In this document: one piece after another, positions 1 through 64,000 of the stretch
How positions within the stretch are numbered: position 1 is the stretch's first letter
Layout of the letters: each line of letters begins with the position of its first letter
Assembly: GCA_018223105.1 (NCBI GenBank)
Contig: JAAEYY010000005.1
Span: 64,918 to 128,917 of the forward strand
Direction of reading: 5' to 3'
Origin: a bacterium
GTDB lineage: Bacteria > Bacteroidota > Bacteroidia > NS11-12g > UBA9320
DNA length: 64,000 nucleotides
Position numbers and translations under genes: made by a program
The notes under the pieces: generated by a model
Database searches by the model: none
What the model was told of the DNA's origin: nothing
What the model saw: the letters and a program-made list of their open reading frames with translations, nothing else

Positions 1-282
1 CGGTGGCTCACATAGATAATTGAATGAAGATGGTAGGCCTGAAATAGAATGAACCACAACAGAATCTACGGTTGCGGTAATAGTATTTGGTCCAAATTTT
101 ACCGTAGTGTCTTTTAAAGCTAATATCTGGAAAACATGGCGGTACGAAGAACCTACATTGCCGGTATCGATATACTCAGGATAGATTCCGGGTTCGCTAA
201 TATTATTATCTGGCTGGCAGTTTTGCGCATTTACCGTAGAAATTGTCCCGAGGAGAATGCAAAATAGAATTGCTTTTTTCAT
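1..282 (-). CDS. Secreted protein, N-terminal part (runs off the window)
   Basis: The first 94 codons of a leftward gene that continues past the window edge. Translation starts with MKKAILFCILLG, a typical signal peptide ending near VNAQ. The mature part begins NCQPDNNISEPGIYPEYID, followed by a beta-rich stretch with conserved-looking Gly and Tyr. Openings like this are common in exported proteins of marine Flavobacteriales, some of which use the type IX secretion system, but the C-terminal sorting domain that would prove that is outside the window. It is divergent from the TonB receptor gene. Function not recognised. Confidence 0.7.
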   Translation of the reverse strand, partial: MKKAILFCILLGTISTVNAQNCQPDNNISEPGIYPEYIDTGNVGSSYRHVFQILALKDTTVKFGPNTITATVDSVVVHSISGLPSSFNYLCEPP

Positions 283-306
283 ATAGTTTGATGTAAACTT
301 GCTTGA

Positions 307-2604
307 TTGCTGAACGAAAATAAAACAAGACGCTATATTCTACAAATTGCTTGTCTGCTATTTGTGTCATTGGTTCATGCCCAGGAATTAAAGAAAGTTT
401 CGGGTGTGGTAAGCTCTGATGGTGAGGCGGTTATTAGTGCTCATATTATGGAGTACTCTAGCATGAAGCTTATTGCTATCACCGATATACAAGGTCGTTT
501 CTATTTGGAAACAGCAGATTCTGCCCTAATCGTTAGCGCCATTGGTTATGATTCCGCAGTTGTTTCTCTAAACTCAACTGTGCTAGAAATAGAATTAAAC
601 AAAATAACAGATCTGCTAGACCAAGTGGTAGTTAGCGAGAGCAGATCACAAAAGGCTCTGAAAGAATCAACAGTGAGCTTAGATCTTATTCAACCTAAAC
701 TTATTCAACTCACAGCACCTACAGATATTAGATACACTATGAGTCGCCTCAATGGAGTTCAGGTAGTTGATGGGCAGCCCAATATTAGGGCAGGAAGCGG
801 CTGGTCTTATGGTGCAGGATCAAGAGTGCAGGTTCTGGTAAATGGCCTTCCAATGTTGAGCGGTGATGCTTCTCAGCCTCAATGGGCCTTTATTCCAACC
901 GAAGGAGTTGAGCGAATTGAGGTTATTAAAGGAGCTGCCTCAGTTATCTACGGATCATCTGCTTTAAATGGAGTCATAAATGTTCACACCAGAACAAGCA
1001 CGGTTAAACCATATACCTTTCTCAGCTTTACAACAGGAGCGTATAGCAGACCTACAAGAAGTGGGCTTGATTATGGTCAGGGTACCCCAATAGTTGGAAA
1101 TGTTAGTGCTTTCCATGTGAGTAAAATAGGGGAGCTCGACTTCCATTTAGGCATGAATGTACTCTATGATCAAGGGTACAAGATGAATGATTACGAAAGA
1201 AGGGCTAGAGTGAATTTTGGTCTTCGTAAAGTGAACTCAGATAAACAGCGGATTTATGGGATAAATACAGCTGTAATGCGAGGTACTTCCGCAAGCTTTC
1301 TGCTTTGGGATAATTACGAACACGGCTATACTATTTTGGATAGCGGTTTAACAGAAACCCAAGGCTGGCGAGTAAGTATTGACCCTTATTGGAGTCAGCA
1401 AACAAACAACGGAAAGCACGAAATTAAAGGTCGTTATTTCAGAGTAGCAAATGATGTAGATAATGGAGATACAGCAAGAGATCAGAGCAATTTTTCAGAC
1501 TTGATGTATCTGGAGTACCAATTCACCCACAAATTTGAAAACAAACTAAAACTCATCACCGGAGCGGTTGGGCAGTATGCTCAAACTCAATCTCCTTTGT
1601 TTAGTGGAACCCAGGTTTCAAACAATGCAGCAGCTTATGTACAGCTTGAACGTAAGTGGGGTAAGTTGCTGACGAACGGAGGGATACGGTATGAGTATTT
1701 TAGGTTAAACCACCGCCAGGAAATGAAACCTGTAGTAAGAGCAGGCTTAAACTATGAATTAGCTAAAGCAACATTCCTAAGAGCTTCATACGGTCAAGGG
1801 TATAGGTTTCCTTCCATTGCAGAAGCCTATGTTTCAACTTCAGTTGGACCGGTAGAGTTATTTCCAAACCCTGATATCAAATCAGAGACCGGAGACAATA
1901 TAGAAATAGGAATCAAACAGGGTTTTAAGATCAAAGGAATTCAGGGAATGATAGATATTGCCGCATACCGGATGAACTTTCAGAATATGACGGAGTTTAC
2001 GTTTGCAGCGTGGAAACCCTTTAACCCCCCGGCAGATTTAGGCTTTGGATTTAAGTCGGTTAATATTCCTGAAACCCGAGTTCAGGGATTGGAATTGAGT
2101 ATAGTTTCCAGCGGCAAGATACAAGGTTTTGAAATTCAGGGTTTTGCAGGGTATAATTTAAATTCATTTATTAACCTTCAACCCGATTCTGTTGTTCTGG
2201 TTGATGCAAATGGATCAAGCAAGACGTATAGAGAACTGAGCTATAGTGAAGCTGGAAATGAACTAAAGTATAGACCAAGACACAGTTTTAAGGCTGATAT
2301 TATAGTTGAATACAAACGTTTTTACATTGGTGCCGGTGTTGCTGCCCAGACGGAGTTTGTAAATATCGATACGAATTTCACCTATTCTCTGATTGCATCC
2401 TTCGTCCCCGGCGTAGATAGTGCTATGAAAGACGGTATTTCCGCTTACACTATCTGGAACTTTAGAGCAGGCTATAAGTTCAATGATCATTTTCAACTTA
2501 ACTTCATTGTGGACAATGCATTCAACCACGAATTCATGATCCGCCCTGCCGACCTTGGTCCTCCCAGAAGGATTCGGTGTCAAATTAGCTACACTTTTAA
2601 ATAG
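307..2604 (+). CDS. TonB-dependent receptor
   Basis: A 765-residue outer-membrane transporter. A signal peptide ending near VHAQ is followed by a carboxypeptidase-regulatory-like domain (about residues 30-105) with the usual Bacteroidota GVV..GE.V..A pattern. The plug domain (about 115-230) contains VERIEVIKGAASVIYGSSA, a hallmark of TonB receptors. The rest is a long beta-barrel ending in an aromatic-rich ISYTFK strand. It should import a scarce nutrient such as a siderophore, cobalamin or metal complex with TonB-ExbBD energy. The substrate cannot be read from sequence. The start is a TTG just before the signal peptide; no ATG is available in that region. Confidence 0.9.
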   Translation: MLNENKTRRYILQIACLLFVSLVHAQELKKVSGVVSSDGEAVISAHIMEYSSMKLIAITDIQGRFYLETADSALIVSAIGYDSAVVSLNSTVLEIELNKITDLLDQVVVSESRSQKALKESTVSLDLIQPKLIQLTAPTDIRYTMSRLNGVQVVDGQPNIRAGSGWSYGAGSRVQVLVNGLPMLSGDASQPQWAFIPTEGVERIEVIKGAASVIYGSSALNGVINVHTRTSTVKPYTFLSFTTGAYSRPTRSGLDYGQGTPIVGNVSAFHVSKIGELDFHLGMNVLYDQGYKMNDYERRARVNFGLRKVNSDKQRIYGINTAVMRGTSASFLLWDNYEHGYTILDSGLTETQGWRVSIDPYWSQQTNNGKHEIKGRYFRVANDVDNGDTARDQSNFSDLMYLEYQFTHKFENKLKLITGAVGQYAQTQSPLFSGTQVSNNAAAYVQLERKWGKLLTNGGIRYEYFRLNHRQEMKPVVRAGLNYELAKATFLRASYGQGYRFPSIAEAYVSTSVGPVELFPNPDIKSETGDNIEIGIKQGFKIKGIQGMIDIAAYRMNFQNMTEFTFAAWKPFNPPADLGFGFKSVNIPETRVQGLELSIVSSGKIQGFEIQGFAGYNLNSFINLQPDSVVLVDANGSSKTYRELSYSEAGNELKYRPRHSFKADIIVEYKRFYIGAGVAAQTEFVNIDTNFTYSLIASFVPGVDSAMKDGISAYTIWNFRAGYKFNDHFQLNFIVDNAFNHEFMIRPADLGPPRRIRCQISYTFK

Positions 2605-2642
2605 CACTGTCGGTTTGTGCATAGCAGCAGTAGCCTGAATTC

Positions 2643-2650
2643 TACTTTTG
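2643..2650 (+). promoter_or_regulatory. Candidate -7 promoter element for the flippase gene
   Basis: TACTTTTG matches the Bacteroidota TAnnTTTG -7 consensus and lies 8 bases before the flippase start codon. A TTTG occurs upstream at 2614, but the 25-base spacer is longer than usual, so only the -7 box is convincing. The leader would be very short. Confidence 0.4.
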
Positions 2651-2657
2651 TTCCTTC

Positions 2658-4112
2658 ATGATCAAAAGACTTGCAGGTCAAACAGCTTTATATGGAATTC
2701 CCAGCATTGTGGGAAGGTTTATAAACTTCCTGCTTATATTTCTTTTCACGGGATATTTCAAACCTGAAGTATTTGCTGCTCATGTTGAGTTTTATGCTTA
2801 CGCCGGTTTCTTCCTTGTTGTTTTACCTCATGGTATGGAGACTGCCTTCTTTAATTTTCTAAGAAGAGATGAGCCATTAAAACAGGTCTTTACAACTTCA
2901 TTTTTCTCGGTGTTCCTCCTTGCATCTTTGTTTTTAGGCTGGACTATTTTCGCAAGTGATAGCATCGCCAACTTCATGAACTACCCGGATCATCCGGAGT
3001 ATGTTCAATGGTTTGGGTGGATATTATTTTTTGATGTAATCGCAATGATTCCATTTACATTATTGCGGCATCAACAAAGAGGTGCAAAATTCGCTTTAAT
3101 ACGAAGCTTGGGAATCTTTATAAACATCATTCTCAATGTATTGTATATCGTTTATTTCCCTCAATGGTTCGAAGGAAATGAAGGATGGTGGTTTAGGTCT
3201 GATGTAGGAATTGGTTATGTGTTTATTGCCAATCTGGTTTCATCACTTTTCATGTTTGCAGTATTGCTGCCCGATACAATTAAGAACATAGGAAAATTCA
3301 ATACTGAACTATGGAGAAAGATGATCATCTATGCTTCCCCGCTAATTTTAGTGAGCTTGGCCGGAATGGTGAATGAAACCTTCGACCGGGTCGCAATGGA
3401 TAAGTTGTTAACCTCTGATAATCCAAAGTACGACCTTGGAGTCTATGGGGCCTTTTACAAGCTTAGCATTATTATCACCATTTTTATTCAGGCATTCCGC
3501 TATGCTGCAGAGCCCTTCTTTTTTGAGCAAGCAAAAGGAGAAGATGCCAAATTGGTCTACGCAAAGGTTATGAACTACTTTGTAGCTGTTTGCTTATCCA
3601 TTGGTTTGCTGACCTTACTTTTTTTGGAATGGATTGCACCTTTTGCGATTCGTCAAGAGTCTTATTTTGATCATCCGGATGGTCTAAGGGTAGTAGCTCC
3701 TCTCATTTTGGCTAATATTTTCCTCGGCATCGTCTATAATTTAAGTATCTGGTACAAGGTTGCTGAAAAAACAAAGTTGGGGGCTGTCATTTCAATTTTG
3801 GCAGCTGTGTTTACCATAACATGCCTCTTCACCTTTGTTCCCAATTACGGTTTCATTGCTGCTGCTTACACAACGCTTGGATCTTATCTCTTGATGCTGA
3901 TATTGAGCTATGCTTTAAGTCGAAAATACTACCCGATCCCATACGACTTAAAAACGCTAGGTATACTGTTCGGAACGGCGATTGTCTTATACGGAATAAA
4001 CCAACAATTTTTAAATAATATGACAATAGGAATGATCATTTTCAAGATGTTCCTCTGGTTAGCTTTCACTTTGGTGGCTTATCAGGTGGTTATTCGCGGT
4101 AAAAAAACTTAG
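2658..4112 (+). CDS. Polysaccharide flippase (MOP/Wzx-like) membrane protein
   Basis: A 484-residue integral membrane protein with about 12-14 predicted hydrophobic segments and the loop pattern of the MOP/MATE-like oligosaccharide flippases. Residues 1-20 ([18 protein letters not shown]) are typical of the family start in Bacteroidota. It probably moves a lipid-linked saccharide across the inner membrane. It opens a run of co-directional genes (dUTPase, nucleotidyltransferase, TPR lipoprotein, DUF4292), an order found widely in the phylum. The link with a sugar nucleotidyltransferase two genes on fits surface glycan synthesis. The substrate is unknown. Confidence 0.85.
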
Positions 4113-4117
4113 ATTTG
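4110..4117 (+). promoter_or_regulatory. Candidate -7 promoter element for dut
   Basis: TAGATTTG matches TAnnTTTG and overlaps the end of the flippase gene, 14 bases before the dut ATG. No clear -33 TTTG is seen at the expected distance. Confidence 0.35.
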
Positions 4118-4131
4118 CCCGAGTTTTCTCA

Positions 4132-4569
4132 ATGGAGCGAGTTCGGATTATAAATAAGTCGAAAAACCCTTTACCGGAATATAAAACGGAGTTAGCAGCA
4201 GGTCTAGACCTGATGGCTGACTTATCGGAAGAAGTTCAAATTAAACCCGGGGAAAGAGTACTTATTGATACCGGAATTCATATTGCGCTACCGAAAGGTT
4301 TTGAAGCTCAAATTCGCCCTCGTAGTGGACTCGCACTTAAATTTGGTGTCACTGTCCTGAATAGTCCCGGAACGATTGACGCGGACTATAGAGGTGAGGT
4401 TAAAGTGCTTTTAATCAATCACTCAGGAGAAATATTTAAAGTAAATAATGGCGATAGAATAGCGCAAATGATCATCGCTAAATACGAAAAGATTCAATGG
4501 GAGCAGAGTGAAACACTCGACGCTACTGAAAGAGGATCAGGAGGATATGGACATACAGGAACAAACTAA
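4132..4569 (+). CDS. dut: dUTP diphosphatase
   Basis: A 145-residue trimeric dUTPase that hydrolyses dUTP to dUMP and pyrophosphate, keeping uracil out of DNA and feeding dTMP synthesis. All five family motifs are present in order: AGLDLMA (motif 1), RPRSGLA (2), [11 protein letters not shown] with the catalytic Asp (3), GDRIAQMII (4) and [10 protein letters not shown], the flexible C-terminal lid (5). Length is normal for bacterial Dut. It lies 19 bases after the flippase gene and 17 before the nucleotidyltransferase gene, so it is probably co-transcribed. Confidence 0.97.
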
Positions 4570-4586
4570 AAAATAGAACTAGATTT

Positions 4587-5597
4587 ATGAACATTATTAT
4601 TCCAATGGCAGGTATGGGTAAGCGAATGAGACCGCACACTCTAACAACACCTAAGCCATTGCTACCAATCGCAGGAAAACCAATTGTACAGAGGCTGGTA
4701 CAAAGCATTGCAAAAGTGGTGGAGCAAGAAATTGATGAAATTGCTTTTGTAATCGGACCAAATTTTGGTCCCGAAGTTGAATCTCAATTGAAGCAAATTG
4801 CTGCAGATTTAGGGGCAAACGGAACAATAAATTATCAGGAAGAAGCTTTGGGAACAGCTCACGCGGTTTATTCGGCAGCTCAAGCCCTAAGGGGAGATGT
4901 TATTGTGGCTTTCGCCGATACCCTTTTTAGAGCTGATTTCAAATTGGACACAAGCGCAGACGGGACAGTTTGGGTGCAAGAAGTTGAAGATCCAAGAGCC
5001 TTTGGTGTAGTGAAGTTGAACGAGGAAGGATATATCACAGAGTTTGTAGAGAAACCGGAGAATCCTGAATCAAATTTGGCAATTATCGGAATCTACTATT
5101 TTAAAGATGGAGACCGACTTAAATCTGAAATCGAATATTTACTGGATAATAACATAAAAGAAAAAGGTGAATTTCAACTAACCAATGCGCTGGATAATAT
5201 GAAAGAGCAAGGTTTGAAATTCGCACCGGGTAAAGTTGTAGAATGGTGGGATTGTGGTAATAAGAATGCAACAGTTTATACCAATCAGCGTGTTCTGGCA
5301 AATGCCAACGGGGAACCTTTGGTGGCTTCCGACTTGAGTCTAGAAAATTCAGAGATCATAGAGCCTTGCTTTATAGGGAAAAATGTTAAGCTGAAAAATG
5401 CGAAGATTGGTCCATTTGTTTCAATAGGCGATAATACCGTAATTGAAGACAGCGTTATTGAAAACACCATCATTCAAAATAATGCATGGGTTGCCAATGC
5501 AAAACTTGTAAATTCGATGATTGGCAACTTTGTTGAATTTGATGGAAATGCCAACCAGTTAAGTTTAAGTGATTATTCCACACAAAAATCAGAGTAA
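4587..5597 (+). CDS. Sugar-1-phosphate nucleotidyltransferase
   Basis: A 336-residue NDP-sugar synthase. The N-terminal Rossmann-like domain starts with MNIIIPMAGMGKRMRPHT and KPLLPIAGKP, the nucleotide-binding signature of the glucose-1-phosphate thymidylyl/uridylyltransferase family. The sugar-binding part carries EALGTAHAV, VEKPENP and WWDCGN. From about residue 255 there is a hexapeptide left-handed beta-helix (IGKNVKLKNAKIGPFVSIGD), as in RmlA/GlmU-like enzymes. It makes an activated sugar for glycan assembly, which suits the flippase two genes upstream. The exact sugar cannot be assigned. The next gene overlaps its 3' end. Confidence 0.9.
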   Translation: MNIIIPMAGMGKRMRPHTLTTPKPLLPIAGKPIVQRLVQSIAKVVEQEIDEIAFVIGPNFGPEVESQLKQIAADLGANGTINYQEEALGTAHAVYSAAQALRGDVIVAFADTLFRADFKLDTSADGTVWVQEVEDPRAFGVVKLNEEGYITEFVEKPENPESNLAIIGIYYFKDGDRLKSEIEYLLDNNIKEKGEFQLTNALDNMKEQGLKFAPGKVVEWWDCGNKNATVYTNQRVLANANGEPLVASDLSLENSEIIEPCFIGKNVKLKNAKIGPFVSIGDNTVIEDSVIENTIIQNNAWVANAKLVNSMIGNFVEFDGNANQLSLSDYSTQKSE

Positions 5598-7293
5598 TGG
5601 AATATCAGCGCTGTGGAGCCTGGTGTTTATACTGCTTTTAGGAGCTTGTGGGAGCGCCAAATCTACCGGCGAAATATCGTATACTAAGGAACAAAAATTC
5701 GATAAGGCTTTTTTCGAAGCCCTGCATTACAAGGTTAAAGGCGACGATGAGAATGCCTTAAAGTACTTTGAACAAGCATTAAAAATCAATCCCAACAGCG
5801 ATGCTGTGTATTTTGAAATTTCAAAGATTTCGAGAAAAAAAGGGGAGTATGCTGAAGCTATAGAGCAGGCCAATAAAGCCATTAGCTTAAGATCTGAATA
5901 CAACCATTGGTACAAACTTCATCTTGCCGAACTATACAATGTCTTAGGGCGGTATAAGGAAAGCGCTGCAGTATACAAATCAATGTATAGAGCAGAGCAA
6001 GATGATGAGCAGCTGTACATTGAAGCTGCCAATCAGCTTGTTTTGGCTAAAGAGTATCAGGAAGCTTTATCTGTATTGGATGAGCTGGATGAAAATCTCG
6101 GAATTAGTCAAAATTCAGCTTGGGGCAGAAGATATATCTACCTCACTTTAGATGATAAAGACAATGCAATTAAAGCTATTGAGGATCTGGTAAAAGCATA
6201 TCCCGAAGAAGCGAGGTATAAAGTCTTCTTAGCCGAAACTCATGTCAATTTTAAAGAGTATCAAGAAGCTATCGACATTCTCGAATCGATCAAAGCAAAG
6301 GGTGAAGAGAAGGGTCAGGCTTGGTTACTTCTTGCAGAACTATATCAGAGAATTAATAATTGGGATAAGGCCTTTAATAGTATGAAAGAAGCTTTTTCTT
6401 ATTCTGAAATTGAATTAGAACAAAAGTTTCAAACCTTTAGTCCTTATTTCTTAAAAATCAAGACTTCCGATACTGCGAGAGCGCAGGCTTTGATTTTGTC
6501 TGATATCATCCTGGAAGCTCATCCGGGAGAAGACAGACCTCTTGTACTTAAGTCTGATATTTACAAAATTCTGGATAGTCTGGAAACGGCTAGGAACTAC
6601 TTACTGGAGGCCATTGAGATTAATAGTTCAGACTATAGAACCTGGAACAAACTTCTAGAGCTTGATACCCGTATAAAGAATCCGGATTACCAGATACAAG
6701 ACGCTCAGAATGCGATTGAATTATTTCCGACCGTACCTTCACTATATCTCACTAAAGCCTATGGACACTTCGATAAGCAGGATTATGAGGGCGCTCTAGA
6801 TGCAGTGGAAAGTGGGCTTGAAATTGCAATAGAAGAATTTGATCAAGTGGATTTGTTTGCTTGTAAAGCATCAGTTTTAGATGCAATGGGGGATCACGAA
6901 CTTTCCGATCTGGCTTTTGATAAGGCTTTAAGTATTAAGCCGAATGACATTCTAATTATGAATAATTACGCTTATGCATTGGCGGAGCGCGGTGAGCGCC
7001 TCGAGTTTGCAGATAGCTTAATTAATATCGCATTAAGTGCTCAAGCTTCCAACCCATATTACTTGGACACAAAAGCATGGATTTTATTTAAGCAAGGCAA
7101 ATACGAAGAAGCGAAAAGATTGTTAGAGCGAGCTATTATCTTAGATTCAAAATCTCCCGAATACTTTGAACATCTGGCAGAAATTGCAATTGCTGAAGGA
7201 GATAATGATGCCGCAAAGTCCCATTATAAAACATCAGTAGAATTGGGTGGAGACAATAGGGAACTCGGAGAAAAAATTAAATCACTAAATTGA
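5569..7293 (+). CDS. Tetratricopeptide-repeat lipoprotein
   Basis: A 574-residue TPR protein. The likely GTG start lies inside the upstream gene (29-base overlap) and gives a lipoprotein signal: a hydrophobic stretch then LLGACGS, a lipobox with Cys at about residue 27. The body has around ten TPR units, for example A.KYFEQALKINPNSDAVYF near the N terminus and a C-terminal set around residues 450-560. It is probably an outer-membrane or periplasmic scaffold. In Bacteroidota this gene usually stands between the nucleotidyltransferase and DUF4292 genes, as here. Partners are unknown. Confidence 0.88.
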   Translation: MIIPHKNQSNGISALWSLVFILLLGACGSAKSTGEISYTKEQKFDKAFFEALHYKVKGDDENALKYFEQALKINPNSDAVYFEISKISRKKGEYAEAIEQANKAISLRSEYNHWYKLHLAELYNVLGRYKESAAVYKSMYRAEQDDEQLYIEAANQLVLAKEYQEALSVLDELDENLGISQNSAWGRRYIYLTLDDKDNAIKAIEDLVKAYPEEARYKVFLAETHVNFKEYQEAIDILESIKAKGEEKGQAWLLLAELYQRINNWDKAFNSMKEAFSYSEIELEQKFQTFSPYFLKIKTSDTARAQALILSDIILEAHPGEDRPLVLKSDIYKILDSLETARNYLLEAIEINSSDYRTWNKLLELDTRIKNPDYQIQDAQNAIELFPTVPSLYLTKAYGHFDKQDYEGALDAVESGLEIAIEEFDQVDLFACKASVLDAMGDHELSDLAFDKALSIKPNDILIMNNYAYALAERGERLEFADSLINIALSAQASNPYYLDTKAWILFKQGKYEEAKRLLERAIILDSKSPEYFEHLAEIAIAEGDNDAAKSHYKTSVELGGDNRELGEKIKSLN

Positions 7294-8024
7294 AAAATAC
7301 GATTTGGCTTCTAATTGTGATGATGACCTTTGCTGCCTGCAAGGGAAGGAAGCAGACTGCTAACCGCAATATTGATCAGGCATTTAAAAATGCCTTTTTC
7401 GAAAATGAAACGACCTATAATCATGTGAGTCTTAAAGGGAAACTTAATGTAAGCAGTAAAGATTTCTCACAGTCCGCTAGTATCAATGTGAGAATGATTA
7501 AAGACTCTGTTCTTTGGATGAGTTTGGGTATGTTAGGGTTTGAAGGAGCTAGAGTTTTGATAACTAAGGATAGCTTTAAAATGATTGATCGTATCAATTC
7601 CAGATATATTGCACGGTCTAGTTCATATATCAGATCATTGATTGGTTTTGATGTCCAACTCATTGAGATACAAAATTTAATGATGGGTAATGCTGTATTT
7701 GACTCAAGTAAATATGAGATCAAATCCAATGATAGCCTGTCTTGGCTTCAGGGAAATAAAGACGAGATTGTGAATCAACTCACTGTGAGTGAAGAATTTC
7801 ATACTATTCAATCGGTATTAATTTCAATGGTACGTTCTCAGAAAGCAGTGATTGACTATAAAGATTATGCTGATTTAGGTGGACTTATAATGCCAAAAAC
7901 AGTAGATGCAGCGTTCATCTCAGGCATCGAAAAATCTACCGGAGAAATCAGCTATACTTCCGCTGACACGTCAAAAATCAGTGGTTTTCCATTTAATGTA
8001 CCGGATAGTTTTAAAAAGAATTAA
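7290..8024 (+). CDS. DUF4292 lipoprotein
   Basis: A 244-residue lipoprotein (MMTFAACKGRK, lipobox Cys near residue 17). The TTG start overlaps the TGA stop of the TPR gene in a TTGA tetranucleotide, which indicates translational coupling. The mature part resembles the DUF4292 family: an N-terminal beta-half with SLKGKLNVSSKDFSQSASINV and VLWMSLGMLGFEGARVLIT, a LolA/LolB-like fold pattern. Together with its position after the TPR lipoprotein this supports a periplasmic role in envelope lipid or lipoprotein handling, but that role is inferred. Confidence 0.82.
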   Translation: MKNTIWLLIVMMTFAACKGRKQTANRNIDQAFKNAFFENETTYNHVSLKGKLNVSSKDFSQSASINVRMIKDSVLWMSLGMLGFEGARVLITKDSFKMIDRINSRYIARSSSYIRSLIGFDVQLIEIQNLMMGNAVFDSSKYEIKSNDSLSWLQGNKDEIVNQLTVSEEFHTIQSVLISMVRSQKAVIDYKDYADLGGLIMPKTVDAAFISGIEKSTGEISYTSADTSKISGFPFNVPDSFKKN

Positions 8025-8867
8025 ATGAAAATAGGAGTAATAGGAGCAGGAGTAATGGGGAGTGGAATAGCACAAGTTTCGGCTTTGGCCGGGTATGATA
8101 CGGTGTTATTTGATATTTCTTCAGAAGCTCTCGAGACAGCTCAAAATCGTATTAAAAAGAATATTTCGAAGGGAGTAGAACTTGGTAAGGTAACAGAAGA
8201 TGCTGCGAGTAGTGCTCATAATCGCCTGAAATACACCTCAAAGCTTTCAGAAGTTAAGGTAGATCTTGTAATTGAAGCAATAGTTGAGAAAATAGAGGTT
8301 AAATTAAAGGTATTTAATGATTTAGCTGAGGTTAACGGAGCTTCAACTACATATGCATCTAACACTTCTTCTATTCCATTGACCAAGATTGCGGCTGGAT
8401 TCAAGTTTCCGGAAAGAGTAGTGGGTATACACTTTTTCAATCCGGCACATATAATGAAGCTTGTTGAAGTGATTCGTGCAGAACAAAGCAGTGATGAAGT
8501 GGTTGAAATTGCGATGGAATATGTAAAATCCGTTGGCAAGAAATCAATTTTGGCAAAAGATGCACCCGGTTTTATTGTGAATAGAGTAGCGCGACATTTC
8601 TATGTTGAGAGTCTCAAGATACTTGAAGAAGATGTTGCTGATCACGAGCAAATTGATACATTGATTGAAAGTCTCGGGTTTAAAATGGGGCCTTTTAGAT
8701 TGATGGACCTGATAGGAGTTGAAACTAACTTGTCTGTGACAGAGTCTATGTATGAGCTGTTTAACTTTGATCAAAAATTCAGACCCAATAGAATACAACA
8801 AAAGAAGGCTCAAGCGGGTTACTATGGTAGAAAGTCCGGAAAAGGATTTTATACCTACGATTCATGA
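8025..8867 (+). CDS. 3-hydroxyacyl-CoA (3-hydroxybutyryl-CoA) dehydrogenase
   Basis: A 280-residue NAD-dependent dehydrogenase that interconverts 3-hydroxyacyl-CoA and 3-oxoacyl-CoA. The N-terminal Rossmann motif is GVIGAGVMGSGIAQ, the central signature is GIHFFNPAHIMKLVEVI, and the helical C-terminal domain has the KDAPGFIVNRV and MGPFRLMDLIG patterns. The length matches single-domain 3-hydroxybutyryl-CoA dehydrogenases rather than the FadB/FadJ fusions. It starts directly after the DUF4292 stop codon. The likely role is fatty-acid or butanoate metabolism; chain-length preference cannot be read from the sequence. Confidence 0.92.
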   Translation: MKIGVIGAGVMGSGIAQVSALAGYDTVLFDISSEALETAQNRIKKNISKGVELGKVTEDAASSAHNRLKYTSKLSEVKVDLVIEAIVEKIEVKLKVFNDLAEVNGASTTYASNTSSIPLTKIAAGFKFPERVVGIHFFNPAHIMKLVEVIRAEQSSDEVVEIAMEYVKSVGKKSILAKDAPGFIVNRVARHFYVESLKILEEDVADHEQIDTLIESLGFKMGPFRLMDLIGVETNLSVTESMYELFNFDQKFRPNRIQQKKAQAGYYGRKSGKGFYTYDS

Positions 8868-9319
8868 AAAAACTCATTCTCATACTACTGTTTTCGGGGT
8901 TCTTTGCAAGCTCTTGTGATACAGATAATCCCTATACCGGGGAGTGTTTTATACCGGAAGTGTCTGTAAATGCAGTGGTAAACCTTTCTTTACCGGAGTA
9001 TTTTAAACTTCAAAATATTGGAGAATTTGTCTTCCTGGAAGGGGGTAATAGAGGGATCTTCTTAATACACAATTACGACGATCGTTATTATGCACTAGAG
9101 AGAACCTGCCCATATCAATCAGATGAAGAATGTGCTAAAATTCAGGTAGATAGTACAAGCTTGTTCCTCAAGTGCGGCACACTTGCAGATACCGGTTTTG
9201 TTGAGTGTTGTGCTAGTAAATATCAATTTGACGGAACTGTTTTTGAAGGACCATCAAGATGCAATCTGAAGTTCTATCAAATATCTACACAAGGAAGTAA
9301 CCTCTATATAAGCAATTAA
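8864..9319 (+). CDS. Rieske-fold-like lipoprotein lacking the histidine ligands
   Basis: A 151-residue lipoprotein (FFASSCDTDNP, lipobox) whose ATG overlaps the previous stop codon (ATGA). The C-terminal half follows the Rieske layout: a first loop with RTCPYQSDEEC, then LKCG, then a second loop VECCASKYQFDGTVFEGPS and a final strand ending in LYISN. In true Rieske proteins the two loops supply Cys-x-His and Cys-x2-His. Here Tyr and Ala/Ser stand at the histidine positions, so a 2Fe-2S cluster of the normal kind is unlikely. Extra cysteines suggest disulfides. The gene converges on metG with overlapping stop codons. Confidence 0.7.
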   Translation: MKKLILILLFSGFFASSCDTDNPYTGECFIPEVSVNAVVNLSLPEYFKLQNIGEFVFLEGGNRGIFLIHNYDDRYYALERTCPYQSDEECAKIQVDSTSLFLKCGTLADTGFVECCASKYQFDGTVFEGPSRCNLKFYQISTQGSNLYISN

Positions 9320-11313
9320 GAAATTCCTGATCCCGGACTTACTGCTTCATCCGGATTGACAAAGACTAATTTTCCGTTTTCATCTTCTGCCATCAAGATC
9401 ATTCCTTGACTCTCGATGCCTCTTAATTTACGAGGAGCCAGATTAACAAGAAGAGTTACTTGTTTTCCTTTAATATCTTCAGCTTTGAAATGCTCTGCTA
9501 TTCCGCTCACAACTGTTCTGCTTTCATCCCCGATATCAACTGTCAGTTTGAGCAATTTATCTGCTTTTTCTACTTTTTCAGCCTCTGTTATAGTTCCTAC
9601 CCTGAGGTCTAGCTTGGTAAAATCGTCGAATTGTATCATTTCCTTTTGAGCTTTCTTTTCTTTTGGTTTATTCTCTTTTTGCTTTTTAACGAGCTTTTCT
9701 CTTTGGGCATCAATTTCAGCATCTTCTACCTTGTTAAATAATAACTGAGCAGCACCGATTTTATGTCCTGCAGATAATGTATGACCGTAATTCTGAAGGT
9801 TTAACATGCTAATAATGATGTTACTACTATCCGGCAGGAAAATGCGAGAGTAAGATCCAATTTCTTTTACGATATGTAAACAAGTAAACAGGCAGTCTTT
9901 CACTTGCTGTAGATTCGCCTCATCTTTTATTAAGTGCCAAGGTTGAGCGTTCTGAAGGTATGCATTTCCGGCTCTGGCAATGTCCATGAAATGGCCTAAG
10001 GCTTCTCTTTGGTTAAACCTGCCCATTGATTCGTTAATGCCTTTTACACTTGACAATAGCTGCTTGATTTCCGGGTCGAGAGTAGCCTCCGGAATGATGC
10101 CATCAAAGTATTTATGAGTAAGCACCATTACCCTGTTTATGAAGTTACCTAAAATGGCAACAAGCTCATTATTCACTTTTGCTTGATAATCTGCCCAGGT
10201 AAAATCTGCATCCTTAGTTTCCGGCATTATACTGGTTAACACATAACGAAGTTCATCTCTTCTGTTAGGGAAATCTGCGTTGTAATCGTGAAGCCAAATT
10301 GCATGATCTCTAGAGGTAGAAATTTTCTGACCTTCGAGATTCAGGAATTCGTTGGCGGGTACATTCGTTGGTAGAATGAAATCTCCGTGTTGATGTAGCA
10401 TTGCTGGGAAGATCAAACAATGAAACACGATATTATCCTTACCTAAGAAATGCGTGAGTTCTGTTTCTTGGTCTAACCACCATTTTTTCCATTGTTCACC
10501 GGCTACTTCTTTGGTTGCGCTGATGTAGCCAATAGGAGCATCGAACCAAACATACATCACTTTCCCTTCTGCGCCATCGGCCGGAACTGGAACTCCCCAG
10601 TCTAAATCTCGGGTCATGGCTCTTGGTTTTAAACCTTCCTTAAGCCAGCTCATACATTGTCCGTATACCGTGCTTCTCCATTGGCCTTTCTTGCCTTCGA
10701 TAAACTCGTTTAGAAATTCTTCCTGAATTTTATCGAGTGGCAAATACCAGTTCTTCGTTTCTTTTAGAACAGGAGCAGATCCGGTTAATGCTGACTTGGG
10801 GTTGATCAACTCATTTGGACTCAATGATTTTCCGCAGCGTTCACACTGATCGCCGTAGGCATTATCATAATCGCAATTAGGGCAATTTCCAACGATATAT
10901 CGGTCTGCTAAAAATTGCTTTGCTTCTTCGTCGTAAAATTGAGCACTTACTTCTTCATTGAATGAGCCATTATCAAGCAAAACTTTGAAAAAGTCTCGAG
11001 CAGTTTCGTGGTGGATTTTATTGGTGGTCCGACTAAAGTGATCGAATTCAATTCCAAAATTCACTAATGCATTTTTGATGATTTCGTGATTTTCATCTAC
11101 CACTTGTTGTGGCGTTTTGCCTTCTTTTCGTGCCTTTAAAGTAATAGGAACACCGTGTTCATCTGTGCCACAAACAAAAAGACTTTCTTCTCCCATCATT
11201 TTAAGGTAGCGATTGTAAGTATCGGCAGGGAGTAAACAGCCTACCAAATGGCCAATATGGATCGGTCCATTTGCATAAGGTAAGGCACTGGTAATAAGAT
11301 GTCTTTTTGCCAT
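9316..11313 (-). CDS. metG: Methionyl-tRNA synthetase
   Basis: A class I synthetase of about 665 residues that charges tRNA-Met. Visible signatures are PYANGPIHIGHL (HIGH box), a zinc knuckle CPNCDYDNAYGDQCERCG, and the KMSKS-equivalent KISTSR. After a charged linker (about residues 540-560), a C-terminal tRNA-binding domain begins at FDDFTKLDLRVGTI and includes VVSGIA and NLAPRKLRGIESQGM. The start is set at the ATG giving MAKRHLITSALPYANG; a TTG three codons upstream is possible but less likely. Confidence 0.97.
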   Translation of the reverse strand: MAKRHLITSALPYANGPIHIGHLVGCLLPADTYNRYLKMMGEESLFVCGTDEHGVPITLKARKEGKTPQQVVDENHEIIKNALVNFGIEFDHFSRTTNKIHHETARDFFKVLLDNGSFNEEVSAQFYDEEAKQFLADRYIVGNCPNCDYDNAYGDQCERCGKSLSPNELINPKSALTGSAPVLKETKNWYLPLDKIQEEFLNEFIEGKKGQWRSTVYGQCMSWLKEGLKPRAMTRDLDWGVPVPADGAEGKVMYVWFDAPIGYISATKEVAGEQWKKWWLDQETELTHFLGKDNIVFHCLIFPAMLHQHGDFILPTNVPANEFLNLEGQKISTSRDHAIWLHDYNADFPNRRDELRYVLTSIMPETKDADFTWADYQAKVNNELVAILGNFINRVMVLTHKYFDGIIPEATLDPEIKQLLSSVKGINESMGRFNQREALGHFMDIARAGNAYLQNAQPWHLIKDEANLQQVKDCLFTCLHIVKEIGSYSRIFLPDSSNIIISMLNLQNYGHTLSAGHKIGAAQLLFNKVEDAEIDAQREKLVKKQKENKPKEKKAQKEMIQFDDFTKLDLRVGTITEAEKVEKADKLLKLTVDIGDESRTVVSGIAEHFKAEDIKGKQVTLLVNLAPRKLRGIESQGMILMAEDENGKLVFVNPDEAVSPGSGIS

Positions 11314-11331
11314 AGCTCGCAAAGGTATAAC

Positions 11332-12237
11332 CTAGTTGCTAATAACAGTTTTTCTTTTGCGCTTTTGTAATTTCAAAAGCACGGGGTGAAGGATAACAGC
11401 AGAGAGAATAATGGCGGTTCCGATATAAAATGGGGTGTTTAGATCACGATCTTCATTCAAAAGAAGAATGGCTAGAATAATGCCATATACCGGTTCCAGG
11501 TTTATACTCAAGTTGATGGTAAAGGCGCTTAATTCTTTCAGTGCATTCAGGGAAATAACATAAGCTAAGCTTGTGCACAATAGGCCAAGAGTAAGGATGT
11601 AAAGCCAATCAGATTCTTTAGGATACCAGTGCTCTACCGGGAAATATTGGACAAGAAGGGGGTAGGCTAGACTTAAAAAAGCAAAGCCTGCACTTAGTTC
11701 TATCACTGAAACTGAAATAGAATTTTGATTTGAAATGTATTTCTTATTTAGCACTGAGAATAAGGCAGCGAGAAACGCGGAGATTAAACCCACAATGATG
11801 GCCTTGTAGTAGGCAGAACCAAGTTGTGTGAGAAAGATGATACCAACGATTACCAAAAGTCCGATAAGAAGCTCTATTAGTTGAAATTTAGACTTCGTGA
11901 TAAGGGGCTCTAAAACTGATGCAAAAAGCGTAGTGGTTGCCAGACATGCAAGGGTAAGTGATGCATTATCACCAATTTTAATACTTCCATAGAATGTGAG
12001 CCAGTGAAGGGATACGAGAACCCCAATTCCGGCAAACTTGAGAAGGTTTTGCCATTTAATCTTTCTGATTCCTTGAATAACCCCCGGAATTAGAATCAAG
12101 CCGATTACAGCAATCCATAATCTATTCCATACAAGAGCTAACTCTTTAAGAGTGATGAGCTTACCTAAAATTGCCGTGAACCCGAAAAGGAATACTGCAA
12201 TATGCAGCTGGATGTATGCTTTCTGCTTGTTGTTCAA
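11332..12237 (-). CDS. EamA/DMT-family permease
   Basis: A 301-residue inner-membrane protein with ten hydrophobic segments arranged as two EamA halves. Conserved spots are HWLTFYGSIK at the end of the first half and LEPVYGIILA in the second. DMT permeases often export metabolites or amino acids, but the substrate here is unknown. It lies 18 bases upstream of metG on the same strand, so the two may share a transcript. Length is normal for the family. Confidence 0.88.
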   Translation of the reverse strand: MNNKQKAYIQLHIAVFLFGFTAILGKLITLKELALVWNRLWIAVIGLILIPGVIQGIRKIKWQNLLKFAGIGVLVSLHWLTFYGSIKIGDNASLTLACLATTTLFASVLEPLITKSKFQLIELLIGLLVIVGIIFLTQLGSAYYKAIIVGLISAFLAALFSVLNKKYISNQNSISVSVIELSAGFAFLSLAYPLLVQYFPVEHWYPKESDWLYILTLGLLCTSLAYVISLNALKELSAFTINLSINLEPVYGIILAILLLNEDRDLNTPFYIGTAIILSAVILHPVLLKLQKRKRKTVISN

Positions 12238-12301
12238 TCTAAACCTTTCAGCAAGTATAGACGAAAAAGCAGAGATTATGTTTTAGATTTATTTCGGAAG
12301 A

Positions 12302-12841
12302 TCAGCTAGATTTCTTATTGACATTCAGGAGGATTTTCACTTTCACATCATCTGAAAGTACCCATGACGACTCGCCCACTCCATAGTCTAATCGATCCAA
12401 TTCGAAAGTACCATTAAATTTACCATCATCGCCGTTTTGATCGAAAGTGAAGGGAACATCAACCACTTTAGAGACTCCATGCATCGTAAGTTTGAATGTA
12501 CCAATAAAGGATGAGCCGCTTTTACGGAAGCTTTGAGACTCCATGCTAATCTTAGGATATTTTGAAGCATCAAAGTAATCAGCACTTCTCAAATGATTAT
12601 CTCTCATTTCAATTCCGGTATTGATGGTTTTCACATCAACAGATGCAGTGATTGTTGAATTAGATAAATCTTCCGGGTCAAACTCAACGCTTGCAGCAAG
12701 ACCGCTTAGTGTTCCGGTAACTTCAACTCCGGCGTTTTTGATGTAGAATTTTACCAGAGCGGTTTCGGGCGTCCAGCCAATGCCTATGGAGAGGTATGAG
12801 ATAAAGGTTAATGCGAGTACAAATGCTATTTTTTTCATCAC
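12302..12841 (-). CDS. YceI-family periplasmic lipid-binding protein
   Basis: A 179-residue exported protein. A signal peptide (about residues 1-22) precedes a YceI-like lipocalin barrel: VKFYIKNAGVEVTGTLSGL, the central SVDVKTINTGIEMRDNHLRSADYFDASKYPKI split over two strands, and the closing LDYGVG.SW pattern. Family members bind isoprenoid or other amphiphilic chains. It lies 3 bases after the next gene upstream (12845-13576) and is probably co-transcribed with it. Confidence 0.92.
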   Translation of the reverse strand: MMKKIAFVLALTFISYLSIGIGWTPETALVKFYIKNAGVEVTGTLSGLAASVEFDPEDLSNSTITASVDVKTINTGIEMRDNHLRSADYFDASKYPKISMESQSFRKSGSSFIGTFKLTMHGVSKVVDVPFTFDQNGDDGKFNGTFELDRLDYGVGESSWVLSDDVKVKILLNVNKKSS

Positions 12842-12844
12842 GAT

Positions 12845-13576
12845 TTATTTAAAAGGTCTATAATTAAAACTTACCATCCCCATTAATGATTTATGTCGGA
12901 ATCGATCATTATCAAAGTTGTATTCCAATGGTTGATTCGTAGTATATTCGGTAAATAAGAAGGTAAACCCAAGTCGAATTCCCATCTTCTCATTAAAGTT
13001 ATAGGTTCCATATAATTCACTGTTCAACATTCCGATATCATTATCACTGATCAATAACACATTAAAAGGTGTTGGAGAAGCTGTAGCATTTAAATCTGCG
13101 TTTGGTGGCGCAGAAGAAGATGTTACTGTCCCTGTTCTTTCTGGTCCAAAACTCAAGCCAAAAGCATCGATATTGAAACCAATTCCCCATTTATCATTGA
13201 AGTCATATTCAATATATATCGTGGTATTCAATGAATTATGGATTGAACCAGGCATGGATATAGTATCTATATTCTCCGGATAGGTTTCACTGAAAAACAC
13301 ACCGGGTCCGGTCATTTTACTGGTCAATTCTGCGGGAGCTGTAGTATAGTCCTTCGCTCCACTTCCATAGACGTTGTATCGAAGACCATAGCCGAGTTTA
13401 AACTTTTTATTCTTGCCAATTCCATACACTTGTTTCCAAGCAATGGCTCCGTTAAATTCTGATGACCCTGCAGACAATGCCAGGCTAAAATCATGATTAG
13501 TTTTAAAGTCGCCTTGAGCGAATGCAGTTCCTGCACCTGTAAAGATAAAAATGAGGGTATAGATGTAGTTTTTCAT
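12845..13576 (-). CDS. Predicted outer-membrane beta-barrel protein
   Basis: A 243-residue protein with a signal peptide ending near AFAQ. It then alternates short amphipathic strands and ends with VSFNYRPFK, an aromatic C-terminal strand typical of outer-membrane barrels. It looks like a 10- to 12-strand barrel with an extracellular insertion (about residues 150-175). No specific family is recognised. It is co-directional with the YceI gene downstream and the BamA-like gene upstream (3-base gap), so all three may be one envelope operon. Confidence 0.7.
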   Translation of the reverse strand: MKNYIYTLIFIFTGAGTAFAQGDFKTNHDFSLALSAGSSEFNGAIAWKQVYGIGKNKKFKLGYGLRYNVYGSGAKDYTTAPAELTSKMTGPGVFFSETYPENIDTISMPGSIHNSLNTTIYIEYDFNDKWGIGFNIDAFGLSFGPERTGTVTSSSAPPNADLNATASPTPFNVLLISDNDIGMLNSELYGTYNFNEKMGIRLGFTFLFTEYTTNQPLEYNFDNDRFRHKSLMGMVSFNYRPFK

Positions 13577-13579
13577 AAT

Positions 13580-14692
13580 TTAAAATGCTTCGCCGTACAC
13601 TATATAAAGTCCATGACTATCTCTAGTTCGGCCGTAATCGATTCTGATATTTGCTTGTGATTTATCGTGAATTCTAATTCTTAATCCTGCACCATAATTG
13701 TAATTAAGTCTGTAGTTGGCTAAGGACTCCACATCGTGAAATACTTTCCCAACGCCGCCAAATCCGGCTATGCCAATCCTCCAGAAAAGATCTTGACGCA
13801 ATTCTGCACGCATAAGGCTCATTTGTTTGTCTCTAAACCTGCCGTAATAATATCCTCTTAGAAAGCGTGGGCCTCCAATAAAAGGAAGCATCCTGAAAGG
13901 TACTACACCATAAGAACCGGTATAAACAAAATTGGTGTTGAGTACTGTGGTTTTGCTAAGTCTGCGATAGTGGCGCGCATCTAGATTAAATACTCCGAAT
14001 CCATGGGTCATATGTACGTGATCCAGAAAATGTAAATATCCCGCTTCGAAGTAATAACCATGCTGCGGGTTTAAGATATAATCTCGCTTGTCAATCAAAA
14101 AGGTAGGACCAATTCCAGTTACGCTATATCCATTTCGGGTATAGGTTAGATCTTCGGTCGTGATAGTTTTTGAAAGATTAAACAGGGTTTGGTGTTGCAG
14201 TTCCAGGCCCAGAAATTTATTACCTCCAATATTTCGATAGAAGTAGGTTTTTAAGTGAGCTAGGTTAAAATCGATTACACAGCGGTCTTTTACTTCGGTC
14301 ATATTACCTAATCCAAAAAAGAATTCAGGGAACCTTGAAATATCATGTTGCCCTTTAAAGTAATACTTTCGATTCGCTGTAAAAACGTTGTAATCACTCT
14401 GAAACAGAACTTGTTTGTTTATGGTTGCATCCAGGTAAAACTGGGCATTTCCGGTGTAAGAAGTGCTGTCGTGTGGATTGAAATAAGTGAGAAAAACTAC
14501 ACCCAGGCCCAATCTTGTTTCCGGTGTATAGAAGGCTGAAGGTAAAATCCCAAAATCGTGTTTGCGTTTTTGGGCCGTACTATCTGCACTCCATGATGAT
14601 ATGGCACTGGTAAGTATCACAAATAAAACAATGAGTCTATGTGAAATCACTTGGGTAAATTTTTCTCTACATGATTTTACGGAGTAAATCAT
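13580..14692 (-). CDS. BamA/TamA-family outer-membrane barrel (no POTRA domain)
   Basis: A 370-residue protein with a long N-terminal signal segment and a 16-strand-type barrel. The surface-antigen (D15/Omp85) pattern is clear in the C-terminal half: GPTFLIDKRDYILNPQHGYY, then FIGGPRFLRGYYYGRFRD, equivalent to the conserved VRGF/Y lid-lock motif, and a final strand ending VYGEAF with terminal Phe. There are no POTRA repeats, so it is a short relative, not the essential BamA. The role is probably membrane assembly or secretion, but is not known. Confidence 0.82.
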   Translation of the reverse strand: MIYSVKSCREKFTQVISHRLIVLFVILTSAISSWSADSTAQKRKHDFGILPSAFYTPETRLGLGVVFLTYFNPHDSTSYTGNAQFYLDATINKQVLFQSDYNVFTANRKYYFKGQHDISRFPEFFFGLGNMTEVKDRCVIDFNLAHLKTYFYRNIGGNKFLGLELQHQTLFNLSKTITTEDLTYTRNGYSVTGIGPTFLIDKRDYILNPQHGYYFEAGYLHFLDHVHMTHGFGVFNLDARHYRRLSKTTVLNTNFVYTGSYGVVPFRMLPFIGGPRFLRGYYYGRFRDKQMSLMRAELRQDLFWRIGIAGFGGVGKVFHDVESLANYRLNYNYGAGLRIRIHDKSQANIRIDYGRTRDSHGLYIVYGEAF

Positions 14693-14697
14693 GAAAC

Positions 14698-15798
14698 TTA
14701 CGGTATGAAGGTTTTTCCTTGCATTGAATTGACAATTCTTTTCCCAAGGGGACGAGCGAAACTCATCAATTTTAAGCTTAAATCGTTGAGGCGAGGGTTA
14801 AGCATAATCGTATTTAAGACCTTGGCTCGGTTCACTCTTGAGTCAAACTCTGTCTTCCATGCCGACTGAAATTCGCGGTGGATTTCATGAGCTGCTTTCC
14901 CCGAAGATATGGAATTTGAGAGTAATAATGCACTTTTTGCCGCCATACTCATGCCGTTTCCCGAAAGAGGGCTGATACAGGCTGCAGCATCACCAATATT
15001 CAAAACAGATTGTTCATTGAAAGACCTTACCCCAAACTTTATATTTGAGATGACTGTAGGTTGGTCCCATAACTGTTCCGCATCACGAAAAATTTTACGG
15101 AGTTGAGGGTTCTTACTCAAAACCTCTTGCTCCATTTTTTGAAATGAGCCTTTGTGTGTTTTTAAATGTTGGGAATCCACTAAATAGCAAAGGCAAGATT
15201 TGCCTTCTTCTATTTTATTAATACCGCAATAACCTCCGTCAAATGAATGCAGTTGTATTTCGTTTTCAGGGAGGGGAGTATAGTTCACATGATACTTAAC
15301 CCCTATGTAGTTGCGAGAAGATTTTGGTTCTGCACTTTGTAGGTACCCCGGTTTGTACTTGCCATGCGCACCAACAATGATCTTACAACGAACTTTTCGC
15401 TCTTTAGACTCTATTACATCATTTTTTACAGACAGTACTTTCTCCGGACTGTGAACCACAATCCCGTTCTGCTTCATAAGTTCCATAAGTTCGTGGTCAA
15501 GAGCATATCTACTGATCCCTGTACCACCTTGAATCAGAGGGAATTGAGTGAAATAACCAGCTTGAGAACTCAAGCCAATAATATTCATAACCGGGAGCTT
15601 TTTGCTTTTGAAATCTACCCCTAAACTTTCGAAAAAGGGAATGGATTCATTCGATAAAAACTCTCCGCAAACCTTGTGTTCGGGGTAGTCTTGTTGTTCG
15701 AAAATTACAACAGAGTAGCCTTTCCTGTTAAGGAGAAGGGCTAGAGAAGCTCCGGCCAGACCGGCACCGATGATTCCTATATCGTACTTCTTATCCAT
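14698..15798 (-). CDS. FAD-dependent oxidoreductase of the type III PKS cluster
   Basis: A flavoprotein of about 366 residues like geranylgeranyl reductases and aromatic monooxygenases. It opens with DIGIIGAGLAGASLALLLNRKG (Rossmann GxGxxG, given here in part), then an acidic end of strand 2 (VIFEQQDYPEHKVCGEF), and later GDAAACISPLSGNGMSMA, the second FAD-binding motif. It is the last gene of a tightly packed run with UbiA, type III PKS and methyltransferase, so it probably hydroxylates or reduces the polyketide product. The start is the ATG giving MDKKYDIG, overlapping the methyltransferase stop by 8 bases. Confidence 0.85.
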   Translation of the reverse strand: MDKKYDIGIIGAGLAGASLALLLNRKGYSVVIFEQQDYPEHKVCGEFLSNESIPFFESLGVDFKSKKLPVMNIIGLSSQAGYFTQFPLIQGGTGISRYALDHELMELMKQNGIVVHSPEKVLSVKNDVIESKERKVRCKIIVGAHGKYKPGYLQSAEPKSSRNYIGVKYHVNYTPLPENEIQLHSFDGGYCGINKIEEGKSCLCYLVDSQHLKTHKGSFQKMEQEVLSKNPQLRKIFRDAEQLWDQPTVISNIKFGVRSFNEQSVLNIGDAAACISPLSGNGMSMAAKSALLLSNSISSGKAAHEIHREFQSAWKTEFDSRVNRAKVLNTIMLNPRLNDLSLKLMSFARPLGKRIVNSMQGKTFIP

Positions 15799-16459
15799 AG
15801 ACAATTACACAATGTCGGAAAGCCCATTTATTTTTAACCGAGTAATTTGTTGCACCTGCATTTTGAAGCATTGTATGCCATTCCTTTTTCTTAAAACCTC
15901 GTCGAACTGAAAGTGGCGCATCGTTTTTAACGAGTCTGGATTTTGAAAAAATTGAGGTAATGATTTTAATGCTCCAATAGGCCAAGGGGTTTCTTTCAAG
16001 GTCATTCACCACCAGAGTAACCTTGTTTCGAAGACAATCTGATACAAAAGCTTCTATTTCATCTTCTTTAAGATGATGCATAAAAAGGCAAGCATGCACG
16101 ACATCCAAATCTGGTACTTCAGAGAATACCTGGCGATAATCTCCTTTAATAATTTTTACTGAATCGTCGTTTCTTTCTTTCGAATAGCTAATACATACAT
16201 CCTTAATATCCAGTCCAATGAGCTGTATGGAGGAATCAAGATGTTTTGAAAAAACCGCAAGGAGATCTCCTCCGCCACAGCCAATGTCGACGATAGTTTT
16301 CGGCTTTGATTGAAGTTTTTTAATGGCTTGAAGGCTGATTTTATAGCCTCCGAGGAGTTGGTTTACTCTGTGAAGTTCAAATAAATTCCTTCTAAGATCT
16401 TGTTCAGGGATTACATCTGCGTCGATTAATTCTTTTTGATATGACCTCTTTTTAAACAT
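15791..16459 (-). CDS. SAM-dependent methyltransferase of the type III PKS cluster
   Basis: A class I methyltransferase of about 222 residues. Motif I is TIVDIGCGGGDLLAVF, followed by an acidic residue after strand 2 (LIGLDIKD) and the post-I/II region VVHACLFMHHL. The chosen start (MFKKRSYQ) overlaps the end of the PKS gene by 8 bases; a start seven codons earlier would lie deeper inside it. Clustering with a type III PKS and a flavoprotein suggests O- or C-methylation of an alkyl-resorcinol or pyrone-like product. The acceptor is inferred only from context. Confidence 0.85.
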   Translation of the reverse strand: MFKKRSYQKELIDADVIPEQDLRRNLFELHRVNQLLGGYKISLQAIKKLQSKPKTIVDIGCGGGDLLAVFSKHLDSSIQLIGLDIKDVCISYSKERNDDSVKIIKGDYRQVFSEVPDLDVVHACLFMHHLKEDEIEAFVSDCLRNKVTLVVNDLERNPLAYWSIKIITSIFSKSRLVKNDAPLSVRRGFKKKEWHTMLQNAGATNYSVKNKWAFRHCVIVYG

Positions 16460-17468
16460 ACTCCAAGAGCACCGACTCAAGTGTTAGACCCGGCCCAAAA
16501 GCACATGCTGAAATTTTATCCTGATGATCTTCCTCTTTCAAAAATCGCTCTAAGATAAATAGAATTGTAGGAGAAGACATATTACCGTATTCGCGAAGCA
16601 CTTCATAGCTGTGTTTGAGGTCTTGATAACTTAGTTCAAGAACTTCTGCCGCAGCTTTCACAATTTGTACTCCACCCGGATGAACAGCCCAGGAAATGTT
16701 GCCGTTTTGCTCGTTTGGATAGAGTTTTGTAGATAGAATGGACTTAATATGTTTCGGTATATCTTGAGAAAGTCCCATGAGAAAGCCTTCATTACTAATA
16801 TTCCAGCTCATTTGGTCTTCGGTTCCTTTGGCATACCGCGAAACTGAATCTGCTACTTTTAGTTTTGCATTTTTCTTTTCGGAACTCATTAAAACAGCTG
16901 CAGCGCCATCCGCAAATAGATAGTTAGAATACAGATAATCCGGAATAAAGCTTTTTTGAAAATGTAAGGTACAGAGCTCAACTGAGATAATCAGCACATT
17001 CCTGTTGGGCGATTTGCAAATGTCGGAGGCAAGCCTTAGTGCTGTAATTCCTGCATAACAGCCCATGAAGTGAATATTACTTCGTTTAATATCAATCGGA
17101 AGCTCCAGTGCATTAATCAAGTCAAACTCTAATCCCGGTGCATACATTCCGGTACAACTAACAGTAATAATATCGGTGATCTTATTTCTATACTCGGACC
17201 AGAGTGACAGTTCACTAATACAGTCTAAAGCTAGTTTAGGCGCATTTTCTTTGTATAGTTGAAGTCTTGATTCTGTATCGGCCGATACTAGATCTTCAAG
17301 ATTATCTAAAACACTATATCTAGTATTTATTTTACTCCGTTTGCCAATAAACTGGGCTTGCCTTTGAATAACAGGATCCTTGGTGAGATTTTTATAAAAG
17401 TAACCGAATTCGTCTTGGCTAAAGCGATGTTGCGGAACTTTACTCGAAATGTCTAAGATGTAGCTCAA
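16452..17468 (-). CDS. Type III polyketide synthase
   Basis: A chalcone/stilbene-synthase-like enzyme. It condenses malonyl units on an acyl-CoA starter. The Cys-His-Asn triad is visible: FMGCYAG (nucleophile Cys), SWAVHPGG (His) and YGNMSSPTILF (Asn). The N-terminal half has the thiolase-fold pattern with VSCTGMYAPG. No ATG exists near the front; a TTG at 17468 (SYILDISSKVPQ) lies 3 bases beyond the UbiA stop and gives about 338 residues, a normal length. A longer frame starting at 17510 would overlap UbiA by 40 bases. Confidence 0.92.
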   Translation of the reverse strand: MSYILDISSKVPQHRFSQDEFGYFYKNLTKDPVIQRQAQFIGKRSKINTRYSVLDNLEDLVSADTESRLQLYKENAPKLALDCISELSLWSEYRNKITDIITVSCTGMYAPGLEFDLINALELPIDIKRSNIHFMGCYAGITALRLASDICKSPNRNVLIISVELCTLHFQKSFIPDYLYSNYLFADGAAAVLMSSEKKNAKLKVADSVSRYAKGTEDQMSWNISNEGFLMGLSQDIPKHIKSILSTKLYPNEQNGNISWAVHPGGVQIVKAAAEVLELSYQDLKHSYEVLREYGNMSSPTILFILERFLKEEDHQDKISACAFGPGLTLESVLLEYV

Positions 17469-17470
17469 TA

Positions 17471-18322
17471 TCAGATTATAACAAGAATGAGGTAGAAGAA
17501 GTTTAAGCAAGTAGCAGAAATTGCAGTGAATTTACTCGTATGCTCAAAGTTTGCAGTTTCAGGATTTCTCTGAACTCGACTAAACCAAAATGTAAAATAC
17601 CCAATAATAGGGAGCTGAAAAGCTAGTAATAGGTAGAATGGAAGACTCAGAGAGAAAAAAAGCCAGTAGGATAGCAATGCAAGATTGAACATGATGGCGG
17701 AAAAATAGAACGTTCCTTTTATACCAAGGAGCATGCTTAAAGTTTGAACACCGTCAGTCTTGTCTTCTTCATGTTGATAAACCTGTGTGAGCGGATACAT
17801 TGCTCCAATTTGTAAACTTGCTGCTAGAGCGGGATAAATATGAGCCATAAATTCAAAATCCGGATTTAAACCTAGAAGTACGGTATAATATGTAAATCCA
17901 CCTTGAAAAACGATGACCAATAGAAAGCCTGACACCGCATATTTCTTGATTCTTATTTTTCTGTAGCTATAAGCACGTGATGCAAGGATGTACAACAAGA
18001 TGAGCAATGCAAAGTATAGGCTTACAAATAGCGCTGATAATATTAGAGCGGTAAAATCGAAGGAATTAGCCAGGAATAGCAGTTTGCGGCTCACTGGCGG
18101 CGGCGATTTCATTCCGCCTATGCTTCCGGTGTCTTTGTCGTTAAATGAGTTGTATGCGTTGCTAGCGGGGTAAACCAGGATGTGTAAAATGATAAAAATC
18201 CAGATTGCCGTATTTATTTCCGGTGCTTTTGCTTGGCTCAGAGCAAAAATATATACGGGTAGAAGTAAGAAGGAGAAATGTATTCTCAAGTGTCGAAAGG
18301 CATTTTTCCATTCTTGGTTCAT
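17471..18322 (-). CDS. UbiA-family prenyltransferase
   Basis: A 283-residue membrane protein with about nine hydrophobic segments. Both Asp-rich motifs of the UbiA family are present: NSFNDKDTGSIGG in the first half and QHEEDKTDGVQT in the second; these bind Mg-diphosphate of the prenyl donor. It is the first gene of the four-gene type III PKS run, so it probably attaches a prenyl chain to the aromatic polyketide. The alternative is a role in menaquinone-like quinone synthesis, which the PKS neighbour makes less likely. Confidence 0.87.
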   Translation of the reverse strand: MNQEWKNAFRHLRIHFSFLLLPVYIFALSQAKAPEINTAIWIFIILHILVYPASNAYNSFNDKDTGSIGGMKSPPPVSRKLLFLANSFDFTALILSALFVSLYFALLILLYILASRAYSYRKIRIKKYAVSGFLLVIVFQGGFTYYTVLLGLNPDFEFMAHIYPALAASLQIGAMYPLTQVYQHEEDKTDGVQTLSMLLGIKGTFYFSAIMFNLALLSYWLFFSLSLPFYLLLAFQLPIIGYFTFWFSRVQRNPETANFEHTSKFTAISATCLNFFYLILVII

Positions 18323-18458
18323 GTTACGGTGCCAAAGTTCCGACCATTTAATAAGAACTACAAAAATGATTTATAAATAGATAAGAGTCGATTCATATAG
18401 ATTGAAAGTGTTTATTACTAAAAACTTCTTTATCCTTGTACTAGGTACTAGGACCACT

Positions 18459-19133
18459 ATGAAAGTTGTATTTTTTCTATTAATGATGCTATCCAACACA
18501 GTTCTAATATTAGCTCAGGATAGTACAAAGATTATACTTGAATATCCAGGGGACAGAGTTGAAAAACTCAGTAATGAACTGAATGGAATCAAAATAGTAA
18601 AATTGATCTGTCCGGATTCATCTATGTTAGGTAGCATGTTTAAGCTGTATATTGGAGAGTTTAGACAAGGTACAATGCAGAGTTTAGACAGCTTTGGGAT
18701 AGAATGTAAGGATCAAAAATTTCCAGTGCTAATTGGCAATGACACGGCTTTTGTCTTCATTAATATGTGTGAGCGGATAAGTTATACCTCAAAATGCATT
18801 GAAAGCGACCCTAAATGCGAAGGATTTGAGATTTTAATGGGCGGTAAATTTACTGATGACACGTTTAACCTGAAGATCAAATATCCCGGCATTGGATTTA
18901 ACACCTCTTTAAAGTGTAATGAAGATTATGATCTTCGTGTGATCCAACAAAGTAGAAGTGATACATTATTACATCCATTAAATAAGCGGTTTGCAATTAT
19001 GTCTTTTGGGCCACCGTTTAAAGGAAACTCTCAATTAAACCATTATTGTCTTCTGAATACTGAAAACTCAGATCAGTGGTATGATAAATTTGGGATAGAG
19101 CATTTCTATATTATTTATTTAAGAATTCAATAG
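18459..19133 (+). CDS. Exported protein of unknown function
   Basis: About 224 residues from the ATG at 18459, which gives MKVVFFLLMMLSNTVLILAQ, a good signal peptide. An upstream TTG in the same frame would add 19 residues before the signal and is unlikely. The mature part contains six cysteines (for example CPDSS, CERISY, KCIESDPKCEG, KCNED), which suggests disulfide bonds in the periplasm or outside. No family is recognised. It stands alone, divergent from UbiA and convergent with the Asp-rich gene. Confidence 0.65.
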   Translation: MKVVFFLLMMLSNTVLILAQDSTKIILEYPGDRVEKLSNELNGIKIVKLICPDSSMLGSMFKLYIGEFRQGTMQSLDSFGIECKDQKFPVLIGNDTAFVFINMCERISYTSKCIESDPKCEGFEILMGGKFTDDTFNLKIKYPGIGFNTSLKCNEDYDLRVIQQSRSDTLLHPLNKRFAIMSFGPPFKGNSQLNHYCLLNTENSDQWYDKFGIEHFYIIYLRIQ

Positions 19134-19139
19134 ACAAAA

Positions 19140-19172
19140 AAAATCCTCCGTCGCCAAGGCTAAGGAGGATTA
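19140..19172 (-). terminator. Rho-independent terminator of the Asp/Trp-rich gene
   Basis: On the minus strand AATCCTCC (19171-19164) pairs with GGAGGATT (19149-19142), followed at once by a run of eight T. It lies 22 bases beyond the stop of the gene at 19194-20063. On the plus strand no T run follows, so it mainly serves the leftward gene. Confidence 0.8.
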
Positions 19173-19193
19173 TATCTTTAGGGTATTAAATGT

Positions 19194-20063
19194 CTACCAG
19201 TCGTCATCATCAACAAACGGAGTTGCATCACAAGTTTTCTTGAGATTGTCAATCATCGTTGTCATTTGTTCATTGGTAGCTTTAAGCACTTTATCGTTGT
19301 GCACTATATCGTTTTTAGCATCGAGATAATACTCCATGTAAGTTTCAATCATGTCTTTTCCACCGCCCAAATCGGTTTCTAAGTGAACGAAGTTATTGAA
19401 CTTGTATCTGTAGCGTTCGTCTTTGAATCGAAGCTCGATATCAAATCTCAATTTACCTCCGTCAACGGTTTGGTATTCATTGATTTTTACTTTCAAAGGA
19501 ATCTCAGCAGTTGCTTTAATTGTTTTACCTTCTCTTTTAGGGTCTAAGCCTGATTCTTCAATCATTCTTTTAACTTCCTTTTCACCGAATTCAGCAATCA
19601 TCCATTTCATACCTCTGGCATAAAGTGAATCTTCGCCTGCATAGTAATCTCCGAAATAGTCATCCGGAACAAGTACTTCTACAATTTCGATGTAAGTGAT
19701 AAGTTCAGTAGCAGAGTCATAAGGCATACCTGTGAATCTTTCATACGGCTTGCGTTCGAACTTAGGACGAGCACTTCGTACGAATTCCTCTTCTTGGTAT
19801 CCATATGAGTCTCCCCAGTCGCCTCCGCCGTCATCCCAGCCTCCATCATCCCAACCGCCGTCATCGGCAGTGGCAGAATCGGTAGCATAAGGATCTTGGT
19901 AGGTTCCTCCTCCGTTTCCATCATAGTCGTAAGACGAATCGTCCCAGGTGTCACCTGAGTTATCCCAAGTGTCCCCATTGTCCCACGAATCGTCAGTCTG
20001 AGCAAAGGTGGTTAGCCCAAATATGCCCAGAATAGCAATAGTTAGTGTAAGTTGTTTCATCAT
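19194..20063 (-). CDS. Asp/Gly/Trp-rich secreted protein
   Basis: A 289-residue exported protein (signal ends near TTFAQ). Residues 23-95 are low-complexity with repeated WD and DGGWDDGG units, strongly acidic and rich in Trp, perhaps calcium-binding or disordered. The second half is folded-looking: ITYIEIVEVLVPDDYFGD, then ELRFKDERYRYKFNNFV, which recalls the DUF4468 (TBP-like) pattern, and a C-terminal helix. The function is not known; the resemblance to DUF4468 is tentative. A strong terminator follows it. Confidence 0.7.
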   Translation of the reverse strand: MMKQLTLTIAILGIFGLTTFAQTDDSWDNGDTWDNSGDTWDDSSYDYDGNGGGTYQDPYATDSATADDGGWDDGGWDDGGGDWGDSYGYQEEEFVRSARPKFERKPYERFTGMPYDSATELITYIEIVEVLVPDDYFGDYYAGEDSLYARGMKWMIAEFGEKEVKRMIEESGLDPKREGKTIKATAEIPLKVKINEYQTVDGGKLRFDIELRFKDERYRYKFNNFVHLETDLGGGKDMIETYMEYYLDAKNDIVHNDKVLKATNEQMTTMIDNLKKTCDATPFVDDDDW

Positions 20064-20198
20064 AGATTTTCAGTTAAATCAAATGTTTCAAATTTTGTAC
20101 CAGTTTGGGGCTGGTCCGTTTAAAAAGTCTTCGAAGATATAAAAAAATCTGATTCTCGCAACTTTCTTTTCGATATACGCAAAATAGATTTAATAATT

Positions 20199-20230
20199 TT
20201 TGGTTTAGTTATCACTAAGGTATTGATTTG
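20199..20230 (+). promoter_or_regulatory. Candidate promoter of the M1 aminopeptidase gene
   Basis: TTTG (20199-20202) and TTGATTTG (20223-20230), a one-mismatch form of TAnnTTTG, are 20 bases apart, the usual Bacteroidota spacing. Transcription would begin just before the ATG at 20243, so that ATG rather than the TTG at 20228 is the likely start. Confidence 0.55.
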
Positions 20231-20242
20231 CTCGATTCTATT

Positions 20243-22111
20243 ATGAAAAGCAAAATATTTCTTGGAATTTGTTTCGCATCGATCTTACTCAATGCGTGTA
20301 ATAACAAGCAAGTTGAACAATCTGACGACATGGATAAATTAAGTAACGATCCACATTCATACGCGAATATGAATGAAGTGAGAACTACTCACATGAGCCT
20401 TGATTTGGCTGTTAATTTTGACACAAAAACCCTTAAAGGCTCCGTGGAACACACTTTGGAAAATTCCGGAGGTGCAGAAGAGCTGATTTTGGACAGTAGA
20501 GACTTAAATATTGAGAAAGTTGTATTAGATAATGGACAAGAGGCTGAGTTCAATCTTGGAGAAGAAGATGGAACTTTTGGTCAGCCACTTTCTATAAAAA
20601 TCAGCCCTGAAACTAAAAAGGTGAAGATTTTCTATGAGACTAGCCCGGGAGCAGAGGCACTTCAATGGTTGAGCCCTGAGCAAACCCTTGGAAAAACTCA
20701 TCCTTTTTTATTCAGCCAATCTCAAGCTATTTTAGCAAGAACCTGGATTCCTTGTCAGGATGGACCAGGTGTTAAATTTACTTACGATGCTAAAATTCAA
20801 GCTCCGGTTGAATTAATGGCATTGATGAGCGCAGAAAACGGAACTGAGAAAACATCAGATGGGGTTTATACCTTTACAATGGATCAACCCATTAGCAGTT
20901 ATCTAATGGCTTTAGCTGTTGGAGATCTTAAATTTCAAAGTACCGGAAGAAATTCAGGAGTTTATGCTGAACCTGCAATATTAGAAGATGCAGTTTGGGA
21001 GTTTGAAAGCATGCAAAGCATGATTGACAGCGCCGAGGCCCTTTATGGTGAATATGCTTGGGGTAGATATGATGTGCTGGTACTTCCACCGAGTTTCCCA
21101 TTTGGTGGAATGGAAAACCCGAGACTCACATTTGCGACTCCAACAATTATAAGCGGAGATCGCTCTCTTGTTGCACTTATTGCGCACGAGTTAGCACATA
21201 GCTGGAGTGGAAACCTGGTAACCAATGAAACTTGGAACGACTTCTGGTTGAACGAAGGGTTTACGGTGTATTTCGAACAGAGAATCATGGAGAAAATCTA
21301 TGGTAAAGACTACGAAGAAATGCAAACCAAATTGGGCATGGGAGAACTAAAGAAGACCATTGCACGATTAAAAGAAGAAGGCAAACCTGAAGATACTCAC
21401 TTGTATTTAGAGTTGGAAGGAAGAAACCCGGACGACGGACTTACAGATGTAGCCTATGAAAAAGGGCGATTTTTCCTTCAAACGGTTGAAAGTGTAGTTG
21501 GAAGAGCAGAATTTGATAAATTTTTAAAGGACTACTTCACCAATAATAAATTCCAGCAGATGAATACGGAGAAATTCATCGCTTTATTGAAAGAAAAATT
21601 ACTTACTACACCTGAGCTTCAAGAAGCAGTTAGAATTGAGGATTGGATTTACGGTCCGGGTATTCCGGATAATGTACCTCCAACCGAATCTTCGGAGTTG
21701 GAACGAGTAGGTAATGCGGTTGCAGCATATAATGCAGGCGAAGTGAAAGCAGCGGATATTGATACTGCGGGATATACTACACACCATTGGCTGTATTTCT
21801 TAAGAGGTCTAGAAAATTTGGATTCCGTAAAGATGGCAGATTTGGATGAGACCTTTAAGTTTACGGGAATTGGTAATGCCGAGATTGCATGCGACTGGTA
21901 TCAGCATTGTATTGAGCAAGATTACACCTATGCCTTCCCTGCGATGTCTGACTTTTTAATTAGAGTTGGTAGAAGAAAATTCTTAACTCCTCTTTACACT
22001 CGCTTAGCGAAGACCGAAGAACATAAAGCATGGGCTAAGGAAGTGTATGCAAAAGCGCGTCCGGGCTATCACGCAGTGAGCTACAACACGATTGATGAGA
22101 TATTGAAATAA
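20243..22111 (+). CDS. M1-family zinc aminopeptidase lipoprotein
   Basis: About 622 residues. MKSKIFLGICFASILLNACNN is a lipoprotein signal (given here over its whole span of residues 1-21, lipobox Cys at 19). The zinc site is HELAHSW with the downstream NEGFTVYFE glutamate, the classical HExxH-x18-E of M1 peptidases; the substrate motif appears as FGGMENPRLTF (GxMEN). A C-terminal helical domain resembles leukotriene-A4-hydrolase-type aminopeptidases. It probably trims peptides in the periplasm. The next gene starts within its stop codon. Confidence 0.92.
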   Translation: MKSKIFLGICFASILLNACNNKQVEQSDDMDKLSNDPHSYANMNEVRTTHMSLDLAVNFDTKTLKGSVEHTLENSGGAEELILDSRDLNIEKVVLDNGQEAEFNLGEEDGTFGQPLSIKISPETKKVKIFYETSPGAEALQWLSPEQTLGKTHPFLFSQSQAILARTWIPCQDGPGVKFTYDAKIQAPVELMALMSAENGTEKTSDGVYTFTMDQPISSYLMALAVGDLKFQSTGRNSGVYAEPAILEDAVWEFESMQSMIDSAEALYGEYAWGRYDVLVLPPSFPFGGMENPRLTFATPTIISGDRSLVALIAHELAHSWSGNLVTNETWNDFWLNEGFTVYFEQRIMEKIYGKDYEEMQTKLGMGELKKTIARLKEEGKPEDTHLYLELEGRNPDDGLTDVAYEKGRFFLQTVESVVGRAEFDKFLKDYFTNNKFQQMNTEKFIALLKEKLLTTPELQEAVRIEDWIYGPGIPDNVPPTESSELERVGNAVAAYNAGEVKAADIDTAGYTTHHWLYFLRGLENLDSVKMADLDETFKFTGIGNAEIACDWYQHCIEQDYTYAFPAMSDFLIRVGRRKFLTPLYTRLAKTEEHKAWAKEVYAKARPGYHAVSYNTIDEILK

Positions 22112-22485
22112 TGAGAAAAATAGTAATGGCAGGATTGATCCTGTTTTTTCTGGCCTCTTGTAAAACAAAGGAGCCGGACGCTTTGCTCAAAGCTTGGAAG
22201 GTAAATGATATTGAAATGCCGGGTTATGAGCAAGTTAAGATTGTAAATTTGATACAGGCCGGGATATATTATGAGTTTAAGTCAAATAATGAATATAGCT
22301 CTATCATAGCCGGACAAAAAGGGAAAGGGAGTTACAGTTTCAAGAAAGACGACATGACATTGCTCATGGTAGACAATTCCGGTGAAAAGGAGGAAGTATT
22401 AATAACAGAACTTACTGAAAAGCAAATGATTTGGCGCAAAGGAGAAAGCACCATGACTTTTGTTCCGTTAGTTAAAGAAGATTAG
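22111..22485 (+). CDS. Lipocalin-like lipoprotein
   Basis: A 124-residue lipoprotein (LFFLASCKTK, lipobox) whose ATG overlaps the aminopeptidase TAA by one base, so the two are translationally coupled. The mature part has the W-K/Y.F..N..Y pattern of small lipocalin-like proteins of Bacteroidota: LLKAWKVNDIE, YYEFKSNNEY, GSYSFKKDDM, KQMIWRKGESTMTF. Function not known; ligand binding is a family-level guess. Confidence 0.7.
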   Translation: MRKIVMAGLILFFLASCKTKEPDALLKAWKVNDIEMPGYEQVKIVNLIQAGIYYEFKSNNEYSSIIAGQKGKGSYSFKKDDMTLLMVDNSGEKEEVLITELTEKQMIWRKGESTMTFVPLVKED

Positions 22486-22494
22486 CAGATTCTA

Positions 22495-22527
22495 TTTAGA
22501 ATTAGTTCTTCGAAACTATTAAATTTG
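22495..22527 (+). promoter_or_regulatory. Candidate promoter of the tRNA transcript
   Basis: TAAATTTG at 22520-22527 is a perfect TAnnTTTG, and TTTA at 22495 stands 21 bases upstream as a one-mismatch -33 box. The next gene in this direction is the tRNA at 22819, which would give a leader of about 285 bases containing the repeats described separately. Confidence 0.45.
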
Positions 22528-22540
22528 CAGCCCTGATCCG

Positions 22541-22825
22541 GACGATCAATCAGAGATTGATGTCCGGATTGAGTTTTTGAATATTTAGTATTGATATTTT
22601 TCTGGAACCTGCCTGCCGACAGGCTGGTTTGCCTGCCTCCCGAAGCCGTTGGCTAACGGAGTAGGGAGGGAATTTTTGAATTGATATTTCCCAAAGATTG
22701 GGCCTAACTAGACGATCAATCAGAGATTGATGTCCGGATTAAGTTTTTGAATATTTAGTATTGAGATTTTCTTGGGATTTGGGATTTTTGAATTGATTAT
22801 TCCAATTTCAACGAAATTGGGCCTA
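22541..22825 (+). repeat. Imperfect tandem duplication of the tRNA 5' flank
   Basis: A block of about 60 bases starting GACGATCAATCAGAGATTGA occurs at 22541 and again at 22711 with few changes. Both copies are followed by a TTTTTGAATTGAT stretch and then by ATTGGGCCTA (22698-22706 and 22817-22825); the second GGGCCTA is the first seven bases of the tRNA. So the tRNA leader together with the first acceptor-stem strand was duplicated. Within each block CCGGAC...ATCAATC and GATTGAT.TCCGG can form a hairpin (complete in copy 1). Copy 1 is interrupted by a GC-rich palindromic insertion at about 22605-22670. The 22486-22818 interval holds no gene. Confidence 0.75.
22605..22670. repeat. GC-rich palindromic (REP-like) sequence
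   Basis: GCCTGCCGACAGGC and CCGAAGCC..GGCTAACGG form nested palindromes within AT-rich DNA. Sequences of this CCTGCC-GACAGG type recur between genes in Bacteroidota genomes. A related GCCGGCTGGCGGA appears in the 87-bp repeats at 63.8 kb. Confidence 0.5.
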
Positions 22826-22892
22826 TAGCTCAGTTGGTTAGAGCACCTGACTCATAATCAGGTGGTCCCTGGTTCGAGCCCAGGTGGGCCCA
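22819..22892 (+). tRNA. tRNA with anticodon CAU (tRNA-Met or tRNA-Ile2)
   Basis: 74 bases without an encoded CCA. The acceptor strands GGGCCTA and TGGGCCC pair, the D-arm has AGCTCAGTTGGTTAGAGC, the anticodon stem CCTGA/TCAGG encloses loop CTCATAA with anticodon CAT, and the T-arm is CCTGG TTCGAGC CCAGG. With A-U/G-C type acceptor ends and no initiator features it is an elongator tRNA-Met or a lysidine-modified tRNA-Ile2; the sequence alone does not settle this. Its 3' half is the attachment site of two tandem elements. Confidence 0.95.
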
Positions 22893-22893
22893 C
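22847..22893 (+). repeat. Attachment site copy 1 (attL of element 1)
   Basis: The 47 bases from CTGACTCAT to GGGCCCAC, inside the tRNA, are identical to 30262-30308; the last 43 are identical to 63677-63719. This is the usual tyrosine-integrase target: anticodon loop to tRNA 3' end. Confidence 0.92.
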
Positions 22894-22904
22894 CCTTTAA
22901 AATC

Positions 22905-22930
22905 AAGCCTTCACGCAAGTGGGGCTTTTT
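22905..22930 (+). terminator. Terminator after the tRNA gene
   Basis: AAGCCTTCAC and GTGGGGCTT form a stem with a GCAA loop, followed by TTTTTTG. It lies in element 1 DNA just beyond the att core, so the element supplies the tRNA terminator. Confidence 0.75.
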
Positions 22931-23026
22931 TGTTTTTTGTTGATTGTAACACAGTTGTTACTCAATTGCGCATTAAGGGGCTTGATCTCCTCTTTTATGG
23001 ACAGCCGTAAAATTTAAAATACGTAA

Positions 23027-23791
23027 CTATTCAGATTCTAAGTATTTCCATTCAGCATCTTGGTAAGTCAATTCGGACTTATCTTTAAAAACAATACCTA
23101 AGACAGAAACATCCAGTCCGTTCATGAGAAACTCTCGGTTTACTTTTTCGTCTGCTTTTTCTTTGCCAAATTCATCACGTTTAGCCTTGCTGGCTTGTAC
23201 AGGTATTTCAGTATAGATAAAATTTGCAACGTCGTTATATTCTTCTTTTGTAGAAATCTCAATTTCGCCTTTAAAATCTCCTGCTACTTCATCCGTTAAT
23301 TTAGTATTTGCACTGAAAAACTCAGTGTCGTACTTATTGATATACTTGTAATTCAATATGACATACAATATTTCCTTATCAAAAGGGTTTGTAAAGTTAA
23401 GCGTCATTGATAAGTAACCTTTATACTTGTCTATTCCTGCGCTGCTTGCGTCAACTAAGGTGACAAAGTTTTCAAGCTTCTTGTTGTTTTCTCTGATTTC
23501 AAGTTTTACCTGTCGAATAGAGTCATACTCTGTTGATAGTTCATTGATTTGCTCTTGGAAGGTTGGCAAGTTCGATTCATCAATTTCAAGGGCTTTACCT
23601 ATTTCGGCAAAACCTAATTGCATATCAAGTTGATCAATGAGGTATTGCTTTTTCTTCTCACTGTAGGTTTCGTCTGCTTTGATTTCTTGTTTTACTTCAT
23701 CGAAATCATCTTTATTAAGTTTCTTCTCGAGAATGCTTGTACAGCTAGAAAGGATAAGAATTAATGCAATTGCTAGAATCTTGTTGTTCAT
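23027..23791 (-). CDS. Lipoprotein of element 1, unknown function
   Basis: A 254-residue lipoprotein (LILSSCTSIL, lipobox Cys at about residue 17). Residues 20-125 are helical and charged with coiled-coil character (KKQYLIDQL, EQINELSTEYDSIRQVKLE); the second half is beta-rich with YLSMTLNFTNPFDKEILYV. As the leftmost gene of element 1, nearest attL, it is in a position often used for cargo. An envelope function such as superinfection exclusion is possible but nothing in the sequence shows it. Confidence 0.65.
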   Translation of the reverse strand: MNNKILAIALILILSSCTSILEKKLNKDDFDEVKQEIKADETYSEKKKQYLIDQLDMQLGFAEIGKALEIDESNLPTFQEQINELSTEYDSIRQVKLEIRENNKKLENFVTLVDASSAGIDKYKGYLSMTLNFTNPFDKEILYVILNYKYINKYDTEFFSANTKLTDEVAGDFKGEIEISTKEEYNDVANFIYTEIPVQASKAKRDEFGKEKADEKVNREFLMNGLDVSVLGIVFKDKSELTYQDAEWKYLESE

Positions 23792-23826
23792 TGGGTTGAT
23801 TATTATTGGTTAAAAGTAAATTCTAT

Positions 23827-24165
23827 TTATTCAATGTCTATATCAATCTTCTTAAAAATACCTTGTTCAACTGAGTGGTCAATTTGCTGGCTCGGTTTTC
23901 CAAACGCTGAATCCATTAATTTTTCATAAGCTGAGACGCTCTCTCTTTTACCTTCTTTGGCTAACTGAATTAATGCAAGGGTCATTTGATCTTCTAAAGT
24001 GAGTTCTTCAGTTTCTCCAGTAATTGGATTTTTGGCAAAAGTTGATATTTCAAGCCATTTCTTTGCTGTTGTGGACCTGTTCTTTGAGCCTTTGGGCCTT
24101 CCTTTAGGATTTCCCGATTCACCCTTTTTAAACTCGTGTTTTTTTATATTGTCAGGGTTTGGCAT
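23827..24165 (-). CDS. DUF5681-domain protein
   Basis: A 112-residue protein with the DUF5681 signature near its front: FKKGESGNPKGRPKGSKN, followed by a helical region to about residue 95. DUF5681 proteins are often encoded beside phage terminase or portal genes and are thought to bind DNA. In a small island with its own integrase and primase this could be a terminase-small-subunit-like packaging redirector or a DNA-binding regulator. That role is inference. Strong basic N terminus, acidic C-terminal tail. Confidence 0.75.
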   Translation of the reverse strand: MPNPDNIKKHEFKKGESGNPKGRPKGSKNRSTTAKKWLEISTFAKNPITGETEELTLEDQMTLALIQLAKEGKRESVSAYEKLMDSAFGKPSQQIDHSVEQGIFKKIDIDIE

Positions 24166-24227
24166 TCTCGCTGTTCTTTCGCTGTAAACCTCAAATTTAC
24201 AGATTATTGTGTATTATCCCACTGGTA

Positions 24228-25643
24228 CTAGACTTTATGCAGTAGTTTTAGTAAATCCTTCAATCGATGCAAGAAAGGCAAGAATCTTTTTTTTCCGTTG
24301 TTTGCTTTTATGGTTGCAAGATGACTTTCAATGAATATGGAACAATCCATTATTGTGCTGCATTTGTTCAGCTTCACTGGTTTGGTTGGTAGTTTAATAT
24401 CTGCAAAGTAGTTTTCAAGTTCAGCGATGTCGTTATTCCAGTTTTCGGGTTGTTCCTTTATCGGTTCAGGCTGGAATATCTCAACTTTGGGCAATGGTTT
24501 AGCCTGCGAAAAAAAAGTTTTTTTTGGGGCTTCACTTTTTTCACTTTTTTCATGGGTTGTGGTTACAACTGGTTCAGGTTCGGGCTTTGGAGTTTCTTTT
24601 ATGTCCTGTTTCCTAAATAATTGCCAATCCTGTTCTATAAGATAGTCTGCAATGTCTTTGCCCTGCTCTTTGTCCTGCTGTAGTGCTAACTGTTCCAGTA
24701 AGTCCGAAACGTGAAAGTATGTACCCCTTAAATGCTTTTGTATTTCGGTTGCCTTATTGCTCCATAACTCAAAGGCTTTGCCGTCTTTTGATAGGTCAGG
24801 AAATAAATAAACATTCCTGCTTTTCAAGGCTTTGCATTTGTTGAGGTTTAAGCTGCTCAAATTGTAAACTGCCAACCAAAGTAATTTTGTAGGCTGTTCA
24901 GGGAAACCAAAATACAACGTGCCATAAATAGCCGTTTTAGGGGCTTCAACCAACGCAACGGGGTTGTATGGGTATTTGCTTAAAAGGTGTTCGCCAAACA
25001 AACAAGTAACCTTTGTTTCGTTCTTATTGTAGGCTTGCAACCATTCTGGCAAAGGCTTATTGTTTCGGGTGTGGTGTTTATTAATAAGTGAGTGCAAAAA
25101 GTCCGTGCCTGTGGTGTGGTTCTGTTCGTCAAACTGTTTTACCTGAACCGCTCTAACATTGCCATGAACATCAATAAAAGGAAATGTATTTGCCCCTGCA
25201 CGGTAGCCGTTTTGTACCGTACCCAAATGATACAATGAAATAACCTTTTCAATGTCCTGCACTTCAAAAGGAAAGGCAACCCGTGTAAGTAGGTTTTGAA
25301 TAAATGTATTCTGTTCATATCCTGCACGGGTACGGTTGAATACCTCAATGGGAATAAACGCCCTTTTGGGCTTGTTTACGGGCTTCTTAATTCGTTTCGG
25401 TCGCTGTGGTTTCCAGTCTGTTTTATTGTCTTGTTCCTGACCCCAAATTGCCTTAGCGTAACCGTCTTTGTATGGGTTAAGAAAATAACCGCATTTACTT
25501 TCACGGTCGCAACGTCCGTATTGTTCAGGTAGGTATTCGCCTGTTTGGGTATCAATGTACCTTACAAAACGCTTTTTGGTACATTCAGGGCAATGGTGTT
25601 TTCTACTACCTTTCTCAAATATGTATCGGTGTTCTGTATTCAT
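24228..25643 (-). CDS. DUF6371-type replication protein with zinc finger
   Basis: About 471 residues from MNTEHRY; the ATG lies one base past the stop of the primase gene. An N-terminal zinc ribbon is made by HHCPECTKKR and RCDRESKCGYF, as in bacterial and phage primases. The central part (about 150-320) has a Toprim-like pattern (VALVEAPKTAIYG, VYLFPDLSKDGKAFELW). This matches Bacteroidota proteins called DUF6371 or PG0870-related, which travel with mobile-element primases. The C-terminal 120 residues are low-complexity and polar. Probably acts with the P4-type helicase in element replication. Confidence 0.78.
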   Translation of the reverse strand: MNTEHRYIFEKGSRKHHCPECTKKRFVRYIDTQTGEYLPEQYGRCDRESKCGYFLNPYKDGYAKAIWGQEQDNKTDWKPQRPKRIKKPVNKPKRAFIPIEVFNRTRAGYEQNTFIQNLLTRVAFPFEVQDIEKVISLYHLGTVQNGYRAGANTFPFIDVHGNVRAVQVKQFDEQNHTTGTDFLHSLINKHHTRNNKPLPEWLQAYNKNETKVTCLFGEHLLSKYPYNPVALVEAPKTAIYGTLYFGFPEQPTKLLWLAVYNLSSLNLNKCKALKSRNVYLFPDLSKDGKAFELWSNKATEIQKHLRGTYFHVSDLLEQLALQQDKEQGKDIADYLIEQDWQLFRKQDIKETPKPEPEPVVTTTHEKSEKSEAPKKTFFSQAKPLPKVEIFQPEPIKEQPENWNNDIAELENYFADIKLPTKPVKLNKCSTIMDCSIFIESHLATIKANNGKKRFLPFLHRLKDLLKLLHKV

Positions 25644-25644
25644 A

Positions 25645-27126
25645 TTAGAAAGGTCTTTTACCAATTGACAAATACGCTACATTGCCAACGTTAAGCCTAT
25701 CAACTAAAACCCCAAAACCTGAAAGGCGTTTAATGAAATTGGACTTGTTCACGGGCTTAAAACCGTCCTCAATACAATAGCCCCTGTATTCGGTGTATAG
25801 TTCTTTTATTAACCTGTAATCGGTTGGGGTGCTTTGGTAGTTGTTTTCATCAATAAACATCTTTACACTATCGGACTGGCTTTTGTATTGCTCAACGGCT
25901 TGTTTTACTGCTTCACAATCTGTAAACTTTTTTTGCTCCAATAGTCTGTTTAAGCCGTCCAGTACCCAGTTGAAAACGCCTGAAAGTTCCTTTTCAACTA
26001 TTTTGGTATGTAGCTGTTTATCCTGTTCCTGTGGTGGTATGGTAACATCAAATGGAATGATTAAAAACCGTCTGAAATAGGCGTTTGTATGTTCAACGTC
26101 TTTGGGTAACTCATTACAGTTAAATATGAGTTTGGCGTATTGTTTCAGCATGAAAGGTTCGCCATAAGGTAAACGGGCTTCAACTGGTTCGCCTGAAACC
26201 AACTGTTTAAATATTGCACTTTCCAATTTACCATTTATCTCACTTGCATAGTTTACCAACTTGTTAGCCAATTTCGCCCTGAAATAACCGTTATCATTTG
26301 TAAGGCTTTGCAATGAATAGTGGCTTGTATTTTCTGCACCCAGCAAGGCACTAACAATTTCAAAGAGAACGGACTTACCATTTGCCCCAGTACCATAAAG
26401 TATTAACGCCTTTTCTTCTTTTAGTCTATTGCTCCCGTGCTTAATAAAAACAAAGCCCAAGTATTCAGCTAAAACCTTTTGGCGTTCAATGTCGGGCAAT
26501 ACCTTGTTTAAATACGCTTCAAATAAAGGTGCTTTTGCCTGTGGGTTGTATTTAAATGGTAATTGATAAGTAAGGAAGTCTGAACGGTCAAACGGTCTTA
26601 ATTGTGTACCCTTTGGGCTTACCTCAAACGTGCCGTTTTGTAAGTTGATTAAAACCCTATTTACCAAAGGTGGTTTGGGTTCAAGGTATGCTGTTCCTAA
26701 AAACTGTTCATATAGTTCTTTTTGGAATTTATAGTACCGTGCAGAAAAGGTAGGAACGCCCATTTTTTCGGCTGCCTTTCCTAAAAACTTTTGGAATGTT
26801 TCTTTATTGAGTTCATCCCAGTAAGTACCATTGAACAAGTAAATAAAATCGTGGCTTTTGCATAAGCCCCAACGGTTGTTTTCAGCTATCTGTATGACGT
26901 TTTCAATAGATAAAACAGTGTAGTGCTTATTTGTCAATTTGAAGTTTTCGGCATTGTGTGGGTTTGCCATTGCTTCAAAGTCCAACGGTTCAAACTGTTC
27001 AAGTAACTGGCTCAATATTTCAGCATGTGGAGTTGCTTTGGTTTCCGTTATTTCCTCAACGTGGTTTATAAGTGTTTCTGGTTGCTGTAAGTCCTCAAAG
27101 TGTGGGTTTATCTTAATAGCTTTCAT
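25645..27126 (-). CDS. P4-family phage/plasmid primase-helicase
   Basis: A 493-residue protein with a D5-like N-terminal region (LGKAAEKMGV.TFSARYYKF) and an SF3-type helicase domain: Walker A LYGTGANGKSVLFEI at about residue 245, Walker B-like AKLIFNCNELP, and the arginine-finger region YFRRFLIIPFDV. Such proteins unwind the origin of P4-like satellites and plasmids. It overlaps or abuts its neighbours on both sides in one leftward operon with the HTH proteins and DUF6371. Confidence 0.9.
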   Translation of the reverse strand: MKAIKINPHFEDLQQPETLINHVEEITETKATPHAEILSQLLEQFEPLDFEAMANPHNAENFKLTNKHYTVLSIENVIQIAENNRWGLCKSHDFIYLFNGTYWDELNKETFQKFLGKAAEKMGVPTFSARYYKFQKELYEQFLGTAYLEPKPPLVNRVLINLQNGTFEVSPKGTQLRPFDRSDFLTYQLPFKYNPQAKAPLFEAYLNKVLPDIERQKVLAEYLGFVFIKHGSNRLKEEKALILYGTGANGKSVLFEIVSALLGAENTSHYSLQSLTNDNGYFRAKLANKLVNYASEINGKLESAIFKQLVSGEPVEARLPYGEPFMLKQYAKLIFNCNELPKDVEHTNAYFRRFLIIPFDVTIPPQEQDKQLHTKIVEKELSGVFNWVLDGLNRLLEQKKFTDCEAVKQAVEQYKSQSDSVKMFIDENNYQSTPTDYRLIKELYTEYRGYCIEDGFKPVNKSNFIKRLSGFGVLVDRLNVGNVAYLSIGKRPF

Positions 27127-27128
27127 AT

Positions 27129-27428
27129 TCAGAAAAAGTTTAATTGGTTCTTAATTGAGGCTTGTTCGGGGTTGGTGGTTAAGTACCAAGCTTTGAAGCC
27201 TGTTTGTTTACATAGCTTCTTTTCAATTTCCCAAAGTCGCCCTGCCTTTTCTAAATCACGCTTGTAACGGCAGATATTCTTTTGAGTTATTCCAGTTGCA
27301 GCCGAAACCATTGAAGCTGTGGCATTATGTTCCTGCAAATACTGAAATATGGTTTTCAGTTGGCTTTTGTAGTCCGTATCTTTACCCTGTCTTTTATGCA
27401 AAGGGTTGTTGTTTTTGGTGCTTTCCAT
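27129..27428 (-). CDS. Small winged-helix protein
   Basis: A 99-residue protein. Residues 20-70 look like a winged helix: IFQYLQEHNATASMVSAATG, then ITQKNICRYKRDLEKAGRL. This pattern is common in short regulators encoded between the excisionase and the primase in Bacteroidota elements. The start overlaps the stop of the upstream HTH gene by one base. Probably a replication or copy-control regulator; not proven. Confidence 0.7.
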   Translation of the reverse strand: MESTKNNNPLHKRQGKDTDYKSQLKTIFQYLQEHNATASMVSAATGITQKNICRYKRDLEKAGRLWEIEKKLCKQTGFKAWYLTTNPEQASIKNQLNFF

Positions 27429-27763
27429 TACTTCAACCCTTTTCTATTGTTAGACAAATACGCTTCTGCTTCCTGTTCAATTTCAGCGTTTGACTTTTTA
27501 CGCCCCTCTTTGAGGTACTCCATAAGTTCAGTGCGACTGAAATACAAACGCTTTGATCGTTTCATTACAGGCAATTCGCCTTTACTTACCTTGCTGTAAA
27601 TGGTGGGTGCTGTAAGGCTTAGAAATTGTGCAGCTTCCTGAACGGTTAAGAGTTGTTCAAGCTGTTCGTTGGGTTCAACCATATTAGGTTGGTGTTTAAG
27701 GTCAAGTATTAAGTTTTCAATACAGCTTAACCTTGCTTCAATTACTTCAAATGGATTATTCAT
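27428..27763 (-). CDS. Excisionase-family helix-turn-helix protein
   Basis: A 111-residue protein with an HTH_17/MerR-like domain in the middle: LLTVQEAAQFLSLTAPTIYS, then KVSKGELPVMKRSKRLYFS and RTELMEYLKEGR. This is the standard excisionase-like fold of Bacteroidota integrative elements, which helps the integrase excise the island and often regulates neighbours. It is the first gene of the leftward replication operon. Confidence 0.87.
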   Translation of the reverse strand: MNNPFEVIEARLSCIENLILDLKHQPNMVEPNEQLEQLLTVQEAAQFLSLTAPTIYSKVSKGELPVMKRSKRLYFSRTELMEYLKEGRKKSNAEIEQEAEAYLSNNRKGLK

Positions 27764-27864
27764 TATACTACATTTTTAAATTATTAATGCAGCAAATGGA
27801 CAGGGTAAATAATACCCCTATCAATACCCAAATAGGCTTAGGGGGTTAATAGGGGTTTAGTTTT

Positions 27865-28830
27865 TTAGATACTTTCTTTTTCAGCTTCCCTTTGCCTTGC
27901 TAGGTGGCTTTTATAAGGCAACCAACTCACAATACAAATCCTTTCTGTTTTGGTAGGTTCGCCTTTGTCTTTTGTTAGAATATCGTGAACGGTAGAGGTG
28001 TTAAATTCTCGTACCTCTTTTTTGTTGCCTTTTCGGTACTGGTAAGTAAAAGTTGAACAAATCCAGTCCTTTATTTCTTTCGGTGTGTTTAACAAAAAAC
28101 CGTTGTACTTTAACCTTTTGAAAACCTCAACAAATTTGTTTTGATTATGTGGAAATAGCAGAAGTTCTTGGAGATGTTCACCTTGCAAGGCTTTTTTAAG
28201 TTCGTCTTCTTTGCCTTGAAAATATCCTTTTAGCTCATTATGTAGGCTTTCAATTATTTCGGTACTGCTAAATGATATTAACGCTTCATTCAATTCAGGT
28301 TTTGGCTTTTCGGTTTGTTCAGGTGGTTCGCCCTCGGAAAGCTTCTCCCAAAGTGGTATTTTCAGGTCTTTAATCATTTCTTTGCGTTCGGTCGGGCTAT
28401 ACGGGTTGAATGTTTCCAACCATTCTTTTTGCCAATCAATGCACCATTTTATGACCTCATTAAATACCTCATTTTGAGTTTTTTTGTATTCGATTCTGCA
28501 AATAAATATTGTATGGTTCAACCAATCTTTACGGGCTTTGTAAGCGCCGTAGAAGTCGCATTTGTCTTGTTCATAGCCCTCACCTTTTTTTCGTGCATAG
28601 AGTTTAAGTTGTTCGCCTAAAATCATATCCAGTTTAGCAAGGTCGGTTTGGTGGCTTATGTGTTCTAAAAATGCTTCATTATTTCCCCCAATCCAAAGAT
28701 GGCAAAACCATTTATTATCAAATCCAAGCGTAACAAATGACCGTTCGTCCATTGTGTCCGCCATTTGCTCTATGTGTCGTAAATTCTCACTGCTTAGTAA
28801 TGAATAATAAGTTGTTTCCCTGTTTGCCAT
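27865..28830 (-). CDS. Element 1 protein of unknown function
   Basis: A 321-residue soluble protein between the excisionase-like gene and the integrase. There is no signal peptide. The N-terminal half is mixed alpha/beta with several Trp (DNKWFCHLWIGGNNEAF); a polar linker with EGEPPEQTEKPKPELNE lies near residues 165-180; the C-terminal part is helical and ends in a basic tail. Genes at this site in Bacteroidota elements are variable. I do not recognise a family. Confidence 0.6.
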   Translation of the reverse strand: MANRETTYYSLLSSENLRHIEQMADTMDERSFVTLGFDNKWFCHLWIGGNNEAFLEHISHQTDLAKLDMILGEQLKLYARKKGEGYEQDKCDFYGAYKARKDWLNHTIFICRIEYKKTQNEVFNEVIKWCIDWQKEWLETFNPYSPTERKEMIKDLKIPLWEKLSEGEPPEQTEKPKPELNEALISFSSTEIIESLHNELKGYFQGKEDELKKALQGEHLQELLLFPHNQNKFVEVFKRLKYNGFLLNTPKEIKDWICSTFTYQYRKGNKKEVREFNTSTVHDILTKDKGEPTKTERICIVSWLPYKSHLARQREAEKESI

Positions 28831-28884
28831 TGTCTTTTATGCTGGTTGTGAAAAAAGTGAAAAAAGTGAAGGTCTAAATAAACA

Positions 28885-30111
28885 TTAATTAGCTTGCTTA
28901 AATGCAGTAGTTAATACATCAGTTTCACTTTGAATTTGTTCGTTCTCAAAACTATCCAAGTAGTTTTCAGTAACTCCCACGCTGCTATGTCCAAGCAATT
29001 CACTAATCATTTCAATAGTGGTCCCGGAACGTTTAAGAATTGTTGCAAAGCTATGTCGGGCAAAATATGTTGTAACCTCTTTGTTTATTCCAACTTCAGA
29101 AGCAATTTGCTTCATGTGCTTGTTGATTGATTTAGTAACAGACCAGTAAACATATTTTCTTTGTTCGGCATCCATATTGTTGTTGATGTGAGGAAAAATA
29201 TAAGCTTCCTTATTAATGGATAGCATTCCCCATTTTTCTATTATTCTAAGTGTTTCAGGTTTGAGGGCAACTGAGATTTGTTTGCTTTCCCGTCTGCTTC
29301 TTTTTGTCTTAGCCCGTCTGTATGTTAGCATATTGCCGTTAATATTGGACCACTTCAATAAGCAGAAGTCTTTTACATTCATACCATTACACAAGTATAA
29401 AAATAGCCAGTAGTCCTTAGCCTTGTCTTTTGCGCTTAATGGAGGACTTTCATAGTTGTAAATTTTTCCTATTTCATCAAGTGTCAAGGCCTTTTTGATA
29501 TTCTTACTGGTTGGTATTGTGTACTTGTTTTTACCTTTCCCAAATGGGTAAACCTTTGTGTTAATACTCTGAGAATTGTAGACCGTTCTCAAGCTTCTCA
29601 GATAAATACCGACTGTTGAGATGCTTTTGCCTTTGGTCATCATCCAATTTTCGTACTTCTTTAGAAATGATGGTGTAACTTCAGCAAAAGATAGATCTGA
29701 TTTATACTTGCTTAGGCTTACTTTGGCGTTGTGGTAGCTGTCTGCTGTTTTGAGTCTGTTTTCCAGTCGTAGGTTTTCAATGTATTTATCAAATGCGAAT
29801 GACACACTATCTGTTGTGTTCCTATGGTCCAAGTACATTTCTTGAAAAGCATCAAAAGAAAATACTGCTAGTGTTTTTATCACATCGTTAGCTTTATTCT
29901 CAAAGTATTCAGATTTGACCTTTAACTCTTTCTGTTCGTTGGTTTTTCTTTTTCCAAATAATGCCTGTTCAAACTCTTTCGACGTAGCATCTAATCCGGT
30001 GGAGTAGTATTTCCGTTTTCTGTTATAAGTTACTTTAATCTTGATTGAACACTTGCCGTTTTGCTTTGGTCGGTTTTGATCTAAATAAATAATGGCTGTT
30101 GCTTGATTCAT
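28885..30111 (-). CDS. Tyrosine integrase of element 1 (CTnDOT type)
   Basis: About 408 residues from the ATG giving MNQATAIIYLD. An arm-binding domain (residues 1-85, KIKVTYNRKRKYYSTGLD) and a SAM-like core-binding domain (about 95-195) precede the catalytic domain. Box II is FARHSFATILKRSG, followed by ELLGHSSVGVTENYL with His and the nucleophile Tyr. The usual first catalytic Arg is absent: the region reads YLCNGMNVKDFCLLKW, as in CTnDOT-like integrases. It lies 150 bases from the att copy at 30262, where its own element ends. Confidence 0.92.
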   Translation of the reverse strand: MNQATAIIYLDQNRPKQNGKCSIKIKVTYNRKRKYYSTGLDATSKEFEQALFGKRKTNEQKELKVKSEYFENKANDVIKTLAVFSFDAFQEMYLDHRNTTDSVSFAFDKYIENLRLENRLKTADSYHNAKVSLSKYKSDLSFAEVTPSFLKKYENWMMTKGKSISTVGIYLRSLRTVYNSQSINTKVYPFGKGKNKYTIPTSKNIKKALTLDEIGKIYNYESPPLSAKDKAKDYWLFLYLCNGMNVKDFCLLKWSNINGNMLTYRRAKTKRSRRESKQISVALKPETLRIIEKWGMLSINKEAYIFPHINNNMDAEQRKYVYWSVTKSINKHMKQIASEVGINKEVTTYFARHSFATILKRSGTTIEMISELLGHSSVGVTENYLDSFENEQIQSETDVLTTAFKQAN

Positions 30112-30261
30112 GTTTGTAACACAAATGTAACACAATAGCATATCAATATCACAAACTAAAGAACTATTAATACGTACTATAATGGCTTAGAAGAGCTAAA
30201 ATAAAAGGGGTATGCTTTGTTTTTGTTTTGAGTTGTTCAATTCTTGTTTTGTGTTGAAAAA

Positions 30262-30308
30262 CTGACTCATAATCAGGTGGTCCCTGGTTCGAGCCCAGGT
30301 GGGCCCAC
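30262..30308 (+). repeat. Attachment site copy 2 (junction of elements 1 and 2)
   Basis: The 47 bases are identical to 22847-22893 of the tRNA gene. Upstream sequence (GTGTTGAAAAA) is unlike the tRNA, so this is only a 3' fragment. It is attR of element 1 and attL of element 2. Confidence 0.93.
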
Positions 30309-30316
30309 TGATAATC

Positions 30317-30354
30317 AAGGGGTTACGACTTTGAAAGGTTGTAACCCTTTTTTT
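30317..30354 (+). terminator. Terminator after att copy 2
   Basis: AAGGGGTTAC and GTAACCCTT pair around a 14-base loop and are followed by a run of T. It is unrelated in sequence to the terminators after att copies 1 and 3. Confidence 0.75.
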
Positions 30355-30449
30355 ATTGCAAGGTTCTTGCAAGCCAAGGGTGTTGAAATTGTCATTTAAT
30401 GTCATGGTTTGACACGGGTCCTATAAAATTGGAGGACGTTGTGTTAAAC

Positions 30450-30531
30450 TAGCTAAACTGCTACTACTGATCATCTTTGACCGGTTTACCTGTGGGCGGT
30501 TTATGGTGGACAGTTTATCCGGTTTATCCAC
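30450..30531 (+). repeat. 80-bp direct repeat, left copy, with DnaA-box-like sites
   Basis: The stretch from CTAGCTAAACTGCT to GGTTTATCCAC recurs at 31257-31335 with a few changes, flanking one gene. The conserved middle reads GATCATCTTTGACC, then CCTGTGGGCGGTTTATGGTGG. TTATCCGGT (30515-30523) and TTATCCACT (30524-30532) resemble the DnaA box TTATCCACA. The gene-free interval 30355-30714 otherwise shows only AT-rich DNA. Confidence 0.75.
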
Positions 30532-30714
30532 TTTATAGTATCATCAGATTATTTTCCAAAAAATATTTTCATTTCTTTTTGGGAAGGGATGAGTTGATTT
30601 TACAGTGTATCACAACTATAGATTTATACAATCGGAGTGAGGGGTTTCGTAATTCAAAAAATTTTATGTACCATTTTTTATGTCGGTACTAATTCAATCA
30701 CCGCTTGATGAAAT

Positions 30715-31227
30715 ATGAAAATAGAAAATAATGATTTTGCGAAGGGTTATGACCCATTAGATGATATGATCAACAGCCTTGAAGCTAAATGCGAGATGCC
30801 AATGGAAGATTATTTAGATGAATACAATAAATACTTGCATTTAAGAGAAATTCAAGAATGGCAAGATTTCTTTGAGGAACCTCGTACAGCCTACTGTTTT
30901 ATAGCGGATTTGAAGGATAATTTGAATGAATCGAGTTGTTTGAAATTTAAGATTTGGCTTGCCGCATATTTCTTAAATTTAATCGTTGATGAAAATGAAG
31001 CGAAGACAGTATATCCCTGGGATGATAAAATGACCAAATTGATAATGGACAAAGCACTTCTTTTATGTTCTATGGAACACAAGAGTCGACGATATGGCGG
31101 TGGATATGACAGGGAAACCTATAATCGGATAAGTAATGAACTTTCTAAATTAGCCGAGGAGACTTTTCATATTGAATACTATCTGAGTTACATTGAAAGG
31201 GATTTCGAAAGGTATGATGAAGAATGA
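30715..31227 (+). CDS. Unknown acidic protein flanked by direct repeats
   Basis: A 170-residue soluble protein, acidic and helical, with no signal peptide or recognised motif. The middle part CLKFKIWLAAYFLNLIVDENE is the most hydrophobic stretch (given in part). It is flanked on both sides by an 80-bp direct repeat, as if inserted or copied as a cassette. A 12-base sequence GGTTCTGTTGCA, also found at 51463, begins just after its stop codon. Function unknown. Confidence 0.6.
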   Translation: MKIENNDFAKGYDPLDDMINSLEAKCEMPMEDYLDEYNKYLHLREIQEWQDFFEEPRTAYCFIADLKDNLNESSCLKFKIWLAAYFLNLIVDENEAKTVYPWDDKMTKLIMDKALLLCSMEHKSRRYGGGYDRETYNRISNELSKLAEETFHIEYYLSYIERDFERYDEE

Positions 31228-31256
31228 AGGTTCTGTTGCATTGACCTAAATATACC

Positions 31257-31335
31257 TAGTTAAACTGCTGCTGATCATCTTTGACCAGTTTACCTGTGGG
31301 CGGTTTATGGTGGTAAGACTGTCCGGTTTATCCAC
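31257..31335 (+). repeat. 80-bp direct repeat, right copy
   Basis: Matches 30450-30531 in order and direction, with a 3-base deletion in the CTACTACTG/CTGCTG part and substitutions near GGTGGTAAGACTG. It leads into the 23-bp tandem repeat. Confidence 0.75.
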
Positions 31336-31373
31336 CACAACATTTAAAGGTTATCCACCACAACATTTAAGGG
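31328..31373 (+). repeat. Two 23-bp tandem repeats with DnaA-box-like starts
   Basis: TTATCCACCACAACATTTAA plus three bases is repeated at 31328 and 31351. Each unit begins with TTATCCACC, one base from the DnaA box TTATCCACA. They may be iterons of a replication origin or regulatory sites for the genes on either side. Confidence 0.6.
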
Positions 31374-31401
31374 GTTCAGGGAACTCCTTTAAGACAGGGG
31401 G

Positions 31402-32319
31402 TCAATTAGAGGCCTTTATCTCAATCAGTTCGAACTCGATTTTTTCATTTCCCGTTTTGAAAGTTGTTACATGCTGTTTCAATATTATTATACATTCCTG
31501 GTTTAAGAAATTCTGGTCATATGATATAAGTTCATCTTCAGAAAGATCAGGGCTAATAAATCCGGATAATTTTTTTTCGTTGCTATCCTGAATTTCAAAT
31601 CGACCAGAATCAAGTAAAAGCCCCCTAAACACACCTTGTATAATTAATTCACTTTCCTTGTCTGTTGTTTCTGCAACTCTTTCAAAGGCTTCTTTAACCT
31701 TCTGCTCAGAAATTTGAATCCCAATCTCGTTTGATTCCATTTTTAATATTGAATCATTCTCTGCGACTTCTTCTAATAGTTTTCGGAGATTGGTCAAATT
31801 CCTTTTTGGTACTTCTGCAATAATTTTCTCAAACGTCTCATCATCTATTGTTGAACTTTCGATGATATGCATAACTTGTTTAATAGCATTTGACACATCT
31901 ATACTGTCAAATAAGTCATTTGCCTCTAGTTGGCTTAGCTCAACTCCAAATGAACCAACTGGTAAAGCCGTTAAATATAAATCTGTTGTAGCTCCTTTTC
32001 TTCTTCTTCCACGTTTACCTACTTCACCAAATCTTACTAATGCAGCCTGTGTTTTAACCATTTCTTGTAAAGAATTCACGGTTTTTACAACAAATGACGA
32101 TTTGATACCTTGTGATCCGATGACACTTTTGCCACTAAAGAGTAATTGGATGGTTGGTTCAAAAGCCTCCTTTGGTATTTTTTCTAATTCAATCTTTAGC
32201 TCGTTGATTTTTTCCTTAATCCCTTCCGCCATCAAAGGGTGATCAACTACCATATCTAACATCCGTTCGGAATCTAGTATCTGAGCTTTTAGCTGTTCTA
32301 TTTTTCGAAACAGGTTCAT
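31402..32319 (-). CDS. Unknown partner of the DUF6932 protein
   Basis: A 305-residue soluble protein. Residues 1-50 form a coiled coil (FRKIEQLKAQILDSERML), residues 95-115 contain a very basic stretch GKRGRRRKGA, and the rest is alpha/beta with acidic patches. Its start lies five bases after the DUF6932 stop, so the two are almost certainly one operon. No enzyme motif is visible. Paired with an NTase-fold gene it could be an antitoxin, effector or adaptor; this is inference only. Confidence 0.65.
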   Translation of the reverse strand: MNLFRKIEQLKAQILDSERMLDMVVDHPLMAEGIKEKINELKIELEKIPKEAFEPTIQLLFSGKSVIGSQGIKSSFVVKTVNSLQEMVKTQAALVRFGEVGKRGRRRKGATTDLYLTALPVGSFGVELSQLEANDLFDSIDVSNAIKQVMHIIESSTIDDETFEKIIAEVPKRNLTNLRKLLEEVAENDSILKMESNEIGIQISEQKVKEAFERVAETTDKESELIIQGVFRGLLLDSGRFEIQDSNEKKLSGFISPDLSEDELISYDQNFLNQECIIILKQHVTTFKTGNEKIEFELIEIKASN

Positions 32320-32324
32320 CTTTA

Positions 32325-32876
32325 CTAGAGAGAATTTAGGAAATCGATGGCATGTTGGTCATCAACTGGAGTGTTGATTGGAACTCTAAGAATTCCCTTC
32401 CAAATACTATTCCTATTATGTGTGAAAAGCTGAATCCAATAGCGGGTCATTTCAACGGTTACATCTGGATTGTAACTGTAGTCAACCGGATAATGATCAA
32501 CTTTAAACTTATTTTTTGCTAAAACAGGGTTTGCAAATTCTGGGAAATTTGCTCGAATATTAGCTTGATCTGCGGGAGTTAGACCACCAAAGAATGTTAC
32601 TGCGTCAATATCGTTTGGAGGGCGCCTCTCTGACACTTCGATGTTCTCTAAGAAGCTGCCGTCCAGCCATTGGAATCCATAAATGACTCCATTGGTTGTC
32701 ATGGTTTGGCGAAATGTAACAAGACCTTTTAATATATCAATTCTTTCTGTGCTTGTTGCAAATCGATGGCAGAGTTCTAAAATAGTACAAGGGTAAGGAG
32801 ATAGGTGAGCCTTTTGAGTCGGATTGCCTAAGTGAGGTGGTAGTACATTGTTATGGTCAAAGTTAGGTATGGGCAT
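32325..32876 (-). CDS. DUF6932 nucleotidyltransferase-like protein
   Basis: A 183-residue protein. The central motif FQWLDGSFLENIEVSERRP then PNDIDAVTFF fits the nucleotidyltransferase-fold pattern: GS followed after a dozen residues by D-x-D. DUF6932 proteins have this layout. NTase-fold proteins of mobile elements often act as toxins or antitoxins (AbiEii, MntA). The front reads MPIPNFDHNNVLPPHLG, typical of the family. It leads a two-gene operon with the unknown gene 31402-32319. Confidence 0.72.
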   Translation of the reverse strand: MPIPNFDHNNVLPPHLGNPTQKAHLSPYPCTILELCHRFATSTERIDILKGLVTFRQTMTTNGVIYGFQWLDGSFLENIEVSERRPPNDIDAVTFFGGLTPADQANIRANFPEFANPVLAKNKFKVDHYPVDYSYNPDVTVEMTRYWIQLFTHNRNSIWKGILRVPINTPVDDQHAIDFLNSL

Positions 32877-33177
32877 CTCAGAAATGTTTCTTTTTTATTC
32901 TAGGTGTTTGCAATTGATTAAGAGGTATTTACTCTATTGTAAAAAGTTGCAAGGTAGCTAAATAAGTCAATGTTGTCAATTGATTAGTGAAGTTGAAGAG
33001 TGCTTAATCTACATAGATGTCTTTAATACGTTCTTGATTGTACGCCGATATATAAAAATGTATAGTGCTTCACTCTTTGTCGCGTGTAGTCTAATCAACT
33101 TTCCACACAATAATAAGTGCTTTCTATCTTATATTATGAGACATAATTGTAATTTAGTGGCCAATAATTTCAGAGCA
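32877..33177. other. Divergent intergenic region before the restriction locus
   Basis: About 300 AT-rich bases between the leftward DUF6932 gene and the rightward XRE gene; both promoters should lie here. No convincing TAnnTTTG box or palindrome was found. An open frame runs through it in phase with the XRE gene, but its content is not protein-like. Confidence 0.4.
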
Positions 33178-33366
33178 ATGAATCGAATCAAAGAAGTGCT
33201 TGAAGAAAAAGGAATTAAGCAGACTTGGCTAGCTGAAAAACTTGGAAAGAGTTACAATATGGTGAACTCATATGTACAGAACAGACAGCAACCAAGACTT
33301 GAAGTGCTTTTCGAGATTGCCGAAATACTAGAAGTTAAACCACAAGACTTAATAAAAGACAAATAA
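33178..33366 (+). CDS. XRE-family regulator of the restriction locus
   Basis: A 62-residue helix-turn-helix protein, [12 protein letters not shown] then [19 protein letters not shown] and [16 protein letters not shown]. This is a minimal Cro/C-protein-like repressor often found directly before hsdM in Bacteroidota. The ATG at 33178 fits the family start; an in-frame ATG at 33136 would add 14 residues. Its TAA overlaps the ATG of the next gene by one base. It probably times expression of the restriction genes. Confidence 0.85.
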
Positions 33367-35510
33367 TGACAAGCATAAACCAAAGGGCTGAATTACAAGC
33401 TAAAATCTGGAAAATAGCAAATGATGTTCGTGGCTCAGTAGATGGATGGGACTTCAAACAGTTTGTGCTAGGAACGCTGTTCTACCGTTTTATCAGTGAA
33501 AATTTCACCAACTATATTGAAGGCGGTGATGAAAGCGTGAAATACCCAAGCCTTTCAGATGATGTAATTACACCCGAAATAAAGGATGATGCAGTTAAGA
33601 CAAAAGGCTACTTTATCTATCCAAGTCAACTTTTTGTCAATGTTGCCAAAACAGCGAATACCAATTCCAATCTTAACACCGACCTAAAAGCAATTTTTGA
33701 CTCAATTGAAAGTTCGGCAAACGGGTATCCCTCTGAACAAGACATTAAAGGATTGTTTGCTGATTTTGATACAACTAGCTCACGACTTGGTAATACCGTT
33801 GAAAACAAAAACAGCCGATTAGCATCCGTTATTAAAGGTGTTGAAGAGTTGAATTTTGGAAAATTTGAAGAAAGCGAAATAGAACTCTTTGGTGATGCCT
33901 ATGAATTTCTAATTGGTAATTATGCCGCCAATGCAGGAAAATCGGGTGGTGAATTCTTCACTCCTGTTCACGTTTCCAAACTCATTGCTCAATTGGCAAT
34001 GCATGGGCAAACCACCGTGAACAAAATTTATGACCCAGCAGCAGGTTCTGGCTCTTTGCTTTTACAAGCTAAAAAGCATTTTGATGACCACATCATTGAA
34101 GAAGGTTTCTTTGGGCAAGAGGTAAACCACACCACCTACAATTTGGCTCGTATGAACATGTTTTTACATAACATCAATTACGACAAGTTTCATATTGTAT
34201 TGGGTGACACATTAAGAAACCCACAACTAGCTGATGAAAAGCCCTTTGATGCCATTGTATCTAATCCGCCTTATTCTGTAAAATGGATAGGTGATGCTGA
34301 CCCCACCATGATCAACGATGACCGTTTTGCTCCTGCTGGTGTTCTTGCTCCTAAGTCAAAAGCCGATTTTGCCTTTGTACTTCATTGTTTAAGTTATTTA
34401 TCGAGCAAAGGTCGGGCTGCCCTAGTTTGCTTCCCTGGAATATTTTACCGTGGCGGTGCAGAACAGAAAATTCGAAAATACTTGGTTGATAACAACTATG
34501 TAGAAACAGTTATTTCATTAGCCCCAAATCTTTTTTATGGAACAACAATAGCGGTCAATCTTCTGGTACTTTCCAAACACAAAGCAGAAAATAAAACCCA
34601 GTTCATCGATGCAAGCGGTGAAGATTTCTTCAAGAAAGTAACCAACAACAATGTGATGACTGACAAGCATATTGCCAAGGTTGTGGAAATATTTGCTAGC
34701 AAGGAAGATATTGCGCATGTGGCAATCTCCATTGATAATTCTGCCATTGCTGAAAATGATTATAATTTGACCGTAAGTAAATACGTAGAACAAATAAGCA
34801 TACAGCAAGAGATTAATATTGATGATCTGAACGAAGATTTATATCAAACAGTTAACAAGATAAATTCCCTTCGCAATGACCTTAATGATTTAATAGAAAA
34901 TTTTACTGAAGACAATAACATTGATTTCATTTCAAAATTACTAGACGGGAGTTCGGTAGAATGGGTTACTCTTTCAGATATAGCCACGATTACAATTGGA
35001 GAATTTGTTCATAAAAGTAAGCAAGATGATTCTGCAGAATATCCAGTGTATAACGGTGGTATAACTCCAACAGGTTATTACAGCAAGTATAACAACACTG
35101 GGAATAAAATTATTGTTAGTGCCAGAGGTGCAAATGCTGGATTTGTAAATCGAATATCAACTCCATATTGGGCAGGAAATAGTTGCTATTCCGTTGGATT
35201 AATAAATCCAGAAAAAATCAATTGGATTTACATCTACTATTATTTGAAAGGGAACGAAAACCAATTGATTGGTGGACAGCAAAAAGGTGGTGGAGTTCCT
35301 GCAGTTTCTAAGAAACAGATGGAGTCATTCATGATACCAATTCCACCAATTGATGCACAAAATAGAATTGTTGACCTCATGGATGGATTGACAAGAACTA
35401 CCGCAGATTTAGAAGTGAAACTACAAAGCGAACTTGAAGCACGTAAAAGACAGTATGAATTTTACCGTGATATATTACTAACATTTCCTAAGGATAATTT
35501 AGAAGAATAA
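33366..35510 (+). CDS. Type I methyltransferase HsdM fused to a half HsdS
   Basis: A 714-residue fusion. Residues 1-520 are a complete HsdM: helical N terminus ([19 protein letters not shown]), SAM motif [12 protein letters not shown] at about 223, catalytic NPPYS at about 300, and the HsdM end [10 protein letters not shown]. From about residue 525 an HsdS begins without a break: [15 protein letters not shown] is the usual start of a specificity subunit, one target-recognition domain follows, and [20 protein letters not shown] is the usual HsdS C terminus. HsdS normally has two such domains; here only one. No separate hsdS exists. Dimerisation would predict a symmetric bipartite target. Confidence 0.9.
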
Positions 35511-35511
35511 C

Positions 35512-36624
35512 ATGGGACAGACGTTAATAGAAATAGCAACTAAGTTAAGGGATGCTAATAAAAAAGTGCAGTTAATCTATGCGTTTAACGGTTCAGGAAA
35601 AACACGTTTGTCTCGTGAGTTCAAAGAATTGATAGCACCAAAAAAACCTGAAAGTGAAGATGAAACTGGGGTTGAAGTCCTTTACTATAATGCCTTTACA
35701 GAAGATTTATTCTATTGGGATAATGATTTGGAAAACGATTCTGACAGGAAGTTAAAAATCCAGTCTAATGGTTACACCAATTGGGTACTTGTTGAACAAG
35801 GTCAAGAACCAAATATAGCGAGCCATTTTCAACGCTATACTAATGATAAACTAACACCAAAGTTTAACGAAGGATTTTCAGAAATCCGTTTCTCATTTGA
35901 AACAGGTGATGATTCAGATTCTGAATTTGTAAAGATTTCTAAAGGAGAGGAAAGCTGTTTTATCTGGAGCGTTTTTTACAGTTTGTTGGAGCAAACTATT
36001 AGTGTTTTAAATGTTGCAGAAGAAGCTGATCGAGAAACAGACCAATTCAACGACTTACAATACGTATTTATTGACGACCCAGTAAGTTCTTTGGATGACA
36101 CGCACCTAATTGAATTAGCGGTTGATATTGCTTCCTTAATTAAGTCCAGCACTTCTGAATTGAAGTTTATTATAACTACCCATAATCCATTATTCTACAA
36201 CGTTCTCTTCAATGAATTTAGTAGAGTGAAGAAAACGATGAAATGGCGTTTAGAAAAATTAATTGATGGTTCTTTTTCTCTTGCTGAGCAACCAAAAGAC
36301 TCTCCTTTCTCCTATCATCTATTTCTTTTATCTGAACTTGAAAAGGTGGTTGAATCAGGTGACATTCAAAAATATCACTTCAATTTTCTAAGAAATTTAT
36401 TCGAAAAGACTTCCACTTTTCTTGGCTTCAACAACTGGGAAGAACTGTTGCCCCAAGAATCAAGGCAAGCATATTATAATCGCATAATTAACCTATCTAG
36501 CCATTCAAAGCATAATGGTGAGGAAATTTCAATTATAGAAGAAAATGATAAGAGAGTATTGAGTTTTCTGGTAGGAGAAGTAAAAAGAATGTATGGTTTC
36601 AAATCCGCAGTTAATCAAGCATAA
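35512..36624 (+). CDS. PrrC-like anticodon nuclease candidate (AAA/ABC ATPase)
   Basis: A 370-residue protein between the methyltransferase and hsdR. The ABC-type ATPase part has Walker [12 protein letters not shown] (about 24-34), a signature-like ISKGEES, Walker [14 protein letters not shown] (about 184) and an H-loop ITTHNP (about 222). The C-terminal part contains R294-x3-E298 (RNLFE) and H331 (LSSHSKH). PrrC of E. coli uses Arg320, Glu324 and His356, nearly the same spacing, to cut tRNA-Lys. PrrC genes lie at the same place in type IC restriction loci. The alternative is an RloA-type ATPase without nuclease activity. The start codon is one base past the previous stop. Confidence 0.72.
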
Positions 36625-36633
36625 GAAAAGAAA

Positions 36634-39600
36634 ATGGCAACATATAAAACCATAGCGGAATCAAACAATTTCATCGTACTCGAAAAATATACGAAGTACT
36701 CTGAAGTGAATGAATCTCCTGCAAGCTATCAAACAGAGTCAGCTCTTGAGAGAGAGTTTATACAAGACCTAGTCAATCAAGGATATGAAAACCCTACAAA
36801 CCTAAATACCCTTGAAGCAATGCTGTCTAATGTAAGGGTGCAGTTGCAAGCTCTTAATGACATGGAATTTAAGGATGGCGAATGGGCTCGTTTTGTTGAG
36901 GAGTATTTAGATAAACCAGGAGATAACATTGTTGACAAGACAAGAAAAATACACGATAATTATATCTACGACTTTGTATTTGATGATGGCCATATCCAAA
37001 ACATCTATTTACTCGATAAGAAAAACATCGTTCGCAATAAAGTTCAGGTAATCTCTCAATTTGAGCAGACAGGTACACATGCCAATCGCTATGATGTGAC
37101 CATATTAGTGAATGGCTTGCCATTGGTGCAAGTAGAACTAAAAAAGCGTGGAGTTGCCATCCGTGAGGCTTTTAATCAAGTGCATCGCTACAGCAAAGAA
37201 AGCTTCAATAGTGAAAACTCTCTTTTTAAGTACTTACAGGTATTTGTCATTTCAAACGGCACGGACAGCCGATATTTTGCCAACACGGTAAAACGGGATA
37301 AAAACAGCTTTGACTTTACCATGAACTGGGCTAAAGCTGATAATTCCTTGATAAAGGATTTAAAGGACTTTACTCTTACATTTTTTGAAAAGCGTACGCT
37401 ACTAAATGTATTGGTCAATTATTCTGTATTTGATGTAAGTGATACTCTTCTAATCATGAGACCCTATCAAATAGCTGCAACCGAAAGAATTTTATGGAAA
37501 ATTGAAAGTTCTTATCAAGCTAAAAAATGGTCTACAAATGAAAGCGGTGGTTTCATTTGGCATACTACTGGGTCAGGTAAAACTCTTACCAGTTTTAAAG
37601 CAGCAAGACTAGCCACCCAACTTGACTTTATTGATAAAGTATTCTTTGTTGTTGACCGTAAGGATTTGGACTTTCAAACCATGAAAGAATATCAGCGGTT
37701 CTCCCCTGATAGTGTAAACGGTTCTGAGAGTACAGCAGGTTTAAAACGGAATATTGATAAAGAGGATAATAAAATTATAGTCACAACAATTCAGAAATTA
37801 AACAATCTGATGAAAAGTGAAAGTGATTTGGCTATCTATCAAAAACAGGTAGTATTCATCTTTGATGAAGCACACCGTTCACAATTTGGAGAGGCTCAAA
37901 AGAATCTTCAAAAGAAGTTCAAAAAGTATTTTCAATTTGGCTTTACTGGAACACCAATTTTCCCTCAAAATGCTTTGGGTTCTGAAACCACAGCAAGCGT
38001 TTTTGGACGTGAATTACATTCCTATGTAATTACAGATGCGATTAGAGACGAGAAAGTTCTCAAATTCAAAGTAGACTATAATGATGTCCGTCCGCAGTTC
38101 AAGGGCATTGAAACGGAAATTGACGAAAAGAAATTAAGTGCCGCAGAAAACAAAAAAGCTCTACTCCATCCTATTCGTATCAAAGAAATATCACAATACA
38201 TCTTACAGAATTTCAGACAAAAAACACATAGAACAAGAGGAGGAAATACTGGATTCAATGCCATGTTTGCCGTTAGTAGTGTTGACGCAGCAAAGTGCTA
38301 TTATGACGAACTGAACAACCTGCAAAATGACAGTGAAAAGCCTTTAAAAATAGCCACGATTTTTTCATATGCAGCCAACGAAGAACAAAACGCTATTGGA
38401 GAAATTGTTGACGAAACTTTTGAGCCTTCAGCAATGGATCAAAGCGCAAAAGAGTTCTTAAACAAAGCTATCAATGACTACAACACCATGTTTAAAACCA
38501 GTTATGGCGTTGAAAGTAAAGAGTTTCAAAACTATTACCGTGACCTTGCTAAAAGAGTAAAAAGCAAGGAGGTTGACCTAATTATTGTAGTCGGAATGTT
38601 CTTAACGGGTTTTGATGCACCCACATTAAACACATTATTCGTTGACAAAAACCTACGCTATCATGGTTTAATGCAAGCCTTCTCACGCACCAATCGAATC
38701 TATGACGCTACTAAAACATTCGGTAACATAATTACCTTCCGTGACTTAGAGAAAGCGACTGTTGATGCCATTACGCTGTTTGGAGACAGTAGCACCAAGA
38801 ATGTAGTCTTAGAAAAAAGCTATAAAGAATATTTAGAGGGCTTCACAGACATTGCAACAGGAGAAGCAAGAAGAGGATACATTGAAGTAGTAAATGAGCT
38901 AAATGCAAAGTTTCCTAACCCAGATGAAATAGCTACAGAGAAAGACAAAAAGGATTTTGCTAAGCTCTTTGGCGAGTACTTACGAGTTGAAAATATACTC
39001 CAGAACTATGATGAGTTCACCAACTTAAAAGATTTACAATCAGTCGATTTAAACGACCCAGAATCTGTTGAAGAATTCAAAGAATCTCACTTTGTAACAG
39101 ATGAAGACATTGCAGCAATGCAAGGAATTGAATTGCCAGCAGAACGTACCATTCAAGATTATCGCTCTACATATAATGATATTCGAGATTGGTTAAGAAG
39201 AGAGAAAAGTGGCAAGGAAGCCGAAGAATCAACAATTGATTGGGATGATGTAGTCTTTGAAGTTGACTTGCTTAAATCGCAAGAGATAAACCTTGATTAC
39301 ATTCTGGAACTAATCTTTGAACACAACAAGAAAACTAAGGACAAAGCCTCATTAATTGAAGAAATACGAAGAGTTATTCGTGCAAGTATCGGAAACAGAG
39401 CCAAGGAAAGTTTGGTGGTGGATTTCATCAATGAAACCGAACTTGATTCAATTCAGGATAAAGCGAGCATTATTGATGCTTTCTTCTCCTATGCACAAGG
39501 GAAACAAAAAGCAGAGGCAACCGAACTAATTACAGAAGAAAATCTAAATATCGAAGAAGCAAAAAGATACATTTCGGCTTCTTTAAGACGGGAATATGCA

Positions 39601-39741
39601 AGCGAGAACGGAACTGAACTGAATGCACTTTTACCAAAGATGAGTCCTTTAAATCCTCAGTATCTGACGAAAAAACAAAGTGTATTTCAAAAGATTTCTT
39701 CGTTTGTAGACAAATTTAAAGGTGTTGGAGGACAGATATGA
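36634..39741 (+). CDS. hsdR: Type I restriction endonuclease subunit HsdR
   Basis: A 1035-residue translocating endonuclease. The N-terminal PD-(D/E)XK nuclease shows [21 protein letters not shown]. The SF2 motor follows: Walker A HTTGSGKT (about 310), FDEAH (about 410), FGFTGTPI (motif III) and [11 protein letters not shown] (motif VI). A helical C-terminal domain fits assembly with HsdM. The size and the YQTE.ALE.EFI start match the type IC (EcoR124I-like) group, consistent with the fused HsdS part. It is the last gene of the operon, 9 bases after the ATPase gene. Confidence 0.95.
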
Positions 39742-40294
39742 TTTTGCTTTACACATTGGTAGATGCAGTATCATTAATAAAGCTCTATTCATGCTCCATA
39801 AAGATATAGACCAGTTCATTCAACGATATTATTTTCACTTTACTTTTTTATTCCCGTCCTAATATTTTGAATTTTTGGTGGCAGATTTTTTTTCGACTTT
39901 TCACCTTTACACTGTACAAAGGGGTTTGCCGGAAAATTTGCCGAAATTTTTAAAACGGGATCTTCAATGTTTTAAAGATTGTAGGTTTTTACCAGAAATT
40001 TGACTTTTAGGATTATCCCCCCTGTTTTGAAGTTTTCACCTAGAAGCAAGGAGGGTAACCGCCCAGGGGGGCAGGGATCCCCCGGTAATAATTTGCTTGG
40101 CCCAGTTCACAACACAGAATGTCATTGTACAAGGAGTTGAGTCTTTTAAGGGGATTCCAAGACTTGAGGAGTGAAGATTGGATCCTGGGCGAGAACATAA
40201 TATCTTGCTTGGCCCTACCATAGTTTGGGACCTTCATCCGGGTAACAAATTGATTGGCGACTCGTTGATGAATTCTATTGAATCCATGAGAACA
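39742..40294. other. Gene-free region with GC-rich repeated motifs
   Basis: About 550 bases between the convergent hsdR and small recombinase genes. The first 290 bases are AT-rich. From about 40030 to 40260 the DNA is much richer in GC and contains TTGCTTGGCCC twice (40093-40103 and 40205-40215) and related GGTAAYAAWTTG stretches at 40085 and 40243. Overlapping frames on both strands do not look like proteins. It could be a structured RNA, recombination sites or a decayed insertion. Confidence 0.45.
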
Positions 40295-40864
40295 TCAATA
40301 AACAAACAAGTCCTGAATCGAATAAAGGTCGTTCACCTCCTCTCGAGTAATATCCAGATAAATCCGCGTCACTGAAGTTGAAGAGTGGTTGAAGAGATAG
40401 GAAAGTTTAATCAGGGATGCTTCGCTGTAATTGTTTCGTTTCCAAACTTCCCTTCCGAAAGTTTTTCTCCATGTATGGGTGCTGATTCGTTTCCCCCTTA
40501 ATCCTGCCCGATAGGCAAGAATCTTTATCTGTTTATTGACCCCTCGAATTGTCAGGGGTATAACTGGTTCAGAAACTTTGGGGCAACCTAACCTTCTGTA
40601 AATAAAAAGAAGCTTATCAGAAAGTTCTTTCTGGATTGGGATTTCTCTCACCTTACCAGTTTTGGTCTCCTTAATTAGAAGTTCTGATTTACCAAGGATA
40701 TCATTCCAGGTGATTCTGGAGAGGTCTCCAAATCTCAAGGCCGTGGATGCCCCAAGTCTAACTACAAGATAATAGACCCAGTGGTTTTTTTGTGAAAGAT
40801 ACTTGAGGAGTTTATTCAATTCATGTTCTTCAAGTGCTTCTGCGGATTTGATTTTTACGCTCAT
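40295..40864 (-). CDS. Minimal tyrosine recombinase (catalytic domain only)
   Basis: A 189-residue recombinase, the size of FimB-type invertases. It starts almost directly at the catalytic domain: STALRFGDLSRI carries the first Arg, TKTGKVREIPI the Lys, HTWRKTFG the His-x2-Arg box, and LFNHSSTSVTRIYLDI the second His and the nucleophile Tyr. All six catalytic residues are visible, so it is likely active despite lacking the usual core-binding domain. Its start lies two bases from a perfect 14-bp inverted repeat (40866/40966). Such small enzymes commonly invert promoters in Bacteroidota. Confidence 0.85.
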   Translation of the reverse strand: MSVKIKSAEALEEHELNKLLKYLSQKNHWVYYLVVRLGASTALRFGDLSRITWNDILGKSELLIKETKTGKVREIPIQKELSDKLLFIYRRLGCPKVSEPVIPLTIRGVNKQIKILAYRAGLRGKRISTHTWRKTFGREVWKRNNYSEASLIKLSYLFNHSSTSVTRIYLDITREEVNDLYSIQDLFVY

Positions 40865-40865
40865 A

Positions 40866-40979
40866 TAGTTCCCTTTTTGATGCTATGCTACGGCAAAAGG
40901 AACGGTATGCAATGCTATTTTTTACTTTACCAAGAGTATCAACGCTTTACGAGTGCCGTTAACTACAAAAAGGGAACTA
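40866..40979. repeat. 114-bp segment bounded by perfect 14-bp inverted repeats
   Basis: TAGTTCCCTTTTTG (40866-40879) and its exact reverse complement (40966-40979) enclose 86 bases. A nested inverted pair ACGGCA (40890-40895) and TGCCGT (40954-40959) lies inside, as do two near-identical direct repeats ATGCTATGCTA/ATGCAATGCTA. The segment begins two bases from the start codon of the minimal recombinase, so it may be its invertible switch or its binding site. Confidence 0.65.
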
Positions 40980-41226
40980 ATTCGATGTACCCACCCCTGC
41001 CAACCTATATATACTCCTCCCGGGTGAACCTTTTTTAAACTGTATTACAAAATACCATAACTTGAACCGTATGAGTCTGAAATTTGATTGTACTTTAAAC
41101 TGATGTCAATTCCTTAGACTTGTAAGCCGATCAATTTCTCTACCCATAATTTCGTCTAGGATCATCGTAATGTCGAATTATTACCCTTCAGGATTAGAAT
41201 TGGAGGTGATAAAACCATATCGTTCC
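40980..41226. other. Gene-free region upstream of the micro-protein cluster
   Basis: Together with the inverted-repeat segment this is a gene-free gap of about 360 bases. It is AT-rich; a GC-rich CTCCTCCCGGGTGAACC lies near 41015. No ORF, terminator or convincing promoter box was identified. Confidence 0.3.
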
Positions 41227-41379
41227 TTACGACAAATCCTGCGGATTGTTTTCTATAGAATCATCAGTTTTACTCTCAGGTAATTCAGATATTTTAGGTG
41301 TTTCTATCACTATGGATTGAAGCAAACGCCTGTATTGTTTTCGATTTAGACCGAGGGCCATCATTAGCTCTTTATTCAT
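41227..41379 (-). CDS. Micro-protein A, paralogue of micro-protein B
   Basis: A 50-codon frame beginning MNKELMMALGLNRKQYRRLL and containing IVIETPKISELPESK, with an acidic end. It is clearly related to the product of 41900-42031 (MNKEIVRAIGI, LIETPKTTESPENK): same start, same spacing of the IETPK motif and a similar acidic tail. Conservation between two copies is the main evidence that it is translated. Its start codon overlaps the start region of the divergent HTH gene. Function unknown; size and context suggest a regulator, antitoxin or recombination directionality factor. Confidence 0.55.
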   Translation of the reverse strand: MNKELMMALGLNRKQYRRLLQSIVIETPKISELPESKTDDSIENNPQDLS

Positions 41380-41407
41380 GGTTCAGATTTTATTTTCGGT
41401 TGCCTCG

Positions 41408-41644
41408 ATGGAATCAAAAATGACGATGAGCAGGTTAGAGTCCGGATATAGGAATTATATCAAAAAGAACGGAAGTAGCAGTGTTGCGAGAAAGAGAGGC
41501 AGCATAGATAATGATGATACAATTCTTGAACGACACTCTGATGTTGTCAGGTTATTGAAAAGAGATTTGTCTATTCGAAATGTCAGTGCTATCACTCGCA
41601 AGTCGACCAATACGGTATTAAAGGTTAAGAGGATGATCCAATGA
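41408..41644 (+). CDS. Small HTH protein, resolvase-like C terminus
   Basis: About 78 residues from the ATG giving MESKMTMSRLESGYR; an upstream ATG at 41378 and a later one at 41420 are alternatives. The C-terminal half reads DVVRLLKRDLSIRNVSAITR then KSTNTVLKVKRMI, which resembles the resolvase-type helix-turn-helix of Bacteroidota serine recombinases, without any catalytic domain. It is probably a DNA-binding regulator. The stop overlaps the next start in an ATGA. Confidence 0.6.
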   Translation: MESKMTMSRLESGYRNYIKKNGSSSVARKRGSIDNDDTILERHSDVVRLLKRDLSIRNVSAITRKSTNTVLKVKRMIQ

Positions 41645-41880
41645 ATCGACATTCGTTAAAATTACCGAACGTATTACAATTCCCAAATCAACCTAATTCA
41701 CAAATGGATTATGTCTCGACGGTGACTTTGGAACGACACTTCGTAGGCGGAACAGTACCTTTAGACATTTATGCCGATCAAAATGGTCATCAATTTAAGC
41801 TAAGAATTCCCTATACGAATATTGCCAGGTGGAATTATTGCGCTTTGGAATTTCAATTATTAGGTAAAAATACCATGTAA
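41641..41880 (+). CDS. Small protein coupled to the HTH gene
   Basis: A 79-residue protein starting in the ATGA overlap with the HTH gene. It has a polar N terminus and a beta-rich second half (VTLERHFVGGTVPLDIYADQ, LRIPYTNIARWNY). No family is recognised. The tight coupling suggests the two act together. It is convergent with micro-protein B. Confidence 0.55.
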   Translation: MNRHSLKLPNVLQFPNQPNSQMDYVSTVTLERHFVGGTVPLDIYADQNGHQFKLRIPYTNIARWNYCALEFQLLGKNTM

Positions 41881-41899
41881 CTTTTTACGACAAAAAAGC

Positions 41900-42031
41900 T
41901 CAACATTTACTGTCCTCAGAGTCCTTTTTGTTCTCGGGTGATTCAGTCGTTTTAGGGGTTTCTATCAGTGTGGGTTCAAGGATTCGAATGAATTGCTTTA
42001 TCCCAATTGCTCTCACTATTTCTTTGTTCAT
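41900..42031 (-). CDS. Micro-protein B, paralogue of micro-protein A
   Basis: A 43-codon frame, MNKEIVRAIGIKQFIRILEP then TLIETPKTTESPENKKDSED, related over its whole length to micro-protein A at 41227-41379. The two flank a pair of small rightward genes and face the same way. It lies divergent to the gene at 42126. Confidence 0.55.
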   Translation of the reverse strand: MNKEIVRAIGIKQFIRILEPTLIETPKTTESPENKKDSEDSKC

Positions 42032-42125
42032 GATTATTGGTTTTCTAATAAGTATTTAGCGATAAGACAAAGACTGTTTGCATAAGGAATTTACAGTTGC
42101 TACTTTTATATCCAACATTTTCGAT

Positions 42126-43253
42126 ATGGATGTCAAAATAGCATACCTTTCTTTTAAGGGGAGGTCAGATATGAAAGACGTGGTTGATATGTTTTCAAAA
42201 GATGTTGGGCCAATTACATTTCAATTACTAGATTATACGAATTATTCAAAATATTATTTAGTTCATCGCGGGCTGAAGAAAATTGATCCGGAAAACTTTA
42301 GAAATCTTAGTGCATTAATTAGAGAAGAAGTTGGATTAAAAGTTGAGGATGTTCTAGTTATCGTTACTCCTCGGGATTTGATTACTCCATATCCAGTAGA
42401 AAGATCCTTTAAGAATTGGCTCAGTTATTATGATGAAAACAACATAGTTATTAGGTCTAGTGGTTACCATGAAGTCACAGAAGGTAGACCATATTTAGGG
42501 GTTGCCCACCAGGTTATTGAGAACATATTTCAAAATTTAGGAGGAATTAACTTAGCTCAAATAGGCCACACAGATGGAATTCATCTTGGACGTGAATCCT
42601 GTATAAATGATTTCAGTGAGGAGTTAAATGATGTCAAAGGTAAAATGTGGTCTGGTCGTATATGTGCTAAATGTTTAGCCAAAGCAAAAGAAAACATTGA
42701 CAATGCAACCTTACAGCAGATAAGGAGTATTCTACGTAGGATAAGCAATCGTTTGAATGATAACTATGAGATCAACTGTACTCCTGAAGAGTTGAAGATA
42801 GAAGTAACTCTTGAGCGAGATCCACGTAAGGTTAAAGCTCGTCCAAGATGTTTGGTGACGATAGGTGGTAGAAAAATTAACTTTGGAAGAGGAGATGAGT
42901 TAAGGACTGTTAGGTACGTTTTTTACTTGATCAACCATAACCTGCCAATTGGTAAATATGATTTCATTGGTGATGGAGTTTATAATGATGCTGCCGAAAA
43001 GTATAAACTGCTGTATGATAAAATACAAGGGAGTGTCACTTCAAAAACATTAGGGGATTACATTGATAACCTACCGAAACTTCATGACAGAATATCAAAC
43101 CGAATCCTAAATGAGGTTCAGAATGAATATATAGGGAATCTATACAGCCTTAAATCACTAAAGACAAACAAGACTGACACCTGTTATATTGTCAATGTGG
43201 AGCCTGATAACATTGACATTCCTGATGAGCTTATGGAATTCAGGGTAGGATAG
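42126..43253 (+). CDS. Unknown protein with CxxC and conserved Cys-Asn-Asp motif
   Basis: About 375 residues from the ATG giving MDVKIAYLSFKG; a TTG at 42078 would lie within a possible -7 box (ACTGTTTG, 42073-42080). The N-terminal half is alpha/beta (VLVIVTPRDLITPYPVERS). The middle holds GHTDGIHLGRESCINDFSEE, then RICAKCLAKA, a possible metal site. The C-terminal 160 residues look like a separate alpha/beta domain. I do not recognise a family; a metallohydrolase-like fold is possible. It precedes the ParB-methyltransferase by 64 bases and may share its transcript. Confidence 0.6.
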   Translation: MDVKIAYLSFKGRSDMKDVVDMFSKDVGPITFQLLDYTNYSKYYLVHRGLKKIDPENFRNLSALIREEVGLKVEDVLVIVTPRDLITPYPVERSFKNWLSYYDENNIVIRSSGYHEVTEGRPYLGVAHQVIENIFQNLGGINLAQIGHTDGIHLGRESCINDFSEELNDVKGKMWSGRICAKCLAKAKENIDNATLQQIRSILRRISNRLNDNYEINCTPEELKIEVTLERDPRKVKARPRCLVTIGGRKINFGRGDELRTVRYVFYLINHNLPIGKYDFIGDGVYNDAAEKYKLLYDKIQGSVTSKTLGDYIDNLPKLHDRISNRILNEVQNEYIGNLYSLKSLKTNKTDTCYIVNVEPDNIDIPDELMEFRVG

Positions 43254-43266
43254 GATCGTAATTATC

Positions 43267-43278
43267 TGTCGCGCGACA
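43267..43278. promoter_or_regulatory. GC palindrome before the methyltransferase gene
   Basis: TGTCGCGCGACA is a perfect 12-base palindrome, unusually GC-rich for this region, 40 bases upstream of the ParB-methyltransferase start. It could be an operator or a methylation site used for feedback. Single palindromes of this length also occur by chance. Confidence 0.35.
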
Positions 43279-43317
43279 CTTAAAACTTAGGATTTGAAAT
43301 AGGGCAAAGTTTGTCCT

Positions 43318-44943
43318 ATGAAATTAAAAATTAACAATCAACAGGATGTCGCAGGAAGCCACAGTCTGTTAAACGAAGAATCAAACAACAAAAACTTCAA
43401 GGGATCAACTAAAACTGACTTAGCCAACTCAAAGCTAAAGGATGTCAAATTGGAATCATTAGAGATTCACCCTTTTGCCAAAGAGTTTACTTTTCCAGAT
43501 CGCTCAAAACTTCTAAAGTTTTCAATGAGGAACCATGGACAACTAAATCCAATCCTTGTCGTTGAGCGGGATGGTCAACTTTTTATCATTGACGGAATTA
43601 GAAGATTTGAAGTGGCCAGACTATTCCCCTCGGAATTTCCTTCGATAACTTGTCAGATAGTTCAAATTACTGATAAGGAAATCAAAGACCACCGAATCAA
43701 AGTCAATGGCCACTCGAAAAGAGGTATAATCGAAATTTGTAGGAATGTCGATCACATCTTGGGAGTGTTGGGTAAGCAGCAAGGAGTGAAGAGGGAAATT
43801 CTTGACTTGAACAACATTGAATCTGAGTTTAAACCCAATATCAAAATGGATCGATTCCATTGGGCGTGTATAATCGCAAACATTGAGTTCAAAGCATCAA
43901 CATTGAAGAAACTCATGTATGTTTATTATGCTGAAGAGAATCAAGCTGAAAAGGATAAGACCAATATTTTAGAACTTCTGGATAAGGGACAAATTTCTGT
44001 TCATAAAGCCTATCAACTTACTAAATCTAAGGAGGCTAAAGAAGAGGAGATGGTTAAGAAACAAGAAATAATTAAGTTCTATCAAGAGCATAGAAATAAT
44101 CCAGAGAACGACTTGTATAAACTTTATGCAAAGAGTTCTCTTAAAATGGATGAAGTGCCAGACAACTCTGTCCGACTTTGTCTTTGTTCACCACCTTATT
44201 TCCAACAGCGATCATATCGAAACCAGGGAGAAAATCCACTCGGTCAAGAAGCAACATCTAAAGAGTACATTGATCGAATCATGGAATATAACATGGAAGT
44301 TAAGAAAAAGCTTCTTTCCAACGGTGTACTTGTCATAGTTATCGCAGAATCATATCTAGGAGGATATCAAGGGATAATACCTGAACTGATAGTGAGGATG
44401 AGAAGAAGTGGGTTCAGAATTTTAGATGAGAATGTATGGATCAAGACCAATCCAAAATACGCAAAACATTTTGGAAGATTTATGAATGCAAAGGAGTCTA
44501 TTATAGTAGCATGTAACTCAGACGAGGATCCTGTGTTCAACAACATAAAAACCGAGTCAGCAACTGGAAAGTTTAAGGTTAACAGAGGTTCAAAACGATC
44601 TGATGGAACAACCAATTATTACATGGCAGCACCTGAATCAGACCGAACAAATGTATTTACAACTCCAGTGTCAAACCCGAGAGATTTGAAGGCAATAGAC
44701 CCTACCTTCCAACATGACGCGCCCTGTAGAGTGGACATATATCAAGACTTCATCGAAGCCTACAGCAATGCTGGAGACGTAATCATAGACAACTTTGTAG
44801 GATCGGGAACTATAGCAATAGGACTCACAATGGGACGCAAAGTTATCGGATATGATATCGATCCAGAATCCATCGCATTTTGTGAAAAACGATTCAATAA
44901 GTACTTGGGTGAGCAAAATTCAGAACTTAAAGATGCTGCATAG
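43318..44943 (+). CDS. ParB-domain DNA methyltransferase
   Basis: A 541-residue fusion. Residues 40-110 form a ParB/Srx-like domain (LESLEIHPFAKEF, GQLNPILVVERDGQLFIIDG then IRRFEVARL). Residues 275-530 are a beta-class methyltransferase: catalytic CSPPYF at about 290, target region FGRFMNAKESIIVA, and SAM motif DNFVGSGTIAIG at about 490, in the order IV before I. SPPY is more usual in N4-cytosine enzymes, DPPY in N6-adenine enzymes, so N4-cytosine is the first guess. No cognate restriction enzyme stands beside it, so it may act as an orphan regulator or protect the element. Confidence 0.88.
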   Translation: MKLKINNQQDVAGSHSLLNEESNNKNFKGSTKTDLANSKLKDVKLESLEIHPFAKEFTFPDRSKLLKFSMRNHGQLNPILVVERDGQLFIIDGIRRFEVARLFPSEFPSITCQIVQITDKEIKDHRIKVNGHSKRGIIEICRNVDHILGVLGKQQGVKREILDLNNIESEFKPNIKMDRFHWACIIANIEFKASTLKKLMYVYYAEENQAEKDKTNILELLDKGQISVHKAYQLTKSKEAKEEEMVKKQEIIKFYQEHRNNPENDLYKLYAKSSLKMDEVPDNSVRLCLCSPPYFQQRSYRNQGENPLGQEATSKEYIDRIMEYNMEVKKKLLSNGVLVIVIAESYLGGYQGIIPELIVRMRRSGFRILDENVWIKTNPKYAKHFGRFMNAKESIIVACNSDEDPVFNNIKTESATGKFKVNRGSKRSDGTTNYYMAAPESDRTNVFTTPVSNPRDLKAIDPTFQHDAPCRVDIYQDFIEAYSNAGDVIIDNFVGSGTIAIGLTMGRKVIGYDIDPESIAFCEKRFNKYLGEQNSELKDAA

Positions 44944-44967
44944 TTCATTCGCCAATTTTGAAGGATC

Positions 44968-46218
44968 CTACTTAGAATCAATAGACCGTATAAGTTCATT
45001 TATATATTCATCCAAATCTATTGATTCTAAGTCTTTCATGTGTTCTATTACTGTCTTTCTAGAAAGTCCACAAGCTTTGCTTATTGCACTGTTAGATATC
45101 TTCTTTCCTTTAGACTTTAGTTCTTCAATTGCTGCAGATATCTTCTTCTTGGTTTGGTTGGATCTTTTTTTACCAGATAGCTTATTTGCTAAAGAGGATT
45201 TCTCTTGAGGAGATAAACTAAGTTCATTGCTAAAATGGATACTCTTAATCTTTCCTCCAGTGTACTCATAACCTTCACTTTTACAATAGTTATATTGCCA
45301 TTTGAATAAGGAGAGTAAGTCTCTATAGGACATTTTGGGGTGAGCACATCTGTCATTTATGTGATATATCTTTGCTAATAACCATTTGGGATCTACTTCA
45401 GGATTCAGGTGAACTAGGATATGAATTAATCTTGTATATGTATTTCTTTTAGTACCATCTGTAATATATCTAGGTGACTTTGCAGTAGAGTACATAATGG
45501 GATTAATATCGATTAGGTTCTTATTCATATATGGAGTGCTAGTGTTGATATTTGAACAAGCTTCATGAAATGATAAACTCTTGATGTATTCTTCTGCGTA
45601 GTACAGTGTATTATTACCCCCCCACAGGATAATACCTTGTTTTACGCACTTTTCGACACCGCTTACATCAATAATATTGGTGTTGTTGAAGTATACTTCT
45701 GGGTCATATGAGATAAACCAACATTGTGATAACCCCTCGGCATCTTTGTCAAAAATTACACCATTGAAACAGTTCTCCTTAATAAAATTCAGAACATCCT
45801 TATAGTGCTCCTGTGATTCAATATTTTCATTGATTCTAACCAAAATAGAAAGTCCTTTACCTCCGCTAGATAGGGATACCATTGCGACTTGATCTCCATA
45901 TTCCTGAATAAATTCCTTTTTGTAAGCTCTGGCGTCCTCCAATCCATCAATATCGAGATATATATACCCGGATCCAGATACGTAGTTCTGTTTAAAGTAG
46001 TGTCCCTGCACTTTATAGTATTTCAGAATGCAATTTGGGTTTATTCTAGGTAGAGTCTTCTTTAATTGATCATATTCATAATCACCTTTAGAGAATAATC
46101 GCAGTGTGCTGTAGTCCCTTTGGTAAGGGTTATTTCGAACTATATCAATTAGATCTGAGAATTCAATTGTTTTAACTGGTGTTAGATTATTAATTCTTTC
46201 ATCATAAAATGAAAACAT
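44968..46218 (-). CDS. BT4734/VirE-N-like primase (AEP fold)
   Basis: A 416-residue protein. Residues 60-180 match the BT4734-like/VirE N-terminal domain, an archaeo-eukaryotic-primase relative: YIYLDIDGLEDARAYKKEF, then VSLSSGGKGLSILVRI and FDKDAEGLSQCWFIS. A helical middle follows, and the end has HTH character (ISNSAISKACGLSRKTVIEH). Proteins of this type start replication of Bacteroidota mobile elements, usually with a helicase domain that is missing here. It is convergent with the methyltransferase and divergent from the excisionase gene. Confidence 0.78.
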   Translation of the reverse strand: MFSFYDERINNLTPVKTIEFSDLIDIVRNNPYQRDYSTLRLFSKGDYEYDQLKKTLPRINPNCILKYYKVQGHYFKQNYVSGSGYIYLDIDGLEDARAYKKEFIQEYGDQVAMVSLSSGGKGLSILVRINENIESQEHYKDVLNFIKENCFNGVIFDKDAEGLSQCWFISYDPEVYFNNTNIIDVSGVEKCVKQGIILWGGNNTLYYAEEYIKSLSFHEACSNINTSTPYMNKNLIDINPIMYSTAKSPRYITDGTKRNTYTRLIHILVHLNPEVDPKWLLAKIYHINDRCAHPKMSYRDLLSLFKWQYNYCKSEGYEYTGGKIKSIHFSNELSLSPQEKSSLANKLSGKKRSNQTKKKISAAIEELKSKGKKISNSAISKACGLSRKTVIEHMKDLESIDLDEYINELIRSIDSK

Positions 46219-46461
46219 ATTTAGTTTGGTCCTTCATCTACACTGTTGTCTCAGCCACTCAATGAAGGGTTATGTGTTAATAATGTGTCTTGATAAACTC
46301 ATGACAAGTGAATCTATCACACATAAAAAGGATATGAAAGAAAATTGAATCTATCAAGCCCTGTAGGGGGTTGACTTTTAAATATTTTTCCTGTATACTA
46401 TATCATATAATGCTGATAAACAGACTAGTATAACGTAAATAACATTATATAACACGACGAC
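46219..46461. promoter_or_regulatory. Divergent control region of the primase and excisionase genes
   Basis: About 240 AT-rich bases between divergent replication and recombination genes. TGAATCTATCA occurs twice (near 46309 and 46346), TGATAAAC twice, and CCCTGTAGGG is a short palindrome. These may be Xis, integrase-arm or repressor sites. No att-like tRNA sequence is present. Confidence 0.4.
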
Positions 46462-46776
46462 ATGAATAAAGAAGCATTAGAAGATGTAATAGGATCTGAG
46501 ATATTCAAAGAAATGAATGTGACAATGCAGAATAATCAAAATATGGACCTCACTTTAGCAAATAAATCCTCCGTTCAACCACGGTATATGAGTGTGAAGT
46601 CTGCAGCAACATATTTAGGTGTTTCAAGTCGTACCATCTATCGGTGGATTGATAAAGGCCTCATACCGTATTGTACGATCCCCAGTGGATATAGGTTTGA
46701 TAAGCAAGAGATTGATAGGTGGATGAAAACACATCATGTACAGGAGACTGGATTGCCGGAAATAAAGGAGTTTTGA
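46462..46776 (+). CDS. Excisionase-family helix-turn-helix protein
   Basis: A 104-residue protein. The C-terminal half is a MerR-like excisionase domain: YMSVKSAATYLGVSSRTIYR, WIDKGLIPYCTIPSGYRF and DKQEIDRWMKTH. The first 45 residues are polar and probably disordered. It lies 6 bases before the integrase gene on the same strand, the usual xis-int arrangement. Confidence 0.87.
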   Translation: MNKEALEDVIGSEIFKEMNVTMQNNQNMDLTLANKSSVQPRYMSVKSAATYLGVSSRTIYRWIDKGLIPYCTIPSGYRFDKQEIDRWMKTHHVQETGLPEIKEF

Positions 46777-46782
46777 TAGGGT

Positions 46783-47991
46783 TTGGCAACGTTTAAGATC
46801 ATATTGGATAAAAGAGTTAAGTTAAACGATGGAAAACACAACGTTGCAGTCCGCATATTCGAGCAAAAAAGATTTGTGGACATATACCTTACCAAACTCA
46901 CAAAAGTTGAATTCAAACGACTTATGGACATCCAATATCGGGACAACACATCTATCCAATTCAGAAAAGAAATGGATCGATCCATTGAGAAGGCGAAGCA
47001 GGTCTACGATCAAGTTGGTAAATTGGATAGAAAGAAACTTAGAGAACTGTTCTTCGCACCTCCAATTCAAGATAAAGTACCATTAGTAAGTGATGTCTTT
47101 GATGATTACATCAAGACGAGTATGATTGCACATAAGACCAAACGACGATTGACCTACTCTAGTAACGTGGTGAATCGATACTATGAAAATCTGGAAGTTT
47201 CAGATGTGACCCCTAGGATGCTGAAGTCCTTTGAAAGAAAGTTGAGTGAAAATGGGTTAAGTGTAAGCACTGTAGCCTCGATTATGCGCGACCTGCGGGT
47301 AATCATCAATTATGCAATGGGTGATGGTAATTATAAACTTCCTGAAGAGTATCAATATCCATTTGGGAAAAGGAAGTATTCCATTTCCAGCTGCTCCTCA
47401 ACCAAGGCGGTCCTGACTCTGGAAGAAACGCAGAAATTGGCCGCATTTGATGAGTTCAATGGGGACAGGAAATTGGAATACGCCCGCGATATCTGGTTGT
47501 TTCTGTACCGCTGTTCAGGTATAAATTTCATCGATGCGTTGACCATGAAATGGAAAGACATCAAGAACAACATGATCGTAATCTTCCGTCATAAAACAAA
47601 GAATACTACGGTATACAATAAGCGTCCCCTGACGATTCCAATTACACCTAAGGTTCAGGAGTTGCTTGACAAACTGGGGGAGAAGGATAGTCCTTACATA
47701 TTGGGGTTACTTAAAGAAGGAGCAAAGGAAACTACGATAGACAATAAAGGTCACAAGGTTAGGCGCCAAGTAAATCTAAAATTAAAAGAATTGGAGTCTA
47801 TCCTAAGTCTCAGTGTTCCACTTAGAATAAAGACGGCCAGAGAAACCTACATAACCCATTCAATAAGAAATAACCAGAGTGTTTCCAAAGTGGCTACAAT
47901 GGTAGGACATTCATCAACTGATATGATTAAACATTACTATGGAGGATTGGATGATGCGGAGATAATGAGTTTTAATGATGATTTGGCGTGA
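46783..47991 (+). CDS. Tyrosine integrase of element 2
   Basis: A 402-residue integrase with a TTG start and MATFKIILDKRVKLNDGKHN, an arm-binding domain (about 1-85), a core-binding domain (about 95-200) and a catalytic domain. Box II is IKTARETYITHSIRN, followed by MVGHSSTDMIKHYYGG with the His and nucleophile Tyr. The first catalytic Arg is replaced (YRCSGINFIDALTMKW), like CTnDOT-type enzymes. It is distant from both att copies, which is unusual if it alone moves the whole 33-kb island. Confidence 0.9.
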   Translation: MATFKIILDKRVKLNDGKHNVAVRIFEQKRFVDIYLTKLTKVEFKRLMDIQYRDNTSIQFRKEMDRSIEKAKQVYDQVGKLDRKKLRELFFAPPIQDKVPLVSDVFDDYIKTSMIAHKTKRRLTYSSNVVNRYYENLEVSDVTPRMLKSFERKLSENGLSVSTVASIMRDLRVIINYAMGDGNYKLPEEYQYPFGKRKYSISSCSSTKAVLTLEETQKLAAFDEFNGDRKLEYARDIWLFLYRCSGINFIDALTMKWKDIKNNMIVIFRHKTKNTTVYNKRPLTIPITPKVQELLDKLGEKDSPYILGLLKEGAKETTIDNKGHKVRRQVNLKLKELESILSLSVPLRIKTARETYITHSIRNNQSVSKVATMVGHSSTDMIKHYYGGLDDAEIMSFNDDLA

Positions 47992-48091
47992 GGTGGGCGA
48001 TTATCACTTACCTATTAATGTTCAGAAACAACTTGACAATAATTCGTGCAGCTAATAATAAATGAATAAACTTTGAACAAAGACAATTAAT

Positions 48092-49372
48092 ATGAGCAAC
48101 GAGAATACCCTGAAATGTCCAAACTGTGGTCAACCGATAGACATAGATGAAGTACTCTATCACCAGTTACACGAGAAGGCCGCCAAGGAATTTGAAGAAG
48201 CAAGTAGAGAGCAAGAAAAAGTGTTAAGGGAAAGAGCGGCAGAACTTGAAGGTCAGAAGAAGAATTTGGAAGAAGAGAAGGAGAAGGTCGAGGAACTTAT
48301 CAGAGATGGTGTCAAAACCAAGCTGCGGAGTGAAAGACAAACACTTGAAAAGGAGTTGCGAGTTCAAATTCAGGAGGAAAAATCTGATCAAATAAAGACT
48401 CTTGAGGAAGAGGTCAAGGAGAAATCATCTCAACTCAAGGAGTTGAACAAGTTCAAGGCTCAGGTTCAGAAATTAGAACGTGAAAAGGATGAGATGAAGG
48501 ATGTGTTAGAGGCAGAGGCTGAGCAGAAATTGACCGAAGCCATCAAAGAAGAACGGGCCAAGATCAAGAAGGCGGAGGAAGAAAAAGTGGAACTGAAATT
48601 AGTTGAAAAGGACAACCTAATTCAGCAGTTGACAGAAAACCTCAAAGAGGCTCAACGAAGAGCGGAACAAGGATCGATGCAGTCGCAAGGTGAAGCCCAA
48701 GAATTGGCAATTGAAGAGTTCTTACGGGAGAGTTTTCCTCTTGACACCATAGGCGAAATCAAGAAAGGAGCAAGAGGAGCTGATTGCCTTCAAACCGTCA
48801 ATACACGGGTGAAGCAGAACTGCGGCACCATTTATTATGAGAGCAAACGTACCAAAACTTTCTCACTTGGTTGGATAGAGAAGTTCAGGAACGACATGAG
48901 GGAGAAGGGAGCAAATATTGGAGTAATCGTAACTGATGCTATGCCTTCTGATATGGATAGAATGGGCCAGAAGGAAGGGGTTTGGATCTGTACTTACTCA
49001 GAATTCAAAGGATTGTGTTTTGTTCTTAGAGAGTCAATTATTCAGATTAATAACGCGGTGGCCACCCAAGAGAACAAAGGAGACAAGATGGTGATGCTAT
49101 ATGACTTTTTAACCTCAAACGAATTCAAGTTGCAGGTTGAAGGTATTGTTGAAGGTTTCACTCAGATGAAAGAAGACCTTGAGAAAGAGAAGCGATCTAT
49201 CCAAGGCCACTGGAAGAGAAGAGAGAAGCAAATCGAAAAGGTGGTATTGAATACCAATTTCATGTACAACTCCATCAAGGGGATTGCTGGAAGTGCAGTG
49301 AGCTCCATCAAGCAACTCGAAATGGATGAGGATGATTCGTTGGCACTAGATGAAGGTACTGATCAAGAGTAA
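48092..49372 (+). CDS. DUF2130 protein (coiled coil plus nuclease-like domain)
   Basis: A 426-residue protein. A zinc-ribbon-like start (LKCPNCGQPIDIDE) leads into a long charged coiled coil, about residues 25-200. The DUF2130 domain follows (210-400): FPLDTIGEIKKGARGADCLQ, GTIYYESKRTKTFS, WIEKFRNDM. The acidic residue and ESKRTK fit a PD-(D/E)XK-like core. Proteins of this family are widespread and of unknown role; here it sits just after the integrase, among nuclease genes. Confidence 0.88.
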   Translation: MSNENTLKCPNCGQPIDIDEVLYHQLHEKAAKEFEEASREQEKVLRERAAELEGQKKNLEEEKEKVEELIRDGVKTKLRSERQTLEKELRVQIQEEKSDQIKTLEEEVKEKSSQLKELNKFKAQVQKLEREKDEMKDVLEAEAEQKLTEAIKEERAKIKKAEEEKVELKLVEKDNLIQQLTENLKEAQRRAEQGSMQSQGEAQELAIEEFLRESFPLDTIGEIKKGARGADCLQTVNTRVKQNCGTIYYESKRTKTFSLGWIEKFRNDMREKGANIGVIVTDAMPSDMDRMGQKEGVWICTYSEFKGLCFVLRESIIQINNAVATQENKGDKMVMLYDFLTSNEFKLQVEGIVEGFTQMKEDLEKEKRSIQGHWKRREKQIEKVVLNTNFMYNSIKGIAGSAVSSIKQLEMDEDDSLALDEGTDQE

Positions 49373-49607
49373 CAGGTTTTGGTTCCATTTGGGTAAGAAA
49401 GAGTTAAGTTCATCCAATAAATGTTACCTATTTCCGATTAGGCTTTAAATTGAATTGTGGGCTATATATTTAAAACCAATAACAAATCATTTTGAATCCG
49501 CATGGCATAAGTCGGTATTGTTCCTATCCTAATGTTGAGGGCAGAATCGTTGAAAATTGGTACAATTCAGATTGGTGGTAAAAATAGGCTATCCAAATAC
49601 AAACCTT

Positions 49608-49615
49608 TAATTTTG
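49608..49615 (+). promoter_or_regulatory. Candidate -7 element of the HATPase/PIN operon
   Basis: TAATTTTG matches TAnnTTTG and lies 19 bases before the ATG at 49635. No good -33 box is seen. The gap 49373-49634 otherwise shows no feature. Confidence 0.45.
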
Positions 49616-49634
49616 TGAATACCAACGACTTAAA

Positions 49635-50492
49635 ATGCCCCAAGCTAGACCAGTTTTTAATATTAATGACAGATTCTTAGAAGCGGACAATCGTGGATTG
49701 GCTAGAATTATTGACTTTTACCGGTTTGCATCCGCATACAGCAATACTTGGATTACACTGGATTTGAGTAGGTGCCAACACATGGATGCAAATTTGTGTG
49801 CCCCCTTGTTAGCTGTTATTGAGCTAGTAAAGACACAGAAACGAGTTAGAACTTTTATGGAGTTTGGCGACATAGTCAATGTTTTCTACAGAAATGGGAT
49901 GATGAGTCATCTTCAAGGTCTAGGCAACAATAATGAGTACGAAGATGAAAGGGAATCAACTATACCCCTAAAGAAATTTGACCAAGCTGATGATGAAATA
50001 TTTTGTAACTATGTGGCGAAAGATTTCTTTGGACATCGTGGGCTATTTAAAGTGCCAAAGAAGATTAAAGATGCTCTTGCCGAACACTATGCTGAGATCT
50101 TTACAAATGTAGGAATCCATGCCAGAACAGATCTTCCTGTGTATTGTTGTGGTCAATACTTCCCCCAAAAGAATGTTCTGAAGTTTACCCTTGTAGACTT
50201 AGGGGTAGGATTCCTTACTCCGATTCAAGAAAAGACTACTGGGGGAATTGATAATGATAATGATGCAATCATTTGGGCAACTAGTGATTTTAATACAACC
50301 AAGGATGAATCTCTTGGTCCTGGTGGAACAGGGTTGAAATTACTTAAAGAGTACTGTTACAAGAACAATGGATCACTTCACATCTGTTCCGGCAAGGGGT
50401 TTGTAAATATGTTGAATAACAGAGCTTTAGAGTTTAGAATGCCGCATCCATTCCCCGGTTCAATAATCAATATAATTATTAGAAAGATTTAA
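49635..50492 (+). CDS. STAS-HATPase fusion protein (anti-sigma-kinase-like)
   Basis: A 285-residue protein. Residues 30-110 look like a STAS domain (TWITLDLSRCQHMDANLCAP then LLAVIELV). Residues 150-285 form a GHKL ATPase: N-box EIFTNVGIHA, G1 box LVDLGVGF and G2 box GPGGTGLKLLKEYC. The pair recalls SpoIIAA/SpoIIAB or RsbV/RsbW partner switches, here fused in one chain. It is the first gene of a three-gene operon with a DUF4325 protein and a PIN nuclease. There is no membrane or sensor domain, so the input is unknown. Confidence 0.78.
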   Translation: MPQARPVFNINDRFLEADNRGLARIIDFYRFASAYSNTWITLDLSRCQHMDANLCAPLLAVIELVKTQKRVRTFMEFGDIVNVFYRNGMMSHLQGLGNNNEYEDERESTIPLKKFDQADDEIFCNYVAKDFFGHRGLFKVPKKIKDALAEHYAEIFTNVGIHARTDLPVYCCGQYFPQKNVLKFTLVDLGVGFLTPIQEKTTGGIDNDNDAIIWATSDFNTTKDESLGPGGTGLKLLKEYCYKNNGSLHICSGKGFVNMLNNRALEFRMPHPFPGSIINIIIRKI

Positions 50493-50498
50493 AATATG

Positions 50499-50506
50499 TA
50501 CATTTG
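50499..50506 (+). promoter_or_regulatory. Possible internal promoter before the DUF4325 gene
   Basis: TACATTTG matches TAnnTTTG 26 bases before the ATG at 50533, in the short gap after the HATPase gene. It would allow the DUF4325 and PIN genes to be made without the ATPase. Confidence 0.4.
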
Positions 50507-50532
50507 TGGTGTCAATTAGCCACTCAACACCT

Positions 50533-50871
50533 ATGTCAACTTATAGAATAACGGATATTATTGACTCCAATGTTGCTATTTCACCTAAGAAAGGGCTTAG
50601 GGTATTTGACTTTGTTCAACAAGAGTTACAAAAAGGGAATAATGTTACAATTTCATTTGAAGGAGTTACCAACTGCACCTCAGCATTTTGCAATTCCTTT
50701 ATCGGGAAATTGTTCATGACACATTCTGTTGAGATTCTTAATTCAAATCTGAGTATTGACACCGTTGGTAATACAAGGTGGCAGAGTAAGGTTGAAAGTG
50801 CAACAACCCTTGGTTCAAATAAGCGAGTTCAAGACTCTTTGAAAGATTCATATTCTTCACTTTCTGTATAA
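50533..50871 (+). CDS. DUF4325 STAS-like protein
   Basis: About 112 residues from the ATG giving MSTYRITDIIDSNVAIS; a GTG at 50506 overlaps the possible -7 box and is less likely. The core KKGLRVFDFVQQELQKGNNV, then TISFEGVTNCTSAFCNSFIG matches DUF4325, a STAS-like fold that is often encoded with GHKL ATPases. The Ser-rich segment NCTSAFCNS is where STAS antagonists are phosphorylated. It may bind the HATPase next door. Confidence 0.8.
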   Translation: MSTYRITDIIDSNVAISPKKGLRVFDFVQQELQKGNNVTISFEGVTNCTSAFCNSFIGKLFMTHSVEILNSNLSIDTVGNTRWQSKVESATTLGSNKRVQDSLKDSYSSLSV

Positions 50872-50877
50872 ATTAGA

Positions 50878-51462
50878 GTGGTTACTAGACTTCAAAATTG
50901 CCAAGTAGAGTCTAAGTACTATTTTTTTGATGCTAATGTTTGGCTTTACGCTTTGCAAGGTGATGATATTGCTTTGGAAAGGTGGGAAGAGAACTACAGT
51001 GATTTTCTGTATTCAGTTGTTGAAAGTGATTTAGATCCGAAGCCAAAGATACTAATGCCAGCTATTTTATATTCTGAGATTTTAAATGTCTACCTTAAGA
51101 AGATTAAATACAATGAGAGACTGGCAGAACTTGGAATGACTTCTCAAGACTATCAATATAAGAGGGATTTTAGGGGGTCTGCACAATACAATGAAAGTAT
51201 TGAAAACCTGTACGACGATATATCTGCGATTAGCGATTCCATTTTGTTTGTCGGAGATGACATTTTGTTAAACAACAATGATCCGCTTTATTTCGAACCT
51301 GGCTTTGGGAGCTTTGATTTCGCTGATTATTTCTACAGTAAACTCTGTCATGAAATCTCTAATAATCACGACTTGAGTATTGTTACCAATGATGGAGACT
51401 TTGATCAATGTCCGGTACACATTATTACGTCTAATCGTAATATAATCAGAGCGAGACAGTAG
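50878..51462 (+). CDS. PIN-domain ribonuclease
   Basis: A 194-residue PIN-fold protein. The four acidic positions are visible: FFDANVW (first Asp), LYSEIL (Glu), SFDFADYFYSKLC (Asp) and VTNDGDFDQC (Asp). PIN proteins cut RNA and are common toxins; VapC toxins are shorter (about 130 residues) and paired with a small antitoxin, which is missing here. The GTG start lies six bases after the DUF4325 stop, so the STAS/ATPase pair is the obvious controller. Confidence 0.85.
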   Translation: MVTRLQNCQVESKYYFFDANVWLYALQGDDIALERWEENYSDFLYSVVESDLDPKPKILMPAILYSEILNVYLKKIKYNERLAELGMTSQDYQYKRDFRGSAQYNESIENLYDDISAISDSILFVGDDILLNNNDPLYFEPGFGSFDFADYFYSKLCHEISNNHDLSIVTNDGDFDQCPVHIITSNRNIIRARQ

Positions 51463-51478
51463 GGTTCTGTTGCAACAG
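51463..51478. repeat. GGTTCTGTTGCA copy 2, with palindrome
   Basis: GGTTCTGTTGCA follows the PIN stop codon directly; an identical 12-mer follows the stop of the gene at 30715-31227 (31229-31240). Here it continues as CTGTTGCAACAG, a perfect palindrome (51467-51478). The sequence resembles the terminal repeat of some IS6-family elements. Confidence 0.45.
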
Positions 51479-51493
51479 TCTCATTAATTGGCT

Positions 51494-52234
51494 TTATGTA
51501 CTGGGGCTCTCCAATATATTGCACTCTTCAGCAGCACTAATTACAAACATAAATGCTTGGTCATCATCCGTTGAATCATATTCAGGATATACTTTCTTCA
51601 AAAACTGAATAAGCCAAAATACGAAGTAGATAGAAACGAAAGCATGTCTATTATAACACTCTATGCCATGCTCGGAATGTATTGGAATCAAACTGGGTCC
51701 AACTCTTCCGTCATTTGCAGAATCGATTGATAACAGCTCTCCAACTCTTGGTGTGCCAAAATGAGCAATTTCAGATAAATCTGGATAAAGGCGCTTACCT
51801 GACACACCGAAAATATTTATCACATTGGGGGTCTTTTTCAAAAGCTTTTGAAGAGGATTTTTATCTATTTCATTCAGCCTTGTAGCAGATTCAAAATTCT
51901 TTCTGATCAATGTATAAGACTCGATTAATTCCCCATTAAGAATCAACTCATTTAACAGGAAATGAGTTCGCACAAATGAAATGGCAATACTAATCTGATA
52001 TGATATTTTGTCATTGGTAGAATCGATTTTGTGTCTTAATTGCATTATCGTTCTGCCAATTAGGCCATCCAATGTCACACGGAATCTGTTATGAGGCTCA
52101 GGTTCTAGTTTCCTATATCTCTTATATGCCAAATCCCTTGCCTTTATAAATTCCGATGTGACGTTTGTTGCACTCTTGATTAAATCTCCAACATTATCCC
52201 ATATTTCATTTTCTTGTTTATCACTCATAGGCAA
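51494..52234 (-). CDS. Unknown helical protein
   Basis: A 246-residue soluble protein, mostly helical, with an ESYTLIRKNFESATRLNEID stretch (R-x-N-x-E-x-x-R) that resembles the helical core of AbiV/DUF5677-type or HEPN-like proteins. The C-terminal part has HSEHGIECYNRHAFVSIYF. No firm family. It faces the PIN operon and is followed in the same direction by nuclease genes. Confidence 0.6.
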   Translation of the reverse strand: MPMSDKQENEIWDNVGDLIKSATNVTSEFIKARDLAYKRYRKLEPEPHNRFRVTLDGLIGRTIMQLRHKIDSTNDKISYQISIAISFVRTHFLLNELILNGELIESYTLIRKNFESATRLNEIDKNPLQKLLKKTPNVINIFGVSGKRLYPDLSEIAHFGTPRVGELLSIDSANDGRVGPSLIPIHSEHGIECYNRHAFVSIYFVFWLIQFLKKVYPEYDSTDDDQAFMFVISAAEECNILESPST

Positions 52235-52305
52235 ATAAATCTATAATTGTAGTGTTATAAAGTCACTTACTTCAATCCACTTTCACTACATACTTGTAGC
52301 AATCT

Positions 52306-53415
52306 TCACTTTATTGAATCTAAGTTGTTTAGATTGATCAACTTTCCATTCTTATAACAAAGCTCAATTAGTTTAAGGAAAACTGATTCAAAATCTTCTT
52401 TAATCCGAGAGTAGATGAAATTGGCGAGGTCTTCTATTTGTGCTGTATTTAGTTCATACTCCTTGTAAAGGAAATGCGCAGTATATTTCCACGCTTTGTT
52501 ACTGAGTTTGAGTTTATGATTCAATGCTAAATTCTTGAATTTTGTTAAGGCTTCCTGTTGTGCCAGAGTTGAACTAAATTCAATAATAATGGTGATTTTG
52601 TTTTTCCCTTCCATCATTTCTTTGAAATTCACAGTGTAGTATATGTCTTTGTGATTTTCCCTACTCCAGAAGTTCAAATATTCATAGCGCGTACGGTTTT
52701 CTTTGTAGATGTCAAGGTTTAATAGCCGTGCTAATTTCTCCATTTGGTGCCAAACGTACCCTTGAGCTTTGTTTTTACTGTTAATAGCTGCTTCAACTTG
52801 AGATGTATGGTCAAAGAAGAATTTAACTTCGTCATTCATTGTATTACTTTTTGTATGGTTTGTTATTGTTTGAAAAAAATCATTTAAATAGATGTAAAGT
52901 TTAAGTGGTAGTCCAGAGGGTAGTCCACGATCACGTATCTCATTTATCCAATCTATGTGTTTAATATTAATGAACTCGCTCTTCACTTCATCTGGAATAG
53001 GGTGGTCTTCCAAAGTAAGGAGCACACCAATCCTTTTTTTATTGGAGTAATGATTCAAATAATCTTCTAAGGGATTGTTTAAATGATGGTATAATTTGTT
53101 TTCAATTATGATTACATACTCATCATCATCTATTGCAATATCGATAGAACCATTTTCTGTTTTTACTTCTGTGTCAACACTATAAGAATTAAAAGTCTCA
53201 CTAGGTATTACAATGTTTTCAGTATTGATAACCGAAATTAACGATTCAATAAACAACTGAGCCAAGCCCTCATTATTATCCGCATCGAGAAAGTAGGCAT
53301 ATATGTTGCTGTTTATGTTCTCGCGGTGAGACTTTCTTATGATCTCCAAGAAGCCGTCTTCAGGATTGTCATTTATTGGTATCTTTAGTTTTAATAACTC
53401 GTTAAGTTCGTTCAT
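52306..53415 (-). CDS. PD-(D/E)XK nuclease superfamily protein (PDDEXK_4 type)
   Basis: A 369-residue protein. The nuclease core is at about residues 65-150: GSIDIAIDDDEYVIIIENKL, then NPLEDYLNHY. The front (NELNELLKLKIP, HRENINSNIYAYFLD) is typical of PDDEXK_4 proteins, which are common defence-island members. The C-terminal 170 residues are a helical and beta domain, possibly for target binding. Activity is predicted from the Asp, Glu-Asn-Lys and Tyr residues. Confidence 0.8.
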   Translation of the reverse strand: MNELNELLKLKIPINDNPEDGFLEIIRKSHRENINSNIYAYFLDADNNEGLAQLFIESLISVINTENIVIPSETFNSYSVDTEVKTENGSIDIAIDDDEYVIIIENKLYHHLNNPLEDYLNHYSNKKRIGVLLTLEDHPIPDEVKSEFINIKHIDWINEIRDRGLPSGLPLKLYIYLNDFFQTITNHTKSNTMNDEVKFFFDHTSQVEAAINSKNKAQGYVWHQMEKLARLLNLDIYKENRTRYEYLNFWSRENHKDIYYTVNFKEMMEGKNKITIIIEFSSTLAQQEALTKFKNLALNHKLKLSNKAWKYTAHFLYKEYELNTAQIEDLANFIYSRIKEDFESVFLKLIELCYKNGKLINLNNLDSIK

Positions 53416-53518
53416 TTAATAAGTTTAGTTGATTGTTTCGATATAGTATGATTTGTAGATACTCTCAATATTTAGGATTTTTATTTCCCAAATATAAGTT
53501 AGTTATCATGCAGCTTTA

Positions 53519-54985
53519 TTAAGGAACCTTTGAATTTAAATCGTTCAAAATCTCCACCATCGCCCTTGTATCCATCTTGCAATACTCTAATAAAGCTCTT
53601 CTTGTTCCCTCAATGTCTCCTTCAAAAGTTCCTTGAACCATGGTAAGAAATGTGCTGCTAGCTGTTCCTCCTTCTTGGATCTCAAGGTTAGAATATGACA
53701 GTTCTGGGATTAGCGCTGGAAGTACTTTTTTAATGGACGACCTTCCTTGCATCTCTTTTGTGTAGTAGTATTTCCTGCGGAATGGGATCTCAAGGTCTTC
53801 AACACGAGGAACTAAGGCATCTAGTGGTTCTCTGTATTGTGGGAAGTCTCGTGCTAGTTCATTAATCCTTGAGACCTCAAATGATGAGTGATAAGCTAAG
53901 ATGGTTCCTTCAGTGCCAAGATCCTTCAGCATTGCCTGTATCAGTTCTTCTCTTGGGTCACCACCTCCTGATGGAGCAAGGTATTCACAGTGTTCACAGT
54001 CTCCATTGGGTTGTTGTTGAATGTGAACAGAATACTGAAAGGGTATCTGCTGATAGGTTCTAGAATTATCGAACATAGGCACAGCAGGCATGATGGTCTC
54101 AAAATCAAAATGGTATATGGGGTAGGTAAGTGTTTGAAGGAAATTTGTAATGCCATCCTGATTTATGTATGGCTTACTGGTGAGCTCAGCATCGCGTTGG
54201 ATCTGTTGCGCATCGCTCAGGTTGATATCAAAGGGGATATCCTCTATCAATTCGATTCCTCGTTCATATAATTCCCATTGTTTACCTCTGGCTTGTGTCA
54301 AGTTGAATACCGAATACTCTGGAACCTCTTTCCAACAATACGCACAGAAATCACATTCGTATGGGTCGGAGCACTGTGGTCCTATCTCAATGTCAGGTTC
54401 ACTAACCTGTTCTTGTACCTGCTTGAGCTCTTCAATGATTAAGGGGAGCTCTTCTTGTTTAGCTAGAACCTCCTCCGTAACGTCGGTGGATTTGAACAAT
54501 TGATGTACATCCAATTCACCTTGGCGCACATATTCGCCATCAAAAGTGATGATTGATATATCTTTGAGATCAATTCCTGATCCCTTGATCACATGATATT
54601 GAATGGCAGCATCGGTAATGTGAGGATCTTTAACGGAGTTAGTACTCTTAACCTCGTAACCGTGCCATCCATCTTCTCTCCTAACAAGTATATCAATGGC
54701 CACTAAAACGTCATTGTAAACGAAGGTTGCTTCGTAAATGACCTTAGCTGCCATTTTGAGATAGGCTTGGGTATTCTTGATTACCTGAAAGTTAGGATAG
54801 GGCTCATCCTGTTGTGCATCTGCACCATTTGGAAACAACTGCTGAGCCATTAATCCTACATTGGTTCCAGAATCGAAAATAGCTTGTTGCTGGTCACTGA
54901 CCTCTCGTAGATCATAACGATGTTTATATAGCCAAAGTGATTTGTGGCACTGAAGGCCGCGGACAATTTTTGATTTGGAAAGCAT
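53519..54985 (-). CDS. DUF2779 protein: Cas4-like nuclease plus exonuclease-like domain
   Basis: A 488-residue protein. It starts like DUF2779/Cas4-type RecB nucleases (LSKSKIVRGLQCHKSLWLYK); the PD-(D/E)XK core is DILVRREDGWHGYEVKS and AIQYHV (about 95-130), and the iron-sulfur cysteines are in QCSDPYECDFCAYC together with the early Cys. The second half begins with YHFDFETI (about 290), a DEDD-type exonuclease-like motif. It is divergent from a WYL regulator and shares with it a palindromic site at 55006-55028. Confidence 0.85.
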   Translation of the reverse strand: MLSKSKIVRGLQCHKSLWLYKHRYDLREVSDQQQAIFDSGTNVGLMAQQLFPNGADAQQDEPYPNFQVIKNTQAYLKMAAKVIYEATFVYNDVLVAIDILVRREDGWHGYEVKSTNSVKDPHITDAAIQYHVIKGSGIDLKDISIITFDGEYVRQGELDVHQLFKSTDVTEEVLAKQEELPLIIEELKQVQEQVSEPDIEIGPQCSDPYECDFCAYCWKEVPEYSVFNLTQARGKQWELYERGIELIEDIPFDINLSDAQQIQRDAELTSKPYINQDGITNFLQTLTYPIYHFDFETIMPAVPMFDNSRTYQQIPFQYSVHIQQQPNGDCEHCEYLAPSGGGDPREELIQAMLKDLGTEGTILAYHSSFEVSRINELARDFPQYREPLDALVPRVEDLEIPFRRKYYYTKEMQGRSSIKKVLPALIPELSYSNLEIQEGGTASSTFLTMVQGTFEGDIEGTRRALLEYCKMDTRAMVEILNDLNSKVP

Positions 54986-55005
54986 GAAGCGAAGTTAAAG
55001 GGTAT

Positions 55006-55028
55006 GCTATGCCAAAGCCTGGCATAGC
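55006..55028. promoter_or_regulatory. Predicted WYL operator, site 1
   Basis: GCTATGCC and GGCATAGC form a perfect inverted repeat around a 7-base spacer, in the 69-base divergent gap between the DUF2779 and WYL genes. A near-consensus -7 box TAAATTTA (55042-55049) lies just downstream. The same palindrome recurs at 55966. Confidence 0.8.
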
Positions 55029-55054
55029 TATTTAATTCTTTGTAAATTTACAGT

Positions 55055-55966
55055 ATGCAGAATACAAAACGAATGAGGAAGTACATGAAGTTCTGTGAGT
55101 TTATTGAACAAAATCCCATGTGCTCCAAGCAAGATATTATTAGATACATGGAAAATGAATTGGATGAGTTGCTTTCAATTCGGACGTTTGAGAGAATGAA
55201 GAACGAGGTGGGAGATTTAGGGTATGACATCACGTACCACAATGAAGATGGAAAGCGTGGTTACACCATCGAGAAGGATGAATCTGTGGTCTTTGCAAAT
55301 ATGGATGAGTATGTGCAGCATGCGATGTCTTTCGGTTTTATGGTAGAGAGTTTAGAAGATGTGTCCGAAATGAAGAAGTTGGTCAGATTAACAAAGACTC
55401 TGCGTAAAGGCCTTGAGAATCTACCTGGATTGATGACTGCTTGTTTGAATAGGAAGGTTATAAAGTTTGACCATTTGACCTATCAAACTGGTGAATCAGT
55501 TAATAAAGAGATCAAACCTTTACAGTTAAGAGAGTATCAGGGACGATGGTATGTGGTAGGTCTTATAAATGAAGAGGGTGAAGAACACTTGCGCTCCTTT
55601 GGCGTAGATCGGATCGAAAATCTTGTAATAACCAAACGCGGATTTCGAAAAACGAAACAACAAGACCCAGATGAATACTATGCTCCACTTATGGGGATGT
55701 GGTCAATGGACGATGAAGATCCGGTTAAGGTGGTCTTAGAAGTAGATGCCAAAAACTGGAGATGGATTGATAGTTTACCCTGGCACGATTCGCAAAAACT
55801 CGAGTCTGAAAAAGAGGGTGTGGTCAAATTCAGTTTGTTGGTTAAACCTACTCTTGATCTGCAGCGTAGGATTATGCAATGGGCGCCTGAGGTGAAGGTG
55901 CTGAAACCAGTGTGGTATAGAAATCAGATCAAGAAAGTGTATGCAGATGGTTTGAGTACTTATTAG
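55055..55966 (+). CDS. WYL-domain transcriptional regulator
   Basis: A 303-residue regulator. The N-terminal winged helix covers about 1-75 (MCSKQDIIRYMENELDELLS, RTFERMKNEVGDLG), the WYL domain about 125-205 (IKPLQLREYQGRWYVVGLIN, then RSFGVDRIENL), and a C-terminal extension ends at DGLSTY. Proteins of this layout (BrxR, CapW) control phage-defence operons by binding inverted repeats. The 7-base-spaced palindrome stands on both sides of this gene, at its own promoter and before the DnaB-like gene. Confidence 0.9.
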   Translation: MQNTKRMRKYMKFCEFIEQNPMCSKQDIIRYMENELDELLSIRTFERMKNEVGDLGYDITYHNEDGKRGYTIEKDESVVFANMDEYVQHAMSFGFMVESLEDVSEMKKLVRLTKTLRKGLENLPGLMTACLNRKVIKFDHLTYQTGESVNKEIKPLQLREYQGRWYVVGLINEEGEEHLRSFGVDRIENLVITKRGFRKTKQQDPDEYYAPLMGMWSMDDEDPVKVVLEVDAKNWRWIDSLPWHDSQKLESEKEGVVKFSLLVKPTLDLQRRIMQWAPEVKVLKPVWYRNQIKKVYADGLSTY

Positions 55967-55987
55967 CTATGCCACAATTTGGCATAG
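55966..55987. promoter_or_regulatory. Predicted WYL operator, site 2
   Basis: CTATGCC and GGCATAG with the same 7-base spacer as site 1, directly between the WYL stop codon and the DnaB-like gene. The spacer sequences differ (AAAGCCT and ACAATTT) while the arms are identical, as expected for a protein-binding site. Confidence 0.8.
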
Positions 55988-56008
55988 GTGTCGATTAACC
56001 TTTGTTTC

Positions 56009-56983
56009 ATGAACCATCGTATGACTTCAATACAAGAACTTTTAGAGATCGGGGTAAACCGCTTAAAGTTTCCACAAGATTATGAGCGCAACTATAAAAC
56101 TGGATTTAAACATTTGGATGAGACCATTCCGTTTAAGGATGGCGAACTGGTAGTGATTGGAGCTAGACCAGGTATGGGAAAATCAGCATTCATGTTGAGT
56201 CTTGCTCTCAATTTTGCTAAAGAATATTCAGTCATCTATCATAGTACAGAGCACAGCCATTTTGAGTTGTTCCAACGAATCATTGCTCAGAAATCAGGAA
56301 TAGATATGGCTTATCTCAGGGGTTCAAAGTTGGAAGAGTATAAAATGAAAGTCATAGAAGATGGGAAAGAAGATGCAAGTACATTGTGGATGGATTTTTT
56401 AGATGGATATCCTGAACAGGTAGAACACTATTTTATAGACATTAAGGCTAAATTAGCAGAGGAATCTTGCGATATATTGGTCTTGGATTGTGCTGATATT
56501 CTTGGAAGCTCTATGATGTATGCTAGTCCAAAGATTAAGTGGAGGATGTTGGAAGGATTGAAGCAATTGAAAAAGTTTTGTGAAGCTCGAGCAATCTTAT
56601 TGATTATCTCTTCTCAACTTAGTCGACAGGTTGAATCGAGACAGGACAAACGCCCAGTACTATCAGATTTATTCTTGACAGGTTTGGAAGTCTGTAGCGA
56701 TAAGATTGCTTTTTTATACCGACCAGAGTATTATGGAATTACTCAAGACCATGAAGGAAATGACCTTTCAGGGTATGCTGAGTTTATAGTTCGCTTGAAC
56801 AAGAAAGGTATGACAGGCAGTTGTTCGATGCACTTTAACAATAGGTTTGGTAAGTTTGAGCAGTGGCAGACTCAAGACTATGGGGAGGAGGGAGATTCAA
56901 ATAGTTTTGAGTCATTTAAGGAGGACATAAAGGAGAAAATTAATGAAGTCAGGCGATTTGAAGTGGGGGGTGCGCCGTTTTAA
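56009..56983 (+). CDS. DnaB/KaiC-like RecA-fold ATPase
   Basis: About 324 residues. The RecA core has Walker A VVIGARPGMGKSAFMLS, a DnaB-like YHSTEHSHFELFQRIIAQKS, Walker B DILVLDCADILGSS, and a Q-loop region ISSQLSRQVE then LTGLEVCSDKIAFLYRPEYY, all features of the replicative helicase C-terminal domain. The DnaB N-terminal domain is missing. A GTG start at 55988 would touch the operator; ATGs at 56009 and 56021 are better. Control by the WYL site suggests it works with the DUF2779 nuclease in defence. Confidence 0.82.
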   Translation: MNHRMTSIQELLEIGVNRLKFPQDYERNYKTGFKHLDETIPFKDGELVVIGARPGMGKSAFMLSLALNFAKEYSVIYHSTEHSHFELFQRIIAQKSGIDMAYLRGSKLEEYKMKVIEDGKEDASTLWMDFLDGYPEQVEHYFIDIKAKLAEESCDILVLDCADILGSSMMYASPKIKWRMLEGLKQLKKFCEARAILLIISSQLSRQVESRQDKRPVLSDLFLTGLEVCSDKIAFLYRPEYYGITQDHEGNDLSGYAEFIVRLNKKGMTGSCSMHFNNRFGKFEQWQTQDYGEEGDSNSFESFKEDIKEKINEVRRFEVGGAPF

Positions 56984-57024
56984 TGAAAACAAGATAATGC
57001 AGGCCCATATAAACATATTATATA

Positions 57025-57675
57025 ATGAAATATCTAGAATTGTTTAACCATTTAGATAAATGGAAAGAGTTTCCAAATTATCAATTAGAACGCAGAGCTG
57101 ATATATTTTTTGCAATACATTTAAAAGAGGTTTTTAGAGAATTATGGCAAATTGAATTGGAAGATCCCATCCCAGAATTCCCAGTCCAAAAGAACAGTCT
57201 ACCAGCTCATGAAAAGTGGAATATTCAGCCATTAATTCGCCCAAATCAATCATTTCAAATAGACTATTTGGCATTTTCCCAATTTCCAACTCCTAAGGTA
57301 TTCTTAATTGAGTTTAAAACGGATATGGGTTCAAGAAATGAACGTCAGGATTGGTATTTACAGAAAGCAAAGGAAATTGGTCTAAAGAAATTGTTATCAG
57401 GTTTGAAAGAAGTTTACGAGGCAACGGATAAAAAATCAAAAAGGAAGTATGACAATCTCCTTGAAGTCCTAATTGATTTTAAATGGATTAACAGAAATGG
57501 CAATTCTTTCAATGTTAATGACATTGAATGTCCTGTAGAGGTTATTTACTTACAACCAACCAATCCTAATAATCAAGAATCTACTATAACGTTCTATGAT
57601 GTAAAATGGGCATTGTCAAAATCAAAAGATGAATTCACGGAAAGGTTTATTGCTTCTTTAAATTATTGGAAATGA
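57025..57675 (+). CDS. Probable PD-(D/E)XK-fold protein
   Basis: A 216-residue protein. The pattern FQIDYLAFSQF, then VFLIEFKTDMGSRN and RQDWYLQKAKE fits a restriction-nuclease-like core with Asp, Glu-x-Lys and a following Arg/Gln helix. The C-terminal half has a beta strand and a helix without known motifs. It is 41 bases after the DnaB-like gene in the same direction, so it may be part of that transcript and thus of the WYL-controlled set. Family not recognised. Confidence 0.65.
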   Translation: MKYLELFNHLDKWKEFPNYQLERRADIFFAIHLKEVFRELWQIELEDPIPEFPVQKNSLPAHEKWNIQPLIRPNQSFQIDYLAFSQFPTPKVFLIEFKTDMGSRNERQDWYLQKAKEIGLKKLLSGLKEVYEATDKKSKRKYDNLLEVLIDFKWINRNGNSFNVNDIECPVEVIYLQPTNPNNQESTITFYDVKWALSKSKDEFTERFIASLNYWK

Positions 57676-57789
57676 AGATGTACTTACGAAATAGTATAGT
57701 ACACTACCTTCTCGTCTTCAATAGTAAATTTAAAGGGTATATAAACGTACTTTCTTTTGTATGTGTTAGTTCAAACTATGTAGTTTTTA

Positions 57790-57797
57790 TACATTTG
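57790..57797 (+). promoter_or_regulatory. Candidate -7 element before the broken small gene
   Basis: TACATTTG matches TAnnTTTG and lies 20 bases before the ATG at 57818. Confidence 0.4.
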
Positions 57798-57817
57798 AGT
57801 ATAATTGATTGTCAAGT

Positions 57818-58021
57818 ATGACACCATTTGATTACTTATGAGGAGGAATAGTCTTTGTAGTTGTAGCTGTATTGTTCCTCGCCAATATATTCCCAGGTGA
57901 ATCTTCTGGTGAACATAAAGTAGAACCGAAAATCCGAGAAAATGAAGATGTAGAAGATTGGGAAGAGGATTACGAGGATTGGGGTGGCGAAAACCCAACT
58001 TGGGATGAAGATTATGACTAA
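57818..58021 (+). pseudogene. Small membrane protein gene with an in-frame TGA
   Basis: The frame reads MTPFDYL, stop (TGA at 57839), then GGIVFVVVAVLFLANIFPGE and an acidic tail with WEEDYEDW and PTWDEDYD to a TAA. If the TGA were TGG (Trp), the product would be a 67-residue protein with one membrane helix and a Trp/Asp-rich tail. A promoter-like box precedes it. Most likely a nonsense mutation made this a pseudogene; TGA readthrough or a restart at the TTG near 57869 are less likely. Confidence 0.5.
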
Positions 58022-58383
58022 GTTAGTAAACGTAGATTTTGCTATTGTTCTGCGCAATATGTTAAGCACAGTCAAACAAATAACTTCATTTAAGGGTTTT
58101 TAAGTCGCTTTCATTTTCTGTACAGGTAAGTGATATAAATTCAACAATTCGAAGCACTTCTAGTTGCCTTCTAACAATTCGAGCAATCTTGATGCATCTT
58201 AATCTCAACTCAGAGACCTGTCAACAAAAACAGATATTATTTTAAGGAAATCTCAAAAAATGGATTTCATGTTTTCAAGTGTTACAAGCTGCTGGTAATT
58301 TTTTAATAAACTGAAATGTAGATCTTATGAAAATTGTATTTGATGAAAAGTTCTATCGCTATGATGAATGGTGCCTCTTACTT
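58022..58383. other. Gene-free region
   Basis: About 360 AT-rich bases. CAATTCGAAGCA and CAATTCGAGCAA form a short direct repeat near 58145 and 58172. A 22-codon frame, MKIVFDEKFYRYDEWC and so on, occupies 58327-58395 and could be a gene remnant. Nothing else was found. Confidence 0.3.
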
Positions 58384-58866
58384 TCAGAAAAGTAAATCTC
58401 CTTTTTCGTCTTCTTTTATGAAATAATGGTCAACCATCATAGGGTATAGATTGAGGTGGTGCTTTAGTAAGATGTCACGGATGTAAGATGGAAGGGCTTT
58501 AGGTTTATCAATAACCATTCTCCTGTAATAGTTTTCTTGCATAAGCGAGTACTCTTCGTTTTCCTTCATGCTCTTCACCACCTTAGCCCAAATATCACAG
58601 TTAGTTATCACAATATTTGGACTCCATAATGATAGTCGCACTTTCATTGGGTCAACAACTCTAAGTTGGTTGTCCTTCATTAGTCCAACTTTCGCTTCAG
58701 TGTGCTTGGTCTTATATTGGATATACACTAGGACATAACCAGGGTCAAATATTCCAAGATCTATTGTGTCATCTTCATCTTCTTTCCCAGAGCCAAACGG
58801 AATTAATGCTTCCGGTGCATACTGCGCATACTCAGACAACATTTTTACCTTATTTTCTAGAGACAT
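58384..58866 (-). CDS. Unknown protein
   Basis: A 160-residue soluble protein with the middle stretch IDLGIFDPGYVLVYIQYKTK and a C-terminal HHLNLYPMMVDHYFIKEDEKG. No signal peptide or catalytic motif. It is followed upstream on the same strand by two other unknown genes of similar style. Such sets of acidic soluble proteins occur as immunity or cargo genes in islands, but no evidence ties them to a role here. Confidence 0.55.
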   Translation of the reverse strand: MSLENKVKMLSEYAQYAPEALIPFGSGKEDEDDTIDLGIFDPGYVLVYIQYKTKHTEAKVGLMKDNQLRVVDPMKVRLSLWSPNIVITNCDIWAKVVKSMKENEEYSLMQENYYRRMVIDKPKALPSYIRDILLKHHLNLYPMMVDHYFIKEDEKGDLLF

Positions 58867-58896
58867 ACATTCAATTCTTAATAATAAGTTAAATGA

Positions 58897-59625
58897 TCAA
58901 GGATTTTTCAGCATTTGTTCTTTCATAGTCCTTTCAATGTATTCTAAGAAGCCAAAATGTGAGTGTTCTGCAACATCAATCCAACCTTCAAGATAGTTTA
59001 AACCAGGCCTGTTCTTCAACTCTTTGTTTAGTTCTTCATTCAATCTCTGGTACCGTATAGGGCAATCTACAGTGTCACACAACTTTGCTAAGTCTATCAT
59101 TTCTATCAACCTTAATCTAAATATAGAATCTGAATAGAACAGATCATTCGGAGGTGTATACACATCCATCCAGTCTAATTCGAACCCATTTCCATAAGCC
59201 ATGAAAAAAGCCATTGCCTCATTATAAGAGTCTAATAACTCAACTCTGTAGTAATAATTTGCGAGGTTGTCCTTTTCGGATTCAATAGCCTTGCTGAAGA
59301 AGTAATATGCATACGGAATGATTTTTCTCCTCAAATTACCATAACTAAACCTATCGCTCAGATTGTATTCAATGAATCCCTTTAATGCAATTGCCAATCT
59401 AGCTGGATATTTGAATGTCAGAAACTGTTCCGAGTCAAATCGAAATGCTCCAAAAATATTGCTGAACATTTTGCTCAGTTCACCTTTTCTATCTATCCTC
59501 GAAAACACTCCATGTTGCTCTGTATAGATAAGTCCAGAGCCATATTCATTAAATTCAGATTCATACTTTAGTGCTGCTTTAAGTACGTATTCTTCTAGCG
59601 CTTTTGTTGCTTGTTCATCTTGCAT
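58897..59625 (-). CDS. Unknown helical protein
   Basis: A 242-residue protein, predicted mostly helical and rich in Tyr and Phe (RRKIIPYAYYFFSKAIESEK, NEAMAFFMAYGNG). No signal peptide or known motif. It lies 30 bases before the 58384-58866 gene in the same direction, so the two may form an operon. Confidence 0.55.
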   Translation of the reverse strand: MQDEQATKALEEYVLKAALKYESEFNEYGSGLIYTEQHGVFSRIDRKGELSKMFSNIFGAFRFDSEQFLTFKYPARLAIALKGFIEYNLSDRFSYGNLRRKIIPYAYYFFSKAIESEKDNLANYYYRVELLDSYNEAMAFFMAYGNGFELDWMDVYTPPNDLFYSDSIFRLRLIEMIDLAKLCDTVDCPIRYQRLNEELNKELKNRPGLNYLEGWIDVAEHSHFGFLEYIERTMKEQMLKNP

Positions 59626-59767
59626 TGTGAAGTACTATGTTTTCAATTGAATGTGCGGATAATATTCAAGTATGGGTTCAGTAGTATGAACTGCTGCAAT
59701 TTAGCTTTTTCTTAATTATTAAACCACTTGATAGATTCAATTGACTACAGTCTTAGGGAATGTTACA

Positions 59768-60451
59768 TTAGAGGAATGTATCATAATTCCAAATGTCTTT
59801 ACGAATTACAAAGTTGTCTCCTAAGTAGTAATTTCTAACATCTTTTGGGGTACTATACTTTGAATTGAAATTCATGTGGAAGTATATAAAGCCAATTGAA
59901 CAGAAATATGATTTTAGCCCTTCAGTGAAGTAAGAAGGCCCTCCTCCAGAATTTGTTATTCGTTTTTCATAGTTGGTCATCCATTCGTCTCTATGTTTGT
60001 CTTCTGACAATATCCCTGCATCCAGAAATGATCCAACGTAGGAGTGGCCTATTCTGTATGTTTCCGCATTGCCCGCATAGACCACATTTATAAGTTTAGG
60101 GTAAGAATCAATGGCGCGTTTTATTAGAGATGGATCAAATTGAAAACCATTATGAAGATCTTTCTTGGTGCTATTGAAGTATTGCATTTCACTTTGAGCA
60201 ATTCCTTGGCCCATGCCAAAAAGATCATTTTGAATGACATTTTTCACCACAAATCCATGCACCAAGACTATCAGGTTCCTAAATGCTGCATCATAATCCC
60301 CCATAAAAAACAGTACTTTATAACGATTTTCACATATCCTATAATCTACATAGTCTATACTTTCAGCTTGACTTAATAGTTCTAATGATTTTCTGTGATT
60401 CCCTTTGTTTCTTTCTAAAATGCTTTGGCCTAATAATGGTGTGATGTCCAT
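59768..60451 (-). CDS. Unknown protein with TPR-like start
   Basis: A 227-residue protein whose first 60 residues (LERNKGNHRKSLELLSQAES, VLFFMGDYDAAFRNL) resemble one or two TPR helix pairs. The remainder is unlike known families and ends with YYLGDNFVIRKDIWN. No membrane segment. Function unknown. Confidence 0.55.
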   Translation of the reverse strand: MDITPLLGQSILERNKGNHRKSLELLSQAESIDYVDYRICENRYKVLFFMGDYDAAFRNLIVLVHGFVVKNVIQNDLFGMGQGIAQSEMQYFNSTKKDLHNGFQFDPSLIKRAIDSYPKLINVVYAGNAETYRIGHSYVGSFLDAGILSEDKHRDEWMTNYEKRITNSGGGPSYFTEGLKSYFCSIGFIYFHMNFNSKYSTPKDVRNYYLGDNFVIRKDIWNYDTFL

Positions 60452-60595
60452 GGCTTTAAATTTACTGAATTTTGTCTGAATTCTGCGATTTTTAAATTTT
60501 TAACTGCCTGAGATTCCGACATTTCTACAGAATGGATACAGAGAGATTCTTTATCTTTGGTTGATATATACGTTAGAATAATGTTTTTAGATTTA

Positions 60596-60603
60596 TAAGT
60601 TTG
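60596..60603 (+). promoter_or_regulatory. Candidate -7 element of xseA
   Basis: TAAGTTTG matches TAnnTTTG; GTTAG at 60572-60576 stands at about -33. The box overlaps a TTG at 60601, so translation must begin at 60610 or 60616. Confidence 0.5.
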
Positions 60604-60609
60604 GATCAA

Positions 60610-62097
60610 ATGCCTATGGAAAATTTCAAAACTTTAAGCCAGTTAAATAACTACCTGCAGCGACTAGTAGATTCTAAACTAGGAGGTAAAAAGTTTTGGC
60701 TAAAAGCTGAGATTTCCAACATCAATTTCCACCGTTCTGGCCACACTTATTTAGACTTTGTGGAGCAAAAAGATGGTAGAATAGTGGCCAAGTCAAGAGC
60801 CATGATTTGGAAAACTGAAATTTCAAATATTAAGCAAAACTTAGGTGATGATTTCAATAATATTCTAACAAAAGGTAAAGAAATATTATGCCAAGTTTCA
60901 GTGTCTTTTCATCCTGAATACGGAATGGGTATCAGTATTTTCCAAGTCGATTTGAGTTTTTCAATTGGAGAATTAGAAAAAAGGAGACTAGAAGCACTGA
61001 AAAAACTTAAAGAACAAAATTTACTTGAAACCAATAAACAAAGAAGCTTGCCACTAGTAATTCAAAAAATTGCTATTATAGCTGCTGAAGGATCAAGTGG
61101 GTATGAGGATTTATTAAAGCAACTGGACAACAATCAATATGGATTTTATTTTAAACATCAATTGTTTAATGCTTCAGTTCAAGGTAAAAGTGCCATTGGA
61201 GAAATTGTTAGCCAACTCACGTTATTAAGTAACTCAGATTTTGAGGCAATCATATTGATTAGAGGAGGAGGTTCCAAACTAGACCTAGAAGCTTTTGATT
61301 CATTTGAAGTATCTAAAGCAATAGCAGTAAATAAGAAGCCTGTAATTACAGGAATAGGGCATGAAACGGATGTTTCGGTCGCAGATATAGTGGCCAACAC
61401 CCATTTAAAGACACCATCAGCAGTTGGTAGCTTTATAGTGGAAAGAGCAAGCAGATATAAAAGCCACATTGAAACCACTTATCAAGCAATTTCCAAGCGC
61501 TATCAAGTCAAATTAGAAAAAGAGAATAAGTTTGTTAAGCTTACCCTTACCAATGTTCGAAACACGGCTATTAATTACACTCAACTCAAAAGAGGAAAAC
61601 TACACCAAGAAGGAAATAGAATTGTTAGATTGACTAAGACTAGAATTACAGAGAACCAACAAACTTTAGCTGCTTCAGTAGAGTCAATCAAACACTTTTA
61701 TAAAACAAAGCTTTCTACAGACCTAAATGAGCTAATGGTTACCTCGCAAAAAATATTTGCTACAGCAAAAAGTAGAGTATCAGAGCAGAAATCAAGAAGC
61801 AATGAATATGTATTAAGCTTTATTGCTGCCAAAAACGCTTTTATCGAAAGAAGACTAAGTTTTATCCACCGTGAGGAAGTCAAACTTATAAATATTCATC
61901 CTGATAGGATTTTAAAGCGTGGGTTTAGTGTTGTAAGAAAAGGCAATAACGCAATAACGGAAACAACAAAACTCATCGAAGGAGATCTGCTAGAAATAGA
62001 ATTGTATAGGAGGAAAATATATGCTCAATTTTTAAATGAAGAACCAGAATGGAAGAAATTAAAGGAATTACTTACGAAGAAGCCGCAAAAGAGTTAG
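60610..62097 (+). CDS. xseA: Exodeoxyribonuclease VII large subunit
   Basis: About 495 residues. The N-terminal OB fold has FKTLSQLNNYLQRLV, KFWLKAEISNINFHRSGHTY; the catalytic domain has IAIIAAEGSSGYEDLLKQL, then LIRGGGSKLDLEAFDSFEV, GIGHETDVSVADIVAN and KTPSAVGSFIVE, all family signatures; a long coiled coil follows to the C-terminal region GFSVVRKG. ExoVII degrades single-stranded DNA in repair. A chromosomal copy normally exists in bacteria, so this copy inside a mobile island is probably an extra one. It overlaps xseB by 49 bases. Confidence 0.95.
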   Translation: MPMENFKTLSQLNNYLQRLVDSKLGGKKFWLKAEISNINFHRSGHTYLDFVEQKDGRIVAKSRAMIWKTEISNIKQNLGDDFNNILTKGKEILCQVSVSFHPEYGMGISIFQVDLSFSIGELEKRRLEALKKLKEQNLLETNKQRSLPLVIQKIAIIAAEGSSGYEDLLKQLDNNQYGFYFKHQLFNASVQGKSAIGEIVSQLTLLSNSDFEAIILIRGGGSKLDLEAFDSFEVSKAIAVNKKPVITGIGHETDVSVADIVANTHLKTPSAVGSFIVERASRYKSHIETTYQAISKRYQVKLEKENKFVKLTLTNVRNTAINYTQLKRGKLHQEGNRIVRLTKTRITENQQTLAASVESIKHFYKTKLSTDLNELMVTSQKIFATAKSRVSEQKSRSNEYVLSFIAAKNAFIERRLSFIHREEVKLINIHPDRILKRGFSVVRKGNNAITETTKLIEGDLLEIELYRRKIYAQFLNEEPEWKKLKELLTKKPQKS

Positions 62098-62252
62098 AAA
62101 TAATATTGAGTGAGCTTGAAGATGATAAAATATCAGTTGATAATCTCGCATCTAAGGTGGAACGAGCTTCAAAACTGCTTAAGTATTGCTCTGAAAAATT
62201 GAACAATACTGAGAAAAAAGTGAATGAGATCGTTGATAAACTAGGTTTGTAA
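62049..62252 (+). CDS. xseB: Exodeoxyribonuclease VII small subunit
   Basis: A 67-residue protein, ITYEEAAKELEIILSELEDD then LASKVERASKLLKYCSEKLN, matching the XseB helical hairpin (EA...L..I...LE). The start lies inside xseA, as is usual, and ensures joint translation. Several XseB chains coat the XseA coiled coil and regulate it. Confidence 0.93.
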   Translation: MEEIKGITYEEAAKELEIILSELEDDKISVDNLASKVERASKLLKYCSEKLNNTEKKVNEIVDKLGL

Positions 62253-62660
62253 GTCAGCTTTATTTAATGCCTTAACCCCCTTTTTTAGGGGAATGTAAGT
62301 TATCATTCATTCTTCATCAGAATTGCCACTAAATCTCAATAACTTAAAATTAATATGGCATAAAGCCTCCGTCAAAATAAGAGGATGTTAATATGTCTTT
62401 CCTCAATTACACTTGATATATTCAACATCAATCCGTAAAGGCTAAACTATTGATTAGATTTCTCTTCTGTTAACCGATTTTTCAAAAGACAAACAAACTA
62501 GTAATTAGACGATTAAATCTCCGGGAATATAGCTATCGATCAAAATTTGGAATGCAGCAAATACAATCGATTTAATATTGTTCAGAGAAATTTAGACCAA
62601 AGTCGGAATAAATGTATAAAGACTTTGAACAGTAGAACACACTAAATACAATCAAGTATC
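62253..62660. other. Gene-free region after xseB
   Basis: About 400 AT-rich bases. CCCC-TTTTTTA-GGGG near 62276-62291 could be a weak hairpin. No convincing frame is present before the small gene at 62661. Confidence 0.3.
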
Positions 62661-62813
62661 ATGAATCAAACTAGACAAAAAGGACAAGGAAATGCTGGAG
62701 GATGGCCTTCAACGACAAACAATCCATCTGGAAGAAACAGAAGTAACAATCCATCTGGTGCAAGTAAATCTGGCGGACCAAAGGGTGTAGGGCCTAAAGG
62801 TAGCAAGAAGTAA
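62661..62813 (+). CDS. Small Gly/Asn/Lys-rich protein with NPSG repeats
   Basis: A 50-codon frame, MNQTRQKGQGNAGGWPSTT then two NPSG repeats and a basic end GPKGVGPKGSKK. Composition is strongly biased, disordered and positively charged. A hairpin follows the stop codon closely. The regular codon usage, the repeats and the hairpin support translation. Possibly a nucleic-acid-binding peptide or antitoxin; not known. Confidence 0.5.
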   Translation: MNQTRQKGQGNAGGWPSTTNNPSGRNRSNNPSGASKSGGPKGVGPKGSKK

Positions 62814-62820
62814 AATTAAT

Positions 62821-62841
62821 GGGCTATCCTTGTGATAGCCC
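62821..62841 (+). terminator. Hairpin after the NPSG gene
   Basis: GGGCTATC and GATAGCCC pair perfectly around a 5-base loop, 7 bases after the stop codon. The following bases (TTATAGG) are not a proper T run, so it may act as an attenuator or RNA-stability element before the gene at 62854. Confidence 0.5.
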
Positions 62842-62853
62842 TTATAGGTACTT

Positions 62854-63471
62854 ATGGATAAAGATTATAAGGAGATATTTACATTATTTGTTTTTGTTTA
62901 TGCTCAAGTCTGGAAAGAACTAAAATCAAAAGATGATGTCTATGTCGTAATTGCATCGTTAACAGCTCGAAGAAAGTTTGAAAAGCATGAGTCGGAAGTC
63001 AGACGCATAATTAGGAACACTAAATTATGGAAGAATGAACTCAATAAACTTTTTGGGTTAGCTCCTGGCACCTATAAGAAATATTTTAAGGAATTCTTTC
63101 TTAAGCGAGGAATAATAAAAGATATAAGAAAAATTAGTCTGGAAGATGCATATGACCTAGTTGAGTATTGGAGTGGACCAGGTGAAAGTTGGAACATTGA
63201 TCCTATTAGATTAACTAACCTGCTATCATTAAGTCATGCACTTAAAATAAGGGAATTCAATGCTGAACTTGATGAGAAATATGATCGTGATTTTAGAATT
63301 AATCGTCATTTTGTACCACCAAGTTTTGTCAAGGAAATGGATCATGACATTATTGACCAAAATCAAATTCCTGATTTCTTTAAAAAGGAAGGCATAGATA
63401 AGCACATTGCTATGCTATTAATTTGGTTCTTGTTCTGCTTTCAAAAAGAGAATGCCCCCCAGAACACCTAA
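62854..63471 (+). CDS. Unknown protein at the right end of element 2
   Basis: A 205-residue protein, basic and helical in the first half (ASLTARRKFEKHESEVRRII, then GLAPGTYKKYFKEFFLKRG, which has HTH-like spacing), and with a hydrophobic C-terminal helix (HIAMLLIWFLFCF). A DNA-binding role is possible. It is the last gene before attR and may form a transcript with the small NPSG gene upstream. Confidence 0.55.
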   Translation: MDKDYKEIFTLFVFVYAQVWKELKSKDDVYVVIASLTARRKFEKHESEVRRIIRNTKLWKNELNKLFGLAPGTYKKYFKEFFLKRGIIKDIRKISLEDAYDLVEYWSGPGESWNIDPIRLTNLLSLSHALKIREFNAELDEKYDRDFRINRHFVPPSFVKEMDHDIIDQNQIPDFFKKEGIDKHIAMLLIWFLFCFQKENAPQNT

Positions 63472-63676
63472 AAAGAATCGACTCTGTAGACATTTTCCTA
63501 GCGAATTCTTCAACTGCTATATTGCTTTAACCTCAATAATCTTGCAAGCTTCCTTGCAAGCCTGACCGGTATAATTGTCTCAAAATGTCACAAATGGACA
63601 CAGTTTAGTGCAATTTGAAATTTCCTAAGTTATTAACTGTCAGATAATAAAGGATTTACAAAACCGATCGCGCACC

Positions 63677-63719
63677 CTCATAATCAGGTGGTCCCTGGTT
63701 CGAGCCCAGGTGGGCCCAC
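63677..63719 (+). repeat. Attachment site copy 3 (attR of element 2)
   Basis: 43 bases from CTCATAATCAGG to GGGCCCAC, identical to the 3' end of the tRNA. The preceding CGCACC resembles the tRNA GCACC, with TGA missing, so a few more tRNA-like bases may belong to it. Confidence 0.93.
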
Positions 63720-63960
63720 GTTTAAGAGTGAGAGACAGGAACAGTGCGAGAGCGTTGTTCCTGTTTTTTTTTGGTCCCTGGTTCGATCCGCCGGCTGGCG
63801 GACCACGTTTAAGAGCGAGAAACAGGAAGAGTGCGAGAGCGTTGTTCCTGTTTTTTTTTGGTATCTGGTTTGATCTGTTGGCTGGCGGACCACGTTTAAA
63901 AGTGAGAGACAGGAACAGTGCGAGAGCGATGTTCCTGTTTTTTTTGGTTCTTGTTACGCT
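63720..63960 (+). repeat. Three tandem 87-bp repeats with terminators and tRNA-end remnants
   Basis: Units start at 63720, 63807 and 63894 with GTTTAAGAGTGAGAGACAGG or a close variant. Each contains a hairpin (ACAGGAACA/TGTTCCTGT closing on GCGAGAGC) followed by 8-9 T. The first two units then read GGTCCCTGGTTCGATCC or GGTATCTGGTTTGATCT and end GCTGGCGGACCAC, a decayed form of the tRNA end GGTCCCTGGTTCGAGCC...GGGCCCAC. The third stops after its T run. The unit joins att copy 3 without a gap. Confidence 0.85.
63735..63772 (+). terminator. Terminator after att copy 3
   Basis: ACAGGAACA (63735-63743) pairs with TGTTCCTGT (63756-63764), capped by GC-GAGA-GC, followed by nine T. It probably is the original chromosomal terminator of the tRNA gene. 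Near-identical hairpins repeat 87 and 174 bases on. Confidence 0.85.
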
Positions 63961-64000
63961 CTGTTATTAAGAAAGTTGGAAGAGGTCCTTCACTAATTCG

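What the first reader, a model, noticed from the sequence alone, without database searches (positions are those of the whole stretch)
49608..51462. Candidate new system: STAS-HATPase, DUF4325 and PIN nuclease
Three tightly packed genes combine a fused STAS/anti-sigma-kinase-like ATPase, a STAS-like protein and a PIN ribonuclease. Partner switching normally controls sigma factors; here the output is probably an RNA-cutting toxin. A signal (for example nucleotide state or phage interference) could release the PIN protein. I know no described system with this set.
Basis: partly seen in the sequence, partly recalled or inferred. Interest (0 to 1): 0.8.

Follow-up and report, generated by a model that had tools for sequence, protein, structure and literature searches.

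The report
Kinase-guarded toxin trio (VapKSC) member
The three genes are a real, widely conserved anti-phage suicide module in which a kinase frees an RNA-cutting toxin from its guard protein; this design was published in 2026 as VapKSC, and what looks new here are relatives that lost the kinase together with the site it marks, including lone guard proteins on predicted phage contigs.

Summary
In detail: a STAS-GHKL kinase, a DUF4325 STAS-like protein and a PIN nuclease lie in one tight operon (49635-51462). It is not chance: the same A-B-C order occurs in 65 of the best 80 relatives across many bacterial phyla and archaea, on a Deinococcus plasmid and on prophage contigs.

Profiles of B and C match the crystallised Escherichia VapS and VapC (PDB 9z7o, E 4e-26 and 2e-16). 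This system was published in June 2026 as VapKSC (PMC13373217): VapS inhibits VapC, VapK is proposed to phosphorylate VapS Ser48, and VapC is released. The window has the equivalent Ser (S50), the PIN acidic residues and the kinase motifs.

Three findings go beyond that paper's main text. (1) Kinase and phosphosite go together: Ser/Thr in all 121 VapS whose locus has VapK, but Pro, Ala or Met in nearly all VapK-less ones (Methanosarcina VapS-VapC pairs, orphan VapS, lone VapS on predicted phage contigs). (2) In three Flavobacteriaceae genera VapK-VapS follows an anti-phage dCTP deaminase, without PIN, and VapS lacks its toxin-blocking tail. (3) The module often sits inside restriction-modification operons.

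The parts
49635..50492 (+). VapK-like protein: N-terminal STAS domain (about 1-100) and C-terminal GHKL serine-kinase domain (about 110-285)
   Evidence: GHKL motifs E154, N158, H162, D188-x-G190, T222, G231-x-G233 nearly invariant in 105 relatives; AF2 model pLDDT 91.7, best PDB fold matches SpoIIAB 1tid/1til/1th8; profile hits to STAS proteins 1sbo and RsbS
50533..50871 (+). VapS-like antitoxin (DUF4325, STAS-like) with a C-terminal tail; GTG start at 50506 also possible
   Evidence: Pfam PF14213 1.9e-10; profile matches Escherichia VapS, PDB 9z7o_A, E 3.8e-26; AF2 model pLDDT 85.8
50680..50682 (+). Codon for Ser50 of VapS, the predicted phosphoacceptor (equivalent to Escherichia VapS Ser48), at the N-terminus of the helix 50-63
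   Evidence: Residue aligned with Escherichia VapS Ser48; Ser/Thr in 105 of 105 VapK-containing loci and 16 of 16 in a second set; helix start in the model
50878..51462 (+). VapC-like PIN ribonuclease toxin (GTG start)
   Evidence: Pfam PF01850 6.7e-5; profile matches Escherichia VapC 9z7o_C, E 1.5e-16; acidic residues D18, E67, D147, D150, D172, D174 near-invariant in 103 relatives

Best explanation
The operon is a VapKSC kinase-gated toxin-antitoxin module used against phages. In resting cells VapS (B) binds the PIN ribonuclease VapC (C) through its STAS domain and its C-terminal tail blocks the active site. When phage infection or DNA damage produces the signal (probably single-stranded DNA), the STAS-GHKL kinase VapK (A) phosphorylates Ser50 of VapS, VapS lets go, and free VapC cuts RNA (tRNA or rRNA, exact target unknown) and arrests the cell. 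Shown for the Escherichia homologue by others: VapC toxicity, VapS neutralisation, loss of neutralisation and binding with S48E or of neutralisation without the tail, and phage protection lost with VapC D28A, VapS S48A or VapK F54A. Shown here: gene order, residues, fold, co-inheritance, and the link between the phosphosite and the kinase. Inferred: that the window copy works the same way, that VapK phosphorylates VapS directly, the ssDNA trigger and the RNA target.
For: Sequence match to the solved VapS and VapC and the published function (PMC13373217). Conserved order in 65 of 80 genome relatives across phyla and archaea, a Deinococcus plasmid and prophage contigs. Phosphosite Ser/Thr in 121 of 121 VapS whose locus has VapK, but Pro/Ala/Met in nearly all VapK-less ones, with VapK absent genome-wide in three Methanosarcina genomes. 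A folds like SpoIIAB. All PIN acidic residues present. Neighbours include type I and III restriction genes.
Against: No experiment on this copy. The window VapK has His49 where 92 of 105 relatives have Trp or Phe; this column is probably the ssDNA-stacking residue (Escherichia F54), a mapping I inferred without the Escherichia VapK sequence. Loci with Ser/Thr in VapS but no VapK exist: L078 and L195 have broken VapC, L089 is a lone VapS, L205 has intact VapS-VapC but an intact VapKSC elsewhere in its genome.
Confidence: 0.92

Rival explanations
1. The window copy is a recently damaged or retuned VapKSC: the genes are intact, but the kinase no longer senses ssDNA because the stacking aromatic is His, so it responds to another signal or not at all.
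For: His49 in only 2 of 105 VapK-like proteins; its nearest relatives L002 and L003 keep Trp there.
Against: All three ORFs are intact with every catalytic motif; His can also stack on bases; the mapping to Escherichia F54 is inferred.
Confidence: 0.05
2. A and B form a CapK/CapS-type transcription switch and the PIN gene is merely the regulated downstream gene.
For: CapK and CapS share the kinase and STAS domains with VapK and VapS (PMC13373217); other A-B pairs occur without PIN.
Against: B is only 112 aa with no winged-helix DNA-binding domain and A has no HTH; B matches VapS, which binds VapC directly.
Confidence: 0.02
3. A chance neighbourhood: an ordinary VapC beside an unrelated anti-sigma-like pair.
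For: PIN toxins are common, and the Pfam PIN score is just above the cut-off.
Against: Same three genes in the same order in 65 of 80 relatives; distances co-vary, r 0.79-0.89.
Confidence: 0.01

Closest known systems
VapKSC (Escherichia sp. E4736; PMC13373217; PDB 9z7o)
   Same: Gene order, domain make-up, phosphoacceptor Ser in VapS, PIN acidic residues, homologous VapS and VapC by profile search.
   Different: Distant member (window A only about 25-35% identical to its relatives); His at the presumed ssDNA-stacking position; window VapC has a longer stretch before the DFxD motif.
CapK + CapS (PMC13373217)
   Same: STAS-GHKL kinase paired with a STAS protein that carries a conserved Ser.
   Different: CapK has an N-terminal HTH and CapS a winged helix and represses transcription; here B has no DNA-binding domain and the output is a toxin.
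SpoIIAB/SpoIIAA and RsbW/RsbV partner switches
   Same: GHKL kinase fold and STAS substrate with the acceptor at the start of a helix.
   Different: Output is a PIN nuclease, not a sigma factor; the kinase carries its own STAS domain.
VapBC toxin-antitoxin
   Same: PIN toxin with a neighbouring antitoxin.
   Different: Antitoxin is a STAS protein released by a kinase, not a DNA-binding VapB removed by proteolysis.
PrrC/EcoprrI
   Same: Latent RNase associated with a restriction-modification system (VapKSC often lies beside or inside such operons).
   Different: Works-alike only; no sequence relation. A real PrrC-type I system lies 10 kb upstream in the window.

Membership tests
VapKSC | Three-gene operon vapK-vapS-vapC in this order | tested here: met
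   49635-51462, + strand, 13-40 bp and 6 bp gaps
VapKSC | VapK with STAS and GHKL kinase domains, no N-terminal HTH | tested here: met
VapKSC | VapS homologous to Escherichia VapS with the conserved Ser/Thr (S48) | tested here: met
   Profile hit 9z7o_A E 3.8e-26 with the Ser aligned; window S50
VapKSC | VapS C-terminal tail needed for toxin inhibition | tested here: met
   Tail length of the window protein lies within the range of all VapC-containing loci, 58-81 residues from the FLN motif; function not tested
VapKSC | VapC PIN nuclease with conserved catalytic Asp (D28) | tested here: met
   Profile hit 9z7o_C E 1.5e-16; window D18 and other acids conserved
VapKSC | Conserved aromatic (F54) for ssDNA in VapK | tested here: inconclusive
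   Likely column is Trp/Phe in 92 of 105 but His49 in the window; mapping inferred
VapKSC | VapC toxic alone, neutralised by VapS, released by VapS phosphorylation; phage protection | not testable with these tools
   Shown for the Escherichia copy, except that VapS phosphorylation by VapK was not measured directly
CapK + CapS | CapS carries a winged-helix DNA-binding domain | tested here: not met
   B is 112 aa, DUF4325 only
Sigma-factor partner switch | A sigma factor in the same operon | tested here: not met
   No sigma factor among neighbours in the window; PIN gene instead
DISARM (DrmA) | DrmA helicase | tested here: not met
   The PADLOC DrmA model matches A only over positions 73-251 of 1750, about the kinase region; A is 285 aa, far too short for a helicase

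The most novel reading that the evidence does not exclude
Phages carry phosphorylation-proof VapS copies as counter-defence: lone VapS-like proteins on predicted phage contigs (L135, L139, L142, L148 with Pro; L137 fused to an AAA ATPase with Met at the acceptor) keep the VapS fold but cannot be phosphorylated, so they hold VapC or trap VapK and switch the defence off. In the same logic Methanosarcina turned VapKSC into a plain two-gene VapS-VapC toxin-antitoxin pair by losing the kinase and fixing Pro at the acceptor.
Probability: 0.28. Interest if true: 0.78.

Novelty: new member of a known kind. Interest (0 to 1): 0.45.

Why it matters
It places a deeply diverged Bacteroidota-like copy in a defence system described only months ago, and extends that system to archaea, to predicted phage contigs and to a second effector. 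The rule found here (Ser/Thr in VapS whenever the kinase gene is present, Pro/Ala/Met in nearly all cases when it is gone) is comparative support for the phosphorylation step, which the paper inferred from mutants but could not measure with VapK, and it makes a sharp prediction about phage-borne VapS that can be tested in a few plaque assays.

Tried and rejected
Profile of A as query for the genome collection failed (no stretch conserved enough) and found nothing in viral contigs; the B profile worked. Centres for the genome search could not be loci directly. A read-through B-C fusion for folding was dropped because MAFFT mixed B and C rows. Foldseek with the B model gave no significant PDB hit, only weak RsbS/RsbV matches; the solved VapS was not listed there. 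NCBIfam did not recognise A, B or C usefully. Papers: searches for DUF4325 and STAS-like + toxin-antitoxin + PIN missed VapKSC; the PDB sequence match revealed it. DISARM (DrmA model hit) considered and rejected. The dCTP-deaminase link was checked in 300 Flavobacteriaceae-family genomes: 5 have such a deaminase; one of these is the same locus as L061, and the other four show no VapK/VapS in the loci read, so it is one sub-lineage.

Full report
WHAT IS THERE. Three adjacent ORFs on the + strand, 49635-50492 (A, 285 aa), 50533-50871 (B, 112 aa from ATG; a GTG at 50506 would add 9 aa) and 50878-51462 (C, 194 aa), with gaps of 13-40 and 6 bp. B is DUF4325 (PF14213, E 1.9e-10) and C is PIN (PF01850, E 6.7e-5, just above the curated cut-off). 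A has no Pfam match, but a 60-row profile of its relatives matches the STAS proteins TM1442 and RsbS in its N-terminal part. Its AlphaFold2 model (pLDDT 91.7, pTM 0.92) is closest to the serine kinase SpoIIAB, and STAS proteins such as TM1442, RsbV and RsbS are also hit. The genome holds one copy.

IS IT A UNIT? Yes. In a first sample of 395 genomes of the class and one of the phylum, relatives of A with the best scores were followed by B and C in the same order. A Deinococcus gobiensis plasmid carries the same trio, annotated 'ATP-binding protein', 'STAS-like' and 'PIN'. A scan of one genome per species with a profile of B gave 239 relatives, of which the best 80 were kept; 65 of the 80 have A, B and C in that order and strand, in Bacteroidota, Chlorobiota, Pseudomonadota, Nitrospirota, Planctomycetota, Chloroflexota, Elusimicrobiota and methanogenic archaea among others. 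Nine of 15 viral contigs also carry the trio in whole or part. Pairwise distances of A, B and C correlate (r 0.89, 0.80, 0.79 for AB, AC, BC over 92 loci; permutation maximum 0.16), so the three travel together.

WHAT IT IS. Profiles of B and C match two chains of one PDB entry, 9z7o: 'Escherichia VapS' (E 3.8e-26) and 'Escherichia VapC' (E 1.5e-16). The paper behind it (PMC13373217, EMBO J, 9 June 2026) describes VapKSC: a CapK-like STAS-GHKL kinase (VapK), a STAS antitoxin (VapS) and a PIN toxin (VapC). There VapC is toxic unless catalytically dead, VapS neutralises it, a VapS without residues 94-116 or with the phosphomimic S48E does not, S48E VapS no longer co-purifies with VapC, and the operon gives about 2 logs of protection against phage Bas42, lost with VapC D28A, VapS S48A or VapK F54A. 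The authors propose that ssDNA activates VapK but could not test it, because VapK was insoluble; phosphorylation of VapS by VapK was therefore also not measured directly. In the alignment the column of VapS Ser48 falls on window Ser50, which starts a helix in the AlphaFold2 model. The window protein C has Asp18 at the column of VapC Asp28, and the acidic residues D18, E67, D147, D150, D172 and D174 are near-invariant among 103 relatives. The kinase motifs of A are near-invariant too. The trio is therefore a VapKSC member, and its mechanism is, with high probability, the published one.

WHAT THE PAPER DOES NOT REPORT (main text searched; its supplements were not read). First, the phosphosite follows the kinase. 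In the first set, the acceptor position is Ser or Thr in 105 of 105 loci with A, but among 14 loci without A it is Pro (11), Met (1) or Thr (2). In a second set taken afterwards from Methanosarcinia, Gammaproteobacteria and Planctomycetota it is Ser or Thr in 16 of 16 loci with A (one read by eye). Without A it is Pro in 24 and Ala in 3 (one read by eye), with four sequences too incomplete to score. Exceptions without A but with Ser/Thr are L078 and L195, whose PIN genes are broken; L089, a lone VapS; and L205, whose genome has an intact trio elsewhere. Most Pro cases are one Methanosarcina clade of VapS-VapC pairs; three such genomes have no VapK anywhere. Others are separate: Ala in Methanosarcinia (L166, L171) and Planctomycetota (L197) orphans, Pro in a Bacteroidales orphan (L105), Pro or Met on predicted phage contigs (L135, L139, L142, L148, L137). 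The best tree needs 7 changes of the acceptor and 9 of the kinase label, but its well-supported branches force only one, so independence is likely, not proven.

Second, predicted phage contigs. Five IMG/VR contigs of about 62-412 kb carry a VapS-like gene without VapK or VapC beside it. Neighbours fit phage genomes for L135, L137 and L142 (HNH endonuclease, exonuclease, ribonucleotide reductase in PHROGs); for L139 and L148 the PHROGs scan gave no support beyond IMG/VR. All lack a phosphorylatable residue, and in several the C-terminal tail is altered. A kinase-proof decoy is the tempting reading, either holding VapC or trapping VapK; I give it 0.28.

Third, another effector. In Dokdonia, Tenacibaculum and Mesoflavibacter (L057, L060, L061) VapK-VapS follows directly on a protein that matches anti-phage dCTP deaminase (PADLOC 9.3e-120 for L057; NCBIfam 2.7e-88, below its cut-off), and no PIN gene is found. 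Their VapS proteins end 51-53 residues after the FLN motif, shorter than every VapS with a VapC (58-81): the tail that is needed to block VapC is missing where VapC is missing. This looks like an effector exchange.

Fourth, restriction-modification. The commonest recurrent neighbours are type I methylase, specificity and restriction genes and type III Mod and Res. In L116, L118 and L133 the trio begins with a 4-base overlap behind Mod, and in these and L115 a Res-like gene follows. The paper reports 36% of loci within 10 kb of a defence gene. In the window itself a type I system with an embedded PrrC lies 10 kb upstream.

LIMITS. Nothing here tests activity. The window VapK has His49 in the column that is Trp or Phe in 92 of 105 relatives. 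I believe this is the ssDNA-stacking residue (Escherichia F54), but I did not have that sequence. The VapS model alone gave no significant fold hit, so the family link for B rests on the sequence profile. The 80 genome loci are the best-scoring ones, so the share with all three genes is biased upwards.

VERDICT. Observation confirmed; mechanism idea right; novelty claim overtaken by VapKSC. New member of a known kind, with kinase-less, orphan and effector-swapped relatives that deserve follow-up.

Noticed in passing
window 33366-39741: Type I restriction-modification operon: HsdM fused to a specificity domain, a PrrC anticodon-nuclease homologue (PADLOC 1.9e-141) and HsdR.
   Followed up: partly
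window 22818-56983: Defence island downstream of tRNA-Met with three tyrosine recombinases (28885-30141, 40295-40864, 46783-47991), a DNA methylase with a weak ParB_N match (43318-44943), VapKSC and a PDC-S26 candidate defence gene (52306-53415).
   Followed up: partly
window 53519-54985: DUF2779 protein with a weak Cas4-like nuclease match, next to a PDDEXK_4/PDC-S26 protein; a DUF2779-like protein appears also beside a dCTP deaminase in L216 (by eye).
   Followed up: no
L013, L014, L018, L049, L053: VapK-like and VapS-like parts in one chain of about 415-432 aa, with no PIN gene nearby: a possible single-protein version with unknown output.
   Followed up: no
L041:479-1111, L044:2602-3216: A clearly different PIN-like protein (FVDTNxxI...) sits in the VapC slot next to restriction genes; homology to the main VapC group was not detected by the profile.
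   Followed up: no
L137:3634-5271: AAA ATPase fused to a VapS-like domain on a 142-kb predicted viral contig, with Met at the acceptor position.
   Followed up: partly
L205:1282-2504: VapS with an N-terminal extension of about 110 aa and an unknown upstream gene instead of VapK, with Ser kept: a possible different regulator.
   Followed up: no
window 49635-50492: The PADLOC DrmA model matches VapK over about 180 residues (3e-10), so automatic tools may misfile VapK as part of DISARM.
   Followed up: no

What the first reader, a model, noticed from the sequence alone, without database searches (positions are those of the whole stretch)
53519..57675. WYL regulon: one operator at two promoters links a DUF2779 nuclease, a WYL protein and a DnaB-like ATPase
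GCTATGCC-N7-GGCATAG(C) occurs at 55006-55028 in the DUF2779/WYL divergent promoter and again at 55966-55987 before the ATPase. Arms match exactly, spacers differ. WYL regulators BrxR and CapW bind such repeats before defence operons. A Cas4/exonuclease-like protein with a helicase-like ATPase and a possible PD-(D/E)XK protein would make a new WYL-controlled defence module.
Basis: partly seen in the sequence, partly recalled or inferred. Interest (0 to 1): 0.78.

Follow-up and report, generated by a model that had tools for sequence, protein, structure and literature searches.

The report
Two-switch nuclease and mock-helicase locus
A bacterial regulator of the kind that often controls anti-virus genes has exactly two matching switch sites in its genome, one in front of a double nuclease and one in front of a shortened, altered copy of the DNA-replication helicase, and a distant bacterium carries the same partners, again with one promoter element repeated twice.

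Summary
The palindrome is 9 bp–N5–9 bp (not 8–N7–8) at 55006-55028 and 55966-55988. These are the only two sites in the 3.09-Mb genome at up to 3 mismatches (control 0). Each ends exactly 20 nt before an ATG (DUF2779 and the ATPase). The 5-bp spacer, and a second site just behind the regulator gene, match the published BrxR layout.

The DUF2779 protein is a Cas4-like nuclease joined to a polymerase-B-type 3'-5' exonuclease (confident model). The ATPase is a DnaB C-terminal domain without the N-terminal domain and with the arginine finger changed to Lys.

In 80 DUF2779 loci from GTDB, one (Salibacteraceae, L195) again has WYL, DUF2779 and a short DnaB with the same R-to-K change, and again one promoter element repeated at two genes in register with the start codons. 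WYL genes lie within 6 kb of DUF2779 in 10 of 88 other groups (0.29 expected). The exact gene order is not conserved, and most DUF2779 genes have no WYL nearby.

Best reading: a WYL-repressed, probably anti-phage, nuclease plus degenerate-helicase module; a new variant of the BrxR/CapW kind. DNA binding, induction and defence are untested.

The parts
53519..54985 (-). DUF2779 protein, 488 aa: Cas4-like PD-(D/E)XK nuclease with four cysteines (C13, C205, C211, C217) plus DEDD-type 3'-5' exonuclease domain; promoter in operator 1
   Evidence: PF11074 E 5.3e-43; D98, E111, K113, D294, E296, Y468, D472 invariant in 28 sequences, cysteines invariant or nearly so; AlphaFold pLDDT 93.7; Foldseek Cas4 8d3l/4r5q prob 1.00; polymerase-B exonuclease Z 14-16 for residues 287-488
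55006..55028 (.). operator 1, perfect 9-N5-9 palindrome between divergent DUF2779 and WYL genes; ends 20 nt before the DUF2779 ATG
55055..55966 (+). WYL-WCX regulator, 303 aa, with an N-terminal helix of the type S-x-R-T-x-E-R
   Evidence: PF13280 45.1 bits, PF25583 36.6 bits, both over cut-off; helix alignment
55966..55988 (.). operator 2, 9-N5-9 palindrome with one outer mismatch, overlapping the last base of the WYL stop codon; ends 20 nt before the ATPase ATG
56009..56983 (+). short DnaB-like ATPase, 324 aa: DnaB C-terminal domain only; Walker A kept; arginine finger R to K, hairpin K to L, DNA-loop RES changed to FLT
   Evidence: PF03796 E 2.1e-41; alignment with host DnaB; column counts
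57025..57675 (+). 216-aa protein, co-directional 41 nt behind the ATPase; conserved YQLERR...D, IDYL, E-F-K-T-D (PD-(D/E)XK-like motif); fold not shown
   Evidence: relatives L168, L169 and L179 beside DUF2779; no Pfam or NCBIfam family; model pLDDT 35.6

Best explanation
A WYL-WCX dimer sits on two near-identical operators and keeps two promoters silent: the one for the DUF2779 double nuclease (shared with its own gene) and the one for the short DnaB-like ATPase and the 216-aa protein behind it. A nucleic-acid or nucleotide signal made during phage or mobile-element replication releases it, and all effectors are made together. The nuclease (Cas4-like end plus 3'-5' proofreading-type exonuclease) then degrades DNA. 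The short DnaB, unable to act as a normal hexameric helicase, most likely joins or occupies replication-fork complexes (DnaB hexamer or its loader), halting forks and giving the nuclease ends to attack. Shown here: sequence anatomy, operator uniqueness, repeated-promoter design in a second locus, enzyme domains, altered DnaB residues. Inferred: repression, ligand, joint action, target and anti-phage role. The helicase-poison step is the least sure (about 0.3 by itself).
For: Operators: only two in the genome, same 20-nt distance to both effector ATGs, 5-bp spacer and second box behind the regulator as published for BrxR (PMC9122601 passages; PMC9122589 passages); CapW sites are 19-24-bp palindromes over promoters (PMC9122588 passages). 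Second locus L195: WYL, AAA/M41, three small genes, DUF2779, short DnaB on one strand; its two promoters share a 59-nt in-register element (score 21; 40 shuffled sets 12.7 +/- 1.2, maximum 15); the same pairing in the window scores 19 (shuffles 11.1 +/- 1.4, maximum 16). Inner half-site TGGCA is in both loci and the RTxER helix in both and in no other of the 38 WYL rows aligned, one of which is the window protein a second time. Arginine finger: R in 87 of 89 DnaB-type rows with a residue there; the two exceptions (K) are the window protein and L195's. WYL within 6 kb of DUF2779 in 10 of 88 groups besides the window, 0.29 expected; the 10 neighbour WYL proteins scanned all pass the Pfam cut-offs. 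Neighbouring PDC-S26 candidate and type I RM with PrrC make this a defence-rich stretch.
Against: No binding or expression data. 78 of 89 DUF2779 groups have no WYL gene within 6 kb, and many Ignavibacteria copies sit in a fixed chromosomal setting that does not look like defence. The exact gene set is not found again; only 1 of 80 GTDB loci has DUF2779 with a short DnaB. The short DnaB of G012 lies beside a reverse transcriptase, not DUF2779, and keeps its arginine finger. The host's own DUF2779 paralogue (64% identical) has no such operator. Of ten other DUF2779+WYL loci tested none shows a repeated promoter apart from tandem gene copies in L213. PADLOC has no model for the set.
Confidence: 0.55

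Rival explanations
1. The WYL protein controls a DNA-repair or genotoxic-stress regulon (as PafBC, DriD or SiwR do), with a nuclease and a helicase-like ATPase serving fork repair rather than defence.
For: DUF2779 in Ignavibacteria has a fixed non-defence neighbourhood; PafBC and DriD respond to ssDNA (starts of abstracts in the search listing); the double nuclease resembles repair enzymes.
Against: Patchy distribution: DUF2779 in 18 other genomes of 395 and no close WYL relative in 84,980 genomes; island with integrase, RM and PDC-S26 genes; DnaB residues thought necessary for a working helicase are changed.
Confidence: 0.2
2. The genes belong to the biology of an integrated mobile element: the short DnaB and nuclease serve its own replication or exclusion of rival elements, and the WYL protein is its switch.
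For: Integrase-like gene 46783-47991 and HTH gene 46462-46776 lie upstream (names by eye); GTDB relatives do not share the locus.
Against: A replication helicase should keep the arginine finger and DNA loops, which are changed here. Element ends were not searched for.
Confidence: 0.12
3. The short DnaB is a decaying duplicate of the host DnaB and only the WYL/DUF2779 part is functional.
For: Best match anywhere is the host's own DnaB, 38%; long branch, weakly joined to the DnaBs of its own and two related genera (91/66).
Against: Open frame with Walker A intact, an in-register operator of its own, and the same R-to-K change beside DUF2779 in L195.
Confidence: 0.08
4. The palindromes are bound by another regulator, or are unrelated to the WYL protein.
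For: No binding data; WYL regulation here rests on position.
Against: Only two sites in the genome, both flanking the WYL gene; BrxR-like geometry.
Confidence: 0.05

Closest known systems
BrxR of the pEFER and Acinetobacter BREX islands
   Same: WYL-WCX protein; inverted repeats with a 5-bp spacer; two boxes in pEFER, one before the regulator and one behind it before the first defence gene (PMC9122601, passages; PMC9122589, passages)
   Different: No BREX system among the proteins scanned; operator 1 lies in a divergent promoter that drives a DUF2779 nuclease; arms 9 bp, nearly identical in both boxes
CapW of CBASS
   Same: WYL dimer repressor with a 19-24-bp palindrome overlapping the promoter of an immune operon (PMC9122588, passages)
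   Different: No CBASS gene among the proteins scanned; two operators instead of one
Cas4 / solo-Cas4 and UvrD-Cas4 fusions
   Same: Cas4-like nuclease with four cysteines beside a helicase-type partner and sometimes a WYL regulator (PMC5704561, passages)
   Different: Nuclease fused to a 3'-5' exonuclease (DUF2779); partner is a degenerate DnaB, not UvrD; Cas4 Pfam score under its cut-off
Replicative helicase DnaB
   Same: C-terminal RecA-type domain, Walker A, closest to the host's own DnaB
   Different: No N-terminal domain; arginine finger, hairpin lysine and DNA-loop residues changed
DUF2779 / RNase H-like family F.17
   Same: Predicted 3'-5' exonuclease with DUF83 (PMC3985635, passages)
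   Different: That paper gives no operon, regulator or role in the passages seen

Membership tests
BrxR/CapW-type WYL regulators | WYL domain followed by WCX domain | tested here: met
   PF13280 45.1 bits (cut-off 21.8), PF25583 36.6 bits (23.9)
BrxR/CapW-type WYL regulators | N-terminal winged helix-turn-helix | tested here: inconclusive
   No Pfam HTH hit; a helix of the S-x-R-T type aligns with other WYL regulators
BrxR/CapW-type WYL regulators | inverted repeat of about 20-27 bp (5-bp spacer in BrxR) at the promoter of the controlled genes | tested here: met
   9-N5-9 before two genes
BrxR/CapW-type WYL regulators | sits in front of a known defence system | tested here: not met
   No BREX or CBASS system among the window proteins scanned (one weak BrxC hit, E 0.013, to a coiled-coil-like protein at 48092-49372); PADLOC knows no system for these effectors
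BrxR/CapW-type WYL regulators | represses until a ligand binds | not testable with these tools
   needs protein
Cas4 | DUF83 profile | tested here: not met
   19.7 bits against a cut-off of 22.7
Cas4 | D-ExK site and four cysteines | tested here: met
   invariant or nearly invariant columns
Cas4 | beside cas1/cas2 | tested here: not met
   no cas1/cas2 model among the scanned neighbours (only part of the window's proteins)
DnaB replicative helicase | C-terminal RecA-type ATPase | tested here: met
   PF03796 2.1e-41
DnaB replicative helicase | N-terminal domain | tested here: not met
   324 aa, aligns only to the C-terminal part of host DnaB; far under the DnaB equivalog cut-off, 140 of 385 bits
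DnaB replicative helicase | arginine finger | tested here: not met
   K instead of R, 87 of 89 rows have R; residue roles recalled from E. coli DnaB
PD-(D/E)XK nucleases (216-aa protein) | conserved D...ExK on the nuclease fold | tested here: inconclusive
   motif kept in the window protein and three relatives; model pLDDT 35.6

The most novel reading that the evidence does not exclude
A new kind of immune module in which a truncated, arginine-finger-less copy of the replicative helicase, released by a WYL switch, invades DnaB hexamers or occupies the loader at replication forks and delivers a two-headed nuclease (Cas4-like plus proofreading-type exonuclease) to them. The window and the Salibacteraceae locus would be two ancient or convergent versions.
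Probability: 0.25. Interest if true: 0.85.

Novelty: new variant of a known kind. Interest (0 to 1): 0.62.

Why it matters
It gives a compact WYL regulon with two clean operators and defined effectors, ready for a binding and reporter test. The recurrence of a short DnaB with the same arginine-finger change beside DUF2779 in two far-apart loci suggests that a domesticated replication helicase may serve as an immune effector, a use I did not meet in the listings of the paper searches (open-access library only). It also gives DUF2779, a family without known role, a testable setting.

Tried and rejected
Close relatives of the WYL protein: none in viral contigs or in 84,980 species genomes; only distant WYL proteins in plasmids, phages and relatives. 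Close relatives of the short DnaB in 395 genomes, 58 relatives, viral contigs, plasmids and phages: full-length DnaBs as far as seen, except G012. A search with L195's short DnaB in 365 genomes listed no frame under 400 aa among the rows shown (more matches were not listed). The 216-aa protein: nothing in plasmids or viral contigs, two relatives in other settings, structure unusable. The exact 8-N7-8 palindrome in viral contigs: 7 places, none with a WYL or DUF2779 hit on the stretch held. Common origin of the three short DnaBs: neither shown nor rejected (p-AU 0.127); window residues point both ways (12 host-type, 22 shared with a short DnaB). A first scoring of L195's promoter pair with mismatch -2 was within chance (12 against shuffles 10.85, maximum 14); the -1 scoring, which carries the element on to the start codon, is far outside; this change of scoring was made after the pair had been seen by eye. 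DUF2779 in solved structures by sequence: no useful hit. WYL in solved structures: three weak hits.

Full report
Observation. The two palindromes are real and at the stated coordinates. They read best as 9-bp arms with a 5-bp spacer. In the 3.09-Mb genome the 9-N5-9 pattern at up to three mismatches occurs at these two places only, with no match for the reversed control. The two copies are placed alike: in both, 20 nt separate the operator from an ATG, that of DUF2779 on the minus strand and that of the ATPase on the plus strand, and both have TTTG at the edge of the right arm and a TAnnTTTG-like box one mismatch off just before the ATG. That these boxes are Bacteroidota promoter elements is recalled, not tested. 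The WYL ATG is 26 nt from operator 1.

Proteins. The regulator is WYL-WCX. The DUF2779 protein gave a confident model (pLDDT 93.7): Foldseek finds Cas4 (probability 1.00) and VIA-align places residues 287-488 on the exonuclease domain of family-B polymerases (Z 14-16). The catalytic residues of both sites are invariant in 28 sequences. A 2014 survey already predicted a 3'-5' exonuclease with a DUF83 part for this family (PMC3985635, passages). The ATPase is a DnaB C-terminal domain. Its best match anywhere is the host's own DnaB (38%), and its tail (FGKFxxW...YG) resembles that of DnaBs from its own and related genera. It lacks the N-terminal domain. Of 90 DnaB-type rows, 89 have a residue at the arginine-finger column and 87 of these have R; the window protein and the one of L195 have K. 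The window protein alone has L at the hairpin lysine (K in 88) and F at the DNA-loop arginine (R in 86, K in 1, S in the G012 protein counted twice). Functional names of these columns are recalled from E. coli DnaB.

Relatives. DUF2779 relatives (E up to 1e-30) occur in 18 other genomes of 395. Their stretches and that of the host's 64% paralogue hold no DnaB-like neighbour. A GTDB scan kept the best 80 of 404 confirmed DUF2779 loci. One of them, L195 (Salibacteraceae bacterium M30B54, JAGYJZ010000003.1), holds on one strand a WYL gene, an AAA/M41 gene, three small genes, DUF2779 and, 6 nt behind it, a 343-aa short DnaB. The proteins are far from those of the window: 29% (WYL), 27% (short DnaB), 46% (DUF2779). 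One further locus, L179, has a relative of the 216-aa protein directly behind DUF2779.

Second repeated promoter. In L195 the regions before the AAA gene and before the operon with DUF2779 and the short DnaB align without gaps over 59 nt down to the ATG (score 21; 40 shuffled sets 12.7 +/- 1.2, maximum 15). An earlier, stricter scoring did not separate it from chance. The core AGTCCGACA-N4-TTGGCAGA-N-CGGGT contains an imperfect inverted repeat with a 5-bp spacer in one copy (7 of 11 pairs, no better than other dyads of that region), and its TGGCA equals the inner half-site of the window's operator. Both WYL proteins have R-T-x-E-R in the helix where the other WYL rows aligned have other letters. 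Of eleven other loci tested the same way (ten with DUF2779 and WYL, plus L097) only L213 exceeded its shuffles, through tandem gene copies.

Linkage. WYL proteins are the family that recurs most often within 6 kb of DUF2779: 11 of 89 groups with the window, 10 of 88 without it. From 22 WYL domains in 19 DUF2779-bearing genomes (76.7 Mb) 0.29 would be expected in the 1.02 Mb examined (Poisson P about 1e-12; detection differed, blastp clusters against a Pfam search). The ten scanned pass the Pfam cut-offs. Still, 78 of 89 groups have no WYL gene that near, and in Ignavibacteria DUF2779 has constant non-defence neighbours.

Mechanism. Regulation as in BrxR is well supported by geometry: pEFER has R-BOX1 before brxR and R-BOX2 behind it, each with a 5-bp spacer (PMC9122601, passages), and the Acinetobacter complex has five base pairs between half-sites (PMC9122589, passages). 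Overlap of operator and presumed promoter suggests repression; this is inferred. The shared control argues that nuclease and short DnaB act together. A DnaB fold without finger and N-terminal domain is hard to see as a helicase, so a fork- or loader-directed poison or adaptor is my preferred but unproven role. Defence is favoured by the regulator class and by neighbours such as a PDC-S26 candidate at 52306-53415 and a type I RM set with PrrC at 33366-39741; repair or element biology remain rivals.

Phylogeny. The short DnaBs of L195 and G012 group together (95/98; 87/98). The window's lies on a very long branch by the DnaBs of its own and two related genera (91/66). Union of all three is not rejected (p-AU 0.127). 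Whether the pairing with DUF2779 is ancient or arose twice is open.

Verdict.

Noticed in passing
window 33366-39741: Type I RM set with an anticodon-nuclease PrrC gene (E 1.9e-141) between the HsdM/HsdS-like and HsdR genes.
   Followed up: partly
window 52306-53415: Protein matching PADLOC candidate PDC-S26 (1.7e-38) with a PD-(D/E)XK nuclease domain, next to the DUF2779 gene.
   Followed up: no
window 46462-47991 and 28885-30141: Two genes that look like tyrosine integrases by eye, the first with an HTH excisionase-like gene: probable integrated elements; ends not searched.
   Followed up: no
G000 C42:51349-52803 (L078): Second DUF2779 gene of the same genome, 64% identical, a few genes upstream of type I RM-like genes, without the operator.
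   Followed up: partly
L160 9177-16653 (G012): Another short DnaB (347 aa, arginine finger kept) beside a reverse transcriptase like those of defence RT systems and a 1599-aa double helicase.
   Followed up: partly
L079/L185, L176, L182, L204: A 357-409-aa AAA protein lies directly beside DUF2779 with a WYL gene close by: a second recurring WYL, ATPase and DUF2779 arrangement.
   Followed up: partly
window 57676-58383: About 700 bp without a convincing gene between the 216-aa gene and the next minus-strand genes.
   Followed up: no
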